This document shows, piece by piece, positions 1 through 64,000 of a stretch of DNA of 64,000 nt. Under the pieces are notes generated by a model. The model did no database searches, had not been told where the DNA came from, and saw nothing but the letters and a program-made list of their open reading frames with translations. The DNA comes from Actinomycetospora soli (GTDB lineage Bacteria; Actinomycetota; Actinomycetes; Mycobacteriales; Pseudonocardiaceae). The stretch is taken from positions 248,001 to 312,000 of the forward strand of contig NZ_JAJNDA010000002.1 in NCBI RefSeq assembly GCF_021026295.1, written 5' to 3'. Each line of letters starts with the position of its first letter. Position 1 is the stretch's first letter. The position numbers and the translations under genes are program-made.

Positions 1-2437
1 GCTGCGTGAGCCACGACGCGAGGTTGAGCAGCTCGACCGCGAGCGACTCCCCGTCGGTCCACTCCTCCCGCGGGCTGCCGGGACGGGGCAGCGACATCCC
101 CTGCATCGTCAGGACGGTGAGGCGGTAGTCCTCGTCGAGCACCCCCGGGTCGCCGACGGGGCTCTCGTCCGGACCGCGCGGGTCCTCCGGGTCGAGCGTG
201 CGCTCCGGGAACAGCAGCGCGGCCTGCGGCAGCTCGCGCCGCTCCTCGAGGAAGTCGGCGACGACGTCGGCGTGCTCCTCGCCCTCCCGCGCGTGGCGGC
301 GCAGCGTGGCGATGACCTGGCCCGGGTCCCGGTGCTGCCCGCCGCCCACCTCGCGGACCGCGCGCAGCAGCACGATCCGGGTGTGCGGGAGCCGCGCCAC
401 GTCGTAGGGCAGCAGCCCGGTGAGCACGTCGAGCACCAGCCGACGCCGGGTGGCGGCGGCGAGCGAGCGCTCGCGGCGCCACGCCTTCTCGGGGTCGTCC
501 TCGTCGAGGAAGTGCTCGCGGCGGGGCTCGGCGACGACGCGGTACGGGTTGAGGATGCCGGGATCGGCGCCGAGCAGGTGGATGTGGCGGGAGAACGGCG
601 CCAGCTCCGGCACCCGGGTCAGGGCCGCGAGCGGACCCGACGGGTCGAGCACCGTCCACCGCGCCCCGGCGCGCAGCGTCTTGTAGACCATCAGCCCGGT
701 GAGGAACGACTTCCCGGAGCCCAGGCCGCCGACCACCGCGGTGAGCCCGGACGCGCGGCGGACCTCCTGCGCCATCCACGGGTCCCAGGCCACCGGACGA
801 CGGGTCGCGGTGCAGGTCTCGCCGAGCAGCACCCCGCGCCGGTCGCCGACGCTGGCCGAGGCGGCGGGGACCCCCGCCGCGACCCAGGTGACGGAGCCGC
901 GCCGCCGGTAGGCGGTGGACGCGAGCGGCTCGCCGGGGATGAACTCCCGGGCGTAGGCGTACTGGGCCTCGGGGTGCTCGAGGGCGACCCGCGGGCGGTA
1001 GAGGTCGAGCAGCTGCTGGGCGCGGGTCAGGGTCTCGGCCTCGTCGCGACCGGCCACGGCGACCCGCCACCAGCCGTAGACCCGGGTGTTGAGCTGGGTC
1101 AGCCCGCCGGAGAGCTCGTCCTCGATCTGCAGCACCCGGTCGGCCTGGCGCTCCAGCGACATCGGCGGGTCCAGGTCGTGGTCGTGCGTGTAGTGCCGGA
1201 TCTGGCTGCGCACCTTGCCCATCTGGCGCTGCAGCTCCCCCGAGACCTCCTCGGGGCGGCGGACGTAGATCCGCGCCGACCACTCGACCGGGAACGGGAG
1301 CCGGTCGCTGCGCTGCATCCAGGGGTCGTCGGCCTCGGGGATGCGCAGCGAGTCCATCAGCCCGACCGAGAGCACGGCGACGTGCCGCGACACCGGGTGC
1401 AGCCCCTGCCGCCCCTCGACCTGCACCGTCGGGGCGTAGGGCTCCTGGTGCATGGACACGCCGTCGGTGAACGCGGCGAGGTCCTCGGTCTCCCAGGCCG
1501 TGCCGGGCTCCGCGCTGACGTGCTGCGGCGCCGGCAGCCCGAGCGCGCACGAGCGGTGCATCAGCCAGGCCATGTCCTCCGCGGTGCACGGCACGCCGTC
1601 GAGTCCCGGCCCGCCGACCAGGGCGTCGACGTGGGCGATCTCGGTCTCCAGCGCCGTGAGCTCGGCGTTCGCCGCGCTCGGCAGCACCCGGTGCAGGACC
1701 GGGGCCGCCGTCTCCAGCCACCGGTCGACCACCGAGCGGCCCGAGACCTCGACGCCGAGGAACACCTCCTTGTCGGCCATCGACAGGCCCATCAGGTGGT
1801 GCTGCTCGCCGGTGACGAACTCCTCCCAGGACAGCGCCCCGGGCACGTCGGGCAGCCGGCCCGGCGAGTTGCGGTCGAACGCCTCCGCCCACCGCGCGAC
1901 GGGGAACGGCCGGCTCGTGACCCGCAGGTGCACCCAGCGGCCCTGCAGCTCGCCGAGCTGCGTGGCGATGCGGCGGATGAGCGACTCGCGCTGCGGGTCG
2001 GAGCGGAAGCTCCAGGGCTGCGCGGCCAGCCGGTACCACGCGGTGACCGTCGAGCCGGTGCGCGCGATGTTGCCGTCGATCGAGCGCAGGGCGATCGCGG
2101 AGCGGTACCCGGGCGCGGCCGAGGCGCCCGCCAGGGACCGGCCGCGGCGGCGGGCCGTCGTCGTCCGGGGCCGGGGGCGGCGCAGGCCCTCCGCCGGCGT
2201 CTCCCGGTCCTGCTCGGGCCGCTCGATGCGGTCGGGGTCGAGCGGGCGGTCGTCCGGGCGGTCGTCGGTCGGCGCGAGGTCGTCGCGGTCGACGGGCACG
2301 ACCTCGGCCGGGGTGGCCGGGAAGCCCCCCGGGAACGTGCCCCACCCGGCGTCGGGGGCGGGTTCGGGACCGGACTCGCGGGCCTCGGGCCAGGGCGCGC
2401 GGCGGCCCCACCCGCCGTCAGGACCTCCCCGGCGCAC
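1..2437 (-). CDS. VirB4-like conjugation/secretion ATPase (3' end beyond window)
   Basis: The reading frame is open from a GTG at 2437 to the left edge, so at least 812 codons are present and the C-terminus is missing. The GTG follows GGGGAGGG by about 7 nt and overlaps the end of the upstream gene by 20 nt. A Walker A motif, GGLGSGKSFLT, lies near residues 569-579 (DNA about 702-731). Near the edge is a long segment around LDEDYRLTVLTMQG and REEWTDGESLAVELL, which is typical of the large ATP-binding proteins found beside SCO6880-like genes in Streptomyces and relatives. The N-terminal 90 residues are Pro/Asp/Arg-rich and probably disordered. The family powers type IV-secretion-like or conjugative transfer at the membrane; the substrate here is unknown. 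It is the last visible gene of a three-gene minus-strand operon. Confidence 0.85.
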   Translation of the reverse strand, partial: MRRGGPDGGWGRRAPWPEARESGPEPAPDAGWGTFPGGFPATPAEVVPVDRDDLAPTDDRPDDRPLDPDRIERPEQDRETPAEGLRRPRPRTTTARRRGRSLAGASAAPGYRSAIALRSIDGNIARTGSTVTAWYRLAAQPWSFRSDPQRESLIRRIATQLGELQGRWVHLRVTSRPFPVARWAEAFDRNSPGRLPDVPGALSWEEFVTGEQHHLMGLSMADKEVFLGVEVSGRSVVDRWLETAAPVLHRVLPSAANAELTALETEIAHVDALVGGPGLDGVPCTAEDMAWLMHRSCALGLPAPQHVSAEPGTAWETEDLAAFTDGVSMHQEPYAPTVQVEGRQGLHPVSRHVAVLSVGLMDSLRIPEADDPWMQRSDRLPFPVEWSARIYVRRPEEVSGELQRQMGKVRSQIRHYTHDHDLDPPMSLERQADRVLQIEDELSGGLTQLNTRVYGWWRVAVAGRDEAETLTRAQQLLDLYRPRVALEHPEAQYAYAREFIPGEPLASTAYRRRGSVTWVAAGVPAASASVGDRRGVLLGETCTATRRPVAWDPWMAQEVRRASGLTAVVGGLGSGKSFLTGLMVYKTLRAGARWTVLDPSGPLAALTRVPELAPFSRHIHLLGADPGILNPYRVVAEPRREHFLDEDDPEKAWRRERSLAAATRRRLVLDVLTGLLPYDVARLPHTRIVLLRAVREVGGGQHRDPGQVIATLRRHAREGEEHADVVADFLEERRELPQAALLFPERTLDPEDPRGPDESPVGDPGVLDEDYRLTVLTMQGMSLPRPGSPREEWTDGESLAVELLNLASWLTQ

Positions 2438-3116
2438 CGTCGCCCTCCCCGTCCGTGCTCCCGGTCGCGGCCGGCCCGTACCGCCGTGGCATTCCCGACG
2501 ACGGGTCGCGACGCGGCCGGTCCGCCCGGCGCGCCCGGACCCGCACGACGCCGTCCGGGTCGGTGTCCGGGGCGGCCGCCGTGCCCGCCGGCGTGGGGCG
2601 CCGGGTGGGGGCGGCGACGCCGCCCCGGGTGGTCCAGGACCGTCTGGTCCGCTTCTTCGGGCGGGCGGGACGGCGGGCGGGACGCGCCGGCGGGGCGTCC
2701 TCGCGCACGGCCATCGCCGCGTGCGGGTCGATCCGTCCCGGCGGCAGCGCCGCGCGCGGCCGGACGGGCTCGATCGCGACGTGCCCGGCGCTGACGGTGC
2801 TGCCCGCCCCGCGCGTGCGGCGTCGGGGCCCGCGCACCTCGTGCCAGAAGAGCGTGAGCCACTCCAGGAGCGGCCGGTCCTCGTTGATCCGCTTGCTGAC
2901 GAACCGCACCACCACGACCGTGATGAGCAGCGCCCAGGCCACGGAGAAGAAGCCGAGCTGGATTCCGAGCCGTCGCTGCACGAACATCACGACGATCATG
3001 ACGATCAGGCCGACGCCGTAGCTCGAGTAGCGGGCGCGCCAGGGGAAGGTCGCCCGTGGGGGACCGAGCCAGACGGCGTCGACCCGGTACACGTCGTCGT
3101 CGGTGCGGATCTGCAC
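2418..3116 (-). CDS. two-helix membrane protein of a conjugation-like operon (TcpE/PrgI-like layout)
   Basis: This 232-residue protein starts at a GTG 3 nt after the stop of the upstream small gene. A short N-terminal soluble part (QIRTDDDVYRVDAVWLGPP) is followed by two hydrophobic helices at about residues 29-45 and 54-69, then a long basic Arg/Pro-rich tail that is probably cytoplasmic and disordered. Small two-helix proteins directly ahead of a VirB4-like ATPase are typical of conjugative systems (TcpE in Gram-positive elements, PrgI/SCO6880-type in actinobacteria). Which family it belongs to cannot be settled by eye. Its role as a membrane anchor for the ATPase is inferred from position. 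Confidence 0.7.
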   Translation of the reverse strand: MQIRTDDDVYRVDAVWLGPPRATFPWRARYSSYGVGLIVMIVVMFVQRRLGIQLGFFSVAWALLITVVVVRFVSKRINEDRPLLEWLTLFWHEVRGPRRRTRGAGSTVSAGHVAIEPVRPRAALPPGRIDPHAAMAVREDAPPARPARRPARPKKRTRRSWTTRGGVAAPTRRPTPAGTAAAPDTDPDGVVRVRARRADRPRRDPSSGMPRRYGPAATGSTDGEGDGAPGRS

Positions 3117-3119
3117 CCG

Positions 3120-3398
3120 TTACCCCGTGATCAGCTGGGCCAGGAACTGCCCGACCGCCGGGCCGTTGCCGGAGACCGCGATGCCGAGGGCCACCAGGCC
3201 CACGAGCAGGCCGACGCCGCGCCGCGCCACCCCCGCGTTGTCCCCGCGGCCGCCGATCCAGAGCATGATCACGGCGATCCCGAGCAGCAGCAGCGGGACG
3301 ATGTTGTCGCGGATCCACCCCTGCAGACCGTTGGTGCCCAGACCCTGTGCCGTGATCTGGGTGTCGAGGAGGTGCGAACCCAGGATCGTGAGGGTCAT
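3120..3398 (-). CDS. small two-helix membrane protein (TcpD/VirB2-like position)
   Basis: The predicted protein has 92 residues: MTLTILGSHLLDTQ, an amphipathic stretch, then two hydrophobic helices at about residues 33-50 and 59-77 flanking a short basic GGRGDNAGVARR loop. It opens the three-gene minus-strand operon that ends in a VirB4-like ATPase. In conjugation modules this position is often held by a pilin-like VirB2/TrbC protein or the small TcpD membrane protein. The lack of a clear cleavable signal peptide favours a plain membrane subunit. The GGAGGACCTCCGC sequence ahead of the ATG supports this start. Function is inferred from context only. Confidence 0.65.
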   Translation of the reverse strand: MTLTILGSHLLDTQITAQGLGTNGLQGWIRDNIVPLLLLGIAVIMLWIGGRGDNAGVARRGVGLLVGLVALGIAVSGNGPAVGQFLAQLITG

Positions 3399-3826
3399 GC
3401 GGAGGTCCTCCCGGACGGTGGCGTGCTGGTTCGGGGTCGGCCGGTCTCGACCGGTTGAGTAAACACGGCGGGCGCACGGGTCGGTACCCCCGGTGGTGCC
3501 GTACCGCGACCACGCTGCGCCGTGGGTGTCACCGGCGTCCTCCGACGTCGTAGGCCATCGTGGCGTGCCCGTGCGGACAACGGGGGGATGATCGCTCGCA
3601 CGGGCGTCGCGCGTGTCGCGTCACCCCACCGGAGAGTGACGTCGGGTCCGTCCGGTTACCGGTGAGTAGAACGTCACCCGGCTCGTCGGGCCGGGTGTCG
3701 GCACCAGCCGTTACAGTCCCCCTTGATCCGGGTAGGCGGCGCGACCACCACGCAGCGCGTCCGCAGGCCCGCCTGAACGTGACGGATCCTGCGCCGAGAC
3801 GCAGCGGTCCGCGGGGAGGTCTCACC
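3399..3826. promoter_or_regulatory. 428-bp divergent intergenic region
   Basis: This stretch separates the conjugation-like operon (minus) from the Fe-S oxidoreductase (plus). No convincing gene is seen in it. It must carry both promoters. One perfect 8-bp inverted repeat (CACCCGGC / GCCGGGTG, 3675-3697, 7-nt loop) lies about 130 nt ahead of the plus-strand gene and could be an operator; nothing identifies the regulator. Confidence 0.5.
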
Positions 3827-6295
3827 GTGCTCGTCCGTCTGATCCTGGGTCTCGCCCTGACCCTGGCCGTGGGGGTGATCGCCGCCCGCCGGGCGTGGTG
3901 GCTCTACACCCTCATCAAGTCCGGGCAGCCCGACGCCAAGCGCTCCGAGGGCCTCGGCGCCCGCCTGCGCACCCAGATCGTGGAGGTCGCGGGTCAGCGC
4001 AAACTGCTGCGCTGGTCGATCCCCGGCCTGGCCCACCTCTTCACGATGTGGGGCTTCGTCATCCTGTTGACGGTCTACATCGAGGCCTACGGCGCGCTGT
4101 TCGTCGAGGACTTCCACATCCCGCTGATCGGGCGCTCGCCGATCCTGGGCTTCCTCCAGGACTTCATCGCCGTGATGGTCCTGCTCTCGATCATCACCTT
4201 CGGCATCATGCGCGTGCAGCAGGACCCGGAGCGCAAGCAGCGGTCCTCGCGTTTCTACGGCTCGCACACGTCCGGCGCGTGGATCGTGCTCTTCCTGATC
4301 TTCAACGTGATCTGGACGCTGTTCGCCTTCCGCGGGACGTCCTCGGCCGCCGGCAACCTGCCCTACGAGTCGGGTGCCTGGGTCTCGATCGCGGTGGGCC
4401 AGCTGTTCACCGGCCTCTCCCCGACAACGCTGTTCGTCCTCGAGACGATCTTCCTGCTGCTGCACATCGGCGTGGCGCTGGTCTTCCTCGTGCAGGTGCT
4501 CTACTCCAAGCACCTCCACATCTTCATCGCCCCGATCAACGTCGCCGCCAAGCGGCTGCCGAAGGCCCTCGGCCCGCTGCAGCCGATCGAGTACGACGGC
4601 AAGCCGATCGACTTCGAGGACCCGCCCGAAGAGGCCTCGTTCGGTCGCGGCAAGATCGAGGACTTCACGTGGAAGGGCATGCTCGACTTCGAGACGTGCA
4701 CCGAGTGCGGTCGCTGCCAGTCGCAGTGCCCCGCGTGGAACACCGGCAAGCCGCTGTCGCCGAAGCTGCTGATCATGGACCTGCGCGACCACATGCTCGC
4801 GAAGGCGCCGTACATGATCGGCGGCAAGGACATGCCCGACGGCGGGGGCATCGACTGGGACGCGGGCCTCGCCAAGAACGAGCACGGCGGCCACGGCGTG
4901 CCGGAGTCGGGCTACGAGCGCCACACCGGGACCGACGACATCCAGGCCGCGCGCCCGCTGGTCGGCACCGCCCAGCAGCTCGGCGTCATCGACCCCGAGG
5001 TCCTCTGGTCCTGCACCACCTGCGGCGCCTGCGTCGAGCAGTGCCCGGTGGACATCGAGCACGTCGACCACATCGTCGACATGCGCCGCAACCAGGTGAT
5101 GATCGAGTCCGAGTTCCCCGGTGAGCTCGGCGTCCTGTTCCGCAACCTGGAGAACAAGGGCAACCCCTGGGGCCAGAACAACTCCAACCGCATGGACTGG
5201 GCGAAGGACCTCCCCTTCGCGGTGCCCGAGTTCGACGGCGAGCTGTCCCCGGAGACCGAGTACCTGTTCTTCATCGGCTGCGCCGGCGCCTTCGACGACA
5301 ACGCGAAGAAGACCGTGCGGGCCACCGCCGAGCTGCTGCACATCGCGGGCGTGAACTACACCGTGCTCGGCAAGGAGGAGAGCTGCACCGGTGACCCGGC
5401 GCGGCGCTCGGGCAACGAGTTCCTCTTCCAGATGATGGCGATGCAGACCAAGGAGATGCTCGACACGGTCTTCGAGGGTCGCGAGCCCGGCACCCGCAAG
5501 ATCGTCACGACCTGCCCGCACTGCATGAACACGCTCGGGCGCGAGTACCCGCAGCTCGACGGCCACTACGAGGTCGTCCACCACACCCAGCTGCTCAACC
5601 AGCTGGTGCGGGAGAAGAAGCTGATCCCGGTCGCGCCGGAGTCCTCGCCGGTGCCGCAGGCCAAGCTCGACATCAACCCGTCGACCAACCTGCAGTACAA
5701 GGGCCCGCAGGCCGACGGCACCGAGCGCGGGCTCGTGACCGCGAACGGGCACTCGGTCAACGGCCACCCGGAGGACCAGGCGGCCCCGGCCGCCGAGGTC
5801 GTCTCCACGAACGGGTCCTCGAACGGGTCCTCGAACGGGCACGGTCCGAAGACGGTGACCTACCACGACCCCTGCTACCTGGGTCGGCACAACGAGGTCT
5901 ACACCCCGCCGCGTGAGCTGGTGGAGGCCGCGGGCGCGGTGCTCAAGGAGATGCCGCGCCACGCCGACCGGGCGCTGTGCTGCGGTGCCGGTGGTGCGCG
6001 CATGTGGATGGAGGAGAACATCGGCAAGCGCATCAACATGGAGCGCGTCGACGAGGCCATCTCCGTCGAGCCGGACGTCATCGCGTCGGGCTGCCCCTTC
6101 TGCCGCGTGATGCTCACCGACGGCCTCACCGAGCGCCAGAGCGAGGCGAAGGCGGTCGGCACCGAGGTCATGGACGTCTCGCAGATGCTCCTGGCCGCGG
6201 TGAAGCGCGGGCAGCCGGCGGACGGCGACAAGCCGGGCGAGTCCGACCCGGCCACCACCGCCACCTCGGCGAACGTGCAGAACCCGGCGGAGTAG
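3827..6295 (+). CDS. membrane (Fe-S)-binding heterodisulfide-reductase-like oxidoreductase
   Basis: I place the start at GTG 3827 because GGGGAGG lies 7 nt upstream; a longer frame exists to 3560 but its extra residues look non-coding. The 822-residue product begins with membrane helices (first about residues 1-21, then several between 65 and 225, HdrE/NarI-like). Two 4Fe-4S motifs follow, CTECGRCQSQCP near residue 291 and CTTCGACVEQCP near 396. Two CCG domains come next (GCAGAFDD...TCPHC, then HDPCYLGRHN...CCGAGGARMW...SGCPFC). An Asn/Ser/Gly-rich linker separates the CCG domains. This is the architecture of the actinobacterial family that includes M. tuberculosis Rv0338c, thought to pass electrons between the membrane pool and soluble partners. 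The physiological substrate is unknown. Confidence 0.88.
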   Translation: MLVRLILGLALTLAVGVIAARRAWWLYTLIKSGQPDAKRSEGLGARLRTQIVEVAGQRKLLRWSIPGLAHLFTMWGFVILLTVYIEAYGALFVEDFHIPLIGRSPILGFLQDFIAVMVLLSIITFGIMRVQQDPERKQRSSRFYGSHTSGAWIVLFLIFNVIWTLFAFRGTSSAAGNLPYESGAWVSIAVGQLFTGLSPTTLFVLETIFLLLHIGVALVFLVQVLYSKHLHIFIAPINVAAKRLPKALGPLQPIEYDGKPIDFEDPPEEASFGRGKIEDFTWKGMLDFETCTECGRCQSQCPAWNTGKPLSPKLLIMDLRDHMLAKAPYMIGGKDMPDGGGIDWDAGLAKNEHGGHGVPESGYERHTGTDDIQAARPLVGTAQQLGVIDPEVLWSCTTCGACVEQCPVDIEHVDHIVDMRRNQVMIESEFPGELGVLFRNLENKGNPWGQNNSNRMDWAKDLPFAVPEFDGELSPETEYLFFIGCAGAFDDNAKKTVRATAELLHIAGVNYTVLGKEESCTGDPARRSGNEFLFQMMAMQTKEMLDTVFEGREPGTRKIVTTCPHCMNTLGREYPQLDGHYEVVHHTQLLNQLVREKKLIPVAPESSPVPQAKLDINPSTNLQYKGPQADGTERGLVTANGHSVNGHPEDQAAPAAEVVSTNGSSNGSSNGHGPKTVTYHDPCYLGRHNEVYTPPRELVEAAGAVLKEMPRHADRALCCGAGGARMWMEENIGKRINMERVDEAISVEPDVIASGCPFCRVMLTDGLTERQSEAKAVGTEVMDVSQMLLAAVKRGQPADGDKPGESDPATTATSANVQNPAE

Positions 6296-6308
6296 CCCTC
6301 CCCGGTCC

Positions 6309-6361
6309 CGAACGAAGGGGCCCTCCGGTCGAGCAGGTCGACCGGAGGGCCCCTTCGTTCG
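6309..6361 (+). terminator. strong intrinsic terminator hairpin
   Basis: A perfect 24-bp inverted repeat (6309-6332 and 6338-6361, 5-nt loop GCAGG) begins 13 nt after the Fe-S oxidoreductase stop. Its core is AAGGGGCCCTCCGGTCGA. There is no U-tract, as is usual for high-GC actinobacterial terminators. Confidence 0.85.
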
Positions 6362-6394
6362 TTCCGGCGGCGACGGGCAAGATCCTGTTCTGCG

Positions 6395-6427
6395 GAGCGA
6401 TCTGCTCGCTCAGCGAGCACATCGCTC
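6395..6427. repeat. 33-bp near-perfect palindrome upstream of dcd
   Basis: Left arm GAGCGATCTGCTCGCT (6395-6410) and right arm AGCGAGCACATCGCTC (6412-6427) match at 15 of 16 positions around a single central base. It lies 34 nt after the terminator and about 70 nt ahead of the dcd promoter. It could be a second stem of a double terminator or a dimeric operator for dcd. An additional AAGATC / GATCTT pair flanks it at a distance. Confidence 0.6.
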
Positions 6428-6493
6428 GGCTCGTCGCGATCTTCGCCATGGCCGACGACGGGTGGCCCGGCCCGGCGTGTCGGGTTGCGCCGA

Positions 6494-6505
6494 TAGAGTG
6501 CACCG
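6494..6505 (+). promoter_or_regulatory. leaderless -10 box for dcd
   Basis: TAGAGT at 6494-6499 fits the actinobacterial TANNNT -10 element and is followed after 6 nt by the GTG start. No Shine-Dalgarno sequence precedes the start, so transcription probably begins at the start codon. Confidence 0.55.
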
Positions 6506-7081
6506 GTGCTGCTCTCCGACCGCGACATCCGCGCCGAGATCGCCGCGGGACGCGTCGCGCTCGACCCGTTCGACGAGACGCTGCTGCAGCCCTCGAGCGT
6601 GGACCTGCGGTTGGACCGACACTTCCGGACCTTCAACAACCACGCCTACACCCACATCGACCCGGCGCTGCAGCAGGACGACCTGACGCGCATGGTCGAG
6701 CCGCCGGAGGACGAGGCGTTCGTCCTGCACCCGGGTGAGTTCGTGCTCGGCTCCACCTACGAGGTCATCTCGTTACCCGACGACGTGGCCGGGCGATTGG
6801 AGGGGAAGAGCAGTCTCGGCCGCCTGGGCCTGTTGACCCACTCCACGGCCGGCTTCATCGACCCCGGCTTCTCCGGGCACGTGACGCTGGAGCTGTCGAA
6901 CGTCGCGAACCTGCCGATCCGACTCTGGCCGGGCATGAAGGTCGGGCAGCTCTGCCTGTTCCGCCTGTCGTCGCCCTCGGAGCACCCGTACGGCTCGGCG
7001 ATCTACGGGTCGCGCTACCAGGACCAGCGCGGGCCGACGCCGTCGCGCTCCTACGTCAACTTCCGCAAGGGCCTGTCGTAG
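6506..7081 (+). CDS. dcd: dCTP deaminase (dUMP-forming type)
   Basis: The 191-residue length and sequence match Dcd: [16 protein letters not shown] at the N-terminus, then [16 protein letters not shown], the conserved core [18 protein letters not shown] and [10 protein letters not shown], and the C-terminal tail [13 protein letters not shown]. The enzyme deaminates dCTP. In mycobacteria and several actinobacteria the same protein also hydrolyses the product, giving dUMP directly for thymidylate synthesis; which mode applies here is inferred from phylogeny, not seen. It is a cytosolic homotrimer. The gene is monocistronic, flanked by a hairpin upstream and a convergent gene downstream. Confidence 0.95.
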
Positions 7082-7186
7082 GACGCTCCCGCGCGGTGCG
7101 CACCGGGCAGGTCGGCCGGGTCCGGAGCCTGCCTGGACGTGACCTCCGTGGCCGCGGCGCGGACGACGTCCGATCCGTGACCGGAC

Positions 7187-8947
7187 TCAGCCGACGAGCT
7201 GCCCCGCACGGTGCACCCGGTTCCGGCCGGAGTTCTTGGCGGAGTACAGCGCCCGGTCGGCCTCGGAGACCAGTCCCTCGCCGTCGCCGGCGTGGTGGGG
7301 CAGCGTCGCGATGCCGAACGAGGCCGTGACGAGCTGGCGGCCGCCGCGCTTGAAGTCGGCCTCCACCCGCTCCCGCAGCCGCTCGGCGAGGGCGGCGGCG
7401 TCCTCGGTGTCGCCGTGGGTGATGAGGATGGCGAACTCCTCGCCCCCGTACCGGTAGGCGGTCTCGCCCTCGCGCATGGACGCCCGCAGCGTGCTCGCGA
7501 CCTCCTGGAGGACGACGTCCCCCTGCTGGTGGCCGTAGCGGTCGTTGAGCTCCTTGAAGTGGTCGAGGTCGAGCATGATCACCGACATCGCCTGCCCGTG
7601 CCGCTTCGCGTTGGCGACGGCGGTGTCGAGGTCGGCACCGAGCCGTCGGCGGTTCGCGAGCTGGGTGAGCGGGTCGAACTGGGAGAGCCGCTCGGTGGCG
7701 GCGTGCAGCCGGCTGGCCTCGATGGCCGACCCGGCGAGGGTCGCGAGCATCTCCACCGCCGAGAGCGACTGGCCGTCGACCTCGCCCTCGCTCCCGTCGA
7801 AGCACTCCAGGACGCCGATCACCCGCGCGCCGACCACCAGGGGCACGGCGACCGCGGCCTCGTCGTCGGTGTCGGGGTCCCCGCGCGAGATCTGCCCGTA
7901 GCGGGCGGACCGGCCGACCACACCCACGCCGAGACTGCACTGGCGCTCGAGCGGGGGGACCGCACCGCGCTCGGAGTCGTAGGCGAGCTCCAGGCCGGAC
8001 CCGTCCTCGTCGAGCAGCCACAGGAGCACGCGACCCTCGGTGACCGCGACCGCGGCCTGCACCGTGGAGTCGACGACGTAGCGGGTGTTGAGCGACCCCG
8101 CGATCTCGCGGGTCATGATCAGGATGGTGCGCAGGCGGTCGGTCTGGGCCTGCAGCCGCTCGGCCTGCGCCAAGGACTCCTCGCGCTGGTGGCGCAGGGC
8201 CACGGTCATGTCCGCGAGTCCGTCACGCAGGGCCACCAGTTCCGCGGAGCCGGCGACGGGTTCCGGCGGGTGGAGGCGCCCCTCGGAGATCCCCCGGACC
8301 GAGGCGAGGAGACCGTCGACGGGGGCGACGACGTGTCGCTCCAGCCGACGACGGCCACGCAGCGCGACGACGAGCGTGCCGAGCCCGACGAGGACCAGCA
8401 GGACGCCGACCGACCACTGCATCACCGTGGACATGCGCTGGTTGTCCTCGATGGCCACCAGGGTCGCCGCACGGGTGTCGTCCTTGCGGCCCTGGTAGTT
8501 GTCGAAGATCGCCTTGCCCTGGAGCAGGAAGGCCTCGACTCCGCCCGGCGGCGGCACCTGCCGCGCCCGGTCGGCCCACTCGGTGCGCCAGCGCTGCTGG
8601 GCGAGCAGGAGCTGCAGGACGCTCTGGCGCAGCGCCGGCTCCTCGAGCAGGTTCACCATCTGCGTGTCGGCGGCCGCGAGGTCGGGGCTCGTCTTGGTCG
8701 CCTCGTCGGAGAAGAAGCGGTCACCCGTCGCGAGGTAGCCCCGCAGCGCGGAGTCCATGGACAGCATCGCCTGGTGCGAGTCCTCGACGGCGAGGAGTCC
8801 GGCCTGCAGTCGGTCCTCGGCCGGGGAGGTGACCGCGGCGCTGTAGAGCACCCGGAACACGACCAGGAGCACGATCACCAGCGCGGCGACCGACACCGTG
8901 ACGCCGAGGCGCTGGACCTCGGTGGTCAACCTCGGTGCTCGTCTCAC
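7187..8947 (-). CDS. membrane diguanylate cyclase (CHASE3-like/HAMP/GAF/GGDEF)
   Basis: From GTG 8947, which sits 7 nt after GGAGGG, the product has 586 residues. An ATG at 9040 would add 31 residues and is the alternative. A first transmembrane helix (about residues 14-36) leads to a periplasmic helical sensor of CHASE3 type (ALRGYLATGDRFF). A second helix near residues 176-198 precedes a HAMP segment, a coiled coil, a GAF domain, and a GGDEF domain with an intact GGEEF active site at residues 501-505. The expected RxxD product-inhibition site reads REGE, so feedback inhibition may be weakened. It would make cyclic di-GMP in response to an extracytoplasmic cue plus a GAF ligand. No EAL domain is present. 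Confidence 0.9.
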   Translation of the reverse strand: MRRAPRLTTEVQRLGVTVSVAALVIVLLVVFRVLYSAAVTSPAEDRLQAGLLAVEDSHQAMLSMDSALRGYLATGDRFFSDEATKTSPDLAAADTQMVNLLEEPALRQSVLQLLLAQQRWRTEWADRARQVPPPGGVEAFLLQGKAIFDNYQGRKDDTRAATLVAIEDNQRMSTVMQWSVGVLLVLVGLGTLVVALRGRRRLERHVVAPVDGLLASVRGISEGRLHPPEPVAGSAELVALRDGLADMTVALRHQREESLAQAERLQAQTDRLRTILIMTREIAGSLNTRYVVDSTVQAAVAVTEGRVLLWLLDEDGSGLELAYDSERGAVPPLERQCSLGVGVVGRSARYGQISRGDPDTDDEAAVAVPLVVGARVIGVLECFDGSEGEVDGQSLSAVEMLATLAGSAIEASRLHAATERLSQFDPLTQLANRRRLGADLDTAVANAKRHGQAMSVIMLDLDHFKELNDRYGHQQGDVVLQEVASTLRASMREGETAYRYGGEEFAILITHGDTEDAAALAERLRERVEADFKRGGRQLVTASFGIATLPHHAGDGEGLVSEADRALYSAKNSGRNRVHRAGQLVG

Positions 8948-9152
8948 CCGCACACCCTCCTGGCCCGATGTCCCCCGGGGAGTCCCGTCGGGAGCCTCCG
9001 ACGAGCGTGCTCTCTGGAGGACATCCCCCACCGGCGGCATGACGTTAGCCGGTTCCGGGTATCGGTCACAGCTTTGCGGGCCGAGGCCGAGTGGATCCGT
9101 GCTCAGAGAGCAGGATATTGCACCGTTCGGCGCAGTGTCCGCCGCGGAACCG

Positions 9153-9776
9153 TCAGGCGGAGAGGGAGTTGCGCGGGCCGCGCGACGCCGGCATCCGGAC
9201 GACGTTCGGGTCGCTCGCGTGGCGCGGGCGGGGTGGCGCGGGCGTGAGCCGGCGGTGCACCAGGAGGTCGATCTCGGTCGGGTACGGCTGCCCGCCGTCG
9301 GGCGAGGTCTGCCAGGCCGCGAGCTCGGCGACCATGGCGGCGGTCGCGGCCGTCCGGGCGTCGGTGGGCGGGACGGGCAGGTGCAGGAGCGGCACCCCGA
9401 TGCCGACGGCGCAGCGCGCCGCGGCCAGTGCGGCCTCCGAGCCGCCGCGGACCACGACACCGGCCGGCGGCTCGCCGGTGATGAGGGCGTCCAGGCGCAC
9501 GATCAGGCGCGCCGCCTCCTCGGCCCAGCCGTCGGACGGACCGTCGAGCAGCAGCAGCCGGCCCGCGGGGGCGTCCAGCTCGTCGAGGACGGCATCGACC
9601 CCGAGGGGGTCCACGCCGGTCGCGACGAGGACGGGCCGGACGGGCTCGTCACCCTCGTCGGCACCCGGACGGCCCAGCGGCGCCAGCGCCCGGGCGTCGT
9701 CCGTCGAGGCGACGACGATCAGGAGTTCGGGTAGCTCCGACGCGAGATCCAGGTCCATGTGATCACCGAGCGTCAT
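9153..9776 (-). CDS. protein of unknown function (207 aa, alpha/beta fold likely)
   Basis: The start is ATG 9776, preceded by GGAGGTG at 4 nt; a second ATG lies 5 codons further in. The sequence alternates hydrophobic strands and helices (ELLIVVAST, GRLLLLDGPSDGWAEEAARLIVRLDAL, AGVVVRGGSEAALAAARCAVGIGVPLLHLPVP), which suggests a Rossmann-like or P-loop-free alpha/beta domain. The C-terminus is basic and Pro-rich (PAPPRPRHASDPNVVRMPAS). I do not recognise the family. No signal peptide or membrane helix is evident. It lies about 200 nt upstream of the diguanylate cyclase on the same strand, far enough that co-transcription is uncertain. Confidence 0.7.
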   Translation of the reverse strand: MTLGDHMDLDLASELPELLIVVASTDDARALAPLGRPGADEGDEPVRPVLVATGVDPLGVDAVLDELDAPAGRLLLLDGPSDGWAEEAARLIVRLDALITGEPPAGVVVRGGSEAALAAARCAVGIGVPLLHLPVPPTDARTAATAAMVAELAAWQTSPDGGQPYPTEIDLLVHRRLTPAPPRPRHASDPNVVRMPASRGPRNSLSA

Positions 9777-10043
9777 GGGCACCTCCCCACGGTCCTCCGC
9801 TCTCCACCACGTGGACAGCACACACCAAACCGTCTCAGCACGACAGACGAGTGCTGCAGGACTACCGCTTGGGCGCAATCGGATCCACGCTGCGTCACCG
9901 GTTCGGCCGCAACCGGACCGAGACCACAGCGTGATCCGAGTGAGTTACACCGGTGTGGTTGCGGTGCGCACGAGCCGTTCGTGGCTCCGGAGGGTGCCTG
10001 CCGGGCGGCGGCGGGAGCCGGTGTATCGTGATGATCGCAGCAG

Positions 10044-10117
10044 GCGAGTGTAGTTCAATGGTAGAACATCAGCTTCCCAAGCTGAGAACGCGGGTTCGAT
10101 TCCCGTCACTCGCTCCA
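10044..10117 (+). tRNA. tRNA-Gly (anticodon CCC)
   Basis: The acceptor arm GCGAGTG (10044-10050) pairs with CACTCGC (10107-10113). The discriminator is T, and CCA is encoded at 10115-10117. The D arm is TTCAATGGTAGAA. The anticodon stem TCAGC/GCTGA encloses the loop TTCCCAA, giving anticodon CCC for codon GGG. The T arm is GGGTTCGATTCCC. All stems are intact. Confidence 0.95.
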
Positions 10118-10137
10118 CGAGCATCATCGCAGGTCAG

Positions 10138-10170
10138 CGGCCCGTCGTCCGGTCATCCGGAGGCGGGCCG
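10138..10170 (+). terminator. hairpin terminator after tRNA-Gly
   Basis: CGGCCCG (10138-10144) pairs with CGGGCCG (10164-10170), and an inner TCCGG/CCGGA pair closes a TCAT loop. It starts about 20 nt after the tRNA 3' end and just ahead of the hydrolase gene. Confidence 0.65.
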
Positions 10171-10195
10171 TCGTCGTTCGTGCCAGGGTCGGGCC

Positions 10196-11137
10196 GTGAG
10201 CGCCCTCGACCCCGAACTCGCGGCCGGCATCTCGAAGCTCGAGGCGGACGGATGGCTGCCGATCACGCGGGGGACGCCCGACGAGGCCCGTCGGAACTAC
10301 CGCGAGCTGTCCCTGCTGCGGCGGGGCTCGGCCGACCTGCCCGTCGCGGGGGTGCACGACGACGTCGTCACCGACCCGACGACCGACACCGACGTCGTCG
10401 TCCGGGTCTACGAGCCCGAGCAGCCGAGCGGCGTCACCGTCGTGTGGCTGCACGGCGGGGGCTGGGTGGTCGGGGACCTGGACACCGGCGACGCCTCCGC
10501 CCGCCGCGTCTGCCGTCACCTGGGCGCCCGCGTGGTGTCGGTCGACTACCGGCTCGCCCCGGAGCACCCGCACCCGGCGCCGCTGCAGGACGCGCACACC
10601 GCGCTGCGCTGGGCGGCCACCCACGTCGGCGGCCGCCTGGTCGTCGGCGGCGACTCGGCCGGCGCCGGCCTCGCCGCGGGGCTCGCCCTGCTGGCCCGCG
10701 ACTGGGGACCCCGCCTCGACGGTCAGCTGCTGCTCTACCCGGGGCTCGACCCGACGATGTCGCACCCGAGCGTCGCCGCGAATGCGGGCGGCCCGTTCCT
10801 GACGGCGGACGACATGCGGTGGTTCTACGCCCGCTACCTGCCCGATCCCGGGACGCACGCCGATCCCACGGTCAACCTCGGCGAGGCGGCCCGGCTGGGC
10901 GAGCTCGGCGACCTCGCACCCGCCGTCGTCGCCGTCGCGGAGTTCGACCCGCTCCGGGACGAGGGCGTCGCGCACGCCGAGGCGATGGCCGCCGCCGGGG
11001 TCCCGGTCCGCCTGCTGCGGGGCGACGGCCTGGTGCACGGCTTCTTCGGGCTGGGCTCGGTCTCGGCCGCGGCGCAGGCGGAGGGCGACCGCGCCCTCGA
11101 CGCGCTGGCCGACCTCCTCGGCCTGAAGGGTTCCTGA
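10196..11137 (+). CDS. alpha/beta hydrolase (HSL-type esterase/lipase)
   Basis: The 313-residue product carries the hormone-sensitive-lipase signature. The oxyanion-hole motif is WLHGGGWVVGD, followed by DYRLAPEHPHPAPLQDA and the nucleophile elbow GGDSAGAG. The acid/base part of the triad is in VAEFDPLRDEG and LVHGFFGLGS. The family hydrolyses short-chain carboxyl esters; the natural substrate cannot be read from sequence. GTG 10196 is chosen as the start because the conserved region begins soon after it and upstream codons run through the tRNA. It is cytosolic, with no signal peptide. Confidence 0.85.
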   Translation: MSALDPELAAGISKLEADGWLPITRGTPDEARRNYRELSLLRRGSADLPVAGVHDDVVTDPTTDTDVVVRVYEPEQPSGVTVVWLHGGGWVVGDLDTGDASARRVCRHLGARVVSVDYRLAPEHPHPAPLQDAHTALRWAATHVGGRLVVGGDSAGAGLAAGLALLARDWGPRLDGQLLLYPGLDPTMSHPSVAANAGGPFLTADDMRWFYARYLPDPGTHADPTVNLGEAARLGELGDLAPAVVAVAEFDPLRDEGVAHAEAMAAAGVPVRLLRGDGLVHGFFGLGSVSAAAQAEGDRALDALADLLGLKGS

Positions 11138-11542
11138 GCCGACTGCGCCGGATGCGCGGGCGACACCCCCGGACGCGCCGGGGCACGCCGAGACGCCCCC
11201 TCGACTCGCCGGAAGGTCGCCCGCCCGCCGCTCGTCGACCGTTCGTCCGGTGGCCCGCTCGCCGTCGGCCGTCCCCGACCGTCCGACCCGGTGGTGACGG
11301 CCGGTCGGCGCCGCGTCGTGGACACGATCGAGGACGCGAACCGCGACGTGGGCACGTTTGTCGACGCACCCGCCGTCGGGAAGGACGCCGACGCGCCGGG
11401 GAGGACACCCACCCGGCCCACGCCGGCCCGGACCCCGCTATGTTCCGGCGGTCCAGATCACGACGAGGTCACGGCATCACGCCGATGCCATCGCTCCCCG
11501 GCGGCCTCGTCGTGCGAGATCCCTGCGGCGAAGGGCGAACAC
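11138..11542 (+). promoter_or_regulatory. 405-bp intergenic region with structured 5' leader of the transglycosylase
   Basis: No gene is seen here. A weak CCCCGG/CCGGGG hairpin (11167-11183) may end the hydrolase transcript. TATGTT at 11439-11444 is a plausible -10 box. The leader that follows can fold into a perfect 10-bp outer stem (CACGACGAGG 11459-11468 with CCTCGTCGTG 11505-11514) containing a 6-bp inner hairpin (GGCATC 11473-11478 with GATGCC 11484-11489). The structure ends about 28 nt before the start codon. I see none of the conserved segments of the cyclic-di-AMP (ydaO) riboswitch often found ahead of such genes. Confidence 0.45.
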
Positions 11543-12454
11543 GTGGCGCGACACGGGCAACCGGCCTCCGGCCACCGGGCTACCCGCCCCGGCCTCGGCC
11601 ACACCCCCGCTCTCACCCCCGCCTTCGTCGCTCCCGCCCCGATGCGCCCGATGGCCGCACGCGCGACCGTCTGGGCCCCCGCGCCGGCGCCCGCCCGGCC
11701 GCGTCCCGCACGGACCCTGTCCGGTGCGACCTCCGGGAAGATCCTCGTGGCGGCGGTGGCCGCCGGGGCGGTCGTCCCGGCCGTGCAGACGTTCGACACC
11801 ACCCACACCGCCGACGCCGACCCCGGGACGGCCTCGCTGTCCGCGGCGCAGATGGCGCTGGCGTCCCAGCAGGGACCCACGGCCCGGCCCGCCGCCAGCG
11901 CGACCTCGGCGATCAGCGACGTCACCACCGTGGCGATGTCCACCGCCGACCTCGACGCCGCCGCGAAGGCCGCCGACACCGGCCCCGACGATCTGCAGAA
12001 GGCGATGTCGGTGGCCCGGGAGAACGGCCCGGTGGAGTTCGGCCGTCCCTACTCCGCCGGCAACGACGACACCCTGAACGGTCAGATCGCGAAGGCCCTC
12101 GGGCTGCTGGGCCTGCCGCAGAAGCTCGCCCCGGGCGTCAAGCAGATCATCATGCGGGAGTCCACGGGCAACCCGCGCGCGATCAACAACTGGGACTCGA
12201 ACGCTGCGGCGGGGACCCCGTCGAAGGGCCTGATGCAGCTCATCGACACGACCTTCCGCAACGCGGTGCTGCCGTCCCTGGCCGACAAGGGCATCTACGA
12301 CCCGGTCGCCAACATCACCGCGGGCATCCGCACGATGATCGCCAACCACGGCCTCGACGCCGTGTCGGAGGGCGGGCTGCGCAACTCCTCCGGCAACTAC
12401 ATCGGCTACGGCGGGGCCAAGCTGCCCGACGACGGGCTCGGTCGCGCCGGTTAG
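11543..12454 (+). CDS. lytic transglycosylase (SLT domain), exported
   Basis: The C-terminal 130 residues form a lysozyme-like transglycosylase domain. IIMRESTGNPRAINNWDSNA contains the catalytic Glu, SKGLMQLIDTTF is the second conserved motif, and DPVANITAGIRTMI is the third. The N-terminus is long, basic and Pro/Ala-rich, with one hydrophobic segment (ILVAAVAAGAVVPAV, about residues 70-84) that probably anchors or exports the protein. The GTG at 11543 follows GAAGGG by 8 nt. The total is 303 residues. It would cleave the MurNAc-GlcNAc bond of peptidoglycan outside the membrane. The structured leader suggests post-transcriptional control. Confidence 0.85.
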   Translation: MARHGQPASGHRATRPGLGHTPALTPAFVAPAPMRPMAARATVWAPAPAPARPRPARTLSGATSGKILVAAVAAGAVVPAVQTFDTTHTADADPGTASLSAAQMALASQQGPTARPAASATSAISDVTTVAMSTADLDAAAKAADTGPDDLQKAMSVARENGPVEFGRPYSAGNDDTLNGQIAKALGLLGLPQKLAPGVKQIIMRESTGNPRAINNWDSNAAAGTPSKGLMQLIDTTFRNAVLPSLADKGIYDPVANITAGIRTMIANHGLDAVSEGGLRNSSGNYIGYGGAKLPDDGLGRAG

Positions 12455-12519
12455 GTCGCTGACACTGTCGGTGTCGCCCCGTATGTTCCCTCTGTCCGGT
12501 TCGGGCCGAGGAGGGCGAC

Positions 12520-14778
12520 ATGACGACGGTGTCTTCGGGCGGTTCGGCGGCGGGCTCCGTCGCCGAGCATCCGCCCGCTGCGGTGGACGACGAGGTGCTC
12601 GAGGAGCAGCGCCGTCGGTGGACGCCGCTGCGGATCGCGGTGTGGACGGCGATCGCGCTGGTGGGCGGCCTGGGCTGGGTGATGCTCGCCCTCGTCCGCG
12701 GGGAGACCGTCAACGCGATCTGGTTCGTGTTCGCGGCCGTCGCCACCTATCTCATCGCCTACCGCTTCTACTCGAGCTACATCGAGCGGACGCTGCTCCG
12801 GCCCGACGACCGGCGGGCCACGCCGGCCGAGCACTCGGAGAACGGGCAGGACTACCTGCCGACCGACCGCCGGGTCCTCTACGGGCACCACTTCGCCGCC
12901 ATCGCCGGCGCCGGGCCGCTGGTCGGGCCCGTCCTCGCGGCGCAGATGGGCTACCTGCCCGGCACGATCTGGATCATCGTCGGGGTCGTCCTGGCGGGCG
13001 CCGTGCAGGACTACCTGGTGCTGTTCTTCTCGATGCGGCGCGGCGGCCGGTCGCTGGCCGGCATGGCGCGCGACGAGCTCGGCCGGGTGGGCGGGGCGGC
13101 GGCCGTCCTGGCCACGCTCGCGATCATGATCATCCTGATCGCGGTGCTCGCGCTCGTCGTCGTGCAGGCGCTCGGCGAGAGCCCCTGGGGCGTGTTCTCC
13201 GTGGCGATGACGATCCCGATCGCGCTGTTCATGGGCTTCTACCTGCGCTACCTGCGGCCGGGCAAGGTCGGCGAGGTCTCGGTCATCGGCGTCGCGCTGC
13301 TGCTGCTCGCGATCGTGGCGGGCGGCTGGATCTCGGAGAGCGGTGCCGCGGAGTTCTTCACGTTCGACCGCACCACGCTCGCCTGGGGCGTCGTCGTCTA
13401 CGGCGTCATCGCCGCGATCCTGCCGGTGTGGATGCTGCTCGCGCCACGCGACTACCTCTCGACGTTCATGAAGATCGGCACGATCGTGCTGCTCGCCGTG
13501 GCGGTCGTCGTGGTCCGGCCGGACGTCATGGCCCCGGCGGTCAGCGAGTTCGCCGGGAACCCGGCGGGGGGTCCGGTCGTGCCGGGTCCGCTGTTCCCCT
13601 TCCTCTTCGTGACGATCGCCTGCGGCGCCCTCTCGGGCTTCCACGCGCTGATCTCCTCGGGCACCACGCCGAAGCTGCTGGAGAAGGAGCGCCAGACGCG
13701 CTTCATCGGCTACGGCGGCATGCTGATGGAGTCGTTCGTGGCGATCATGGCGCTGGTCGCGGCGGTGTCGATCGACCGCGGCATCTACTTCGCGATGAAC
13801 TCCCCCGCGGCGATGACGGGCGGCGCGGTCGACTCGGCCGCGATGTTCGTCAACTCGCTCGGCCTCGCCGGCGTGAACGTCAGCCCCGAACTGCTCGCGG
13901 GCACCGCGCAGTCGGTCGGTGAGCAGACGATCGTCTCGCGGACCGGCGGGGCGCCCACCCTGGCGCTCGGCCTCGCCAACATCCTGTCGGGCCTGTTCGG
14001 CGGCGCCGCGTTGATGAGCTTCTGGTACCACTTCGCGATCATGTTCGAGGCGCTGTTCATCCTCACCGCGGTGGACGCCGGGACGCGGGTGGCGCGCTTC
14101 ATGCTCCAGGACGCGGTGGGCAGCTTCGTCCCGAAGTTCAAGGACATGTCGTGGCGGCCCGGGGTCTGGATCGGCACCCTCGTCATGTGCGGGGCCTGGG
14201 GCGGCATCCTGATCATGGGTGTCACGGATCCGCTCGGTGGGATCAACACGCTCTTCCCGCTGTTCGGCATCGCGAACCAGCTCCTCGCCGCGATCGCGCT
14301 CGCGGTGTGTCTCGCGATCGTCGCGCGGCGCGGGACGATCGGGACGCTGTGGATCGTGCTGGTGCCGCTCGTGGCGGTCACCGTCATCACGGTCACGGCC
14401 TCGCTCTACAAGATCTTCTCGTCGGTACCGGCCGTCGGTTACTGGGCCCAGCACAACGCGTACCGGGAGGCCCTCGCGGCGGGGCGGACGAGCATGGGCG
14501 CGGCGCGCACGCCCGAGGCCATGGAGGCCGTCGTCCGGAACACCTTCATCCAGGGCTCGCTGTCGATCCTGTTCCTCGTGCTGGCGCTGGTGGTGATCGT
14601 GACCGCGGCCATCGCGGCGGTCGGCTCGCTGCGGGCGGGTGGGCGGCCCAGCCTCGAGGACGAGCCGGTGCCCTCGAAGCTCTACGCGCCGTCCGGGTTG
14701 GTGCCGCAGCCCGCGGAGAAGGAGCTGGAGGCCCGCTGGCTCGCCGAGGTCGGCCCGCCGTCGCGGGGCGGCCACTGA
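12520..14778 (+). CDS. cstA: CstA family pyruvate/peptide transporter
   Basis: The 752-residue polytopic protein matches the carbon-starvation protein CstA. About 16-18 helices are visible, with the conserved GHHFAAIAGAGPLVGPVLAAQ and GYLPGTIWIIVG segments, ACGALSGFHALISSGTTPK in mid-protein, and a C-terminal FPLFGIANQLLAAIAL motif. CstA proteins import pyruvate and possibly peptides during carbon limitation. GAGGAGGG lies 6 nt ahead of the ATG. A small GACAC/GTGTC inverted repeat at 12461-12475 lies upstream and could be an operator. The stop overlaps the start of the YbdD/YjiX-like gene, matching the usual cstA-ybdD pairing. Confidence 0.93.
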   Translation: MTTVSSGGSAAGSVAEHPPAAVDDEVLEEQRRRWTPLRIAVWTAIALVGGLGWVMLALVRGETVNAIWFVFAAVATYLIAYRFYSSYIERTLLRPDDRRATPAEHSENGQDYLPTDRRVLYGHHFAAIAGAGPLVGPVLAAQMGYLPGTIWIIVGVVLAGAVQDYLVLFFSMRRGGRSLAGMARDELGRVGGAAAVLATLAIMIILIAVLALVVVQALGESPWGVFSVAMTIPIALFMGFYLRYLRPGKVGEVSVIGVALLLLAIVAGGWISESGAAEFFTFDRTTLAWGVVVYGVIAAILPVWMLLAPRDYLSTFMKIGTIVLLAVAVVVVRPDVMAPAVSEFAGNPAGGPVVPGPLFPFLFVTIACGALSGFHALISSGTTPKLLEKERQTRFIGYGGMLMESFVAIMALVAAVSIDRGIYFAMNSPAAMTGGAVDSAAMFVNSLGLAGVNVSPELLAGTAQSVGEQTIVSRTGGAPTLALGLANILSGLFGGAALMSFWYHFAIMFEALFILTAVDAGTRVARFMLQDAVGSFVPKFKDMSWRPGVWIGTLVMCGAWGGILIMGVTDPLGGINTLFPLFGIANQLLAAIALAVCLAIVARRGTIGTLWIVLVPLVAVTVITVTASLYKIFSSVPAVGYWAQHNAYREALAAGRTSMGAARTPEAMEAVVRNTFIQGSLSILFLVLALVVIVTAAIAAVGSLRAGGRPSLEDEPVPSKLYAPSGLVPQPAEKELEARWLAEVGPPSRGGH

Positions 14779-14948
14779 TGCGGGCCCTCGTGCGCTGGTG
14801 GCGGGGCGTGATCGGCGCCGACGCCTACGAGCGCTACCTGGAGTCGCACCACCGGCGCGGGCACACCCACCCGCCGATGGGCGAGCGCGAGTTCTGGCGG
14901 GCGAAGGTCGACGCGCAGGAGGCGAACCCCTCGTCGCGGTGTTGCTGA
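14778..14948 (+). CDS. YbdD/YjiX family small protein (CstA partner)
   Basis: This 56-residue protein starts at an ATG that shares one base with the cstA stop (TGATG). Its sequence is typical of the family: RWWRGVIGADAYERYLESHH, then PPMGEREFWRAKVDAQEANP, ending with two cysteines. YbdD/YjiX proteins are encoded directly after CstA-type transporters and are needed for pyruvate uptake in enterobacteria. Translational coupling fits that role here. Confidence 0.88.
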   Translation: MRALVRWWRGVIGADAYERYLESHHRRGHTHPPMGEREFWRAKVDAQEANPSSRCC

Positions 14949-14972
14949 GGGCCGCGGGGGTAGACCGGTTGC

Positions 14973-15815
14973 ATGAGCGAACGAGTATGGCTCGTGACCG
15001 GCGCCTCCCGCGGCCTCGGCCGGGCCCTGGTCGAGGTCTGTCTCGAGGCGGGCGACACCGTGGTCGCGACCGCGCGGAAGGCGTCCACGCTGGACGACCT
15101 GCGCGGCGCCCACGGTGACCGGCTCGTGGCGAAGGACCTCGACGTCACCAACCGGGACGGCACGGTCCGCGTGGTGCGCGAGGCGGCCGAGCAGGTCGGG
15201 CGGATCGACGTGCTGGTCGCCAACGCGGGCTACGGGCTCGGCGGCGGCGTCGAGGAGGTGTCGGAGGAGCAGGCGCGCGACCAGGTCGAGGTGAACCTGT
15301 TCGGCGCCCTGTGGTCGATGCAGGCGGTGCTGCCGACCATGCGCGCCCAGGGGTCGGGGCACATCCTGCCGATCTCGTCGATGGGCGGCGTCGGCGCGTT
15401 CCCCAACACCGGGCTCTACCACGCGACGAAGTGGGGCCTGGAGGGGATGAGCGAGTCCCTGGCGCAGGAGGTCGCGGGCTTCGGCGTCCGCGTCACGATC
15501 ATCGAGCCGGGCCCGTTCCGCACCGACTGGAACGGCGGGTCGATGGTGCGGGCCGAGCCGATGCCGGAGTACGACGACGTCCTGCGCGCCCGTCGGGAGG
15601 CCATGGACGGCCGCGGCGCCTTCACCCAGCCCGGTGACCCGCGCCGGGCGGCCGAGGCCATGCGGCAGGTCGTCGCGTCCGACGAGCCGCCGCTGCGCCT
15701 GCTGCTCGGCCACGCCGCCGCCGACCTCGCGCCGAGGCTCTGGCAACAGCGCATCGACGAGGCGGCCGCGTGGGAGCAGGTCGCCCGCGGCGCGGACTTC
15801 CCCGAGGGCGAGTAG
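14973..15815 (+). CDS. SDR family oxidoreductase
   Basis: This is a classical short-chain dehydrogenase of 280 residues with the Rossmann motif TGASRGLG near the N-terminus. The NAG motif (VANAGYGLGG) and the catalytic Ser-Tyr-Lys set (ISSMGG...YHATKWG) are intact. The arginine after the second strand (ATARKAS) suggests NADP(H) preference. The C-terminal extension after residue 190 is usual in the oxidoreductase/short-chain subgroup acting on bulky substrates. The substrate is unknown. It lies 24 nt after the cstA/ybdD pair and may be read through from it. Confidence 0.88.
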   Translation: MSERVWLVTGASRGLGRALVEVCLEAGDTVVATARKASTLDDLRGAHGDRLVAKDLDVTNRDGTVRVVREAAEQVGRIDVLVANAGYGLGGGVEEVSEEQARDQVEVNLFGALWSMQAVLPTMRAQGSGHILPISSMGGVGAFPNTGLYHATKWGLEGMSESLAQEVAGFGVRVTIIEPGPFRTDWNGGSMVRAEPMPEYDDVLRARREAMDGRGAFTQPGDPRRAAEAMRQVVASDEPPLRLLLGHAAADLAPRLWQQRIDEAAAWEQVARGADFPEGE

Positions 15816-15840
15816 CGGCCCGCCGCCCGCACCCCCACCG

Positions 15841-15952
15841 CGTGAGGGGAACCCTCGCACCGATAGAGCGCCCGGATCCTCCCCTCACGATCAGCCCGCA
15901 CGGTGTGAGGGGAATATTCGAGCGCTCTTGTGGCATGAGGGTTCCCCTCACG
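15841..15952. repeat. compound GTGAGGGGAA palindromic element between convergent genes
   Basis: Four copies of GTGAGGGGA(A) occur in alternating orientation (starting 15842 plus, ending 15889 minus, starting 15905 plus, ending 15951 minus). The outermost pair forms a perfect 16-bp inverted repeat, CGTGAGGGGAACCCTC (15841-15856) with its complement at 15937-15952. Each inner pair can also form its own 10-bp stem. It lies between the convergent SDR and acyl-CoA synthetase genes, so a bidirectional terminator role is likely. The same core recurs at 34170-34218. Confidence 0.8.
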
Positions 15953-15966
15953 CGGGAGAAGGCGCC

Positions 15967-17862
15967 TCAGCCGCCCGCCTGCGGACCCTTCTGCAGCACC
16001 GGACGCAGGGTGTCGAGCACGGACGCGTCGTCGATGGTCGAGGGCACCATGGCGTCCTGGCCGTCGGCGATCTGGCGCATCGTCTTGCGCAGCACCTTCC
16101 CCGACCGGGTCTTCGGCAGCGCCGGCACCACGGCCACGTTCTTGAACGACGCGACCGCACCCACCTCGCTGCGCACCAGGGCCACGAGCTCCGGCGCGAT
16201 CTCGTCCTCCCCGCGGGTCACGCCCGCCTTGAGCACGACGAAGCCGCGCGGGACCTGGCCCTTCATCGCGTCGTGGACGCCGATCACGGCGCACTCGGCG
16301 ACGTCGGGGTGCCCGGCGAGGACCTCCTCCATCGAGCCGGTCGACAGGCGGTGGCCGGCGACGTTGATGACGTCGTCGGTGCGGCCCATGACGAACACGT
16401 AGCCGTCGGCGTCCACGTAGCCGCCGTCGCCGGTGAGGTAGTAGCCCTCGTAGCGCGACATGTACGACTCGCGGAACCGCTCGTCGTCCTCCCACAACGT
16501 CTGCAGGCAGCCCGGCGGCATCGGCAGCTTGATCACGATGGCGCCCTCCTCCCCGCGCGGCAGCTCCGTGCCGTCGACGTCGAGCACGTCGACCTGGTAG
16601 CCGGGGACCGGGACCGACGGCGAGCCGGCCTTGAGCTCCATCGGCTCGAGCCCCCGCAGGTTCGCCGCGATCGGCCAGCCGGTCTCGGTCTGCCACCAGT
16701 GGTCGACGACGGGGACGCCGAGCGTCTCCGACGCCCACGTCCACGTCTCCGGGTCGAGGCGCTCGCCTGCGAGGAAGAGGGTCTGCAGCGAGGAGATGTC
16801 GTAGTCGCGCAGGAGGACCGCGTCGGGGTCCTCCTTCTTGATGCCGCGGAACGCCGTCGGTGCGGTGAACAGGGCCTTGACCTGGTGGTCCTGGATGACC
16901 CGCCAGAAGGCGCCCGCGTCCGGGGTGCCGATCGGCTTGCCCTCGTAGAGCACCGTCGTCGCCCCGGTCAGCAGCGGCGCGTAGACGATGTAGGAGTGCC
17001 CGACGACCCACCCGACGTCGGAGGCGGTGAACATGACCTCGCCCGGCCCGACGTCGTAGATCGCCGGCAGCGACCAGCGCAGCGCCACCGCGTGCCCGCC
17101 GTTGTCGCGCTGCACGCCCTTGGGCTTGCCGGTGGTCCCGGAGGTGTAGAGCACGTAGAGCGGGTCGGTGGCCGCGACCGGCACGCACTCCGTGGGCTCG
17201 GCGTCGGCCATCGCCTCGGCCCAGTCGAGGTCCCGCTCGGTCATCGGGGCCTCGTACTGCGGGCGCTGGAGCACGACGGAGCGGCCGGGGTCGTGCTCGG
17301 CCAGCTCGATGGCCTTGTCCAGCAGCGGCTTGTACTCGACGACGCGCTTGCCCTCGATGCCGCAGGACGCCGACACGATCGCCGAGGGCTTCGCGTCGTC
17401 GATGCGGACCGCGAGCTCGCGGGCGGCGAACCCGCCGAACACCACGCTGTGCACCGCGCCGAGCCGCGCGCAGGCGAGCATCGCGACGGCGGCCTCGGGC
17501 ACCATCGGCATGTAGATGATCACCCGGTCGCCCTTGCCGACGCCCACCGAGCGCAGCACGCCCGCGAACCGGGCGACGAGGTCGCGCAGCTCGGTGTAGG
17601 TGAACCGCTGCTGCGAGTCGGTCACCGGCGAGTCGTGGATCAGCGCGACCTGGTCGCCGCGACCCGCGTCGACGTGCCGGTCCAGCGCGTTGTGGCAGGT
17701 GTTCAGCTCGCCGCCGACGAACCACCGCGAGAACGGCAGCGCCGAGGCGTCCATGATCGTCTCGGGCTCGGTGTACCAGTCGATGAGTGCCGCGGCCTCG
17801 CGCCAGAAGCCGTCGGGGTCGGTCATGCTGCGGTCGTAGGCCTCGCGGTACTCGCCACTCAT
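15967..17862 (-). CDS. prpE: propionyl-CoA synthetase-like acyl-CoA synthetase (AMP-forming)
   Basis: The 631-residue length and motifs fit the acetyl-/propionyl-CoA synthetase branch of the adenylate-forming enzymes. The P-loop-like YTSGTTGKPKGVQRD, the DHWWQTETGWPI segment, TGDGGYVDADGYVFVMGRTDDV, and C-terminal TRSGKVLRK with the catalytic Lys589 are all present. The GHRLSTGSMEE stretch favours PrpE/ACSS3 over Acs. It activates propionate (or another short acid) to the acyl-CoA through an acyl-AMP. Lys589 is the residue that protein acyltransferases block and sirtuins restore in this family; a sirtuin gene lies at 31.2 kb. The start is ATG 17862. Confidence 0.88.
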   Translation of the reverse strand: MSGEYREAYDRSMTDPDGFWREAAALIDWYTEPETIMDASALPFSRWFVGGELNTCHNALDRHVDAGRGDQVALIHDSPVTDSQQRFTYTELRDLVARFAGVLRSVGVGKGDRVIIYMPMVPEAAVAMLACARLGAVHSVVFGGFAARELAVRIDDAKPSAIVSASCGIEGKRVVEYKPLLDKAIELAEHDPGRSVVLQRPQYEAPMTERDLDWAEAMADAEPTECVPVAATDPLYVLYTSGTTGKPKGVQRDNGGHAVALRWSLPAIYDVGPGEVMFTASDVGWVVGHSYIVYAPLLTGATTVLYEGKPIGTPDAGAFWRVIQDHQVKALFTAPTAFRGIKKEDPDAVLLRDYDISSLQTLFLAGERLDPETWTWASETLGVPVVDHWWQTETGWPIAANLRGLEPMELKAGSPSVPVPGYQVDVLDVDGTELPRGEEGAIVIKLPMPPGCLQTLWEDDERFRESYMSRYEGYYLTGDGGYVDADGYVFVMGRTDDVINVAGHRLSTGSMEEVLAGHPDVAECAVIGVHDAMKGQVPRGFVVLKAGVTRGEDEIAPELVALVRSEVGAVASFKNVAVVPALPKTRSGKVLRKTMRQIADGQDAMVPSTIDDASVLDTLRPVLQKGPQAGG

Positions 17863-17924
17863 GCGCGCGAGATTGCCACGCGAGGTGACCTGGCGCACCG
17901 TCCGGACGGTGTGGGTGGAACCCC

Positions 17925-19241
17925 TCAGCCCTTGATCCGCCGCCCGGCCGCCCGGGCTGCGCCGAGGATCTCCGCCGGGTCGACGCGGACCGGTGTCCCG
18001 TCGGCGAGCACCGCGTCGCCCGCGACCCACACGTCGCGCACCGAGCGCGACCCCGCCGACCAGACCAGGTTCGACACGAGCTGCGCCGGGTCGTCGGGGT
18101 CGACGAACGCCGGGTCGTCGAGGTCGACGTGCACCACGTCGCCCCAGGCTCCGGGGCGCAGCCGCCCGAGGTCGTCGCGGCCCAGCGCGTCGGCACCGCC
18201 CGCCGTCGCGAGCAGCAGCACGTCGGCGGCGGTCAGCGCGGTCGCGTCGGCGTGCCGCTGGCGGGCGAACAGGGAGGCGAGACGCTGCTCCTCCCACAGG
18301 TCGAGGTCGTCGTTCGAGGCCGGTGAGTCGGTGCCGAGCCCGACCCGCAGGCCCGCCGTCAGCATCTCCCCGACCCGCGCCACCCCGGCGGCGAGCTTCG
18401 CGTTCGACCCCGGACAGTGGGCCACGGCCACGTCGTGCCGGGCGAAGATCTCCAGGTCCTGGTCGGACATCTGGATCGAGTGCGCCGCGAGCACGCGACC
18501 GCCCAGGCTGCCGGTCGTCTCGAGCATGGCCGGCACGGAGCCGTAGACCGCGCGGACCTCGTCGTCCTCCCCGACCGCCTCCGCGACGTGGATGTGCAGC
18601 AGCGCCCCGCGCTCGCGGGCCGCCGCGGCCGTCGTCGCGACCGCCTCCGTGGACAGCGTGTACGCCGAGTGCGCGCCGTACCCGAGCTCGACGCGCTCGC
18701 CCGGCCCGAACCGCAGACCGTCGGCGTCGATCCAGCGCGAGACGCCGTCGCGCATCTCCTCCCACGTGCCCAACCGGTCCATCCCGGGCGCGGTGATGAT
18801 CCCCGGCGTCATGACGACGCGGGAGCCGAGTTCGAGCACGGCCTCGACCACCGTCTCGGCCCAGAAGTACATCTCGGTCGAGGTGGTGACGCCGGCCCGC
18901 AGCATCTCCGCGCCGCCCGCGAGCATGCCGGTGCGGACGTCCGCTGCGTCCAGCCGCGCCTCGGCCGGCCAGACCACCTCGGTGAGCCAGCGCATCAGCG
19001 GCAGGTCCCCGCCCATCCCGCGCAGCAGCGCCAGCGGCGTGTGCGCGTGCGTGTTGACCAGACCCGGCATGAGCAGACCGGTGCAGTGCGTCGTCGGCGC
19101 GTCGGTCGCCGGGGCCTGCGCGGCCGGCCCGACGAAGGCGATCCGCCCGGCCTCGTCGACGTCCACCACCGCGTCCCGCAGCGGCACCGGCGGCCCGTCA
19201 CAGGTCAGGACGAGCGGGGCGGCGAGACGGCGCGCGGTCAT
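17925..19241 (-). CDS. amidohydrolase, SAH/MTA deaminase-like (MtaD/TrzN family)
   Basis: This 438-residue TIM-barrel amidohydrolase retains its metal and active-site motifs: NTHAHTPLALLRG (first His pair), HIHVAE, AAHSIQMSDQDLE, and the metal Asp in GTDSPASNDDLDLWEE. The family deaminates adenosine-type compounds such as S-adenosylhomocysteine, methylthioadenosine or guanine-like bases; the exact substrate is not readable. It lies 13 nt after the SRPBCC gene and 62 nt before prpE in a minus-strand string, so it is probably co-transcribed. Confidence 0.85.
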   Translation of the reverse strand: MTARRLAAPLVLTCDGPPVPLRDAVVDVDEAGRIAFVGPAAQAPATDAPTTHCTGLLMPGLVNTHAHTPLALLRGMGGDLPLMRWLTEVVWPAEARLDAADVRTGMLAGGAEMLRAGVTTSTEMYFWAETVVEAVLELGSRVVMTPGIITAPGMDRLGTWEEMRDGVSRWIDADGLRFGPGERVELGYGAHSAYTLSTEAVATTAAAARERGALLHIHVAEAVGEDDEVRAVYGSVPAMLETTGSLGGRVLAAHSIQMSDQDLEIFARHDVAVAHCPGSNAKLAAGVARVGEMLTAGLRVGLGTDSPASNDDLDLWEEQRLASLFARQRHADATALTAADVLLLATAGGADALGRDDLGRLRPGAWGDVVHVDLDDPAFVDPDDPAQLVSNLVWSAGSRSVRDVWVAGDAVLADGTPVRVDPAEILGAARAAGRRIKG

Positions 19242-19254
19242 GCGTCCAGTCTGA

Positions 19255-19758
19255 TCAGCCCGCCGCGAGCGCGCACAGAAGGGTCAGCTGGCGGCGCATC
19301 ATCACCAGGTCCCCCCACGCCAGCGCCTTCCCGACGACCGCTCCGGTGCGGTCGAGCACGACGGTGGCGGTCAGCCGGGAGCCGGCCGGGTCGGGGTGCA
19401 CGGCGTAGGTGACCGCGAACTCGCCCACCGGGCCGCGCGTCGACCGGCGCCGGATCGTCAGGTGCTCGCCGGCGACGAACGAGTCGATCACGAAGATCAT
19501 CAGCAGCCGTTGACCGACCTGCAGGTCGTCGGCGCCCGGCGTCAGCGTGCGGGGGCTGCGGCGACCCAGGTTGTCGACCAGGTCGTAGCTGTAGGGCGCG
19601 ACCGTGAGCTGGCCGAGCCACCGCCAGAGCGTGGCCGGGTCGGCGGTGCTGGTGGCGCCGCGGGTCCAACGGGCGGAGGGCGCGGCGACGAGGTCGTCGG
19701 CCGGCGTGCGGCGGGCCCGCTCGTCAGGCGTCGTGCCCCAGTGCTCGGGCAGGTCCAC
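19255..19758 (-). CDS. SRPBCC-fold (START-like) protein
   Basis: I choose GTG 19758 because GGGGAGGGA stands 3 nt ahead of it; upstream codons overlap the NYN gene and look non-coding. The 167-residue product has the polyketide-cyclase/START-like pattern: TADPATLWRWLGQLTVAPYS near the N-terminus, then beta strands VGQRLLMIFVIDSF and GEHLTIRRR, and a final long helix. Such proteins bind hydrophobic ligands in a helix-grip fold. The ligand is unknown. It sits between the NYN gene and the amidohydrolase in one minus-strand cluster. Confidence 0.75.
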   Translation of the reverse strand: MDLPEHWGTTPDERARRTPADDLVAAPSARWTRGATSTADPATLWRWLGQLTVAPYSYDLVDNLGRRSPRTLTPGADDLQVGQRLLMIFVIDSFVAGEHLTIRRRSTRGPVGEFAVTYAVHPDPAGSRLTATVVLDRTGAVVGKALAWGDLVMMRRQLTLLCALAAG

Positions 19759-19843
19759 GGATCCCTCCCCGGCCGCGTCGACGATGCGGCGTTCCTGCCA
19801 CTGGATGACAGCAACGACGCTTTCCTGCCACAGGAGGTGGGGC

Positions 19844-20653
19844 CTACCGGTCGAGCAGCGACCGCAGCGACCGGAGCGGCTGCAGCCAGGCACCACCGGG
19901 GGGCAGCGTGTCGAGGCTGACCCGCGGCAGGGGCTCCCGGAAGACGCCCTCGATCTCCTCGAGGTCGAGGAACGCGAGGATCTCCGACGCCACCGCGAAC
20001 GCGGCGTACTCCCGGAAACCGATCACGGTGACCCGGATGCCCTGCTCGACGAGGGCCTCGAGCGGCTCGCGGAAGGCCCGCCCGTCCCCGGAGGCCACCA
20101 CCACGTGCTCGAGACCGCCCTCGGCGTGACGCGCCTGGATGTGGGCGAGCATGTCGTCGTCGACGTCGGAGTCCTCGGCCGTCTTCGGCTTGGCGAAGAC
20201 CGCGAACCCGACGTTGCGCAGCGCCTCGACCCAGGGCCGCACGATCTCCGTGGACCCGGGCACGACGTTGGTGAACACCGTCGCCTCGGCCAGGCCCTCG
20301 GGCCCCGCGAGGCCGAGCAGCCACCGGCCGACCGCGTCGAACCGCGGGCGGAACGCCGAGGTCGGTCGGGCGCCGAGCAGCGAGCCGAGGCTCATGTCCA
20401 TGTTCGGGGCGTCCCAGACGAGCAGCGTCCGGGCCGGCGGCGGGGGCACGTCGGCGTCGACGTCCGCGTCCGGGTGGCTCCCGCCCGCCAGCGTCACCGG
20501 GCCCGTCGCGTGCGCGAGGTCGGCCGGGGAGGGCGCGGGGGAGGGTGACACGTTGTCGACTCTAACGGCCCGCCGCCGACGCGTCCGTCGCGTTCCCCCG
20601 TCGCTGCGCTCCTCGCGCGAGCGTCTCCCGTCGTCGTCGAACCGGATGATCAC
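19844..20653 (-). CDS. NYN domain (PIN-like) putative RNase
   Basis: The GTG start overlaps the trmB stop (GTGA), so translation is coupled. After a disordered N-terminus of about 75 residues (Arg-, then Pro/Ala-rich), a NYN/LabA-like domain begins. LLVWDAPNMDMSL carries the first acidic residues, DSDVDDDMLAHIQ the second set, and VVVASGDGRAF the third; these match the acidic metal site of PIN-like nucleases. An internal start (VDNVSPSPAP) is possible. The neighbour relation to trmB is, from memory, also seen in M. tuberculosis (Rv0207c-Rv0208c), which suggests a conserved tRNA-related job, but the substrate is unproven. Confidence 0.8.
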   Translation of the reverse strand: MIIRFDDDGRRSREERSDGGTRRTRRRRAVRVDNVSPSPAPSPADLAHATGPVTLAGGSHPDADVDADVPPPPARTLLVWDAPNMDMSLGSLLGARPTSAFRPRFDAVGRWLLGLAGPEGLAEATVFTNVVPGSTEIVRPWVEALRNVGFAVFAKPKTAEDSDVDDDMLAHIQARHAEGGLEHVVVASGDGRAFREPLEALVEQGIRVTVIGFREYAAFAVASEILAFLDLEEIEGVFREPLPRVSLDTLPPGGAWLQPLRSLRSLLDR

Positions 20654-21426
20654 GCGGGACCACCCGTGCGCACGAGCAGCAGGTCACGGCTCGGCCGGCC
20701 CTCGCGTTCGGCGCGGGTCTCGAACTTCGTCCGGGGCCGCCAGTCGGGCCGCGGGGCGTACCCGCCGTGGGGGTTCTCCAGCGTCGGCTCGGCGTCGGTG
20801 ACCTCGAGCATCCACTCCGCGTAGTCGGCGACGTCCGTGGCGAGGTGCAGGGTGGCGCCCGGCCGCAGCCGGGACGCCATCAGCGCGACGGTCGACGGCT
20901 GGATCAGCCGGCGCTTGTGGTGGCGCCGCTTCGGCCAGGGGTCGGGGTAGTAGACGCGCAGGTTGTCCAGCGCGTCGGGCGCGACGTGGTCGCGCAGCAC
21001 GACCACCGCGTCACCGCGCAGCAGCCGGAGGTTCTCCAGCTCCGCGGCCTCGATGCGCATCAGCAGCTGGGCCAGGCCGGGCGGGTAGACCTCCACCGCG
21101 ACGTGGTCGGCGTCGGGCTCGGCCGCCGCGAGGGCCGCCGTCGTCTCGCCCATCCCCGACCCGATCTCGAGCCGCAGCGGAGCGGACCGGCCGAACCAGC
21201 GTGCGGCGTCGAGGTGCCCGGCGTCGTCGAGGACGTCACCGAGGGCGGACAGCTCCCGCCCGTAGAGCGGCCACGCGCGGTCCCACGCCCGCTGCTGGCC
21301 GGGTGTGACCCGGCCCCCGCGGTCGGCGAAGCTGACGATCCCGCGTCGCGCGTCGAGTCCCGCGACGTCTCCTGCTGGCACGGGGTCGATCCTCACATCG
21401 GGCACGGACGGACGGCGCAGTGGCAC
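20650..21426 (-). CDS. trmB: tRNA (guanine-N7)-methyltransferase
   Basis: The 258-residue protein has the TrmB signature: LRLEIGSGMGETTAALAAA (SAM-binding loop), VAVEVYPPGLAQLL, and DNLRVYYPDPWPKRRHHKRR, the tRNA-binding and catalytic segment, followed by LHLATDVADYAEWM. It methylates G46 in the variable loop of tRNAs using S-adenosylmethionine. Its stop overlaps the NYN gene, and it starts 16 nt after the membrane-protein gene. The GTG at 21426 is used; an internal GTG seven codons later is also possible. Confidence 0.93.
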   Translation of the reverse strand: MPLRRPSVPDVRIDPVPAGDVAGLDARRGIVSFADRGGRVTPGQQRAWDRAWPLYGRELSALGDVLDDAGHLDAARWFGRSAPLRLEIGSGMGETTAALAAAEPDADHVAVEVYPPGLAQLLMRIEAAELENLRLLRGDAVVVLRDHVAPDALDNLRVYYPDPWPKRRHHKRRLIQPSTVALMASRLRPGATLHLATDVADYAEWMLEVTDAEPTLENPHGGYAPRPDWRPRTKFETRAEREGRPSRDLLLVRTGGPA

Positions 21427-21442
21427 CCCGCGGGGGTCGCCC

Positions 21443-21874
21443 TCAGGACCCGTTGGACTCGATGGCCTGCGTCGGACCCCGGTTGTCGCGCGGGCGCCGG
21501 TTGCCGCCGCGCAGGTTGGCGGCCATCTGCTGGACCCGGTTGTTGTTCCGGATGCGCGCCAGGATCGCGAGCGTCACCACGTGCAGGATGCCGAGGAAGA
21601 CCAGCATCGACCCGATCTTCGTCACGACGTACTGCACGGTCCCCTCGATCTCGAAGGGATCCCAGGTCGACATGAGGGCGATGAAGCCGACGGCGACGAG
21701 GTAGTAGGCGACGGTGAGCAGGCGACTCACGGACTGGGCCGCGTCCCGGTCGTCGAACACCTCGCGCAGGAATCCGAGTCCCGATCGCTGCAGGACCATG
21801 CCGACGACGACGGCGAGGATCGTGCCGACGGTCACGACGAGGAGGTAGGTGCCGGTGTCGGCGCTCGAGGCCAC
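21443..21874 (-). CDS. four-helix membrane protein of unknown function
   Basis: From GTG 21874 the product has 143 residues. Hydrophobic segments at about residues 8-27, 48-67 and 84-105, with a shorter one possible, are followed by a basic Arg/Asn/Gly-rich tail (NNNRVQQMAANLRGGNRRPRDN). The segment VFDDRDAAQSVSRLLTVAYYLVAVGFIAL resembles small actinobacterial membrane proteins of unknown role. It opens the minus-strand trmB cluster. I do not recognise a named family. Confidence 0.65.
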   Translation of the reverse strand: MASSADTGTYLLVVTVGTILAVVVGMVLQRSGLGFLREVFDDRDAAQSVSRLLTVAYYLVAVGFIALMSTWDPFEIEGTVQYVVTKIGSMLVFLGILHVVTLAILARIRNNNRVQQMAANLRGGNRRPRDNRGPTQAIESNGS

Positions 21875-22029
21875 GGCGCAGCCCTTCCGTGTCGATGGCC
21901 CGGGGTGCCCCGGTCGAGATACACCATCCCCTGAACGGGGAGCGGGCGAAACCCGACGCGCGTGGGACACCGGGACGGATGTGGCGGGTGAGGTCTCCGG
22001 ATCCGCCCCCACGGTCGGTCCGGCCTGCC

Positions 22030-22042
22030 TACCCTGCGCCTC
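22030..22042 (+). promoter_or_regulatory. leaderless -10 box for the dynamin-like operon
   Basis: TACCCT (22030-22035) fits TANNNT and ends 7 nt before the GTG at 22043. No Shine-Dalgarno sequence is present, so a leaderless transcript is likely. Confidence 0.5.
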
Positions 22043-23494
22043 GTGGGACGGTGGGCGCAGGACACGGCGCGGCGGTGCCGCGCGGTCTCGCCCGCGGCCG
22101 CGCTCCCGATCGCGGACGCGCTGGACTCGGTGGCGGCCCGGGCCGTCGCCACGCCCGCGATCGTGGTCACGGGGCCGGTGTCCTCGGGGAAGTCCACCCT
22201 GGTCAACGCCCTGGTCGGACGCCGGGTGGCGCCGACCGGCGCGGGCGAGTGCACCCGGCTGACCGCCCGGTACGTGCGCGGCCCGGTCGACCGCCTCGAC
22301 GTGGTGCTCGCCGATGGCACGCGCCGCCCCCTGCCGCTCGCCGAGGGCGGTCGGGTGCCGGCCGCGGTCGGGGACCGGCTCGGGGTCGACCCCGCGGACG
22401 TCGACCACCTGCTGGTGTCGCTGACGAGCGAGGCGCTCGACGGGCTGACGGTCGTCGACACCCCGGGCACCGGGTCCGCCCGGCGGCCGCGCGGGCCGGC
22501 CCGCGGTGCCGCCGACGCGGCCGAGGCCGCCCTGGTCGTACTGCCGGCCGCCGCCCGCCCCGACGAGATCGCGGGCCTCGCCGACGCCGCGCGGCACGGA
22601 CCGGCCGGGGTGGTCGCGGTGCTGGGGCGCGCCGACACCGTGGGGACGGAGGCGGACGCGGCGGCGACGGCCGCGACGCTGTCCGGACGACTCGCCGCGC
22701 AGGTCGGCCCCGTGACGCCCGTCGTGGGCCTGCTCGCCGAGACGGCCGTCACCGGCGCTCTCCGCACCGCCGACCTGGCCGCCCTCCGCACGCTCGCCGC
22801 CGACCCCGCGACCGACGCCGCCCTGGCCGACCCCGAGCTGTTCACCACGGCCGCCCTCCCCGTGGACCCGGGGGCGCGCGCCCGCCTGCTCGACCTCCTC
22901 GACCGCCGCGGCGTCGGGCTCGCCCTGGCGCTGCTGCGGGACCGGCCCGACGCGGGGGTCGGGGACGTCTGCGCCGCCCTGCTCGCCGCCTCGGGGCTGG
23001 ACCGGGTGGTCGGGCGCCTGCGCACCGAGGTGCGCGGCCGGGCCGACCTGCTCGCCTCGGTCGCCGCCGAACGCCGGGTCGCGGCCCTCGCCGCCGCCGA
23101 ACGCGCCGCCGTGCGCGCCGACCGCCGCGGCGGCACCGCTCCCGTCCGGTCGGCCGCGGACCAGGACCTCGTGCTGCTCACCGACCTGCTGGAGGACCTG
23201 CGGGCCCGTCCCGTCCAGCTCGACCTCACCCTCGTCGAGGCGGCCGCCCGGCACGCGGGCGGCGCCCTGCCGCTGCCCGTCGACCTCGCCGGGGAGCTCG
23301 CGCTGCTCGCCGACCCGCCGCCCGACCTCGCCCGCCACCTCGGGACCACACCGGGCGAGCTGGCCGGGCACGCCGCCCGCCGGGCCGCCGCCTGGCGGGG
23401 GTACGCGACCTGGGGCACCCCGCCGGCCCGGGCCGACGTCGCCGAGGCGGTGCACCGCGGCTGGGCGCGGCTGTGGGCCGACCTCACCCGATGA
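22043..23494 (+). CDS. dynamin-like GTPase (first of a pair)
   Basis: The 483-residue protein has an intact GTPase front end: G1 GPVSSGKS (residues 44-51), a conserved Thr in the G2 region (GECTRL), and G3 DTPG (139-142). G4 appears as GRAD rather than TKxD. The rest is helical and Ala/Leu-rich, as in bacterial dynamin-like proteins. Such proteins remodel membranes; in Streptomyces the DynA/DynB pair acts at sporulation septa and in mycobacteria IniA/IniC respond to envelope stress. It is translationally coupled (ATGA) to a second, degenerate dynamin-like gene. The exact role here is inferred. Confidence 0.8.
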   Translation: MGRWAQDTARRCRAVSPAAALPIADALDSVAARAVATPAIVVTGPVSSGKSTLVNALVGRRVAPTGAGECTRLTARYVRGPVDRLDVVLADGTRRPLPLAEGGRVPAAVGDRLGVDPADVDHLLVSLTSEALDGLTVVDTPGTGSARRPRGPARGAADAAEAALVVLPAAARPDEIAGLADAARHGPAGVVAVLGRADTVGTEADAAATAATLSGRLAAQVGPVTPVVGLLAETAVTGALRTADLAALRTLAADPATDAALADPELFTTAALPVDPGARARLLDLLDRRGVGLALALLRDRPDAGVGDVCAALLAASGLDRVVGRLRTEVRGRADLLASVAAERRVAALAAAERAAVRADRRGGTAPVRSAADQDLVLLTDLLEDLRARPVQLDLTLVEAAARHAGGALPLPVDLAGELALLADPPPDLARHLGTTPGELAGHAARRAAAWRGYATWGTPPARADVAEAVHRGWARLWADLTR

Positions 23495-25071
23495 GCGGGC
23501 CCTGGGCGACGCTGCCCGAGGAGGTGGCCGCGGCGCGGCGCGAGCTGGACCGGCTGCTCGTGGGGACCGGCGTCCCGACGACGGGTCCGACCGGCCCGGA
23601 CACGCGCCCGGCGGTCGCCCTGGTCGGCGCGCCCGGCCGTGGTCGGCGGGCCCTCGCCGCGGCGCTGGTCGACCTCGGGGCGGGCGCGCTCGACGCGCAG
23701 GTGACCCGGCTCGGACCGGACACCCTCGACGTGCCGCTGCTCGAGGAGCTCGACCTCCTGCTCCCGCCCCGTCCCGACGGCGGGTGGGCGACCGGCGGCG
23801 CGTCCGCGCTGCTGGTCGTCCTCGGCGCCGGGGCCCCGCTCGACCGGCACGAGCTCGACCGCGTCGCCGACGTGGCCGGCGCGGTCGAGGCGGTCGGGTT
23901 CGCCGTGGTCGGGACGGAGGCGCACCGCGGCTGGCGCACGGTGCTCGACGCCGACCGGGACCTCGTCGCCGAGCACGTCCCGCGCCTGGCCGGCGCGCCG
24001 TGGTTCCCGGTCTCGACCGTGCTCGCCGACGCGGCGCGCGGGACGGGTACCGCCGGCGAACCCCTCCGACGGCGGTCCGGCGTCGCCCCGCTCCAGCAGC
24101 ACCTGCACGGCCTCGTCGCGCGCCGGCGCCGGATGCTCGACGAGGCGAACGCGCTGCGGGCGGCCGTGACCGCCGCGCGCTCGCTACCGGCCCACGCGCC
24201 TCCCGGACCCGGACCCGGCCCGGGAGCCGTCGTCGGCGCGGCCCGGCGGGAGCACCACGTCCGGTGGCGCGCGGAGATCGCCGCAGCGCGGGTGGCGGTC
24301 GTCGACGACCTCGGTCGGCGGGTGCGCGCCCTCGCGGCCGCCCACCGGGACCGGATCGACCACGCCTCGCGGCGGGACCTGGCCGCCGTGGCCACCGACC
24401 TGGCCCGCGACCTCGAGGACGAGGCGGCCGCGGTCGTCGCGGCCCTCGGGGACCGGCTGCGCGACCTCGTCGTCACGACCCTGGCCGACCTGCTGCCGCC
24501 CGCGGACCTCGCCGAGCTGCGCATCCCCGCCCCGGTGCCGCGCGCGGACCTGCCCGCGGCCCCGGCGCGACCCGCCGACCGGGTGCTCGTGGTCGCCGGG
24601 GCCAGCGGCGGGCTCGGCCTCTCCCGGCTGGCGCTGCTGCCGCTGCTCGCGGTGCCCGTGGCGCCGGTCGTCGGGGCGGCGCTCGTCCCGGTGTCGGTCG
24701 GCCTCGGGCTCGGCGCGGCGGGCTGGCTGGCCCGGGTGCGCCGCCGGGCGGCGGACCGGGCGCACGCCCGTGCGTGGCTGGCCGAGGCCCTCGGTCAGGC
24801 GCGGACCGACCTCGAGCGGGTGCTGTCCGAGGCCCTCATCGTCGCCGACCGGGAGATCACCCTGGCGCTCGACCGGGCCCTCGACGAGCGCGCGCAGCGG
24901 CTCGCACCCGGGCCCACCGACCCCCGGTACGCGGCGCGCGCCGCGGCGACGGCGCGGGCGGAGGCGGTGCTCGACCGCCTGGCGGCCGCGATCCGGACGG
25001 GGTCGGACCACCCGGCTTCTCCCGAACCGCCCCCACCGGCCGCGGCGGCCGCCTACCGTCACGGGCCATGA
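23491..25071 (+). CDS. dynamin-like protein with degenerate P-loop and membrane hairpin
   Basis: The ATG overlaps the stop of the preceding GTPase gene. The 526-residue product has a short GTPase-like core in which the P-loop reads GAPGRGRRAL (residues 47-56), lacking the GKS/T lysine. No DTPG motif is seen. A long helical region follows (VRWRAEIAAARVAVVDDLGRR and onwards), and near residues 380-410 there is a hydrophobic hairpin (LALLPLLAVPVAPVVGAALV) suited to membrane insertion. It is best read as a membrane-anchored pseudo-GTPase partner of the upstream protein. Nucleotide binding is doubtful. Confidence 0.72.
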   Translation: MSGPWATLPEEVAAARRELDRLLVGTGVPTTGPTGPDTRPAVALVGAPGRGRRALAAALVDLGAGALDAQVTRLGPDTLDVPLLEELDLLLPPRPDGGWATGGASALLVVLGAGAPLDRHELDRVADVAGAVEAVGFAVVGTEAHRGWRTVLDADRDLVAEHVPRLAGAPWFPVSTVLADAARGTGTAGEPLRRRSGVAPLQQHLHGLVARRRRMLDEANALRAAVTAARSLPAHAPPGPGPGPGAVVGAARREHHVRWRAEIAAARVAVVDDLGRRVRALAAAHRDRIDHASRRDLAAVATDLARDLEDEAAAVVAALGDRLRDLVVTTLADLLPPADLAELRIPAPVPRADLPAAPARPADRVLVVAGASGGLGLSRLALLPLLAVPVAPVVGAALVPVSVGLGLGAAGWLARVRRRAADRAHARAWLAEALGQARTDLERVLSEALIVADREITLALDRALDERAQRLAPGPTDPRYAARAAATARAEAVLDRLAAAIRTGSDHPASPEPPPPAAAAAYRHGP

Positions 25072-25415
25072 CCGAGGACGAGGTCGCGTCACCCGGGCCG
25101 GCGGTGTTCCCGCACCCGCCGCCCGCCCCGTCCCTGACCACCGGGGACCTGCTGGCCGGGGCCCCCGAGCTCGCCGCGCCCACCGTCGACTCGGACGCCG
25201 ACGGGGTCGCCGACACCACCGTCGCCCCGTGGGGGGACGGGCTGGTCCTCGCCACCGACCTCGACCGCGACGGGCACGCCGACGTCGTCACGCGCGTCGG
25301 GCCCGAGGGCGTCGTCACCACCCGGCACGGCGACGTCGAGGAGCGCCCGTGGGGCGCCCCGCCGCCGCCACCGCCGTCGATCGACCCGCGGACGGGGGCG
25401 TGGGTGCGCGGGTAG
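25068..25415 (+). CDS. small protein with D-x-D-x-DG repeats
   Basis: This 115-residue protein overlaps the preceding gene by ATGA and also has its own TACCGT box 8 nt upstream. Two short repeats, DSDADGVADT (residues 41-50) and DLDRDGHADV (64-73), resemble the calcium-binding loops of FG-GAP, EF-hand-like or DUF6802-type sequences. Both ends are Pro-rich. No signal peptide is visible, so the location is uncertain. Its coupling to the dynamin-like pair suggests a shared function, but none is known. Confidence 0.65.
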   Translation: MTEDEVASPGPAVFPHPPPAPSLTTGDLLAGAPELAAPTVDSDADGVADTTVAPWGDGLVLATDLDRDGHADVVTRVGPEGVVTTRHGDVEERPWGAPPPPPPSIDPRTGAWVRG

Positions 25416-25451
25416 GACGGGGGACGGACGGAGGGTGTCGGTCCGGGCCGC

Positions 25452-25464
25452 TACCGTCCCGGAC
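25452..25464 (+). promoter_or_regulatory. leaderless -10 box for tldD
   Basis: TACCGT (25452-25457) ends 7 nt before the GTG at 25465, and there is no ribosome-binding site, so tldD is probably transcribed from its start codon. Confidence 0.5.
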
Positions 25465-26982
25465 GTGAGCACCGGTGTCCGCCCCGTCGACCCGGACTTC
25501 CTCGCCCTGCCGCTGCGCGGGGTCGCGGACGCCGCTCTGCAGGTGGCGCGGGACGCCGGGGTCGAGCACGCCGACGTCCGCGTGCACCGGCTGCGCAGCC
25601 GGGCCCTGGAGCTGCGCGACGCCCGGGTGGTGAGCTCGTCGGACACCGACCGCGTGGGCCTCGCCGTCCGCGTCCTGCGTCGCGGGGTCTGGGGGTTCGC
25701 CGCCCACGTCGACGTCACCCCGACCACCGCCGCCGCCACGGCACGGCGGGCCCTGGAGGTCGCGTCGACGCTCGCCGCGGTCGCGCGCGAGTCCGTGGAA
25801 CTGGCCCCGGAGCCGGTGCACCACGACGTCACGTGGGTGTCGGAGTACGCGATCGATCCGTTCGAGGTCGACGAGGCCGAGCGCATCGGGCTGCTCGCCC
25901 AGCGCTCGTCGACGCTGCTCGCCGCCCCGGGCGTCGACCACGTCGAGGCGAGCTGCCTGGAGGTCAAGGAGCAGACCTTCTACGCCGACCTCGCCGGCAC
26001 CGTCACCACACAGCAACGGGTGCGGGTCGACCCCGGCGTGAGCGTCACCGCGGTCGACCGGGACGCGGGCGGCTTCGAGTCACTGCGCACGGTCGCCCCG
26101 CCGGTCGGGCGCGGCTGGGAGTACCTCACCGGCACGGGCTGGGACTGGCACGCGGAGCTGGCCGAGCTCCCGGAGCTGCTGGCGGAGAAGCTGCGCGCGC
26201 CCGGGGTCGTCGCGGGTCCCACCGACCTCGTCATCGACCCCACCAACCTGTGGCTCGTGATCCACGAGTCGATCGGGCACGCCACGGAGTACGACCGCGC
26301 CATCGGCTACGAGGCCAACTACGCGGGGACCAGCTTCGCCACCCCCGACCTGCTGGGCACGCTGCGCTACGGCAGCGAGGTCCTCCAGGTCACGGGCGAC
26401 CGGACGGTGCCGCACGGTCTCGCGTCGGTCGGCTGGGACGACGACGGGGTCGCGACGAGCGAGTTCGACCTGATCCGCGACGGCGTCCTCGTCGGCTACC
26501 AGGTCGACCGCTCCTTCGCGCCGCGCCTCGGGCTCGAGCGGTCCAACGGCTGTGCGTACGCCGACTCCGCCGAGCACGTGCCGCTGCAGCGGATGGCGAA
26601 CGTGTCGGTCGCGCCGGCGGCGACCGAGGTGAGCACCGCCGACCTGATCGCGGGCGTCGAGGACGGGATCTACGTCGTGGGCGACCGGTCCTGGTCGATC
26701 GACATGCAGCGCTACAACTTCCAGTTCACCGGGCAGCGCTTCTACCGGATCCGGGCGGGCGAGCTGGCCGGACAGGTCCGCGACGTGGCCTACCAGGCCA
26801 CCACCACGGACTTCTGGGGCGCACTGGAGGCCGTCGGCGGTCCCGCCACCTGGCGGCTCGGCGGTGCGTTCACCTGCGGCAAGGCCCAGCCCGGGCAGGT
26901 CGCGCCGGTGAGCCACGGCTGCCCGTCCGCGCTCTTCCGTGGCGTCAACGTCCTCAACACCGCGAGCGAGGGTGGCCGATGA
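25465..26982 (+). CDS. tldD: TldD family metalloprotease
   Basis: The 505-residue protein has the TldD zinc motif HESIGHATEYDR, with the first His at residue 267, followed by the conserved RIGYEANYAGT-like and DRSFAPRLGL regions and a C-terminal GGAFTCGKAQPGQ segment. TldD forms a heterodimer with TldE/PmbA and degrades unfolded peptides or matures modified peptides such as microcins. In actinobacteria, roles in peptide processing have been shown for homologues elsewhere; here there is no RiPP precursor nearby. The start at GTG 25465 is supported by the leaderless promoter. Confidence 0.92.
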   Translation: MSTGVRPVDPDFLALPLRGVADAALQVARDAGVEHADVRVHRLRSRALELRDARVVSSSDTDRVGLAVRVLRRGVWGFAAHVDVTPTTAAATARRALEVASTLAAVARESVELAPEPVHHDVTWVSEYAIDPFEVDEAERIGLLAQRSSTLLAAPGVDHVEASCLEVKEQTFYADLAGTVTTQQRVRVDPGVSVTAVDRDAGGFESLRTVAPPVGRGWEYLTGTGWDWHAELAELPELLAEKLRAPGVVAGPTDLVIDPTNLWLVIHESIGHATEYDRAIGYEANYAGTSFATPDLLGTLRYGSEVLQVTGDRTVPHGLASVGWDDDGVATSEFDLIRDGVLVGYQVDRSFAPRLGLERSNGCAYADSAEHVPLQRMANVSVAPAATEVSTADLIAGVEDGIYVVGDRSWSIDMQRYNFQFTGQRFYRIRAGELAGQVRDVAYQATTTDFWGALEAVGGPATWRLGGAFTCGKAQPGQVAPVSHGCPSALFRGVNVLNTASEGGR

Positions 26983-28376
26983 GCCTCGTCGACCGGGCCC
27001 TGGAGACGGCGGCCCGCATCCGCCCCGACGCGGGCGTCGCGGTGATCCTGCGCGAGACCGGCGAGGTGGTGCTGCGCTGGGCGAACTCCACCATGACGAC
27101 GAACGGGGCCACCACCGACCGCACGCTCGGCCTGGTGCTGCTCGTCCCGCTCGCGGGCGGCGGCACGGGCGCCGGCGTGGTGCGGGTGTCGGCGCCCGAC
27201 TCGCTGCTCGCGGGCGGCGCCGAGGCCGACGCCCGGCTCACCGACGCGGTGCGCGCCGCCGTGCGGGCCGCGGAGGACTCCGGGGCGTCCCGCGACGCCG
27301 CGGAGCTCCCCCCGCCGACCGGACCCGGCGACGCCCTCGACGAGCCGGCGGCCGAGACCTCGATCGGCGTCTTCTCCGACCTCGCCGCCGCCCTCGGGGA
27401 CTCCTTCGCGACCGACCGCAGCGCGGGGTTCGCCGACCACCACGTCACCACCACCTGGCTCGCCACCTCCGCCGGGGTCCGGCGCCGGTGGGTCGAACCG
27501 TCCGGGGCCGTCGAGGTCAACCTCAAGGACGCGGGCAGCTCGGTGTGGGGCGGGACCTCGACGCGCGACTTCACCGACGTCGACCTGCCCGCGATCCTCG
27601 GCGACCTGCGCGGGCGGCTCGCGTGGGGGCGCCGTCGGGTCGCGCTGGAGCCGGGACGCTACGAGACGATCCTGCCGCCGTCGGCGGTCAGCGACTTCAT
27701 GATCTACCTGGCGTGGTCGATGGGCGGGCGGCCCGCGCAGGAAGGACGCAGCGCCCTGTCGCGCGCCGGCGGCACCCGGGTCGGCGAGCAGCTGACCGAC
27801 CTGCCGCTGACCCTGGCCGGCGACCCGGACGCGCCGGGCTTCCCGACGCTGCGCTACGAGCCGGTGCTCGCCACCACGGCCTCCGGCGACGAGGTGTCGG
27901 TGTTCGACAACGGCGCGAGCACGCGGCGCGTGGAGTGGCTGCGCAACGGCACGGTGGGCGAGCTGGCCTACCCGCGGGCGGCCGCCGCCGAGTTCGGCAC
28001 CCGATTCGCCCCGCCGTCGGACAACCTCCTGCTCACCGGCGGGTCGGACGCGTCGCTGACCGACCTGGTGGCGGGCACGCGGCGCGGCCTGCTGCTGACC
28101 TGCCTCTGGTACATGCGCGAGGTCGACCCGGAGACGATGCTGCTCACCGGCCTGACCCGCGACGGCGTGTACCTCGTCGAGGACGGCGAGGTGGTCGGCG
28201 AGGTGAACAACTTCCGGTTCAACGAGTCCCCGCTCGACCTCGTGCGGCGCACCGCCGAGGCCGGGGCCACCGAGCGGACGCTGCCGCGCGAGTGGAAGGA
28301 CTGGTTCACGCGCGTCGCGATGCCGCCGCTGCGGATCCCGGACTTCAACATGTCCTCGGTGTCGCAGGCCTCCTGA
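26979..28376 (+). CDS. tldE: TldE/PmbA family protein (partner of TldD)
   Basis: The ATG overlaps the tldD stop by ATGA. The 465-residue product has the PmbA/TldE fold without the HExxxH motif: the N-terminal half is Ala-rich, then VEVNLKDAGSSVWGG and GRYETILPPSAVSDFMIYLAWSMGG, and a C-terminal LTGLTRDGVYLVEDGEVVGE segment. It completes the TldDE protease with the upstream product. Its last codons (SQAS-stop) lie inside the left copy of a perfect 26-bp direct repeat, which is repeated 721 bp downstream. Confidence 0.9.
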   Translation: MSLVDRALETAARIRPDAGVAVILRETGEVVLRWANSTMTTNGATTDRTLGLVLLVPLAGGGTGAGVVRVSAPDSLLAGGAEADARLTDAVRAAVRAAEDSGASRDAAELPPPTGPGDALDEPAAETSIGVFSDLAAALGDSFATDRSAGFADHHVTTTWLATSAGVRRRWVEPSGAVEVNLKDAGSSVWGGTSTRDFTDVDLPAILGDLRGRLAWGRRRVALEPGRYETILPPSAVSDFMIYLAWSMGGRPAQEGRSALSRAGGTRVGEQLTDLPLTLAGDPDAPGFPTLRYEPVLATTASGDEVSVFDNGASTRRVEWLRNGTVGELAYPRAAAAEFGTRFAPPSDNLLLTGGSDASLTDLVAGTRRGLLLTCLWYMREVDPETMLLTGLTRDGVYLVEDGEVVGEVNNFRFNESPLDLVRRTAEAGATERTLPREWKDWFTRVAMPPLRIPDFNMSSVSQAS

Positions 28377-28385
28377 TCACGACCG
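28360..28385 (+). repeat. 26-bp direct repeat, left copy
   Basis: This copy covers the last codons and stop of tldE and is identical over all 26 bases to 29081-29106; identity stops exactly at both ends. The shared sequence ends in CTCCTGATCACGACCG. The pair brackets the gene at 28492-29073. Confidence 0.9.
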
Positions 28386-28491
28386 ACTCCCTGCGGTCTC
28401 GCCGACCCCGACCGTGGGTCAAGGGCCGGTAACGATCCGGCCTCGGACGACGACACCTGCGGCAACTGCATCGGGAGTCGGGGGACATCCA

Positions 28492-29073
28492 GTGGACACG
28501 CACACGAGCACGCCGGGGCCGTACGCGTGGGGGGCCGACCCGGGCGACGCACCGACGGTGGAACTGCCCGTGCAGCCGCCTCGCCGGTCTCTCGGCAAGC
28601 GGATCAAGCGTGGCGTCCTGATCGGACTCGGCAGCATCGCCGGGCTCTTCGTCCTCCTCGTCGTCATCGGCCTGATGGTCGGTCCGCAGCCGCCCCGCAC
28701 CGATGCCGCGCCAGCTCCGTCGCCGGTCGCGAGCACGGCGCCCGCAGCACCCCCGGTCCCGGTCGTCGTCCCGCCGGCACCGGTCGCGCCGCTGGTGGCA
28801 GCACCGGCGCCGGTCACCGCGGCGCCGGTCGCGCCGCCGCCCTCGACGACCGCTGCGGCAGCCGCAGCGCGACCTGCCGTCGGAACCCCGAAGCCCAAGC
28901 CCAGGCCCAGGCCGGCACCGAAGCCCGCGCCCAAGCCGGCGTCCAAGCCGGCACCGGCGAAGGCGGCGCCTGCACCGGCCGCCTCGTCGTCCGGCGGTGC
29001 AGGGCTGTGTGTGAAGAAGGACAAGAACGGGCGGTGGCGTGACGCCAAGGGCCGCTTCTGCAGCCCGGGCTGA
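28492..29073 (+). CDS. Pro/Ala-rich single-pass membrane protein, probably inserted
   Basis: GTG 28492 follows GGGGGA by 6 nt; the product has 193 residues. The first 45 residues are polar, then KRIKRG precedes one transmembrane helix (about residues 46-66, LIGLGSIAGLFVLLVVIGLMV). The remaining part is extracytoplasmic by the positive-inside rule: a Pro/Ala/Val-rich stalk, then KPKPRPRPAPKPAPKP repeats. The C-terminus is a compact Cys-bounded tail, CVKKDKNGRWRDAKGRFC, that could form one disulfide. No family is recognised. The gene lies entirely between two 26-bp direct repeats, which implies it was inserted between tldE and the convergent oxidoreductase gene. Confidence 0.75.
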   Translation: MDTHTSTPGPYAWGADPGDAPTVELPVQPPRRSLGKRIKRGVLIGLGSIAGLFVLLVVIGLMVGPQPPRTDAAPAPSPVASTAPAAPPVPVVVPPAPVAPLVAAPAPVTAAPVAPPPSTTAAAAAARPAVGTPKPKPRPRPAPKPAPKPASKPAPAKAAPAPAASSSGGAGLCVKKDKNGRWRDAKGRFCSPG

Positions 29074-29080
29074 GCCCGCC

Positions 29081-29106
29081 TGTCGCAGGCCTCCTGATCA
29101 CGACCG
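29081..29106 (+). repeat. 26-bp direct repeat, right copy
   Basis: This copy contains a remnant of the tldE 3' end, including its TGA. The same TGATCA also supplies the TCA (TGA on the minus strand) that ends the convergent oxidoreductase gene at 29098. It is identical to 28360-28385. Confidence 0.9.
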
Positions 29107-30693
29107 CGGCGCGATCACCCGCGTCAGTCCGGGCGGGGCGCCGAGGCCCTCGGTGACCGGCCCCTCGAGCACGGCGCCGTCCGGGGCGAAGCGCGATCCG
29201 TGCAGCGGGCAGTCCCAGCTCGCGGCCGCGTCGTTCCAGGCGAGAACGCCGCCGAGGTGCGGACACACGGCGCCGACCTCGTGCTCGACGCCGCCGACCC
29301 GGCACCGGCCGACCTTGCCGCGGCGGGTGGTCTCGACCCGGCCCTCCCCCTCCGCGAGGGGCGTCCGCGACGGCAGGTCGGGCTTCGCCCAGCCCGTCGC
29401 CAGGTAGCGGGCGACCTGCCCGTTGGCCCGCGCGAGCTGCGGCGCCGAGCGCAACCGGGGGACGCGGTCCGCGGCGAAGGTCGGCGCCCAGGGGTTGTCG
29501 CGGCCGACGAGGTGGTCGGCGAGCGCCAGCCCGGCCGCGGTGCCGCCGGTCATGCCCCACTTCGCGAACCCGGTGGCCACGAGCACCCGGGGCTGCAGCG
29601 GCATCGGGCCGACGAACGGCAGGCCGTCCTCGGGCTCGTAGTCCTGCGCCGACCACCGGTGGGTGATCGCGTCGAGGGGCCAGTGCTGCGCGGTCCAGTC
29701 CGCGAGATCGCGCTCGTGGTGCGACATCGGGGTGTCGGTGCCCACCCGGTGACCGAAGCCGCCGGTCTGCAGGAGCCGCTCGCCGTCGACGACGACCGTG
29801 CGGATCGACACCGTCGGGGAGTCGGCCGACAGGTACATGCCGGACGGCAGGCCCTCGGGGTCGCGCACGCGCGCCGCCTGCGCGTAGGAGCGGGCGGGCT
29901 CGACACGGGCGAAGTAGAGGCCGCGGTCGAGCACCGGGATGCCTGTCGCGAGCACGACGCGGTCGGCGAGGACGCGACCGTGGTCGGTGCGGAGCTCCGG
30001 CGTCGGCCCACGGGACACGGAGCGCAGCGGAGCCGGACCCAGCGGGAACGAGGCGCCCAGCGAGACCGAGCGGACCCGGGTGCCCTCGTGGACCGGGTGC
30101 CCGGCGTCGACGAGCTCGCGGGCGAGGTCGTGCAGGTAGGGCACCGGGTCGAACTGGACCTGGTCGGCGAGGGTGACCGCCTCGGAGACCCCGAACGGCA
30201 GGTCGAGGTCGGCGTCCAGGGTGGCGGGCAGGCCGGCCGCGCGCAGGGCGTCCGCCTCGGCGCGGACGGCGCGGGCGCCGGCGGAGTCCCGACCCGCCGT
30301 CGAGAAGGTGACCGCGGGGGCCCGCTCGAAGCCGCAGTCGACGCCCTCCGCGCGGTCGGCCAGCCAGTCGAGGCCGGCGCGGTGCGCGGCGACGTAGGCG
30401 TCGACGACGTCCCGGGGGTGGCGCTGCGCGAGCGTCGAGGCGCGGGTGCCCTGCAGCACCGACACCTTGGCCGTGGTGTTGCCGCTGGCCACCGCGCCGA
30501 GGTGCCGGGCCTCCAGCACCGCCACCGAGCAGCCCGCCCGGTGCAGGGCCACGGCCGTCGTCAGGCCGGTGATGCCGCCGCCGACCACGGCGACGTCGAC
30601 GCGGAGCTCGCCGCGCAGCGGGGGGTGGGACGGCAGCTCGCGGTCGAGCCAGACGGAGCGGTGGCGGGCGGGGAGGGCCGGGTTCGTGGGCAC
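29098..30693 (-). CDS. FAD-dependent oxidoreductase with C-terminal Rieske domain
   Basis: From GTG 30693 the product has 531 residues; a longer form to 30801 is open but unlikely. The N-terminal domain is a DAO-type flavoprotein: VDVAVVGGGITGLTTAVALHRAG is the dinucleotide fold and VVLATGIPVLDRGLY a conserved later segment, with QDYEPEDGLPFVGPMP near the isoalloxazine region. The C-terminal 90 residues are a Rieske-type 2Fe-2S domain with CPHLGG and CPLHGSRF as ligand pairs. Proteins of this build oxidise amines or amino acids and pass electrons through the cluster; the substrate is unknown. Its stop codon lies inside the right 26-bp repeat. Confidence 0.87.
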   Translation of the reverse strand: MPTNPALPARHRSVWLDRELPSHPPLRGELRVDVAVVGGGITGLTTAVALHRAGCSVAVLEARHLGAVASGNTTAKVSVLQGTRASTLAQRHPRDVVDAYVAAHRAGLDWLADRAEGVDCGFERAPAVTFSTAGRDSAGARAVRAEADALRAAGLPATLDADLDLPFGVSEAVTLADQVQFDPVPYLHDLARELVDAGHPVHEGTRVRSVSLGASFPLGPAPLRSVSRGPTPELRTDHGRVLADRVVLATGIPVLDRGLYFARVEPARSYAQAARVRDPEGLPSGMYLSADSPTVSIRTVVVDGERLLQTGGFGHRVGTDTPMSHHERDLADWTAQHWPLDAITHRWSAQDYEPEDGLPFVGPMPLQPRVLVATGFAKWGMTGGTAAGLALADHLVGRDNPWAPTFAADRVPRLRSAPQLARANGQVARYLATGWAKPDLPSRTPLAEGEGRVETTRRGKVGRCRVGGVEHEVGAVCPHLGGVLAWNDAAASWDCPLHGSRFAPDGAVLEGPVTEGLGAPPGLTRVIAPRS

Positions 30694-30809
30694 AGGACGG
30701 AGTAGCCACTGCCCCGGACGGTGCACACGGGCTCCTCCGGGCTCCTCGCCGTGACCGAGTCGTGACGGGACGGGTGCACACCGTGGCCGTCGAACGGGCA
30801 CCCCCCGGT

Positions 30810-31166
30810 ATGGCCGACCTCGACCGCCGTCCCCGCTCCGGCAACCCCGTCACGGGCGCGGTCCGTGGCGTCCTGGGCCTCGTGGGTGGCCTCGTCCGCC
30901 TGATCACCGGGCTCTTCGCCGCGATCCTCGTCGTGCACATCGTGCTGGAGATCCTCGGCGCCAACCCCGACAACGGGCTGACGCAGTTCATCGCGTCGGC
31001 CGCCGACTCGCTGACCCTGGGTCTCGCGAACCTGTTCGTGGTCGGGAACGAGACCGCGCAGGTGCTGCTCTCCTACGGCATCCCCGCGATCGCCTGGCTC
31101 GTCATCGGCGCGCTGATCGTGGCGGTCCTGCGCGTGGCCGCCCGCCCGCGCTCCGGGCTCGCCTGA
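30810..31166 (+). CDS. small two-helix membrane protein of unknown function
   Basis: I take ATG 30810; the upstream extension to 30762 overlaps the promoter region of the divergent oxidoreductase. The 118-residue product has two hydrophobic segments, LVRLITGLFAAILVVHIVLEIL (about residues 29-50) and LLSYGIPAIAWLVIGALIVAVLRVA (about 87-111), separated by an amphipathic NGLTQFIASAADSLTLGLANLFV. Both termini are basic. It resembles small actinobacterial integral membrane proteins without assigned function. It lies 29 nt ahead of the sirtuin gene. Confidence 0.65.
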   Translation: MADLDRRPRSGNPVTGAVRGVLGLVGGLVRLITGLFAAILVVHIVLEILGANPDNGLTQFIASAADSLTLGLANLFVVGNETAQVLLSYGIPAIAWLVIGALIVAVLRVAARPRSGLA

Positions 31167-31195
31167 CCCGACGCGCGCGCCCCGGCGCGGGCACC

Positions 31196-32113
31196 ATGGA
31201 TCCCGTGGGCAAGGTCGTCATGCGCTATCCGGGATCGGTGCTGCAGGAGACGTGGGACGCCGAGGTCCCGCTCCGCGGCGACCTCAACGACCTCGCGGCG
31301 CTCGTCGGCGCCGGCGGGGTCTGCGTGCTCTCCGGCGCCGGGATGTCCACCGACTCGGGCATCCCGGACTACCGCGGCCCCTCGAGCGCGGCCCGCAGGC
31401 ACACGCCCATGACCTACGAGGCGTTCGTCCACGACCCCGCCGCACGCCACCGCTACTGGGCCCGCAGCCACGTCGGGTGGCCGCAGATCGAGCGGGCCCG
31501 CCCCAACCCGGCCCACGAGGCGGTGGCCGCGCTGCAGCGGTGCGGGCTCGTCGGGAGCGTCATCACCCAGAACGTCGACGGCCTGCACCAGGCCGGGGGC
31601 GCCCGGGACGTCGTCGAACTGCACGGCGCGCTCGCACGGGTCGTCTGCCTGGCGTGCCGCGCGGAGCTGGACCGGGCCGACGTCCAGGCCCGCCTCGCCG
31701 TCGTGAACCGGGAGTTCGACGTCGCCGTGTCCGGCCTGCGCGACGCGCAGGTCAACCCGGACGGCGACGTCGAGCTGCCCGACGAGCTCGTGGACGCCTT
31801 CACGATGATCGACTGCCCGGTGTGCGGGGAGGGCCCGCTCAAGCCGGACGTGGTGTTCTTCGGCGAGTCCGTGCCGCGGCCGCGGGTGGAGCGCTGCTTC
31901 GCGGAGGTCGCGCGGGCGCGGTCCCTGGTGGTCCTGGGTTCGTCACTGGCCGTGATGTCGGGCCTGCGGTTCGCCCGGGCCGCCACCCGGGCGGGGACGC
32001 CGGTCGCGATCGTCACCGGCGGACCGAGCCGCGCGGACGATCTGGCGGCGGTGCGACTGGTGTCACCTCTCGGTGAGGCGCTTCCGGCGCTGGTCAGGGC
32101 CCTGCGAGCCTGA
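31196..32113 (+). CDS. class II (SIRT4-like) sirtuin, NAD-dependent protein deacylase
   Basis: The 305-residue protein carries the sirtuin motifs: GAGMSTDSGIPDYRG for NAD binding, TQNVDGLH, the catalytic His in VELHG, and four zinc cysteines (CLAC and CPVC). The insert NPDGDVELPDELVDAF and LKPDVVFFGESVP are characteristic of class II sirtuins. It removes acyl groups from lysines, consuming NAD. The acyl-CoA synthetase 15 kb away has the acylatable Lys motif, which makes it a plausible target, but this is inference. PEP carboxykinase is the next gene. Confidence 0.9.
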   Translation: MDPVGKVVMRYPGSVLQETWDAEVPLRGDLNDLAALVGAGGVCVLSGAGMSTDSGIPDYRGPSSAARRHTPMTYEAFVHDPAARHRYWARSHVGWPQIERARPNPAHEAVAALQRCGLVGSVITQNVDGLHQAGGARDVVELHGALARVVCLACRAELDRADVQARLAVVNREFDVAVSGLRDAQVNPDGDVELPDELVDAFTMIDCPVCGEGPLKPDVVFFGESVPRPRVERCFAEVARARSLVVLGSSLAVMSGLRFARAATRAGTPVAIVTGGPSRADDLAAVRLVSPLGEALPALVRALRA

Positions 32114-32333
32114 ATCGTTCAGCTTGATCGTGGAAGTGGTGTCTCGAACACCCCTCGGCGGTTCCGTGTGCAGCATCTGTCGTTAACGTCGTTGTACTCC
32201 GACGGGGCCACACGGCGATGTGTACCGGCCGCTCGATTGCCCGCACGCCGGTGCACTCAGGCCGTGGCTCCGTTGCGTGACGACCTCTGGTCGTCGCTCG
32301 ACAGTGACCGGCGAACGAGGAGTGACACGACGC
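32114..32333 (+). promoter_or_regulatory. pckG upstream region with GGTGT/ACACC inverted repeat
   Basis: The 220-bp gap before pckG holds no gene. A perfect 5-bp inverted repeat, GGTGT ctcga ACACC, lies at 32138-32152 and may be an operator. GAGGAG about 11 nt before the ATG is the likely ribosome-binding site. No regulator can be named. Confidence 0.4.
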
Positions 32334-34160
<1,827 letters not shown>

Positions 34161-34169
34161 TCCGTCCCA

Positions 34170-34218
34170 CGTGAGGGGAACCCTCGGCCGCCCCGGTGGC
34201 CCGTGGGTTCCCCTCACG
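34170..34218 (+). terminator. GTGAGGGGAACCC palindrome after pckG
   Basis: CGTGAGGGGAACCC (34170-34183) and GGGTTCCCCTCACG (34205-34218) are perfect 14-bp complements separated by 21 nt. It starts 9 nt after the pckG stop and shares its core with the compound element at 15841-15952. Confidence 0.8.
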
Positions 34219-34274
34219 CACGTCCGGGGCCTTCCCGACGCCGGGTCCTCCCGCTCCTGGGGCACGATGATCGC

Positions 34275-34874
34275 GTGCTCGAGTTCCTGCGCGGCATCGG
34301 CGAGAGCGTCGGCGGCTGGCTCTACGTCATCGCGGGCGGCCTCGCGTTCGCCGAGGCGGCCGTCATGGTCGGCGTGGTGCTGCCCGGAGAGACGGCCCTG
34401 CTCGTGGCCGGGTTCGCCGCGCACGAGGGGATCATCGCGCTCGTCCCGATGATCGTCGTGGCCGTCGTGTGCGCCGTCGCCGGCGACTCGGTGGGCTACG
34501 AGGTCGGTCGCCTCGTCGGGCCGCGGCTGCAGGCCTCACGGGTCGGCCGCCTCGTCGGCGAGCACCGGTGGCAGGCGACCGAGGACTTCCTGCGTCGCCA
34601 CGGCGGCGAGGCCGTGCTGCTCGGTCGCGGCACCGCCCTGCTGCGCGCCCTCGTGCCGGGCATGGCCGGCATGGCCCGCATGCCCTACCTGCGCACCTTC
34701 CTGCCGTGGAACGCCGTCGGCGGCATCCTGTGGGGCGGCGGCTGCGTCCTGCTCGGCTACGTGTTCGCGCTGTCGCTGGAGACGGTGGCGCGCTACCTCG
34801 CGTGGGGCCCGATCCCCGTCGTCGTGCTCGTCGCGGGTGTGCTGATCTGGCGCGAGGCCCGTCGTCGGAAATGA
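34275..34874 (+). CDS. DedA family membrane protein
   Basis: The 199-residue protein starts at GTG 34275 and shows the DedA pattern. VMVGVVLPGETALLVAGF is the re-entrant loop motif, VCAVAGDSVGYEVGRLVG follows, and FLRRHGGEAVLLGRGTALLRALVPGMAGMARMPY carries the conserved basic and Gly residues. It then has FLPWNAVGGILWGGGCVLLGY and a C-terminal helix. DedA/SNARE-associated proteins act as lipid carriers or scramblases, including for undecaprenyl phosphate, at the cytoplasmic membrane. The precise lipid is unknown. Confidence 0.88.
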   Translation: MLEFLRGIGESVGGWLYVIAGGLAFAEAAVMVGVVLPGETALLVAGFAAHEGIIALVPMIVVAVVCAVAGDSVGYEVGRLVGPRLQASRVGRLVGEHRWQATEDFLRRHGGEAVLLGRGTALLRALVPGMAGMARMPYLRTFLPWNAVGGILWGGGCVLLGYVFALSLETVARYLAWGPIPVVVLVAGVLIWREARRRK

Positions 34875-34923
34875 AATCGGACATCGGGAACAGAAGGGGT
34901 TACCCAGCAGTAGAGCCTCTGGT

Positions 34924-34939
34924 GCGTACCTGTACACGC
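34924..34939 (+). promoter_or_regulatory. possible operator upstream of the symporter operon
   Basis: GCGTACCTGTACACGC is an imperfect dyad centred on CT, with GTAC on both sides. It lies 52 nt ahead of the DUF3311 gene. The GTAC spacing recalls GntR/FadR-type sites, but this is only a resemblance. Confidence 0.3.
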
Positions 34940-34990
34940 GCTTAACATCCGCGCGTCCACCGACCGAGTACGCGCTTGCTAGGACCGCCG

Positions 34991-35248
34991 ATGTCGTCAT
35001 CCGTCGCGGATCCGGAGACCCCGGACCCTGCGCCCGCGAGGCCCCACTTCCGCTTCCGCGCCTGGAACCTGCTCCTGCTCGTCCCGCTGATCAGCCTGAT
35101 CACGCCGCTGTTCAACATGACGGAGCCGACGCTGCTCGGGCTGCCGTTCTTCTACTGGTTCCAGATCGCGGTCATCCCGCTCGGGATCCTCTGCACGTTG
35201 ACCGTGCACCTCGTCACCCGCGAGCGCGACGAGGAGGGTGACCGATGA
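34991..35248 (+). CDS. DUF3311 family small membrane protein
   Basis: This 85-residue protein has a Pro-rich start and two helices, WNLLLLVPLISLITPLFNM and LLGLPFFYWFQIAVIPLGILCTLTVHL; the GLPFFYWFQ segment is the DUF3311 signature. Such proteins are encoded directly before sodium:solute symporters, and the stop here overlaps the symporter start by ATGA. It is probably an accessory subunit. An earlier in-frame start at 34976 would add 5 residues. Confidence 0.82.
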   Translation: MSSSVADPETPDPAPARPHFRFRAWNLLLLVPLISLITPLFNMTEPTLLGLPFFYWFQIAVIPLGILCTLTVHLVTRERDEEGDR

Positions 35249-36906
35249 CCGGCGCGCAGGTCGTCCAGCTGGTCGTCTTCCTGCTGCTGTTCGTGGCCGT
35301 GGCGGTCATGGGCTTCATGGCGAGCCGCTGGCGGCGCGCCGACGACCTCGAGCACCTCGACGAGTGGGGCCTCGGCGGGCGTCGCTTCGGCTCGTGGGTC
35401 ACCTGGTTCCTGCTCGGCGGGGACCTCTACACCGCGTACACCTTCGTCGCGATCCCGGCGCTGCTGTTCTCCTCGGGCGCCCTGGGCTTCTACGCGGTGC
35501 CCTACACGATCATCGCGTTCCCGCTCGTGATGCTGCCGCTGCTGCGGCTCTGGTCGGTCTCGCGGGTGCACGGCTACGTGACCCCGGCCGACTTCGTCCG
35601 CGGCCGCTACGACTCGCCGCTGCTCGCGCTCGCGGTCGCGGTGACCGGGATCGTCGCGACGATGCCCTACATCGCCCTGCAGCTCGCCGGACTCGAGGCG
35701 GTGCTGCGCACCATCGGGCTCAACGGCTCGGGGTTCTGGGGCCACGCGCCGCTGTTCGTCGCGTTCGTGGTGCTCGCCGCGTACACCTACCAGTCCGGCC
35801 TGCGGGCGCCGGCGCTGATCGCGGTGGTCAAGGACGTCCTGATCTACATCGTCATCCTCGTGGCGATCATCTACCTGCCGCTGAAGCTCGGCGGGTGGGG
35901 CTCGATCATCGACGCCGGGGCCGCGAAGCTCGCGCAGCCGTCGCCCGCCACCGGCCAGGCCTCCGGGTCGACGCTGCTCACGGCGAACAACCAGCTGCAG
36001 TACGCGACGCTGGCGCTCGGGTCGGCGCTCGCGCTGTTCCTCTACCCGCACTCGATCACCGGCGTGCTGTCCAGCTCGAGCCGGGCCACGATCCGCCGGA
36101 ACATGACCGCGCTGCCGGCCTACTCGTTCCTGCTGGCCCTGCTCGCGCTCCTCGGCTACGTCGCGATCGCGGCGGGCACGAAGCCGATCGTCAACGGCTC
36201 CACCGGCCGTCCCGACTCGAACACGATCGTCCCGGCCCTGTTCGCGGGCCAGTTCCCGTCGTGGTTCGCGGGCGTCGCCTTCGCCGCGATCGGGGTGGGG
36301 GCGCTGGTGCCCGCGGCGATCATGTCGATCGCCGCGGCGAACCTGTGGACCCGCAACATCTACAAGGAGTTCCTGCGCCGCGACGCGACGCCGCGGGACG
36401 AGGCGCGGCAGGCCAAGCTCGCCTCGCTGGTGGTCAAGGTCGGCGCCGTGCTGTTCATCGTCGTCGTGGACCCGCAGTTCTCGGTCGACCTGCAGCTCAT
36501 CGGCGGCGTGATCATCCTGCAGACGCTGCCCGCCGTCGCGATCGCGCTCTACACCCGGTGGTTCCACCGGTGGGCGCTGTTCGCGGGCTGGGCGGTCGGC
36601 CTGATCTGGGGGATGATCATGCTCTACGGCATCCCCAACCCGGTGAACGGCAAGCAGCACTTCGGCGGGTCCGCGCTCGCGCTGGGCAAGCTGAACCTGT
36701 TCGGCTGGACGCCGTTCGACGGGTCGAAGGTGCAGATCTACGTCGGTGCCGTGGCGCTGATCGGCAACCTGGTCGTGGCCGCCCTGGTCACGCTCGCCCT
36801 GCGGGCGGCCGGGACGCGCGAGGGCGCCGACCACACGCGCGGCGACGACTACCACGCCACCCGCGTGCCGGAGTCGACCGCGCCGGAGGCCGTCTCGTCG
36901 GTGTAG
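35245..36906 (+). CDS. sodium:solute symporter, MctP-like monocarboxylate permease
   Basis: The 553-residue protein has about 13 helices and the SSS-family features: DEWGLGGRRFGSWVTWFLLGGDLYTAYTFVA near helix 2, then RVHGYVTPADFVRGRYDSP and VGALVPAAIMSIAAANLWTRNIYKEF. The closest functional group by pattern and by its DUF3311 partner is MctP, which imports lactate, pyruvate and other short monocarboxylates. With CstA at 12.5 kb and propionyl-CoA synthetase at 16 kb it fits the organic-acid theme of the window. A 19-bp-arm palindrome follows. Confidence 0.85.
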   Translation: MTGAQVVQLVVFLLLFVAVAVMGFMASRWRRADDLEHLDEWGLGGRRFGSWVTWFLLGGDLYTAYTFVAIPALLFSSGALGFYAVPYTIIAFPLVMLPLLRLWSVSRVHGYVTPADFVRGRYDSPLLALAVAVTGIVATMPYIALQLAGLEAVLRTIGLNGSGFWGHAPLFVAFVVLAAYTYQSGLRAPALIAVVKDVLIYIVILVAIIYLPLKLGGWGSIIDAGAAKLAQPSPATGQASGSTLLTANNQLQYATLALGSALALFLYPHSITGVLSSSSRATIRRNMTALPAYSFLLALLALLGYVAIAAGTKPIVNGSTGRPDSNTIVPALFAGQFPSWFAGVAFAAIGVGALVPAAIMSIAAANLWTRNIYKEFLRRDATPRDEARQAKLASLVVKVGAVLFIVVVDPQFSVDLQLIGGVIILQTLPAVAIALYTRWFHRWALFAGWAVGLIWGMIMLYGIPNPVNGKQHFGGSALALGKLNLFGWTPFDGSKVQIYVGAVALIGNLVVAALVTLALRAAGTREGADHTRGDDYHATRVPESTAPEAVSSV

Positions 36907-36921
36907 GTGCGCTCCGCGCTC

Positions 36922-36961
36922 GTGAGCAGTAGAGGTCGCTACAGCGACCTTTACTGCTCAC
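36922..36961 (+). terminator. GTGAGCAGTA palindrome after the symporter
   Basis: Arms 36922-36940 (GTGAGCAGTAGAGGTCGCT) and 36943-36961 pair over 19 positions with a single G-T wobble and a 2-nt centre. It starts 15 nt after the stop codon. Confidence 0.85.
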
Positions 36962-36978
36962 CTGGCGGAGCCACCTCC

Positions 36979-36992
36979 TACGATCCCCCGGC
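36979..36992 (+). promoter_or_regulatory. leaderless -10 box for the phosphodiesterase-like gene
   Basis: TACGAT (36979-36984) ends 8 nt before ATG 36993, without a ribosome-binding site. It lies directly after the terminator palindrome. Confidence 0.5.
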
Positions 36993-38198
36993 ATGACCGA
37001 GCGGCCGTTCCTCCCCGCCTACGGTCACGGCACGCTCGCCGAGGTCATGCCCTCCATGGCGGCCGCTCTCGGGGTGCCCGGGTTCGCCGACACGCTCGGC
37101 GTCGCCCGCCACCGCGACGACGTCACCGCCGTGGGCGTGCTGCTGGTCGACGGGCTCGGCGCCGACCTGCTCGCCGCCCACCCGCACGACGCGCCCGCGC
37201 TCCACGACCTGGCGCGCGGGACGTCGTCGCGGGATCTCACGGCCTGCTTCCCGGCGACGACGGCCGTCAGCATCACCTCGCTCGGCACCGGCCTGACGCC
37301 GGGCGCGCACGGCATCGAGGGCTACTCGATGGGGGTCCCGCCGCTCGCGGACCCGGAGGCGGCACCCGACGTCGTCCTCAACACCTTGCGCTGGTGCGCC
37401 CACGGGGCGACCGACCCGGTCGACCTGCTCGCCGACCTGCCGCCCGAGCAGGTCCAGCCCCGCCCCACGGTCCTGCAGCAGGCGTTGCGGGCGGGCGTCG
37501 CGGTGACCCAGGTGGCGCCCGAGATCCAGCGCCGCTCCGGGCTCACCCGCGCCGCCCTGCGCGGCGGCCGCTTCCACGGCGTGTCCGCGCTCGGCGACCT
37601 CGCCGCCGAGGTGCTGCACGGTCTCGCCGTCGAGCCCGAGGACCGGGCGCTGGTCTACGCCTACCACGGTGACCTCGACACGGTCGGCCACCGGCACGGA
37701 CCCGGCTCGTTGCCGTGGCGGATGCAGCTGCAGGTCGTCGACCGGCTCGTCGCCGCCATCGCGGAGTGCCTGCGGCCCGGCGCGGCACTCCTCGTCGTCG
37801 CCGACCACGGCATGATCGCCACCGACCGCGGCTGGCAGGTCGACCTCGACCACGCGCCGACCCTGCTCGCCGGCGTCCGGCGCCTCGCGGGCGAGACCCG
37901 GGTGCGCCACGTCCACGCCGTCCCCGGCGCCGCCGACGACGTGCTCGACGCCTGGCGCGCCGAACTCGCCGACGCGGCGTGGGTGGTGTCGCGCGAGGAG
38001 GCCGTCGACGGCGGGTGGTTCGGGCCCGACGTCACCGACACGGCGCGGGGCCGGATCGGGGACGTCGTGGCGGCGGCCCGCGGCAGTTGGACGATGGTGC
38101 GGTCCCGCAACGAGCCCCGCGAGACCGCCCTGGTCGGCCATCACGGCTCGCTGACCTCGGCGGAGCAGCGGGTGCCGCTGCTGATCGCCCGGGGTTGA
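36993..38198 (+). CDS. alkaline phosphatase superfamily phosphodiesterase/pyrophosphatase-like protein
   Basis: The 401-residue protein has the metal-binding pattern of the superfamily: VGVLLVDGLGADLL (first Asp), the nucleophile region TACFPATTAVSITSLGTGLTPGAHGI (Thr nucleophile as in nucleotide pyrophosphatases), AYHGDLDTVGHRHG, and VVADHGMIA with the final Asp-His pair. The family hydrolyses phosphodiesters or phosphonates. No signal peptide is seen, so it is probably cytosolic. The substrate is unknown. Confidence 0.87.
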   Translation: MTERPFLPAYGHGTLAEVMPSMAAALGVPGFADTLGVARHRDDVTAVGVLLVDGLGADLLAAHPHDAPALHDLARGTSSRDLTACFPATTAVSITSLGTGLTPGAHGIEGYSMGVPPLADPEAAPDVVLNTLRWCAHGATDPVDLLADLPPEQVQPRPTVLQQALRAGVAVTQVAPEIQRRSGLTRAALRGGRFHGVSALGDLAAEVLHGLAVEPEDRALVYAYHGDLDTVGHRHGPGSLPWRMQLQVVDRLVAAIAECLRPGAALLVVADHGMIATDRGWQVDLDHAPTLLAGVRRLAGETRVRHVHAVPGAADDVLDAWRAELADAAWVVSREEAVDGGWFGPDVTDTARGRIGDVVAAARGSWTMVRSRNEPRETALVGHHGSLTSAEQRVPLLIARG

Positions 38199-38290
38199 CC
38201 CGGTCGGGCGGGTCCGGTTCCGGGGTGGCCGGTCGCGGCCCGGTGGATCGGGCCATACGCTCTCTTCACCAGCAGGACGGGGGTGGCCGA

Positions 38291-38875
38291 GTGGACCGGC
38301 ACACGCACGACCGGGACGACGCCGGGGCGGGCAGCCACGACGACGAGGGCCGCGATTCACTCCTGGTCCGCCTCCGCGCCGCGATCGCACACCACCCGCT
38401 GCTGGTCGGCGGCCCGCTGATCGCCGTCGCGATCGTGGCGGGCTTCTCCGACGTGCGTGACGCCAGCCTGGTGTCGCTCGGCGCGGTGCTGGTCTTCATC
38501 GTCGTGCAGCTGTTCACGCTGGCCCACGACGACCGCCTCTGTCTGCGCTGCATCGCGGACAGCCCGGAGAACCCGGCGCAGGTCGTCGAGCGGCGCCGGC
38601 GCTGGCTGCGGCTCTTCCACTCCGCCACCACGACGGCGGGGATCGTGCTGCTCGTCGTCGCGGCCGCCGTCGGCGTCGCGGCCGGGTTGATGTTCCGGCC
38701 GGGGTGGGGCGACCTCGTGCTGCTGCTCCCGCTCGGCACGATGGCCCTGACGGTGCTGCACCGCCGCGTCGAGCCGTGGTGCCCGTACTGCGGGTGGGGT
38801 CGGGACGACGACGGCGAGGACACCTCCGACCCGACGCCCGACCCGGACACCGCGGCCCCGCTCTCGCGCACGTGA
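38291..38875 (+). CDS. membrane protein with two CxxC motifs
   Basis: From GTG 38291 the product has 194 residues: an acidic and His-rich start, then four hydrophobic segments (PLLVGGPLIAVAIVAGF, LVSLGAVLVFIVVQLFTLA, a third from AGIVLLVVAAAVGVAAGL, and LVLLLPLGTMALTVL). CLRC follows the second segment and CPYC follows the fourth. These pairs could bind zinc or iron on the cytoplasmic side. The C-terminus is acidic. The stop overlaps the ankyrin gene (GTGA). No family is recognised. Confidence 0.65.
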   Translation: MDRHTHDRDDAGAGSHDDEGRDSLLVRLRAAIAHHPLLVGGPLIAVAIVAGFSDVRDASLVSLGAVLVFIVVQLFTLAHDDRLCLRCIADSPENPAQVVERRRRWLRLFHSATTTAGIVLLVVAAAVGVAAGLMFRPGWGDLVLLLPLGTMALTVLHRRVEPWCPYCGWGRDDDGEDTSDPTPDPDTAAPLSRT

Positions 38876-39264
38876 CCGAGCCGTCCGCGGACGTCGCCGA
38901 GCTCGCGGGCCGCATGTTCGACCTGGCCCGCCACGGCGACACCGACACGCTCGCGGCCTACGTGGACGCCGGGGTGCCGGTGAACCTGACCAACGACTCC
39001 GGCGACACCCTCCTCATGCTCGCGGCCTACCACGGGCACGCCCCGACGGTGCGGGCGCTGATCGCGCGGGGCGCCGACGTCGACCGGCTCAACGACCGCG
39101 GGCAGGCCCCGCTGGCCGGTGCGGTCTTCCGGGGCGAGGACGACGTGGTGCGGACCCTGCGCGATGCCGGGGCGGACCCGCTGGGCGGGCACCCGACGGC
39201 CGTCGACACGGCGCGCATGTTCGGCCGGGACGACCTGCTGACGGTGCTGACGCCGCCGGACTGA
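38872..39264 (+). CDS. ankyrin-repeat protein
   Basis: This 130-residue protein consists almost entirely of ankyrin repeats: DTLAAYVDAGVPVNLTNDSG, DTLLMLAAYHGHAPTVRALI, ARGADVDRLNDRGQAPLAGA and a last partial unit. Small cytosolic ankyrin proteins of this kind act as protein-binding modules; in several bacteria they sit beside catalase or transport genes. Its GTG overlaps the preceding membrane-protein stop, so it may bind that protein. Confidence 0.85.
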   Translation: MTEPSADVAELAGRMFDLARHGDTDTLAAYVDAGVPVNLTNDSGDTLLMLAAYHGHAPTVRALIARGADVDRLNDRGQAPLAGAVFRGEDDVVRTLRDAGADPLGGHPTAVDTARMFGRDDLLTVLTPPD

Positions 39265-39327
39265 GGCCCGACGCCGGGTCGGTGCGGCCGGGAATCCCGG
39301 CCCGCCGATCCGGCGTTGCACTCCCAC

Positions 39328-40353
39328 ATGGGCATCCCGATCTCGGTTCTCGACCTCTCCCCGGTCCCCTCCGGTTCGCGCGCCTCGCAGGCCCTGCACG
39401 ACACCGTCGAACTCGCCCGCACGGCCGAGGCCGCCGGCTACCGGCGCTACTGGCTCGCCGAGCACCACGGCATCGCGAGCGTCGCGAGCTCCGCGCCCGA
39501 GGTGATGATCGCGGCGGTCGCGAGCGCGACCAGCACGATCCGCGTCGGCTCCGGCGGCATCATGCTGCCCAACCACAGCCCGCTGAAGGTGGCCGAGACC
39601 TTCCGCGCGCTCGCCGGGCTGTACCCGGACCGCATCGACCTCGGTCTCGGGCGTGCGCCCGGCACCGACCCGCGTACCGCGATCGCGCTGCGCCGCTCGC
39701 ACGAGGCGCTGACCGCCGACGACTTCCCGGACCAGTTCGCCGAGCTCCGCGGCTACGTCGACGGCTTCGACCCCGACCACCCGTTCGCGGGGATCGTCGC
39801 GGCTCCCGACGACGTGCCGCTGCCCCCGGTGTGGATCCTCGGCTCCAGCTACTACGGCGCCCAGGCCGCCGCCGCGTTCGGCACCGGCTACGCCTACGCC
39901 GGCCACTTCGGCGGTGCGGACGCCGGGGAGGCCACCCGTATCTACCGGCAGTCGTTCCGCCCGAGCACGGCGTCCGGCGCCCAGGAGCCGCACGTCGTCC
40001 TCGGCGCCGCCGCGATCGCGCACCCCGACCCGGAGCGCGCGTACGCCCTCGGCCGGGCCAACGCGCTGTCGATGGCCCGCCTGCGCACCGGCAACCCGGG
40101 TCCGCTGCCCAGCCCCGAGGAGGCGCTGGCCCACGACTGGAGCGCCGCCGAGGAGCACATCGCCGCCTCGATGGCCTCGAAGGTGTCCGTCGGCACGCCC
40201 GAGCAGGTCGCCGACGACCTCGCCCGCAAGGCGCGCGAGGCCGACGCCGACGAGCTGATGATCACGACGGCGATCCACGACCCGGCCGAGCGGCGGCAGT
40301 CCGTGCGCCTGGTCGCGGAGGCAGTGGACGCCAGGGTGCCTGTCGGCCTGTGA
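39328..40353 (+). CDS. LLM class flavin-dependent oxidoreductase (MsnO8-like)
   Basis: The 341-residue TIM-barrel protein begins [15 protein letters not shown] and has [41 protein letters not shown] and [14 protein letters not shown]. These are the hallmarks of the luciferase-like group-1 family that uses FMNH2 or F420. The substrate is unknown. ATG 39328 is preferred over an in-frame TTG at 39316. Its stop codon (TGA 40351-40353) is embedded in the palindromic terminator that separates it from pntB. Confidence 0.87.
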
Positions 40354-40389
40354 GTAGTTGCGGCGGTCATGACCGCCACAAGTACTCAC
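40350..40389. terminator. GTGAGTA palindrome between convergent genes
   Basis: Arms 40350-40369 (GTGAGTAGTTGCGGCGGTCA) and 40370-40389 pair at 18 of 20 positions with no spacer. The left arm contains the stop of the flavin oxidoreductase. The right end lies 15 nt from the pntB stop, so it can terminate both convergent genes. Confidence 0.85.
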
Positions 40390-40404
40390 GGGGCCGAAGG
40401 CCAC

Positions 40405-41811
40405 CTAGAGAGCCGTCAGGATGTCCTCGACCCGCTTCTTGGCGTCACCGAAGATCATCGACGTGTTCTCGCGGAAGAACAGCGGGTTCTGCACGCCCGC
40501 GTAGCCCACGGCCATCGAGCGCTTGAACACGACGACGTTCTTCGCCTCCCACACCCGCAGCACGGGCATGCCGGCGATCGGGCTGCCCGGGTCGTCCATG
40601 GCGGCCGGGTTGACCGTGTCGTTCGCGCCGATGACGAGGACGACCGAGGTGGAGGCGAGGTCGTCGTTGATCTCGTCCATCTCGAGCACGATGTCGTAGG
40701 GCACCTTCGCCTCGGCGAGCAGCACGTTCATGTGCCCGGGCAGGCGCCCGGCGACCGGGTGGATGCCGAAGCGGACCTCGACGCCCTTGTCGCGCAGCTT
40801 GCGGGTCAGGTCCGCGACCGGGTACTGCGCCTGCGCCACCGCCATGCCGTAGCCGGGGGTGATGACGACGGACGACGCCTCGCGGAGCATCTCGGCGACC
40901 TCGTCGGCCTGGACCTCCCGGTGCTCGCCCTCCACGTCCGCGGCCGCGGTGCCCGACTCCACGCCGAACCCGCCGGCGATGACGGAGAGGAACGAGCGGT
41001 TCATCGCCTGGCACATGACGTAGGACAGGTAGGCACCGGAGGAGCCCACGAGCGCGCCGGTGACGATCAGCAGCGTGTTGTTGAGCAGGAAGCCCGACGC
41101 CGCGGCCGCCCAGCCCGAGTAGCTGTTCAGCATCGAGACGACGACGGGCATGTCGCCGCCGCCGATCGACGCGACCAGGTGCCAGCCCAGGGCGAGGGCG
41201 ACGGCGGTGATCGCGATCATGACGCCGAGCGAGGGCGCCAGCACGAACGCGACGGTGAGCGCGGCGAACGCGACGAGCGCGCCCAGGTTCAGGGCGTTCT
41301 TGCCCGGCAGCGTGAGCGGCCGCGACTTCATCCGCCCGGAGAGCTTGCCGTAGGCGACGATCGAGCCGGTGAAGGTCACGGCGCCGATGAAGACGCCGAC
41401 GCCGACCTCCACGGAGTGGATGCCGACCAGCTCCGGCGCCACCGTGGTCTGGGCCGCGCCGACCGCCTCGACCTCGAGGTAGCCGTTCCACCCGACGAGC
41501 ACGGCCGCGAGGCCGACGAAGCTGTGCAGGAGCGCGATGAGCTCGGGCATGCCGGTCATCTCGACGACCCGGGCCCGCCAGAGGCCGACGCCGCCGCCGA
41601 TCACGAAGCCCGCGACCATCAGCGCGACCGCGCCCGCCTCGAGCGAGTCCGCCGCGAGGACGACGGTGGCGACCAGGGCCACCGTCATGCCGGCGATGCC
41701 GTAGACGACGCCGTTGCGCGCGGTCTCGTGCTTCGAGAGACCGGCGAGGCTCATCACGGTGAGCAGCGCGGCGACGATGTAGGCGGCGGTGGCCGCCGTG
41801 TCGGGGCTCAT
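40405..41811 (-). CDS. pntB: NAD(P) transhydrogenase beta subunit
   Basis: The 468-residue protein has about nine membrane helices (from [20 protein letters not shown] to the [25 protein letters not shown] region) and a C-terminal NADP(H)-binding domain. Within that domain are [52 protein letters not shown] and [15 protein letters not shown]. With PntA it couples hydride transfer between NADH and NADP to proton entry, supplying NADPH. ATGA overlap with pntA shows translational coupling. Confidence 0.95.
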
Positions 41812-43343
41812 GCGGCCGGACCCTTCGTGAACATGGCGAGCATGCGGCGGGTCACCGCGAAGCCGCCGACGATGTTGATGCTGGCGAGCACGATCGCGAT
41901 GAACGCGAGGACCGAGACGAGCGTGCCGTGCGCGCCGAACTGCACGAGCGCCCCGACGATCACGACCCCGGAGATGGCGTTGGTGACCGACATCAGCGGG
42001 GTGTGCAGCGCGTGGTGCACCTTGCCGATGACGTAGTAGCCGATGACCACGGCCAGCACGAACACCGTGAGGTTGGTGGCCAGCTCCGCCGGGGCGAAGG
42101 CGGTGGCCACGAACAGCAGCGCCAGGCCGACGGCGATCGCGCCGTAGCGCCAGGCCGCGGAGCGGGGCTTCGCCGGTTCGACGACGGGCGAGGGCACCTC
42201 CGGCGCGGGCGCCGGCGGCGGGGCCGCGGAGACCGCGACCGGGGGCGGCGGCCACATCACCTCGCCGTCCCTCGCCACCGTCATCCCCCGCTGGACGACG
42301 TCGTCCAGGTCGAGGACGAGCTCGCCGTCCTTCTCGGGGGTCAGCAGCTTGAGCAGGTTGACCAGGTTCGTGCCGTAGAGCTGCGAGGCCTGCGCGGGCA
42401 GCCGCGCGGCCAGGTCGGTGTCGCCGATGATCGTGACGCCGTTGTCGGTCACGACGACCTCGTCGGCCACCGAGCCCTCGACGTTGCCGCCCATGCCGGC
42501 GGCCATGTCCACGATCACCGAGCCCGGCCTCATCGCGGCCACGTCGGCGGCGGTGATCAGGCGCGGCGCGGCGCGACCGGGGATGAGCGCGGTGGTGATG
42601 ATGATGTCGACGTCGGCGGCCTGCTCGGAGTAGATCTCCGCGGCGCGTCGGTCGTAGGCCTCGGAGGTGGCCTTCGCGTAGCCGTCGGTGGAGCGCTCCT
42701 GCTCCACGTCCACCGTCAGGAACTCCCCGCCGAGGGAGCTGACCTGCTCGGCGACCTCCGGGCGGGGGTCGGTGGCGCGGACGATCGCGCCGAGCGAGGA
42801 GGCGGCGCCGATCGCGGCGAGGCCGGCGACGCCCGCCCCGGCGACCAGCACCTTCGCCGGCGGCACCTTGCCGGCCGCGGTGACCTGGCCGGTGAAGAAC
42901 CGGCCGAACCGGTTCGCGGCCTCGATCACCGCGCGGTAGCCCGCGATGTTGGCCATCGAGCTGAGGACGTCGAGCGACTGCGCCCGCGAGATGCGCGGCA
43001 CCGCGTCGGTCGCGAGCACCGTGATGCCGCGCGCCGCGAGGTCGGCGACCAGCTCGGCGTTCTGCGCGGGGGCCACCCGGCACACCAGCGTCGCCCGCTC
43101 CTGCAGCCGCGCGAGGTCGGCCGGGGCGGGGGTGTTCACCGCGAGGACGACGTCGGCCGACCACGGGTCGCCGATCTCCGCACCCGTCGCGACGTAGGCG
43201 TCGTCCGGGAAGTCCGCCCGCGACCCCGCACCGGACTCGACGGTGACCGTCCAGCCGAGGTTCTGGAGGCCGATGACCGTGGCGGGGGTGGCCGCCACGC
43301 GTGTCTCTCGTTCCCGGGTCTCCCGGGGGACACCGATGCGCAC
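41808..43343 (-). CDS. pntA: NAD(P) transhydrogenase alpha subunit, fused PntAA-PntAB form
   Basis: From GTG 43343 the product has 511 residues. The NAD(H)-binding domain I spans about residues 1-364, beginning [19 protein letters not shown] and carrying the dinucleotide fold [18 protein letters not shown] Pro/Ala linker (365-395) joins it to four membrane helices, including [32 protein letters not shown]. In M. tuberculosis these parts are separate genes (pntAa, pntAb); here they are one chain, as in E. coli. It is divergent from the nitrate-reductase-like operon. Confidence 0.94.
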
Positions 43344-43546
43344 GCTCGCGCCCCTTCTCGTCGGGCCCCGACGTCGGGGCCTGCTCCGGCCGCCGGGTCC
43401 GCCGACCACCGTCCGGCGGACAGTAGACCGAGGCGGGTCCCAAGCATGTGACCTGTCTCGCTTCGGGGCAGGCTGAACGATCGAGATGACGCTCGTCGCA
43501 CTGATCACGGGCACCTCACACCGGCTCCCGGAGGTGTAGCGCCCCC

Positions 43547-43562
43547 GTAACGGTGCCGACAC
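43547..43562 (+). promoter_or_regulatory. weak GlnR-like box before the nitrate-reductase-like operon
   Basis: GTAAC and GACAC are separated by 6 nt, close to the actinobacterial GlnR half-site pair GTNAC-n6-GAAAC. It lies 25 nt ahead of the first gene, inside the 243-bp divergent region shared with pntA. A CACCTC/GAGGTG inverted repeat lies just upstream (43512-43536). The match is short and could be chance. Confidence 0.3.
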
Positions 43563-43586
43563 ACGACGACCGGAGCGTGGGTCGCC

Positions 43587-45695
43587 GTGACCCCCGCGCT
43601 CCCGGTGTCGACGCACTGCCCGTACTGCTCGCTGCAGTGCGGCATGACGCTGACGCCCCGCCCGGAGAGCGCGGGCGGGGGCTGGGAGGTCGCGGGTGCG
43701 GACTTCCCGACGAACCGCGGCGGGCTCTGCGAGAAGGGGCTGAGCTCGGCGGAGCTGCTCGCCCACCCCGACCGCCTCACCGCGCCCCTGGTGCGCGACC
43801 ACCGCGACGAGCCGTTCCGCGAGGCCACCTGGGAGGAGGCCCTGACGCGCGTGGTCGACGGCCTCACCGTCGCCCAGGAGCGCCACGGCCGCGACGCCGC
43901 CGGGCTGTTCGGCGGCGGCGGTCTGACCAACGAGAAGGCCTACCAGGCCGGGAAGTTCGTCCGGGTCGCGCTGCGCTCCGCGTCGATCGACTACAACGGC
44001 CGGTTCTGCATGTCGAGCGCCGCGGCCGCGGCGAACCGGGCGTTCGGGATCGACCGGGGCCTGCCGTTCCCGCTCGCCGACATCGCCCGGGCCGACACGG
44101 TCCTGCTCGTCGGCTCCAACCCGGCCGACACGATGCCGCCCGCCATGCGGTGGTTCGCCGCGGGCCGCGAGCGGGGCGCCCACCACCTCGTGGTCGACCC
44201 TCGCCGCACCGCCACCGCGGCCGCCGCCGACGTCCACCTCCAGCCCGTCCCCGGCACCGACCTCGCCCTGGCCAACGGGCTGCTGCACCTCGCGATCAGG
44301 CTGCGGCTCGTCGACACCGCCTACGTCGCGGACCGGACCACCGGCTGGGACGCGGTCCGCCGCGCGGTGCGCCAGTACTGGCCGGACCGGGTCGAGCGCA
44401 TCACGGGCGTGCCCGTGCCGGTCATGGAGCGCACCGTGCGGATGCTCGCGGAGTCCCGGGCGACGATGATCCTCTCCGCCCGGGGCGCGGAGCAGCACGC
44501 GAAGGGCTCGGACACCGCGCTCGCGTGGATCAACCTGGCGTTGGCGCTGGGCCTGCCCGGGCGACCGCACTCGGGCTGGGCGACGGTCACGGGCCAGGGC
44601 AACGGGCAGGGCGGCCGCGAGCACGGCCAGAAAACCGATCAGCTGCCCGGTTACCGGATGCTCGCCGACCCCGCGGCCCGTGCGCACGTCGCGGGGGTGT
44701 GGGGCGTCGACCCCGACGAGCTCCCGCAGCCCGGGGTCTCCGCCTACGAGATGCTCGACCGGCTCGGCACCGACGGCGGGGTGCGCGCGCTGATGGTCCT
44801 GGCGTCGAACGTCGTCGTCAGCGCCCCGCGGGCCGCGCACGTGCGCGAGCGGCTGGCCTCCCTCGACTTCCTCGTCGTCTCCGACCTGTTCCTCTCCGAG
44901 ACCGCGGAGCTCGCCGACGTCGTGCTGCCCTGCGCCCAGTGGGCCGAGGAGGACGGCACGATGACCAACCTCGAGGGCCGGGTCCTGCGACGACGGCGGG
45001 CCGTGGACCCGCCGTCCGGGGTGCGCTCGGACCTCGAGGTGCTGCACGAGCTCGCCGCCCGGCTCGGACGCGGGGCGCACTTCTCCGACGACCCGCGCAC
45101 CGTCTTCGACGAGCTGCGCCGGGCCTCCGCGGGCGGGAAGGCCGACTACGCCGGCATCTCCTACGAGCGCATCGAGGCCGAGCAGGGCGTCTTCTGGCCC
45201 TGTCCCGACGACGAGCACGCGGGCACCCCGCGCCTGTTCCGCGACCGCTTCGCCACCCCGGACGGCCGGGCCCGCTTCCACGTGGTGCACCACCGCGCGG
45301 CCGCCGAGCTGCCCGACGACGAGTACCCCTACCGCCTGACGACGGGTCGCTCCCGCTCGCACTACCAGTCCGGCACGCAGACCCGCCGGACGAAGGCGCT
45401 GCTCTCGGACGAGCCCGGACCCGCCGTCGAGATCCACCCCGACCTCGCCGCCCGCCTCGGGCTCGCCGACGGCGCGGACGTCCGGCTGCGCACCCGGCGC
45501 GGCACCGCGCGGATGCGCGTGCGGCTGTCCCGCGAGATCCGGGCCGACACCGTGTTCGCGCCCTTCCACTGGGCCGGCGACCAGACGGTCAACGCCCTCA
45601 CCAACCCCGCGCTCGACCCGGCGTCGCGCATGCCGGAGTTCAAGGTCTGCGCGGTCGCCCTCGAAGCCACCACCGGAGAGGACCCCGGCCCATGA
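43587..45695 (+). CDS. molybdopterin oxidoreductase, assimilatory nitrate reductase-like catalytic subunit
   Basis: This 702-residue protein has an N-terminal 4Fe-4S motif (C11, C14, C18 in THCPYCSLQCGMTL, fourth Cys in GGLCEKG). The bis-MGD binding folds follow (LFGGGGLTNEKAYQAGKF, YNGRFCMSSAAAAANRAFG, VLLVGSNPADTMPP, TGQGNGQGGREHGQ), with a C-terminal molybdopterin-dinucleotide domain (RLTTGRSRSHYQSGTQTRR). This is the NasA/NarB-type build. With a flavoprotein encoded two genes downstream it would reduce nitrate to nitrite for assimilation. A formate dehydrogenase-like role is less likely but not excluded. Confidence 0.83.
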   Translation: MTPALPVSTHCPYCSLQCGMTLTPRPESAGGGWEVAGADFPTNRGGLCEKGLSSAELLAHPDRLTAPLVRDHRDEPFREATWEEALTRVVDGLTVAQERHGRDAAGLFGGGGLTNEKAYQAGKFVRVALRSASIDYNGRFCMSSAAAAANRAFGIDRGLPFPLADIARADTVLLVGSNPADTMPPAMRWFAAGRERGAHHLVVDPRRTATAAAADVHLQPVPGTDLALANGLLHLAIRLRLVDTAYVADRTTGWDAVRRAVRQYWPDRVERITGVPVPVMERTVRMLAESRATMILSARGAEQHAKGSDTALAWINLALALGLPGRPHSGWATVTGQGNGQGGREHGQKTDQLPGYRMLADPAARAHVAGVWGVDPDELPQPGVSAYEMLDRLGTDGGVRALMVLASNVVVSAPRAAHVRERLASLDFLVVSDLFLSETAELADVVLPCAQWAEEDGTMTNLEGRVLRRRRAVDPPSGVRSDLEVLHELAARLGRGAHFSDDPRTVFDELRRASAGGKADYAGISYERIEAEQGVFWPCPDDEHAGTPRLFRDRFATPDGRARFHVVHHRAAAELPDDEYPYRLTTGRSRSHYQSGTQTRRTKALLSDEPGPAVEIHPDLAARLGLADGADVRLRTRRGTARMRVRLSREIRADTVFAPFHWAGDQTVNALTNPALDPASRMPEFKVCAVALEATTGEDPGP

Positions 45696-46039
45696 TGACG
45701 ACGCCGCGCTTCCTGCAGGGCGCGTTCGCCTTCGAGGGGCAGGGGCTGGAGAAGCCGACCCTGCTCCACCCGTCCCTGACCTACACGGTGCCCGAGGGCG
45801 TCACGGGCCAGGTCCTCTACGTCCGTGCGGGCAACTCCTCCGCGGAGCTGGCCACGGTGGTCCTCGTCGTCGACGGTGCCCCGGCGCGCTGGCTGCCGGT
45901 GGGCGCGCGGTCCGACATGCACGTGTCGCTGCGGGTGGTCGAGGACCTGCTCGCGGGCAGCACCGTGGAGCTCCACCACGCCGCCCCGGCCGGGGTGTCC
46001 GGGACGCTCGTCGTCGACTGCGGCCTGGTGGAGGTCTGA
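45692..46039 (+). CDS. small protein linked to the molybdoenzyme
   Basis: The 115-residue product starts within the stop of the molybdoenzyme gene (ATGA) and ends by sharing a base with the next start (TGATG). It is predicted to be mostly beta: FLQGAFAFEGQGLEKPTLLHP, VTGQVLYVRAGNSSAELATVVLVVDG, RWLPVGARSDMHVSLRV, GTLVVDCGLVEV. No cofactor motif is visible. Similar small proteins accompany actinobacterial assimilatory nitrate reductases, but the function is not known to me; assembly or subunit role is inferred from coupling. Confidence 0.7.
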   Translation: MMTTPRFLQGAFAFEGQGLEKPTLLHPSLTYTVPEGVTGQVLYVRAGNSSAELATVVLVVDGAPARWLPVGARSDMHVSLRVVEDLLAGSTVELHHAAPAGVSGTLVVDCGLVEV

Positions 46040-47559
46040 TGACGGCCACCCCGGGCGCCGCGGAGGAGGCCGGGACCCCGGCACCCGACCGCGCGAGGCT
46101 CGTCGTCGTCGGGAACGGGATGTCCGGGGCACGGGCCCTGGAGGAGATCCTCGCCCGCGGGGGCGGCGAGCGCTTCGAGATCACCGTCTTCGGCGACGAG
46201 CCGCACGGCACCTACAACCGCATCCTGCTCTCCGGGGTGCTCGCGCACGCCGCCGACGCCGCGGACGACGACGAGCTCTTCCTCAATCCGGTCGGCTGGT
46301 ACGCCGAGAACGGCGTCGCACTGCACGCCGGCGTGCGCATCGTGCGGATCGACCGGGCGGCGAAGGTGGTGCTCGGCGACGACGGGTCCGTGACGCCCTA
46401 CGACACGCTCGTGCTCGCCACCGGGTCGCGCTCGTTCTTCCCGCCCATGGAGGGCATGTGGGCGTCGCGCACGGAGCTCACGCGGGGCGTGTTCGGCTTC
46501 CGCTCGCTCGACGACGCGCACGCGATGCTGGCCCACGTCCCGCGCTCCCGGACGGCGGTGGTGATCGGCGGCGGCCTGCTCGGGCTCGAGGCGGCCGCCG
46601 GGCTGCAGGCGCACGGGCTCGCGGTGCACGTCGTGCACCCGACCGAGGTGCTGATGAACCAGCAGCTCGAGGCCGAGGCCGCCGCGGTGCTGCGCGCGAC
46701 GCTCGAGGACCGCGGCCTGCACCTGCACCTCGGGGCGCGGACGACGGAGATCCTCGTGACCGACGGCGCGGTGTCCGGCGTCCGCTTCAGCGACGGGTCC
46801 GACCTCCCGTGCGACATGGTCGTCGTGACCGCAGGCATCCGGCCGAACATCGGGCTGGCGGTGGCCGGCGGCCTCGAGACGCAGCGGGCGATCGTCGTGG
46901 ACGACCGGATGCGGTCGGTCGACGACGAGTCGGTCTTCGTCGTCGGCGAGTGCGCGCAGCACCGTGGCGAGGTCTACGGCGTCGTGGGTCCGCTCTGGGA
47001 GCAGGCCGAGGTGCTCGCCGACGTCGTGACCGGCGCGGACCCCGGCGCGGAGTACCACGGGTCGCGGCTGGCGACGAAGCTCAAGGTGGCCGGGGTCGAG
47101 GTGGCGCAGATGGGCCTGCGGGGTCCGGAGCGGGCGACGGACGAGGTCGTGCGCTACTCCGAGCCCGGCATCCACCAGAGCCTCGTCATCCGGGACGGGG
47201 TGCTCGTCGGCGCCACCCTCGTCGGCGACGTCTCGCGCGCCCCCGCCCTGACCCAGGCATTCGACTCGCGGACGCCCCTGCCGGTCCGGCGGTCCGAGCT
47301 GCTGTTCGCGCCGACCTCGTCCGGCCCCGCCGCCTCGGCGGCCGACCTGCCGGACCGGGCCCGCGTCTGTCACTGCAACCGGGTGTCCAAGGGCGACCTG
47401 GTCGCGAGCGTGGCGGCCGGCGCGGAATCGGTCGCGGCGTGCATGGCGGCGACCCGGGCGGGCACGGGCTGCGGGACCTGTCGGCGCTCGGTGACCGAGG
47501 TCGTCGAGGCCGCGCTGAAGGACGCCGCCGAGCAGCCCGCCCCCACCGGCCGGGGGTGA
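46039..47559 (+). CDS. FAD/NAD(P)-dependent reductase with C-terminal BFD-type 2Fe-2S domain (NirB/NasB-like)
   Basis: This is a 506-residue flavoprotein. FAD fold VVVGNGMSGARALEEIL, then HGTYNRILLSGVLAH, NAD(P) fold VVIGGGLLGLEAAAGL, and the second FAD contact VFVVGECAQHRGEVYG match the front half of nitrite reductase large subunits and nitrate reductase electron-transfer subunits. The C-terminal part has a bacterioferritin-associated-ferredoxin type cluster site (CHCNRVSKGDL ... GTGCGTCRR). It lacks the sirohaem domains of NirB. It most likely passes NAD(P)H electrons to the molybdoenzyme encoded upstream. Confidence 0.85.
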   Translation: MTATPGAAEEAGTPAPDRARLVVVGNGMSGARALEEILARGGGERFEITVFGDEPHGTYNRILLSGVLAHAADAADDDELFLNPVGWYAENGVALHAGVRIVRIDRAAKVVLGDDGSVTPYDTLVLATGSRSFFPPMEGMWASRTELTRGVFGFRSLDDAHAMLAHVPRSRTAVVIGGGLLGLEAAAGLQAHGLAVHVVHPTEVLMNQQLEAEAAAVLRATLEDRGLHLHLGARTTEILVTDGAVSGVRFSDGSDLPCDMVVVTAGIRPNIGLAVAGGLETQRAIVVDDRMRSVDDESVFVVGECAQHRGEVYGVVGPLWEQAEVLADVVTGADPGAEYHGSRLATKLKVAGVEVAQMGLRGPERATDEVVRYSEPGIHQSLVIRDGVLVGATLVGDVSRAPALTQAFDSRTPLPVRRSELLFAPTSSGPAASAADLPDRARVCHCNRVSKGDLVASVAAGAESVAACMAATRAGTGCGTCRRSVTEVVEAALKDAAEQPAPTGRG

Positions 47560-47571
47560 GAGGCTGGCGCC

Positions 47572-48339
47572 GTGAGCGCCGCCGCCGACCACCTGCTGCT
47601 GCAGGCCGGAGCCTTCGCCGACGCGGTCAGCGCGCCGGCCGCGGGCGACGACCTGTCCACACCCGTCCCCACCTGCCCGGACTGGACCGTCCGCGACCTG
47701 GCCCGCCACCTCGGCCAGGTGCACCGCCGCGTGGTCGCGACCATCACGACGGGCGCGGAGCGGATGCTGCCGCGCGACGCCGAGGTCCCCGACGGCGAGC
47801 CGCCGGCCTCCCGGGACGAGGTGGCGACGTGGCTGCTCGAGGGCGCGTCGGCCCTCGTCGGCACGCTGACGGCCGAGGACCCCGAGCGGGAGGTCGGCGG
47901 GTTCGTCGGGCCGGTGACCATCGCCTTCTGGACCCGTCGACAGCTGCACGAGACGTTGGTGCACCGGCTCGACGCCGAGCTCGCCGTCGGGTTCGAGCCC
48001 CTCGCGGACGTGGCTCCGGAGCTGGCCGTCGACGGGATCGCCGAGTGGTACGACCTGCTCACCGCCTACCGGAGCACCTCCCGCCGCGTCCGCGGCGACG
48101 CGTCGATCCACCTGCACGCCACCGACGCGCCGGACGGCGAGTGGCTGATCCGGCGCGGCACGGAGGGCGTCGCGATCACGCGCGAGCACACGAAGGCCGA
48201 CGTGGCCGTGCGCGGCCGCGCCGTCGACCTGCTCGCGGTGATCACCGGGCGCCGGGCCCTCGGGGACGTCGAGGACCTGCAGGTGTTCGGCGACCCGGCC
48301 GCCGCCGAGGACTGGATCCGGGTGTCGGCGCTGGGCTGA
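47572..48339 (+). CDS. maleylpyruvate isomerase family mycothiol-dependent enzyme
   Basis: The 255-residue protein has the DinB/MDMPI fold. CPDWTVRDLARHLGQVHR supplies the first metal His, and QLHETLVHRLDAEL supplies the Glu and second His. A C-terminal MDMPI-C domain contains DGEWLIRRGTEG and VRGRAVDLLAVITGRR. Members use mycothiol, the actinobacterial thiol, for isomerisation or S-transfer. The substrate is unknown. It follows the nitrate-reductase-like operon by 12 nt but is probably functionally separate. Confidence 0.85.
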   Translation: MSAAADHLLLQAGAFADAVSAPAAGDDLSTPVPTCPDWTVRDLARHLGQVHRRVVATITTGAERMLPRDAEVPDGEPPASRDEVATWLLEGASALVGTLTAEDPEREVGGFVGPVTIAFWTRRQLHETLVHRLDAELAVGFEPLADVAPELAVDGIAEWYDLLTAYRSTSRRVRGDASIHLHATDAPDGEWLIRRGTEGVAITREHTKADVAVRGRAVDLLAVITGRRALGDVEDLQVFGDPAAAEDWIRVSALG

Positions 48340-48356
48340 GACGGGCGCTGCGCTGC

Positions 48357-49649
48357 TCATGGTCCGGCTCGGCTGGTGTAGGTGTGTCCGGTCGGGGTGG
48401 TGGTCCGGACGGTGTGCGGATGCGGCCCGAAGCCGTCGTGGAGCAGTTCGGTGACCCACCCGGGCAGTTCTTTGAGGTGGTTGCCGCGCACGCAGTTCCC
48501 GCGCCCGTTGCCCAGGCTGGTCGGGCCACCGGCCTTCGAGCCCTTGATGTGGTCGGTATGCCGGATCGGCGCCCCGCAGAACGGGTCGCGGCACATGCCG
48601 TGGTCGCGCAGGGCGATCAGGGTGGCGAGGAATCCGTCGAAGTAGCGGCGGCGGGGGTCGCCGCCGACCAGGCCACCGTGGGCGGGGTGGGCGAACAGCC
48701 GCCGCCACCACCGGTGCCCGCCGGTGTGGCGCAGCAGGTCGGTGACGATCCCCGCCGGCAAGGGTCCGTGCCCGACGAGTTCGCCGGGGCTGGCGCTGTC
48801 GGGGTCGGTGATCGCGTCGAGCGGGAGGACGATGCCGACCTCGACGTTGACGTCCTCGGCCAACACTTGTCCGGTGAGTCGTTCGACGAGGGTGTCGGCG
48901 ATGATCTGGTCGCGGGTGCGGTCGTCGGTGTCCCCGGTCGCGATGAGGCTGTCGGCGTATTTCCGGAGGGCGGCGAGGCAGGCCACACCCTGCTCCACCG
49001 GCAGCAGCCCCGACAGCACGCTCATGGTGTCCGGGGCGGGGCGCAGCGTCACCCGCCGGTCCTGGCGGGCCTTGCGGGCGCGGTCGGTGAAGCCTTGCGG
49101 GTCGGCCTGGTAGGCGAGTTTCTTCACCGCCGCCTCCGCCTGTTTACGGCCCATGCCCTCGAGGCCGAGTTCGGCGATCTCCTTGTCCACCAACGCCCGC
49201 AGCTCCGGGTCCAGGTGCGAGGTCACGGACACGACGTGTTCGGCGAGCTGCTCCGAGATGCGCCCGACCACCAGCAGCGCCCGCGTGCACGGCAGATCCG
49301 TGGCGAGTGCACGCGCGACGCGGAGGCGACGGTCGCCGATGTGGGGGGAGACGTGCGCGGCCAGCGCGATCTGGTCGGCGATCCCCCGGCCGAGCTTCTC
49401 CGGATCCAACCGACCCTCGGCGACGAGTTCGATCTGGGCTTCGACCTGAGCGCGACCGAACGCGACGATCGCGGTGTGCTGCGCCGCCGCCAGCGCCGCC
49501 CGGGCTCGTTCCAGGACGGCGATGCGGTCGATGCACGCCGCGCCGCCGTCGGACAGCGGGTCGGTGGGTAGCTCGGCGAGTTCGGCGAGGCGGGCGAGCA
49601 ACGCGGTCAGCTCCACACTGACCGGGTCCACCACCTCGTTCGAACTCAT
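48357..49649 (-). CDS. DUF222 / HNH endonuclease protein (13E12 repeat family)
   Basis: This 430-residue protein has the DUF222 helical domain (LERARAALAAAQHTAIVAFGRAQ ... DRRLRVARALATDLP) and a C-terminal HNH nuclease motif: CRDPFCGAPIRHTDHIKGSKAGG followed by NCVRGNHLKEL. The family is the multicopy 13E12/REP-associated group of actinobacteria. Its ATG lies inside a near-consensus LexA box and 6 nt after a TAGCTT -10 box, so it should be SOS-induced and leaderless. Biological role is unproven; a DNA-damage-linked or selfish nuclease is likely. Confidence 0.87.
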   Translation of the reverse strand: MSSNEVVDPVSVELTALLARLAELAELPTDPLSDGGAACIDRIAVLERARAALAAAQHTAIVAFGRAQVEAQIELVAEGRLDPEKLGRGIADQIALAAHVSPHIGDRRLRVARALATDLPCTRALLVVGRISEQLAEHVVSVTSHLDPELRALVDKEIAELGLEGMGRKQAEAAVKKLAYQADPQGFTDRARKARQDRRVTLRPAPDTMSVLSGLLPVEQGVACLAALRKYADSLIATGDTDDRTRDQIIADTLVERLTGQVLAEDVNVEVGIVLPLDAITDPDSASPGELVGHGPLPAGIVTDLLRHTGGHRWWRRLFAHPAHGGLVGGDPRRRYFDGFLATLIALRDHGMCRDPFCGAPIRHTDHIKGSKAGGPTSLGNGRGNCVRGNHLKELPGWVTELLHDGFGPHPHTVRTTTPTGHTYTSRAGP

Positions 49650-49661
49650 GTTCGCAAGCTA
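49640..49661 (-). promoter_or_regulatory. LexA (SOS) box and leaderless -10 at the DUF222-HNH start
   Basis: TCGAACTCATGTTCGC (plus strand, 49640-49655) matches the actinobacterial LexA consensus TCGAAC-N4-GTTCGA at 11 of 12 specified positions. The ATG start (49649-49647) lies in its spacer. On the minus strand TAGCTT (49661-49656) ends 6 nt before that ATG. LexA bound here would cover the transcription start. Confidence 0.75.
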
Positions 49662-49695
49662 GCAGCCACCCCCGACAATCACGCTCCGGTCGAGG

Positions 49696-50745
49696 TCAGA
49701 GGGTCAGGCCCACCACCACGGCTGCGGCGCCCAGGCAGGCGGCGCCCACACCGAGGTAGAGCGAACGACCCACCCCGTCCGCCCGGAACATCGCGAAGGC
49801 CCCGACGCCGAGCGCGACCACCCCGCACAGCGCGCCGATGAGGCTGAACAGCGGCGTGCTGCCCAGCGTCTCGCTCGGCATCACCCGCGGCAGCAGCCCG
49901 GACCAGGGTGCGAGCCCCAGCAGGACGCCGACCGCGCCGACGATCGTGCCCACGAGACCGACGCGGCTCTCCGACCGCTGTTCCCAGGGCAGAGGCCGGC
50001 GGGCCGCGGCCGGCGTGCGACCACGCGCGGGGCCGACGCCGGTCGACCCGTAGGTCCCCGCACCGAAGGCGCCCGGACGCACCGCGGGCGCCCGGTGCGG
50101 ACGCACCGCGAGCGGCTGGAGGGCCGGCGCGGCCGACTCGTCCGTCGCGCGCCGCTGACGGGGCAGCGCGGCCGCGCGGTCGTCCGCCCGCCGAGTGCGG
50201 TCGAGGTCGGTCCGCCGCACGGGGAGCGTCACCGGCTCGTCCTCCGGCCCCACCGTCGGCAGCGACCCCGACGGGTGTGGCGACCCACTGCCGTCCAGTG
50301 CCCGCCGTGGGCCACCGCTGACATCCGCCGACCCCACCGCCGGCAGCGTCCCCGACGAGTGTGGCGACCCACTGCCGTCCAGTGCCCGCCGTGGGCCACC
50401 GCTGACATCCGCCGACCCCACCGCCGGCAGCGACTCCGACGGGTGTGGCGACCGCGCGTCGTCCGCCGACCCGCCCTGCACCGGGATCGCCCCGGAGGGC
50501 GCACCCGTCGTCGGGAAGGGCGGGGGCAGGCGACGGAAGCCGGAGGGCGGGGAGTCGAGGGACCCGCGCTGCTGCATCGGGACGTCGGCGAACTCGGTGG
50601 ACGGCGCCTCGGGGGCGCGGTGGCGGCCGCCCTCCCGGCGCGGCGGCGTGTAGTCGGCGGGCCCCGCCGTCCCACCGGCCTCGCGACCGAAGCCGCGTCC
50701 CCCGGTGGCCCGGTGCCGGGCCTGCTGCGACTCCTGCGCGTGCAT
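49696..50745 (-). CDS. membrane protein with long low-complexity N-terminus and 28-residue tandem repeats
   Basis: ATG 50745 is preceded by GGGGGAG at 9 nt; a GTG 9 nt upstream is equally possible. The 349-residue product has about 235 polar, Pro/Gly/Ser/Arg-rich residues followed by three helices at the C-terminus (VGLVGTIVGAVGVLLGLAP, PLFSLIGALCGVVALGVGAFAMF, LYLGVGAACLGAAAVVVGLTL). Within the disordered part two nearly identical 28-residue units (core SPHSSGTLPAVGSADVSGG) are arranged in tandem. No family is recognised. It resembles the variable cytoplasmic tails of actinobacterial membrane proteins; function is unknown. Confidence 0.65.
   Translation of the reverse strand: MHAQESQQARHRATGGRGFGREAGGTAGPADYTPPRREGGRHRAPEAPSTEFADVPMQQRGSLDSPPSGFRRLPPPFPTTGAPSGAIPVQGGSADDARSPHPSESLPAVGSADVSGGPRRALDGSGSPHSSGTLPAVGSADVSGGPRRALDGSGSPHPSGSLPTVGPEDEPVTLPVRRTDLDRTRRADDRAAALPRQRRATDESAAPALQPLAVRPHRAPAVRPGAFGAGTYGSTGVGPARGRTPAAARRPLPWEQRSESRVGLVGTIVGAVGVLLGLAPWSGLLPRVMPSETLGSTPLFSLIGALCGVVALGVGAFAMFRADGVGRSLYLGVGAACLGAAAVVVGLTL
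50248..50453. repeat. 84-bp tandem repeat inside the membrane-protein gene
   Basis: Two full 84-bp units (50275-50358 and 50359-50442) differ at only about three positions near their ends. A partial unit precedes (50248-50274) and a short one follows. Because 84 is a multiple of three, copy-number change keeps the reading frame. Confidence 0.85.
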
Positions 50746-50906
50746 GTCGACCACTCCCCCGAACAGACGTACACGCGCCGCCACGTGCGCGGTCCCGGTC
50801 ACTCTGTCCCCACCAGCACCCGAAGCGTTACCGCTGCCACCCGCCCGGCCCAGCAGGTGTGCCGGACCGGGGGACCCGCGAGCGGAAACGCCGACGACAC
50901 CCTCCG

Positions 50907-50918
50907 TAAACTGGCACC
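50907..50918 (+). promoter_or_regulatory. leaderless -10 box for valS
   Basis: TAAACT (50907-50912) is followed by 6 nt and the ATG at 50919, with no ribosome-binding site. No T-box leader structure is seen in the 173-bp gap. Confidence 0.6.
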
Positions 50919-53489
50919 ATGACGCAGTCCCCCCGGGTTCCCGAGAAGCCGACGCTCGACGGTCTCGAGGACACCTGGGCCGCCGTATGGGAGGAACAGG
51001 GCACCTACGCGTTCGACCGGACAGCCCAGCGCGCCGACGTCTTCTCGGTCGACACGCCGCCGCCCACGGTCTCCGGGTCCCTGCACGTCGGGCACGTCTT
51101 CAGCTACACGCACACCGACGTCGTGGCGCGCTTCCAGCGCATGCGCGGCAAGCAGGTCTTCTACCCCATGGGGTGGGACGACAACGGCCTGCCGACCGAG
51201 CGCCGCGTCCAGAACTACTACGGCGTCCGGTGCGAGCCGAGCCTGCCCTACGACCCGGACTTCACCCCGCCGGAGAAGCCCGGCAAGCAGCAGCTCGCGA
51301 TCTCGCGGCGCAACTTCGTCGAGCTGTGCGAGACGCTGACCGCCGAGGACGAGAAGGCGTTCGAGGCGCTGTGGCGGCGCAACGGCCTCTCGGTCGACTG
51401 GTCGCACACCTACCAGACGATCGACGCCCGCGCCCGGGCCATCAGCCAGCGCGCCTTCCTGCGCAACCTGTCCCGCGGCGAGGCCTACGTCTCGATGGCG
51501 CCGACGCTGTGGGACGTCACGTTCCGCACCGCGGTCGCGCAGGCCGAGCTCGAGGACCGCGAGCACACCGGCGCGTGGCACCGGATCGCCTACCACGGGC
51601 CCGAGAACGACGTCTTCATCGAGACGACCCGCCCCGAGCTGATCCCCGCCTGCGTCGCGCTGATCGCCCACCCCGACGACGAGCGCTACCAGCCGCTGTT
51701 CGGCACCACGGTGCGCTCGCCGCTGTTCGACGTCGAGGTCCCGGTCCTCGCGCACCCGGCCGCCGAGATGGACCGCGGCGCCGGCATCGCGATGTGCTGC
51801 ACCTTCGGCGACCTCACCGACGTCCAGTGGTGGCGCGAGCTCGACCTGCCCAACCGCACCGTCATCACGCGCGACGGCCGGCTGCTGCGCGAGATCCCGG
51901 AGTGGATCACCTCGGAGCAGGGCCGTCAGCGCTACGAGGAGATCGCCGGCGCCACCGTCTTCACCGCCAAGGAGAAGATCGTGACGATGCTCGCCGGGAC
52001 GGGCGAGCTGGAGGGCGACGTCCGGCCGGTCACGCGGCCGGTGAAGTTCTTCGAGAAGGGCGACAAGCCGCTCGAGATCGTCTCCTCACGGCAGTGGTAC
52101 CTGCGCAACGGCGGTCGCGACGCCGAGCTGCGCCAGGCCATGCTGGGCCGCGGCGACGAGCTCGTCTGGCACCCCGACTACATGCGCCACCGCTACGCGG
52201 ACTGGGTGCGCGGGCTCAACGGGGACTGGCTGGTGAGCCGCCAGCGGTTCTTCGGCGTGCCGATCCCGGTCTGGTACGCGCTCGACGCCGACGGCGAGGT
52301 CCTGCCGGAGCAGGTCCTCACCCCGGCCGACGACGTGCTGCCGATCGACCCGACCACCGACGTCCCGCCCGGCTACACCGCCGACCAGCGCGACGTCCCC
52401 GGCGGCTTCACCGGCGACCCGGACGTCCTCGACACCTGGGCGACCTCGTCGCTGACCCCGCAGATCGCGGGCGGCTGGACCGTCGACGACGACCTCTTCG
52501 GGCGCGTCTTCCCCATGGACCTGCGCCCGCAGGGCCACGACATCATCCGCACCTGGCTGTTCTCGACGGTGGTCCGCAGCTCGCTGGAGTTCGGGGAGCT
52601 GCCGTGGGCGCACGCCGCGCTCTCGGGCTGGATCCTCGACCCGGACCGCAAGAAGATGTCGAAGTCCAAGGGCAACGTCGTCACGCCGATGGGTCTGCTC
52701 GAGGAGTTCGGCTCGGACGCGGTCCGCTACTGGGCGGCCGGCGGACGGCCGGGCGTCGACACCGCGTTCGACCGCGGCCAGATGAAGGTCGGCCGCCGCC
52801 TCGCGATGAAGCTGCTCAACGCCTCGAAGTTCATCCTCGGGGTGGGCGTCGGGGCGGGTGAGCCCGACGTCGCCGCCGTGACCGCCCCGATCGACCGGGC
52901 GCTGCTCGCACGGCTCGCCACGGTCGTGGCCCGGGCCACCGACGCCCTCGAGCGGTTCGACTACGCGGTCGCCCTCGAGGTCACCGAGCAGTTCTTCTGG
53001 TTCTTCTGCGACGACTACCTCGAGCTGGTCAAGGCCCGGGCCTACGGCGAGTTCGACGACGCCGGACGGGACTCGGCGCGGGCCGCGCTCGCGGTGGCGC
53101 TCCGGGTGCTGCAGCGGCTGTTCGCGCCGGTGCTGCCGTTCGTCGCCGAGGAGGTCTGGTCGTGGTGGCAGGAGGGCTCGGTCCACCGGGCCGTCTGGCC
53201 GACCACCGCGGAGCTGCCGGCGACCGAGGGCGTCGACGAGGCCGTGCTGGACGTGGCGTCCGAGGTCATCTCCGGCATCCGGAAGGGCAAGTCGGACCAG
53301 AAGCTCTCGATCCGCACCGAGGTCGAGTCGCTGTCGGTGTCCGGACCGGAGCAGCAGCTCGACGCCCTGCGCGTCGTGCTGGGCGACGTGCAGGCGGCCG
53401 GGCGCGTCCGGGACGTCGAGCTGGTGCCGTCCGCGGACGGCGAGCTGGTGACCCGCGTGGGCGGGCCCGTGGAGGCGGTGCAGGCCTAG
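50919..53489 (+). CDS. valS: valyl-tRNA synthetase, archaeal/rickettsial-like type
   Basis: The 856-residue class Ia synthetase has HVGH (residues 56-59) and KMSKSKGNVV near residue 579, an editing domain containing GPENDVFIETTRPELIPACVA and FGDLTDVQWW, and a C-terminal anticodon-binding domain. The stretch GWDDNGLPTERRVQNYYGV and the sequence after KMSKS, LEEFGSDAVRYWAAGGRPG, resemble archaeal and rickettsial ValRS rather than the usual bacterial form. A C-terminal coiled-coil arm, standard in bacterial ValRS, is absent. It charges tRNA-Val. Whether it is the sole or a second valS cannot be seen from this window. Confidence 0.92.
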   Translation: MTQSPRVPEKPTLDGLEDTWAAVWEEQGTYAFDRTAQRADVFSVDTPPPTVSGSLHVGHVFSYTHTDVVARFQRMRGKQVFYPMGWDDNGLPTERRVQNYYGVRCEPSLPYDPDFTPPEKPGKQQLAISRRNFVELCETLTAEDEKAFEALWRRNGLSVDWSHTYQTIDARARAISQRAFLRNLSRGEAYVSMAPTLWDVTFRTAVAQAELEDREHTGAWHRIAYHGPENDVFIETTRPELIPACVALIAHPDDERYQPLFGTTVRSPLFDVEVPVLAHPAAEMDRGAGIAMCCTFGDLTDVQWWRELDLPNRTVITRDGRLLREIPEWITSEQGRQRYEEIAGATVFTAKEKIVTMLAGTGELEGDVRPVTRPVKFFEKGDKPLEIVSSRQWYLRNGGRDAELRQAMLGRGDELVWHPDYMRHRYADWVRGLNGDWLVSRQRFFGVPIPVWYALDADGEVLPEQVLTPADDVLPIDPTTDVPPGYTADQRDVPGGFTGDPDVLDTWATSSLTPQIAGGWTVDDDLFGRVFPMDLRPQGHDIIRTWLFSTVVRSSLEFGELPWAHAALSGWILDPDRKKMSKSKGNVVTPMGLLEEFGSDAVRYWAAGGRPGVDTAFDRGQMKVGRRLAMKLLNASKFILGVGVGAGEPDVAAVTAPIDRALLARLATVVARATDALERFDYAVALEVTEQFFWFFCDDYLELVKARAYGEFDDAGRDSARAALAVALRVLQRLFAPVLPFVAEEVWSWWQEGSVHRAVWPTTAELPATEGVDEAVLDVASEVISGIRKGKSDQKLSIRTEVESLSVSGPEQQLDALRVVLGDVQAAGRVRDVELVPSADGELVTRVGGPVEAVQA

Positions 53490-53495
53490 AGCGTC

Positions 53496-53523
53496 CTCCG
53501 GGCCCCGGCGACGGGGCCCGGAG
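53496..53523. terminator. terminator between valS and the HesB-like gene
   Basis: CTCCGGGCCCCG (53496-53507) and CGGGGCCCGGAG (53512-53523) are perfect 12-bp complements around a GCGA loop. It starts 6 nt after the valS stop and 14 nt from the convergent gene's stop, so it can serve both. Confidence 0.85.
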
Positions 53524-53537
53524 CTGCTCGGACCTGC

Positions 53538-53858
53538 TCAGCCCTGCAGCTCGGACTGCGGCGTGATCGCGAAGCGGTACTCGTCGCCGGAGCCGTCGGA
53601 CTCGTTCTCGGGGATGCGCTCGACGTCGAGGACCTTGTCGTCCAGCGCGGAGGCAGCCATCGGCTCGAGGAAGATGACGGCGCCGCCGCCCTCGAGCACG
53701 GTGTCGTCCGCCGCCGGGTTCGGCGCGACGGAGAGCTCCAGACCCTCCTCCGCCATGTTCGGCGTGGCGGCGATCCGGAGACCGGATCCCTCGGGCATCT
53801 CGTTGGTCTCGAGGATGTTGGAGATCGCCTCGGCCGCCGTCTCCGTCAGTGCCAGCAT
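53538..53858 (-). CDS. HesB/IscA-like protein without cysteines
   Basis: The 106-residue protein has the HesB fold pattern: MLALTETAAEAISNILE, then GLRIAA and GLELSVAPNPAADD, a central strand AVIFLEP, and a final segment YRFAITPQ. True A-type carriers bind Fe-S clusters with three cysteines; this protein contains none. It therefore cannot act as a classical carrier and may be structural or regulatory. The gene stands alone, convergent with valS and divergent from the winged-helix gene. Confidence 0.75.
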   Translation of the reverse strand: MLALTETAAEAISNILETNEMPEGSGLRIAATPNMAEEGLELSVAPNPAADDTVLEGGGAVIFLEPMAASALDDKVLDVERIPENESDGSGDEYRFAITPQSELQG

Positions 53859-53962
53859 GCCCCGTTACCATACGGATCACGGAAAGGTCACGCACGTCAT
53901 CGCGCGCGCCATCACACGGGTTGGTCCACCCGCCCGGCGCTTGGTCACGGAGGAGAGCGGCC

Positions 53963-55327
53963 ATGGCACTCCCGGTCCCCGAATCGGCCGCCGGGACGCG
54001 GGAGGACATCCTCCGAACGCTCGTCGAGCACCCCGAGGGTCTCTCGGACCGTGAACTCGCCGAGGCGCTCGCCGGGCAGCACCCGGGCATCGACTACAAG
54101 GCCGTGAACCACCAGTGCCGCAAGCTGGTCGCCCTCGGCGCCGTCGAGCGGGTGGGCGAGAAGCCGGTCCGCACGCGGCTGCGCCCCGGCTACGTTCCCG
54201 ACGACGGGTCGCGCGGGTCCGAGGCGGACGCGGCGCCACCCGACCGGCCCATCGAGGAGTCGGACCCGTCGTCCGATGCGCCTGATGTGTCCCCCGCGCC
54301 GACGATCACCGGTCTGCCGCCCGTGCAGGCGGGCATCCTCGCCGCCCTGGCGGACGCCGACGACGGACTGACCGACAACGAGATCGCCGCCGCGCTCGCC
54401 GCCGGGCACCCGGACGTCGACCCGAAGGCGTTCAACTACCAGTGCCGCAAGCTCGTGAAGGCCGGCCTGGTCGAGCGGTCCGCCCGGTCGAAGGACGCGC
54501 CGATCCGCACCCGGATCACCGCCACCGGCCGCGCGGAGGCGGCCACGGCCGCCGCGTCGGCCCCGGCCCCGGTCGCTGCCGCGGAGACCGTGCCGGAGCC
54601 CCCGGCCGACGTCCCCGACATTCCTGAGACCCCTCCGGTCCCCGCGACCCTGCGCTACACCGACCCCACCATCTTCACCGCCGACGCCGACGCCGAGCCG
54701 GCCGCACCCGCCGTCGGGAACGGGCGTCCGCGGCCCCGGCCGAAGGCGCCGAGCGACGACATCGCCCGCATCCGGCGGTCGGAGCGCGCCGGGGACGACC
54801 CGGACGAGACGCCGCTGCGGTTCCTGCCGTTCTCGGCGTCCGCGTCGCTGGTGCTGCGCGAACGGCTGGCGCAGCGGGCCGCGCTGCGGGCGGCCCCCGC
54901 ACCGACGCGGGAGGTCGTGCTCCCGGTCCGCGACGTGCTGCAGGGCTGGTCGCGGACCCAGAACGTGGCGGCGGCGGTCGCGACCTGGCTGACCCACCGC
55001 GGGGGCACCGTGCGGCGTGCCGCCGAGCAGGGCCCCGCCCTGGACCTCGTGGCGGCCCTGGACGGCGAGGACGTGCACGTCGAGGTCACCGGCTGGCCGC
55101 CGGACGGCGCCCGGACGCACCCGAGCACGCTGGCCGCCGACTGGTTCCGCGCGGCGAGCGCGGCGGCCGTGCAGCGGCGCCGGGCGCACCCGCGCAGCCG
55201 CGTGGTGATCGCGCTGCCGGACACCCGCCGCTACCGGGGCCTCGCCGCCGACGCGGCGCCGACCCTGGCCGACGCCCGCGCGGAGGTCTGGTTCGTCGAC
55301 GCCGCCGGGCGGGTCCAGCTCTCCTGA
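53963..55327 (+). CDS. tandem winged-helix protein with PD-(D/E)XK-nuclease-like C-terminus
   Basis: ATG 53963 follows GGAGGAGAGC by about 4 nt. The 454-residue product has two related winged-helix-like domains, residues about 12-75 and 119-186, which share a recognition segment (AVNHQCRKLVALGAVER and AFNYQCRKLVKAGLVER). A Pro/Ala-rich linker follows. The last 130 residues resemble a restriction-endonuclease fold: a helix (NVAAAVATWLTHRGGTV), then D361 in GPALDLVAALDGEDVHVEVTG with E374-x-T376 where active enzymes have E-x-K, and a final strand-helix-strand. The layout recalls Mrr-type proteins. Function unknown; the nuclease assignment is tentative. Confidence 0.7.
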   Translation: MALPVPESAAGTREDILRTLVEHPEGLSDRELAEALAGQHPGIDYKAVNHQCRKLVALGAVERVGEKPVRTRLRPGYVPDDGSRGSEADAAPPDRPIEESDPSSDAPDVSPAPTITGLPPVQAGILAALADADDGLTDNEIAAALAAGHPDVDPKAFNYQCRKLVKAGLVERSARSKDAPIRTRITATGRAEAATAAASAPAPVAAAETVPEPPADVPDIPETPPVPATLRYTDPTIFTADADAEPAAPAVGNGRPRPRPKAPSDDIARIRRSERAGDDPDETPLRFLPFSASASLVLRERLAQRAALRAAPAPTREVVLPVRDVLQGWSRTQNVAAAVATWLTHRGGTVRRAAEQGPALDLVAALDGEDVHVEVTGWPPDGARTHPSTLAADWFRAASAAAVQRRRAHPRSRVVIALPDTRRYRGLAADAAPTLADARAEVWFVDAAGRVQLS

Positions 55328-55388
55328 GCCGATTGCTCCTCCGCGGCCCGGGGTAGCTCCTCCGGACCACCACCGAAGGAGTGCCCGT

Positions 55389-55907
55389 ATGTCCGCGGAC
55401 ATCACCGAGATGATCCTCGACGACCACGACTGGTTCCGTCGCCAGTTCCTCCGCCTCGCGGACCTCCGGGACCACCCGGACACCCTCGACGAGGCGAAGC
55501 AGGTCTGGGACGCGCTCGCGCGCCACCTCGAGGTGCACGCCTCCGCCGAGGAGGAGCACTTCTACCCCTCGATGGCCCGTCGCGCCGACGACGAGGACGC
55601 CTCCGCCACCGAGGACGCGATCGGCGACCACGACGACATCCGCGCCGGCGCCCGCAAGGCCTTCGACGAGGAGCCGGGCAGCGAGGCCTGGTGGAACGCG
55701 ATCGACGAGTGCGACAAGGCGAACAACCACCACATGTCGGAGGAGGAGAGCGACGACCTCGCCCCGTTCCGCCGGGTGACGTCGTTGGCCCTCCGTCAGG
55801 AGCTCGGCGCCAAGTTCGAGCAGTTCAAGGCCGAGCACCCGCAGGCGAAGGGCCTCGACTTCGCCGACAAGGACCCGGACGCCTACGTCCAGGCCGTCAC
55901 CAGCTGA
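55389..55907 (+). CDS. hemerythrin domain protein
   Basis: The 172-residue four-helix protein has the di-iron ligands: H13 in LDDHDWF, H46-x3-H50-x3-E54 with nearby H57 in HLEVHASAEEEHF, H81 in GDHDD, and H114/H115-E118 in NNHHMSEEE. Hemerythrin-like proteins bind oxygen or nitric oxide through an oxo-bridged iron pair; bacterial ones act in oxygen sensing or oxidative stress. GAAGGAG lies 7 nt before the ATG. Its 3' end overlaps the convergent Hsp70-like gene by 25 nt. Confidence 0.88.
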   Translation: MSADITEMILDDHDWFRRQFLRLADLRDHPDTLDEAKQVWDALARHLEVHASAEEEHFYPSMARRADDEDASATEDAIGDHDDIRAGARKAFDEEPGSEAWWNAIDECDKANNHHMSEEESDDLAPFRRVTSLALRQELGAKFEQFKAEHPQAKGLDFADKDPDAYVQAVTS

Positions 55908-57613
55908 ACCACGCCGGTGCCGAGGCCGCCGAACGCGGCCCCGATCCCGTCGGGCCCGAGCACGAGCACCCCGACGGCCGCGAGCACCGCGACGAGCAGG
56001 AGCACCACCAGCACCGGGACCGCACCCCGCGGCGCACGACCCGCCGCCGCGGGGGCGACCACCGGCTGCGGTGCGGTGTCCGGTCCGCGGCGGGCCCGGA
56101 CGAGGGGCCCGGTGCCGGGGGACGCCGCGAGCGGCGTCGGAGCGGGCTCGGGGTCCGGGTGCCGCAGCGGCCCGGAGCCGCCGGGTGGCGCGTCGGAGGT
56201 CGGCCGCGCGTCGTGCGGGCGGGCGGCGGCCAGCGCGGCGTGACCCGCGACGCCGGACCCGTTCACCGCGCGCCCGGAACCGGAGTCGGCCACCAGGGCG
56301 GGCGTCCCGGCCCCGGTGCCGAACGCCCGCGGCCACCCGTCCGAGCCCCGCTGCGCCTGGACCGGCGTCGACGGGAGCCGCGCCGCGGGGATCTCCGGGA
56401 CCCGCTCCTCCGCGGCGTCGTCGTGGGTCACGGCGGGGACCGGTTCCCCGCCGACCACGGTGGTCTCCTCCGGGCGAGGCGGCTCCTCGACACCGCCGTC
56501 GGCGCGCGGGTCGAGCGGCAGCCCCTGCGGCGGGGTACGGGGCTCGCGCGGTGCCGACGGCTCCTCGGGCGCGGGGCCCGCGCCGACCGTCGTGCCGCCG
56601 ACCGCCGCGCCGACCCCCACCGGCGCCGACGGGCTGCCGACGCTGCGGCGGGCGCGGATCGCCTGCGCGCCGGACGCCGCGCGCGTGGCGCGGGGGCGGG
56701 GCGGGGCGAGGAGGGCGGCCAGTCCGAGCACCCCGTCGTCCGGCGTGCGGGGCACGACCGGCGCGTCGCCGCCGACGAGCGCGGTGAGACGACGGGCCAG
56801 CGGGGTGGTGTCGTCGGCGAGCACGTGGACCACGGTGGGCCGGTCGACGTCCTCCGGTCCGGCGGAGCGCTCGACCTCGGTGACCGTCTCCCGGACGGCG
56901 TGCTCGACGAGCTGGTCGAACACCGCCCGGTCGACCGTGACGGTGTGGGTGCCGGCGTCGACGCGGGCCTCGGCGGCGTCGGTGTCGGCGAGCCGGCTCC
57001 GGGCGCGCCGCACCTCCCGGCGCAGCCGCGCCGCCTCGCCGCGCGTGTCGCCGTCCCCGCGCACCCCGGGGCGGGGGCCGCCGACGTCGCCGGCCGTCGG
57101 GTCGAGCGAGCGCAGCTGGGCGCGGACGACGCCGAGGAGGAGCTGGTCGAGGCGGGTGCCGGTGGCGACCGGCCCGCGGGCGGCGACCTCGGCGCCGTCG
57201 TCGGTGCGCACCACCGGCCAGGCGGTGAGGGCGCCGCCCCGGGCGTCGAGGACGAGCGAGCGGTCCCCGACCGTCCCGCCCGCGATCCGCGCGCCGACGG
57301 CGGCGACCGGACCGGGCAGCCACGAGGGCGCCGGCAGGCCGACCAGGGCCGTGGCCTCGGCGATCTCCTCGAACCGGCGTCGCTCGGTGTCGGCCGGGGT
57401 GGCGACGACGAGCCGCGCCGGCCGGTCCACGCCCTCGAGCAGCACCGCGAAGGCGTCCGCGAGACGGTCGACGGCGTCCCCGTCGGCACCCAGAGGGGCC
57501 GACTGCACCGAAGCGGCGGGGCCGACCGGGTCCACCGGGGCGTCCCTCGGGTCCACCCGGACCGCGACCAGCTCCGACGACGTCACCTCGACCGCCATCA
57601 CCGCGCTGCTCAC
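55883..57613 (-). CDS. degenerate Hsp70-like protein with C-terminal membrane anchor
   Basis: GTG 57613 follows GAGGAGGAGG at 7 nt. In the 576-residue product the first 310 residues track the order of an Hsp70/actin-like ATPase: RLVVATPADTERRRFEEIAEA and LVGLPAPSWLPGPVAAV resemble the helper segments, RSLVLDARGG replaces the phosphate-2 DLGGGT loop, TVDRAVFDQLVEHAV resembles the subdomain-II helix, and LTALVGGDAPVVPRTPDDGVLGLAALL the adenosine region. Catalytic motifs are eroded. A Pro-rich linker and one helix at about residues 533-555 follow. It is probably a membrane-anchored pseudo-ATPase; function is unknown. Confidence 0.62.
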   Translation of the reverse strand: MSSAVMAVEVTSSELVAVRVDPRDAPVDPVGPAASVQSAPLGADGDAVDRLADAFAVLLEGVDRPARLVVATPADTERRRFEEIAEATALVGLPAPSWLPGPVAAVGARIAGGTVGDRSLVLDARGGALTAWPVVRTDDGAEVAARGPVATGTRLDQLLLGVVRAQLRSLDPTAGDVGGPRPGVRGDGDTRGEAARLRREVRRARSRLADTDAAEARVDAGTHTVTVDRAVFDQLVEHAVRETVTEVERSAGPEDVDRPTVVHVLADDTTPLARRLTALVGGDAPVVPRTPDDGVLGLAALLAPPRPRATRAASGAQAIRARRSVGSPSAPVGVGAAVGGTTVGAGPAPEEPSAPREPRTPPQGLPLDPRADGGVEEPPRPEETTVVGGEPVPAVTHDDAAEERVPEIPAARLPSTPVQAQRGSDGWPRAFGTGAGTPALVADSGSGRAVNGSGVAGHAALAAARPHDARPTSDAPPGGSGPLRHPDPEPAPTPLAASPGTGPLVRARRGPDTAPQPVVAPAAAGRAPRGAVPVLVVLLLVAVLAAVGVLVLGPDGIGAAFGGLGTGVVQLVTAWT

Positions 57614-57961
57614 CGGAGTCCTCCTCCTCGTCGGCCCGCGGCGATCCGTCGCGTCGGGTCCCGGGCGCTCGTTCCGCACCGGACCCGGACCCCGTCGCGG
57701 GCGGCGTCCACGGTAATGGGGACCGCGCCGGACCCCACCACCGGTGACGGCGCGATCACCGGACGGGGGGACGGAGCGGACACGGGTCATGGTCGATGTC
57801 ACACCGGTGCGGCATGCTGACGCCCCGGGAGTCCGGAACGCGAGGGTGCCGCACCCGGAGGAGGGACGCGGCCGACCCGGTGGGATGACGCGGCCGCCCG
57901 GGGCGGATCGGCGACTGCCGGACCCGACCGGACTCGACCGGACTCGACGGGAGGGGCACGG
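57614..57961. promoter_or_regulatory. 348-bp divergent promoter region
   Basis: The gap between the Hsp70-like gene (minus) and the MacS-like kinase gene (plus) holds no convincing gene. GGGAGGGG ahead of the GTG at 57962 is the kinase ribosome-binding site. No clear operator was found. Confidence 0.4.
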
Positions 57962-59110
57962 GTGGTCACGACGGGGACGGTGCGCGCCACGCGCCGGGGC
58001 GCGACCGTCGACGTCCACGCCACGCTGGCGCCGCTGTGGCGCGGCCTGGTGCTCTACCGCGTGGTGGCGCTGGCGTACGCGATCGCCAACGTCGTCCGGT
58101 TCGCCGAGGAGTACGCGCGCCCCGCCCTGGGCGTCGGCGTCGTGGTGTTCATGGCCGCCTGGACGCTGCTCACGTCGGTCGCCTACCTGCGCGGCGCGGC
58201 GCGGCTCGTCGTCGTCGACCTGGTGGTCACGGTCCTCACCACGATGACGACGGTGCTGGTGGACGACCCGGCGCGGATCGCCGCCGGGCAGCCGGTGATC
58301 ACCACGGTCTGGTCGGCGGGGGCGGTGCTCGCGGTGGCGGTGGCCCACGGCGTGCGGCCCGCGGTCGGCGCGGTCGCGGTGTCGGTGGCGGCCCTCGCGT
58401 TCACCCGCCGGGCCCTCGACGCCGCCCTGCTCTCGGACGCCCAGCTGCTGCTCGTCGCGGGTGTCGCCGTCGGGTTCGCCTCCGTGGCGATGCGGCGCTC
58501 CGCACAGCGGCTGCAGGAGGCGATCGCCACCGAGGCCGCCGCGGCGGAGCGCGACCGGCTGGCCCGCGACATCCACGACGGCGTGCTGCAGGTCCTCGCC
58601 CTGGTCCGCCGCCGCGGGCCCGCGCTGGGCGACCCGGACCTGGTGCGCGAGGCGGCCGAGCAGGAGGTCTCGCTGCGCCGGCTGATCACCCGCGGACCGC
58701 CCGGGCTGGACGGTCCCGACGACGAGCCGGTGGACCTGGGGGCCGCGATCGGCGCCGCGCTGCCGGCGCAGGCCGTGCTCGCCGTGCCGCCGGAGCCGGT
58801 GACGGTGACCGGGGCGCTCGCCCGGACGGTCGTCGCGGTGGTGCGGGAGGCCGCGGCCAACGCGGACGCCCACGCCGGGCCGGGGACCGGGTTGTGGGTG
58901 CTGGTGGAGGACGACGACGAGGCGGTGACGGTGAGCGTCCGGGACGACGGGGTCGGGATCGCCGAGGGGCGGTTGGAGACGGCGCGGGAGGAGGGCCACC
59001 TCGGGGTGGCGTCCTCGGTCCGCGGCCGCGTCGAGGAGCTCGGCGGCACCGCGACGCTGGTCACGGCGCCCGGGCAGGGCACGGAGTGGGAGTTGGTGTT
59101 CCCGAGATGA
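57962..59110 (+). CDS. MacS-like sensor histidine kinase
   Basis: The 382-residue protein has about five or six membrane helices in its first 180 residues with almost no extracytoplasmic loops, then a HisKA_3 dimerisation helix with the phospho-acceptor His205 (ERDRLARDIHDGVLQVLA). A HATPase domain follows with VREAAANADAHA (N box), VRDDGVGI (G1) and GHLGVASSVRGRVEELGG (G2). This matches the actinobacterial MacS group, which pairs with a LuxR-type regulator. The stimulus probably comes from within the membrane. It is coupled by ATGA to the regulator gene. Confidence 0.9.
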   Translation: MVTTGTVRATRRGATVDVHATLAPLWRGLVLYRVVALAYAIANVVRFAEEYARPALGVGVVVFMAAWTLLTSVAYLRGAARLVVVDLVVTVLTTMTTVLVDDPARIAAGQPVITTVWSAGAVLAVAVAHGVRPAVGAVAVSVAALAFTRRALDAALLSDAQLLLVAGVAVGFASVAMRRSAQRLQEAIATEAAAAERDRLARDIHDGVLQVLALVRRRGPALGDPDLVREAAEQEVSLRRLITRGPPGLDGPDDEPVDLGAAIGAALPAQAVLAVPPEPVTVTGALARTVVAVVREAAANADAHAGPGTGLWVLVEDDDEAVTVSVRDDGVGIAEGRLETAREEGHLGVASSVRGRVEELGGTATLVTAPGQGTEWELVFPR

Positions 59111-59814
59111 GCGACGACGGGGCCGACGGCACGGCGACGCGGGTGATGGTGGTCGACGACCACCCGATGTGGCGCGAGGGCGTGGCCCGCGACCTCGGCG
59201 AACGCGGCTTCGACGTGGTGGCGACGGCGGGCGACGGGGCCGCCGCGGTCCGGATCGCGCCGGCGGCGCGACCCGACGTCGTGGTGATGGACCTGCAGAT
59301 GCCGCACCTCGACGGCGCGGGCGCCACCGCGGCGATCCTCGCGGCCCTGCCGGGCACCCGGGTGCTCGTGCTCTCGGCGAGCGCCGAGCAGGGCGACGTC
59401 CTGGGCGCCGTGCGGGCCGGGGCGTCGGGCTACCTGCTGAAGTCCGCGCAGGCCGCCGAGCTGGTCGACGCCGTCCGGCGCACGGCGAACGGCCAGGCGG
59501 TGTTCGGCCCGGAGCTCGCGGGGCTCGTCCTGGGCGAGTTCCGCCGCCGGGAGACCGCGGCACGCAAGGAGTCGGCGCGGGACGGAGGCCGGGAGACGCA
59601 GCCCAGCGGGGAGCCGGCGCTGACACCGCGGGAGACCGAGGTGCTGCGCCTCGTCGCGAAGGGCCTCACCGCCCGCCAGATCGCCGAGCGCCTCACGCTC
59701 TCCCACCGCACCGTCGAGAACCACGTGCAGAACGCGCTGCGGAAGCTGCAGCTGACCAACCGGGTGGAGCTGACGCGCTACGCGATCGAGCAGGGGCTGG
59801 ACGCGGACGCCTGA
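59107..59814 (+). CDS. MacR-like response regulator (NarL/LuxR type)
   Basis: The 235-residue protein has a receiver domain with the acidic pocket VMVVDDHP, phosphorylation site Asp62 (VVVMDLQMPHLDG), the Ser/Thr switch (VLVLSAS) and Lys (GYLLKSA). A charged linker leads to a LuxR-type HTH (LTPRETEVLRLVAKGLTARQ and TLSHRTVENHVQNALRKLQL). It is the partner of the kinase encoded immediately upstream; phosphorylation would promote dimerisation and DNA binding. Targets are not identifiable here. Confidence 0.93.
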   Translation: MSDDGADGTATRVMVVDDHPMWREGVARDLGERGFDVVATAGDGAAAVRIAPAARPDVVVMDLQMPHLDGAGATAAILAALPGTRVLVLSASAEQGDVLGAVRAGASGYLLKSAQAAELVDAVRRTANGQAVFGPELAGLVLGEFRRRETAARKESARDGGRETQPSGEPALTPRETEVLRLVAKGLTARQIAERLTLSHRTVENHVQNALRKLQLTNRVELTRYAIEQGLDADA

Positions 59815-59843
59815 CGTACCGGCACCGACCTGGGTGCCCGCGG

Positions 59844-60665
59844 TCAGTTGAGGTGCGCCCGCCAGACGCGCGCGGCGCGGGCGAGCCCCGCGGCGTGGCG
59901 GGGCAGCCGTTCTCCCCAGGCGTCGAGCAGGCGCGCGGCGTCGAGGTACTCCCCGCGCCGACCCATGGTGGCGGCGAGCTCGACGACCTCCTCGGCCGTG
60001 ACCCCGGGCAGGTGCAGCCGGGCCTCGAGCACCCGGCGCAGCTCCGGGACCCGCCCGCCCGCCCGGTGCACCACCCGCAGGTTGGTCAGCATCCGCACGA
60101 GGATCGCCTCGGTGGTGACGGGCACGAGCAGGTCCGGGTGGAACGGCACGCCCGGGTTCGCCCCGGTCGAGGCGACGAACAGCGCCCGGCAGTCCGCCTC
60201 GTCGAGCAGGGTCCCGGTGAACGGGTCGACGTACCAGGCCGAGCCGGCCGGGTGCACCAGGAAGTGGCCGGGCATACCGATCGGCTCGATCTCGAGGCCG
60301 GCCCGCCGACCCACCTCGATCAGGACGACGGCGAGCGTGATCGGGATGCCGACGCGTCTCTCCAGCACGTCGACCAGCGAGGAGTTGCGCGGGTCGTAGT
60401 AGTTCTCGCGGTTCCCGGCGAAGCCCTCCTCGGAGTAGAGGCGCAGCACCAGCTCGTCGACCCCGGAGACCCCCGCGGCGAGGCGGTCGAGCTCGGCGAG
60501 GGCCCCCGCGATGTCGGCATCGGGCCGGGCGAGGCGGGCGATCTCCAGGGCCGCCCGGTCCAGGGGCGGGTCGCCGGCCTCGACGAGCGCCGCGAACCGG
60601 GTCACGGCGTCGGCCGTCCCCTGGGGGTCCGGCGGCGGCGTCCGGTCCTCGGGGTCGTCGGGCAC
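59844..60665 (-). CDS. SirB1 family transglutaminase-like protein
   Basis: The 273-residue protein has the SirB1/Transglut_core2 hallmark: NYYDPRNSSLVDVLERRVGIPITLAVVLIEVGRRAGLEIEPIGMPGHFLVHP, which carries conserved Asn, Leu, Gly and His positions, followed by a TPR-like C-terminal helical part. SirB1 proteins are widespread, cytosolic and poorly understood. The GTG at 60665 follows the amidase gene by 33 nt, so the three genes EcsC, amidase and sirB1 may form one unit. Confidence 0.85.
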   Translation of the reverse strand: MPDDPEDRTPPPDPQGTADAVTRFAALVEAGDPPLDRAALEIARLARPDADIAGALAELDRLAAGVSGVDELVLRLYSEEGFAGNRENYYDPRNSSLVDVLERRVGIPITLAVVLIEVGRRAGLEIEPIGMPGHFLVHPAGSAWYVDPFTGTLLDEADCRALFVASTGANPGVPFHPDLLVPVTTEAILVRMLTNLRVVHRAGGRVPELRRVLEARLHLPGVTAEEVVELAATMGRRGEYLDAARLLDAWGERLPRHAAGLARAARVWRAHLN

Positions 60666-60698
60666 GCGCGCATCCTCCCCCGCCGGGCGCCCGTCCGC

Positions 60699-62255
60699 TC
60701 AGGCGGGCGTGACGTCGACGGCACCGCCGGCGCTGCTCCACCGCAGGACACCGTGCTCGAACGCCTGCGCCCGGCCGGTCGAGGTCCCGTACTCCTCGCC
60801 GGTGGGCAGCCCCAGGTCCGAGCGGTCGGCGCCGCGGGCCCGCCACGCGTCGAGGATCGGCCCGCGGATCTCGTGCGCCCCGGTGTCCGGCGACCAGTAG
60901 ACCGAGCCGTGCGCGAAGTCGGTGAAGCGACCGCGGCCGTCCGCGGTCGGCTGCTCGACGCGGTCGGGGTCCCCGAGGTCCGGCCGGTCGGTCCAGGCGG
61001 CGCGCACGTCGGTACCCGCCGCGGCGACCAGCTTGTCCACCTCGGCGCGGATGGTGTCCATCGCGGCGAACCCGGCGTTGCCCGGGCACGCCGTGTTGCC
61101 GACGTCGCGGTGGGCGAAGACGGCGTCGACGGTCGCCTGCTTGCCCTTGGCGTACTTCGAGGTGCCGCCGCCGTTCGAGGTCAGCGTGACCTTGGCCGCC
61201 GCGTCGCGGTACATGCCGCCGAGCTTCCAGGCCGCGAGCTTCTCCACCGAGGTCAGCGCCGCCGGGGTGGGCGCGACGTCGGAGAGGTTGCCCATCATCG
61301 CGATGCCGAAGGTCTCGCGGTTGAAGCCGCCGGAGTGCGCGGCGACGACGGGCCGGTCCAGTCCGCCGGCGCGGCCCTCGTAGATCGTCCCGTACTTGTC
61401 GACGAGGGCGTTGTAGCCGATGTCGCCCCACCCGTTCTTCGTGGCGTGGAAGGCGTAGATGCCCCGGACGATGGCGGCCGACTGCTCGGGGCTGTAGTCG
61501 TTCGACTCGGCGGTGTGGTGGATCGCCACCGCCTTCGTGGTCGGCGAGTACTCGGGCGGCCAGGTCATCAACCGCTCGTCGGCCCCCCACTGGGCCCGCG
61601 TGACGTAGGCGGGCGCCACCGGGGCGCCGTCCCGCGCGGCGGTCTGCCGCTCGCGGGCCCGGGCCCCGATCGCCTCGTCGTTGCCCGAGGTGCCGGGGTC
61701 GATGCGCTGGACGGCGAGCCCCTCGGTCACCGGCCGCCCATCCCGGGTCGCCCGCACCTCGACGGCCGTGCGCTCCCCCACCCACACCGGGTCGGTGCCG
61801 CCCGGCGTGGTCGCGCTGCGCTGCGCGGTGCTCCCGTCCCGCTCGTCGCTGTTGGCGTCCAACGGCAGCCAGGCGCCCCACGCCCCGCTGTCGTCGGTGG
61901 ACCGGAGCGAGATCGAGTCCGGGTCCGGCCCGGTCCAGGTGACCGCGACCAGCTGCAGCGGCGCCGTGGAGCGCGCGACCTGCGTGCCCGTGCCGTCCCG
62001 ACCCTGCGGGGCGAGGGGCACCGGGCTGATCGACGGGTCGGTCGCGTCCGCCGGCGGCAGGGTCGCCTCCGGGAGGGACGAGACGGCGGCCGCGGGGACG
62101 GGCGCCTGCTCGGTCACCGCGATGGCCGCGGGGGCGGCCACCGCGAGGGCCGTGAAGGCGCCCAGTCCCAGCAGGACCCGCCGGAGCCGGCGACGTGGCG
62201 GCCCCGACGGGGACACCCGCCGTCGGGAACCGTCCGACTCCGACCACCGCGACAT
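60699..62255 (-). CDS. exported N-acetylmuramoyl-L-alanine amidase (PGRP-type) with LGFP repeat
   Basis: ATG 62255 follows GGAGG by 8 nt. The 518-residue product has a basic signal sequence (RRRLRRVLLGLGAFTALAVAAPAAIA). A beta-rich N-terminal domain follows, then a peptidoglycan-recognition/amidase-2 domain with zinc ligands in VAIHHTAE and HRDVGNTACPGN and the core YNALVDKYGTIYEGRAGG. The C-terminal 70 residues contain LGFP-type repeats (GADRSDLGLPTGEE) that in related actinobacteria bind the cell wall. It would cut the MurNAc-Ala bond of peptidoglycan outside the cell. Confidence 0.92.
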   Translation of the reverse strand: MSRWSESDGSRRRVSPSGPPRRRLRRVLLGLGAFTALAVAAPAAIAVTEQAPVPAAAVSSLPEATLPPADATDPSISPVPLAPQGRDGTGTQVARSTAPLQLVAVTWTGPDPDSISLRSTDDSGAWGAWLPLDANSDERDGSTAQRSATTPGGTDPVWVGERTAVEVRATRDGRPVTEGLAVQRIDPGTSGNDEAIGARARERQTAARDGAPVAPAYVTRAQWGADERLMTWPPEYSPTTKAVAIHHTAESNDYSPEQSAAIVRGIYAFHATKNGWGDIGYNALVDKYGTIYEGRAGGLDRPVVAAHSGGFNRETFGIAMMGNLSDVAPTPAALTSVEKLAAWKLGGMYRDAAAKVTLTSNGGGTSKYAKGKQATVDAVFAHRDVGNTACPGNAGFAAMDTIRAEVDKLVAAAGTDVRAAWTDRPDLGDPDRVEQPTADGRGRFTDFAHGSVYWSPDTGAHEIRGPILDAWRARGADRSDLGLPTGEEYGTSTGRAQAFEHGVLRWSSAGGAVDVTPA

Positions 62256-62354
62256 CCGCCGTCCTCCGCTCCACCGTCGTTCCGCGCCGGGAGCGACTGT
62301 GTCACCCACATGCACCTCAGGAGTGCGGCGACGCACCACCCGCGTGGGTGATCT

Positions 62355-62999
62355 CTACGGGGAGCGGGTCCAGAAGGCGACGTCGGCGTAGGTCGCGACC
62401 GACCGGGCGGTGATGGAGTCCGCACCGGCACCGATGGGCCCGGCGACGACCGGGATCAGCTTCGTCAGGTTGAGCACCCCGCGGCGACCGGCCCGGCTCG
62501 CGAGGCGGTAGCCGATCCGCCGGTCGAGCTGCTCGCGGACCTCCACCGGGAGCCGGCGCAGGCCGGTCAGCAGCGACACCTCCTGCAGGTCGATGCCGGT
62601 GTGCTCGGCGAGCTCCGAGCCGTCGGGGCCGAGGACGCAGAGCAGGACCGCCGTCCGCACCACGGGATCGTCGAGGTCGTGGCCGCGGACGTGCGCGATG
62701 GAGGCGGCGAGCCGGGTGCACACGAGGTAGAGGCCGGTCGCGCCCGCGGGCGCGGTGAGCAGCATCGTGGCGGCGCCGCCGAGGCTGGTGAGCAGCCCGG
62801 AGCTCGCGGCCAGCCGCACGTGGGTCGTGGTCAGGCGCCGGATCGCGGTCCCGACGTCGCCCTCGGCCTCGGCGAGGTGCTCGTCCCCGACGCGGCGCGC
62901 GGGCGACCAGGGTCCCGCTCCGCCGATGCCGCGCCGCAGCAGTTCCCGGACGAGCGGGTCGCCGGTCCAGGTCGCGGGGAGTGGGCTGTCCTCGTCCAC
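62355..62999 (-). CDS. EcsC family protein
   Basis: The 214-residue protein shows the EcsC pattern: a long amphipathic front, VRLAASSGLLTSLGGAATMLLTAPAGATGLYLVCTRLAASIAHVRGHD in the centre, LDDPVVRTAVLLCVLG, and a C-terminal LTKLIPVVAGPIGAGADSITARSVATYADVAF. EcsC proteins are membrane-associated and of uncertain role, possibly in secretion. It stands ahead of the amidase gene on the same strand. Confidence 0.87.
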   Translation of the reverse strand: MDEDSPLPATWTGDPLVRELLRRGIGGAGPWSPARRVGDEHLAEAEGDVGTAIRRLTTTHVRLAASSGLLTSLGGAATMLLTAPAGATGLYLVCTRLAASIAHVRGHDLDDPVVRTAVLLCVLGPDGSELAEHTGIDLQEVSLLTGLRRLPVEVREQLDRRIGYRLASRAGRRGVLNLTKLIPVVAGPIGAGADSITARSVATYADVAFWTRSP

Positions 63000-63030
63000 C
63001 CGCCAAGCCTGTCACGGATCCCGGACGCAC

Positions 63031-63071
63031 GACGGCCCGGTCACCCTGGGGGAAGGGGTGACCGGGCCGTC
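63031..63071 (-). terminator. terminator after the His-rich gene pair
   Basis: GACGGCCCGGTCACCC (63031-63046) and GGGTGACCGGGCCGTC (63056-63071) are perfect 16-bp complements with a 9-nt loop. It follows the stop at 63089 on the minus strand and lies ahead of the EcsC gene. Confidence 0.88.
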
Positions 63072-63088
63072 GAGCAGCGAGGACGCGA

Positions 63089-63436
63089 CTAGAGCAGGTC
63101 CAGGCCGAGCTCGTTGCCGTTCAGGTTGTGGTTCAACACCGAGTTGCAGGTGAGGTTGGCGGCGTTGAGCCCGCCGACCGGCACCTGGGCGATGATGTTG
63201 CCCAGCAGGGCGTCGCCGTCGACGGGGTTCTCGGCGCCGGCGCTGCCGCCCCCGACCGAGCAGGTGTCCCCGCCGCCACGCTTGCCGTGGTGGTCCCCGT
63301 GACCCTCGTGCGTGGCGTGGTGGCCGTGGTCGCCGCTGTCGTGGCTCGGCATGTCGCCGGCGAACGCGAGCGGCGCCCCGCCGATGAGGCCGGCGCCGGC
63401 GCCCAGCAGCACCGCAGCGATCTTCGTCGTGTTCAT
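63089..63436 (-). CDS. secreted His-rich small protein with two cysteines (second of a pair)
   Basis: The 115-residue precursor has a signal peptide (MNTTKIAAVLLGAGAGLIGGAPLAFA, cleavage about residue 26). A strongly His/Gly/Asp-rich stretch (residues 31-50, nine His) follows, then a C-terminal part with C59 and C97. The core GDALLGNIIAQVPVGGLN and CNSVLNHNLNGNEL is rich in Asn and short hydrophobics, which recalls rodlin-like or chaplin-like surface proteins, though it does not match either clearly. It is a paralogue of the upstream gene. Metal binding by the His segment is a guess. Confidence 0.72.
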   Translation of the reverse strand: MNTTKIAAVLLGAGAGLIGGAPLAFAGDMPSHDSGDHGHHATHEGHGDHHGKRGGGDTCSVGGGSAGAENPVDGDALLGNIIAQVPVGGLNAANLTCNSVLNHNLNGNELGLDLL

Positions 63437-63463
63437 CGTGTCTCCGCGCGCGTCAGCAGGGGG

Positions 63464-63790
63464 TCAGAACGGGAGGCCGGGCAGCTCGGTGCCGAGCACG
63501 CTCACCACGACCGAGTTGCCGTTCAGGTTGTCGTTCAGGATCTCGTTGCAGGTCAGGTTGAGGACGTTCGCGCCCCCGATCGGCGCCTGCGCGACGACGT
63601 TGGCCAGCGAGTCGCCGTTGATCGTGTTGAGGGCGCCGGCCTCGCCACCCGCGACCGAGCAGGTCGAGGAGGCGCCGTGGCCGCCGTGGCCGTGGTGGTC
63701 GCCGTGCGACTCGGAGGCGGAGGCCAGCGGGGCGACGGCCGCGAGGCCGGCCAGCACGCCGACACCGACGATGCCGAACTTGGTGATCAC
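63464..63790 (-). CDS. secreted His-rich small protein with two cysteines (first of a pair)
   Basis: The 108-residue precursor has a signal peptide ending at ASA (residue 26) and a short His/Gly segment (SHGDHHGHGGHG). The conserved part carries C44 and C81 with a 36-residue spacing close to that of its neighbour. The core NGDSLANVVAQAPIGGANVLNLTCNE is clearly homologous to the adjacent protein. The two genes are 27 nt apart and share the downstream terminator. GGAGAAAAC lies just ahead of the start. Role is unknown; an extracellular structural or metal-binding protein is likely. Confidence 0.72.
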   Translation of the reverse strand: MITKFGIVGVGVLAGLAAVAPLASASESHGDHHGHGGHGASSTCSVAGGEAGALNTINGDSLANVVAQAPIGGANVLNLTCNEILNDNLNGNSVVVSVLGTELPGLPF

Positions 63791-64000
63791 GTTTTCTCCT
63801 GGGGAGCGTCACGGGTGGTGCCGCCGGTCGGCGACGTCACCAGGGAGAACGGGCCTGTACAGAAAACGTGACTCCAGGTCACCGGAAGGCGTTGCCCGCT
63901 GCTGCACCCGTGGAAGAAAGGTGTTGTTCAGCTTCACGGACAGCTCAGGTGGTCCTCGATCCGCCACCGGTTCGAGGGGCCGGACGCGTCGACGGTTCGG
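63791..64000 (-). promoter_or_regulatory. region upstream of the His-rich pair
   Basis: This 210-bp stretch to the window edge has no gene that I can support. It should contain the promoter of the secreted pair. It is slightly richer in A and T than its surroundings around 63855-63870. Confidence 0.3.

Follow-up and report, generated by a model that had tools for sequence, protein, structure and literature searches.

A probable PafBC- and LexA-controlled promoter over the start codon of a multicopy DUF222 gene in Actinomycetospora soli

The window analysed here is a 64 kb stretch of Actinomycetospora soli DNA, and its DUF222 gene (48357..49649, minus strand) is probably a leaderless gene whose activator is PafBC and whose repressor, LexA, acts right at the start codon, a reading of the sequence in which one composite promoter-operator would act as an AND gate. 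The two motifs stand at a fixed spacing, they are conserved and coupled to DUF222 genes, and both lexA and pafC are present in the genome. The ORF encodes 430 aa (ATG at 49649-49647, TGA at 48359-48357), and its product matches PF02720 of Pfam at 71 bits (cut-off 24.4) over residues 48-308. Pfam still lists DUF222 as a family of unknown function; the module, which mostly precedes DUF222 genes, ties the family to both damage pathways and predicts dominant control by LexA, giving this widespread multicopy family a testable role as a damage-triggered DNA-binding nuclease or a spreading unit.

In the proposed mechanism, PafBC activated by single-stranded DNA would let sigma-A RNA polymerase use TGTCGG-N10-TAGCTT, and the RNA would begin at the A of the ATG. 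LexA would occupy the palindrome (about -5 to +9), covering both the point of initiation and the first codons, and would block transcription until RecA-stimulated self-cleavage clears it from the operator. Expression would need PafBC to be present and LexA to have left, and this AND gate, in which LexA dominates, may keep a probably harmful, putatively nucleolytic DNA-binding protein silent; activator and repressor would thus respond to the same injury via different sensors at one promoter. With LexA dominant, no expression is predicted without RecA even where PafBC works, and this predicted need fits M. tuberculosis, where mitomycin C induces five putative HNH endonucleases in a RecA-dependent manner, their DUF222 identity being unstated in the portion of the source available to us (PMC8151990).

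The promoter, the SOS box and their genomic context

The SOS box lies at 49640..49655 with no strand assigned, reading TCGAACTCATGTTCGC on the plus strand and GCGAACATGAGTTCGA on the minus strand, and covers the ATG as well as codons 2-3. It differs from TCGAAC-N4-GTTCGA by one mismatch at the outermost base, and its 14-bp core is exact, which agrees with the original prediction of a box one base off the actinobacterial SOS consensus that includes the ATG. The operator sequence dictates the opening residues of the protein, and loci with the start codon inside the box begin with M-S-S, M-R-S, M-G-S or M-C-S.

The minus-strand sequence 5' of the gene is TGTCGGGGGTGGCTGCTAGCTTGCGAACATGAGTTCGA. 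The -10 element TAGCTT (TANNNT), which had also been noticed in the original prediction, is located 6 nt before the ATG at 49656..49661 on the minus strand; because it spans -12 to -7 from the A of the ATG, transcription is predicted from that A (+1). According to the accessible part of a paper on leaderless transcripts, TANNNT is found 7-12 bp before 73% of primary starts in M. tuberculosis (PMC3898074). Missed by the original prediction was the PafBC (RecA-NDp) element TGTCGG at 49672..49677 (minus), 10 nt from TAGCTT, which makes TGTCGG-N10-TAGCTT exact at 49677-49656. As far as the consulted sections of the literature describe it, PafBC serves a RecA-independent damage pathway as a sigma-adaptation activator, triggered by ssDNA, that works at a -26 motif with sigma-A polymerase (PMC11804915). 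Its motif has been printed as TGTCGG-10N-TA-3N-T in the excerpt of one paper (PMC8151990), and at sequence level the window promoter matches this PafBC-regulon motif (TGTCGG-10N-TANNNT); a second form, tTGTCRgtg-8-TannnT in an excerpt of another (PMC5656591), is fitted with one base off. The genome encodes a PafC-like protein (PafC HTH, WYL and WCX).

Within the 64 kb window, the box of the DUF222 gene is the sole site at up to one mismatch from TCGAACNNNNGTTCGA. At up to two mismatches, TCGAACNNNNGTTCGA occurs at 9 places versus a shuffle mean of 2.83, and TCGAACNNNNGTTCGC at 10 places versus 8.95 by chance; as the latter count is at chance level, the loose matches to TCGAACNNNNGTTCGC in the window are uninformative and the exact match is informative. 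The exact core CGAACNNNNGTTCG is present at 43 places across the genome (6.52 Mb), versus 2 for the backwards pattern, including 15 sites at DUF222 starts and 28 elsewhere, several of which fall within reading frames and may be chance. Ten proteins beside ten of these 28 sites were scanned for families: the exact core stands beside recA, ruvA, an AlkB-like 2OG-Fe(II) oxygenase gene and a dnaE2-like PHP/pol III alpha gene, as well as a radical-SAM gene and its divergently oriented neighbour, an acyl-CoA dehydrogenase gene, and the other scanned neighbours are dnaB, one gene each with a DUF4262 and a GNAT match, and one gene without family match. LexA itself is encoded (single match, LexA_DNA_bind, 88.6 bits), with three one-mismatch boxes 5' of lexA. 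Judged by this genomic context, the box is the SOS box of A. soli, which upholds the earlier claim that the palindrome is a LexA box.

A SOS box was also observed at the start region of dnaB (L042), which in addition matches homing-endonuclease (intein-like) models. A similar TGTCGG element with a SOS box occurs at L045 (G000:C33:196374) and L052 (G000:C55:287621), where the genes are a DUF4262 gene and a gene without known family.

DUF222 copies in the genome and in other genomes

The multicopy nature of the family, also claimed in the original prediction, was recovered as 19 DUF222 rows that correspond to 14 distinct loci in this genome. Exact CGAAC-N4-GTTCG is present at the start in 14/14 of them; the scan of other DUF222 genes proposed with that prediction was therefore positive throughout, and no family member without the box was found in this genome. 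Type A comprises 4 loci, including the window gene, with the ATG inside the box; type B comprises 7 loci with an in-frame GTG inside the box; type C comprises 3 loci, together with one contig-end copy outside the 14, with the box over the -10. TGTC is found at the PafBC distance from a TANNNT in types A and C, and neither a PafBC element nor a clear TANNNT -10 was recognised by eye in the upstream sequence of type B (7/14 loci). The four type A copies are 92-98.5% identical across their shared parts. One of them, L050 (G000:C44), has a frame shift at the HNH-like tail that leads into a long unrelated C-terminus, being either a broken copy or an assembly error.

The composite pattern, consisting of PafBC element, -10 and SOS box, was searched in 394 class genomes and found at 26 sites in 14 of them, while the reversed control gave 0. 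A scored DUF222 gene follows 21/26 of the sites, 20 by profile on the ORF from that ATG, among which L095 and L099 come from profile-building loci and 4 belong to this genome, and one (L092) by the Pfam cut-off. The remaining sites are L093, DUF222-like in another frame by eye, L094 and L110 at contig ends, and L096 and L102, with short proteins whose relative L175 falls below the Pfam DUF222 cut-off.

When the PafBC part was not imposed, the pattern of -10 and box matched at least 119 stretches, and 80 loci among the matches listed were analysed, belonging to Microbacterium, Mycobacterium and relatives, Geodermatophilus, Actinomycetospora, Acidimicrobiia, Egibacteraceae and others. Among these listed matches, TGTC stands at -23/-24 in 32/39 DUF222 loci, assigned by a profile rebuilt from first-round matches (E <1e-10) within the same 80 loci, versus 1/41 others, which include likely chance matches from other phyla; at any other offset, TGTC is found in at most 2 of the listed loci. 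The Fisher p for the coupling of TGTC to DUF222 among the matches listed is 2.3e-14, a value that overstates independence because the genes are related. The only non-DUF222 locus with TGTC (at -24) among the 80 listed, L155 of Mumia, has a downstream frame that by eye reads like a DinB-type, Y-family polymerase. The start codon lies in a SOS box with a fitting -10 and no PafBC element at -23/-24 in L132, L139/L163/L187, L157/L173/L196 and L135/L156/L189, and one of these groups resembles a cytosine methyltransferase by eye.

DUF222 matches were obtained in at least 111/148 sampled class genomes, and many genomes have ten or more. In the best DUF222 match from each of 30 genomes, the box was detected at up to one mismatch in 15/30, compared with a mean of 0.45 and a maximum of 3 for 29 control palindromes, and a PafBC-spaced element adjoins the best box in 7/30. 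A further 60 DUF222 genes of six genomes, chosen among the matches listed, gave the box at up to one mismatch in 27/60, versus a mean of 0.41 and a maximum of 4 for 29 palindromes of the same composition, and at up to two mismatches in 56/60, with the palindrome control covering up to one mismatch only. By genome, the counts at up to one mismatch are 9/10 (G012), 10/13 (G049), 7/9 (G082), 1/13 (G129), 0/10 (G118) and 0/5 (G102); in G118, G102 and nearly all of G129 the box is degenerate with 2 mismatches, beyond the one mismatch that the control covers. In 23/60 of these genes the box has the PafBC-spaced element next to it, versus about 0.24 expected, the expectation (about 0.004 per gene) being taken from the same loci, matches included. 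The element is found in 10/10 genes of G118, 5/5 of G102 and 8/13 of G049, and is absent at strict spacing from the sampled genes of G129 (0/13), G012 (0/10) and G082 (0/9). The PafBC element is not universal among DUF222 genes, and the uneven counts imply that some genomes lost one of the two elements by decay or never had it.

Conservation was followed within the genus in 23 type A genes from seven species, namely the 4 own genes and 19 relatives reaching the start, with short fragments and contig-end rows left out. TGTC is kept in 23/23, TANNNT in 22/23 and the exact box in 20/23, and the upstream flank is only 54% conserved. The window protein is 81% identical to the partial protein L146 of Actinomycetospora chiangmaiensis.

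The copied unit and its predicted protein

The stretch that the window copy has in common with the type A copy on C4 runs from promoter to stop codon at 48357..49683 (minus), i.e., -29..1297 relative to the box (1297 being the stop codon), at 95.2% identity by blastn. With the copy on C44, the shared stretch is -40..1307 at 98.5% identity (blastn), about 11 bases longer on each side. The copies on C4, C44 and C1 are alike among themselves to about -107 and the type C copies to -159; the type B copies are alike from a left edge somewhere between about -27 and -52 up to a point within the ORF, with B65b aligning in pieces. Within-species pairs of four relatives have their right edge at most 6 bases from the stop codon and left edges at -31 to -113. 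Because common sequence reaches about -100 to -113 in the pairs C4/C44, C4/C1, L243/L261 and L245/L262, the unit may really begin there and not at the promoter (-29), with the window copy shorter or diverged.

Overall, the copies end at unrelated flanks, with the left edge at about -27 to about -110 (type C to -159), and no common target sequence was seen by eye in the flanks of this genome's copies. An empty site was found in two relatives, G395 (L274) and G398 (L273), where the two neighbouring genes of the window locus are adjacent without the unit. The unit is likewise missing at this locus in G402 (L276) and G399 (L277), it is present in G406, and the copy in G410 is split into two frames. 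From these alignments, the DUF222 gene seems to take the switch along when it is copied to other places in the genome. Relatives of the window protein were found in 5 phage and 7 plasmid records, all with <60% identity and <80% coverage; since these matches are weak, there is no sign that phages or plasmids of the searched collections spread the window copy.

In the type B copies L039, L051, L053, L054, L055, L058 and L004, the last codons and the stop come from flanking DNA and differ per copy. The neighbouring ORF of the window gene (49696-50802, minus) has an in-frame repeat at 50250-50450. The phage records MT835529, MT838347, MT835754, MT835582 and MT835650 are unannotated human-fecal contigs with distant relatives (30-37% identity).

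Residues 46-181 (49107..49514, minus) are predicted to form a ParB/Noc-like helix-turn-helix DNA-binding domain, according to AlphaFold2 models compared by VIA-align. The model of the window protein has a pLDDT of 68.2, below 50 over residues 310-394, and its best VIA-align match reaches Z 7.8 with an rmsd of 2.8 over 102 residues; rows 1-16 are all of the ParB/Noc/KorB type, and the first other row has Z 4.7. The model of a Mycobacteroides relative, L171, built from largely the same sequences, has a pLDDT of 74.8 and reaches Z 8.9 (rmsd 2.1, 103 residues), with its first 11 rows all of ParB/Noc type and the next row at 5.3. In VIA-align, helical models with Z under about 13 may show only a common arrangement; weight is given to the likeness here because, among the families that VIA-align lists, a single kind fills the top 16 rows for one model and the top 11 for the other, which suggests that the DUF222 protein carries a ParB/Noc-like DNA-binding domain. 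Foldseek gave no match at E 0.001 or better for either model, and its top row for the window model, a receptor, was dismissed as noise. In the PDB, a sequence search with a limit of E 1 gave a single row for the window protein, at E 0.74.

The original prediction described a DUF222-HNH gene, of which the DUF222 part stands. Pfam found no HNH domain in this protein, even with the limit relaxed to E 1; alignment to HNH-bearing relatives points to a divergent HNH-like C..C..H..C tail at residues 353-398 (48456..48593, minus). Six relatives were compared with Pfam HNH, of which L151 and L171 are over the cut-off, 3 are below it and L122 has no match. The tail of L171 resembles HNH nucleases at Z 4.7 and below in VIA-align, and that of the window model is too uncertain to match. 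PADLOC assigned none of 4 proteins to a defence system. An RNA-guided reading was rejected, as the NCBIfam IscB matches over the HNH stretch are weak, far below the cut-off and limited to 2/4 proteins.

Alternative readings and comparison with known systems

The gene might instead be an SOS gene under LexA alone on a sigma-A promoter, with TGTCGG being a chance or plain -35-like sequence. The seven type B copies of this genome, which have the box without TGTC, and the RecA dependence of the five putative M. tuberculosis HNH endonucleases would both suit such a gene. However, chance hardly accounts for TGTC standing at one fixed distance in 32/39 DUF222 loci versus 1/41 others with the same -10 and box (among the matches listed), or for its retention in 23/23 genes of the genus in which the flank is not kept, and we regard this explanation as unlikely. 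It is more improbable still that the palindrome, instead of being a LexA operator, is (also) bound by the DUF222 protein, as its target or for autoregulation. The box does lie inside the copied unit, and the models resemble ParB/Noc/KorB domains, which could bind palindromes; yet the same box precedes recA, ruvA, the dnaE2-like gene and others without DUF222, and it equals the published mycobacterial SOS box except for one outer base.

We give very little credence to the idea that the box has no regulatory role and was passively inherited by copying, kept by the coding of M-S-S. The 92-98.5% identity of the genome's four type A copies would suit such inheritance, but the box has a different register in each of the three DUF222 types (over the ATG, the GTG or the -10), further registers occur in DUF222 genes of other genomes, and the upstream half of the box is non-coding. 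Joint control by PafBC and LexA is the preferred reading.

The 13E12 repeat family of M. tuberculosis, which we take to consist of DUF222-HNH type genes, was reportedly placed in the LexA regulon by Davis 2002 and Smollett 2012. The excerpts at hand of two papers include 13E12 genes in that regulon (PMC4181829, PMC5005354), bearing out the original prediction on this point, and one of them counts 10 HNH-domain genes of the family, some in the LexA-controlled set (PMC4181829). The genes of A. soli resemble that family, as portrayed in these excerpts, in being multicopy, of putative DUF222-HNH type and equipped with a SOS box. Unlike the family as described there, the window gene combines a start codon in the box with a predicted leaderless -10 and a joined PafBC element; the module is found here in more than one family, and both the boundaries of the copies and an empty site are recognised.

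Dual control also has precedents. According to partial texts, mycobacterial recA has a PafBC promoter P1 and a LexA promoter P2 (PMC5656591, PMC11804915), and PafBC controls many LexA-controlled genes (PMC6789036). The DUF222 gene is like recA in that one gene would be under both damage pathways; in recA two separate promoters give two routes, whereas for the DUF222 gene one promoter with an AND gate is proposed. A precedent for joint control at one place is provided by the Rv2019c-Rv2017c operons of M. tuberculosis, where SOS boxes and a PafBC-binding motif control jointly; these are not described, in the available part of that paper, as DUF222 genes or as having an operator over the start codon, unlike the window gene (PMC8151990). 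The lexA gene of M. tuberculosis is also a leaderless SOS gene, for which the seen part of its description does not place the start codon inside the operator, unlike the window gene (PMC2897130).

Within the literature collection searched, PafBC was not found joined with 13E12, and PafBC, HNH and LexA come together in PMC8151990 (HNH once). The main text of a Streptomyces venezuelae LexA study, as far as it was available, mentions neither HNH nor DUF222 (PMC9380542). MSMEG_1275, whose over-expression is lethal to M. smegmatis and which is an HNH nuclease, was set aside as functional evidence, its DUF222 membership being unstated in the text at our disposal (PMC9416677). Judging by the portions of the papers considered, control of mycobacterial 13E12 genes by LexA has already been described and their damage-linked mobility suggested, and genes under both PafBC and LexA have been published too (PMC6789036, PMC8151990). 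New within the literature searched are the fused PafBC-LexA start-codon module and its link to DUF222 outside the mycobacteria; so are the extent of the unit that is copied, together with the empty site, and the model that resembles ParB/Noc.

A more tentative proposal, which we consider possible rather than probable, is that DUF222 genes are self-spreading single-gene elements (a ParB/Noc-like domain plus an HNH nuclease) that carry a two-key damage switch at their left end. If so, the copying of DUF222 units would be timed to DNA damage, when recombination is opened. Free-standing homing endonuclease genes also spread as a single gene without other machinery and can encode an HNH-type nuclease. 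The DUF222 genes would be similar to them as a single spreading gene with a putative HNH-type tail, and differ in that the unit has no recognised common target and has its own damage-controlled promoter inside it.

Finally, short DUF222-type proteins of 98-158 aa were observed under the composite switch at L096, L097, L098, L102, L103, L175, L179, L193, L195 and L184. On the same tentative proposal, such short stand-alone versions (about 100 aa), sharing the switch, could act as antagonists built into the system. They consist of the N-terminal helix and an HTH-like stretch followed by a stop, and in four that were scanned, three over the Pfam DUF222 cut-off and L175 below it, the match lies at profile positions 2-64 only.
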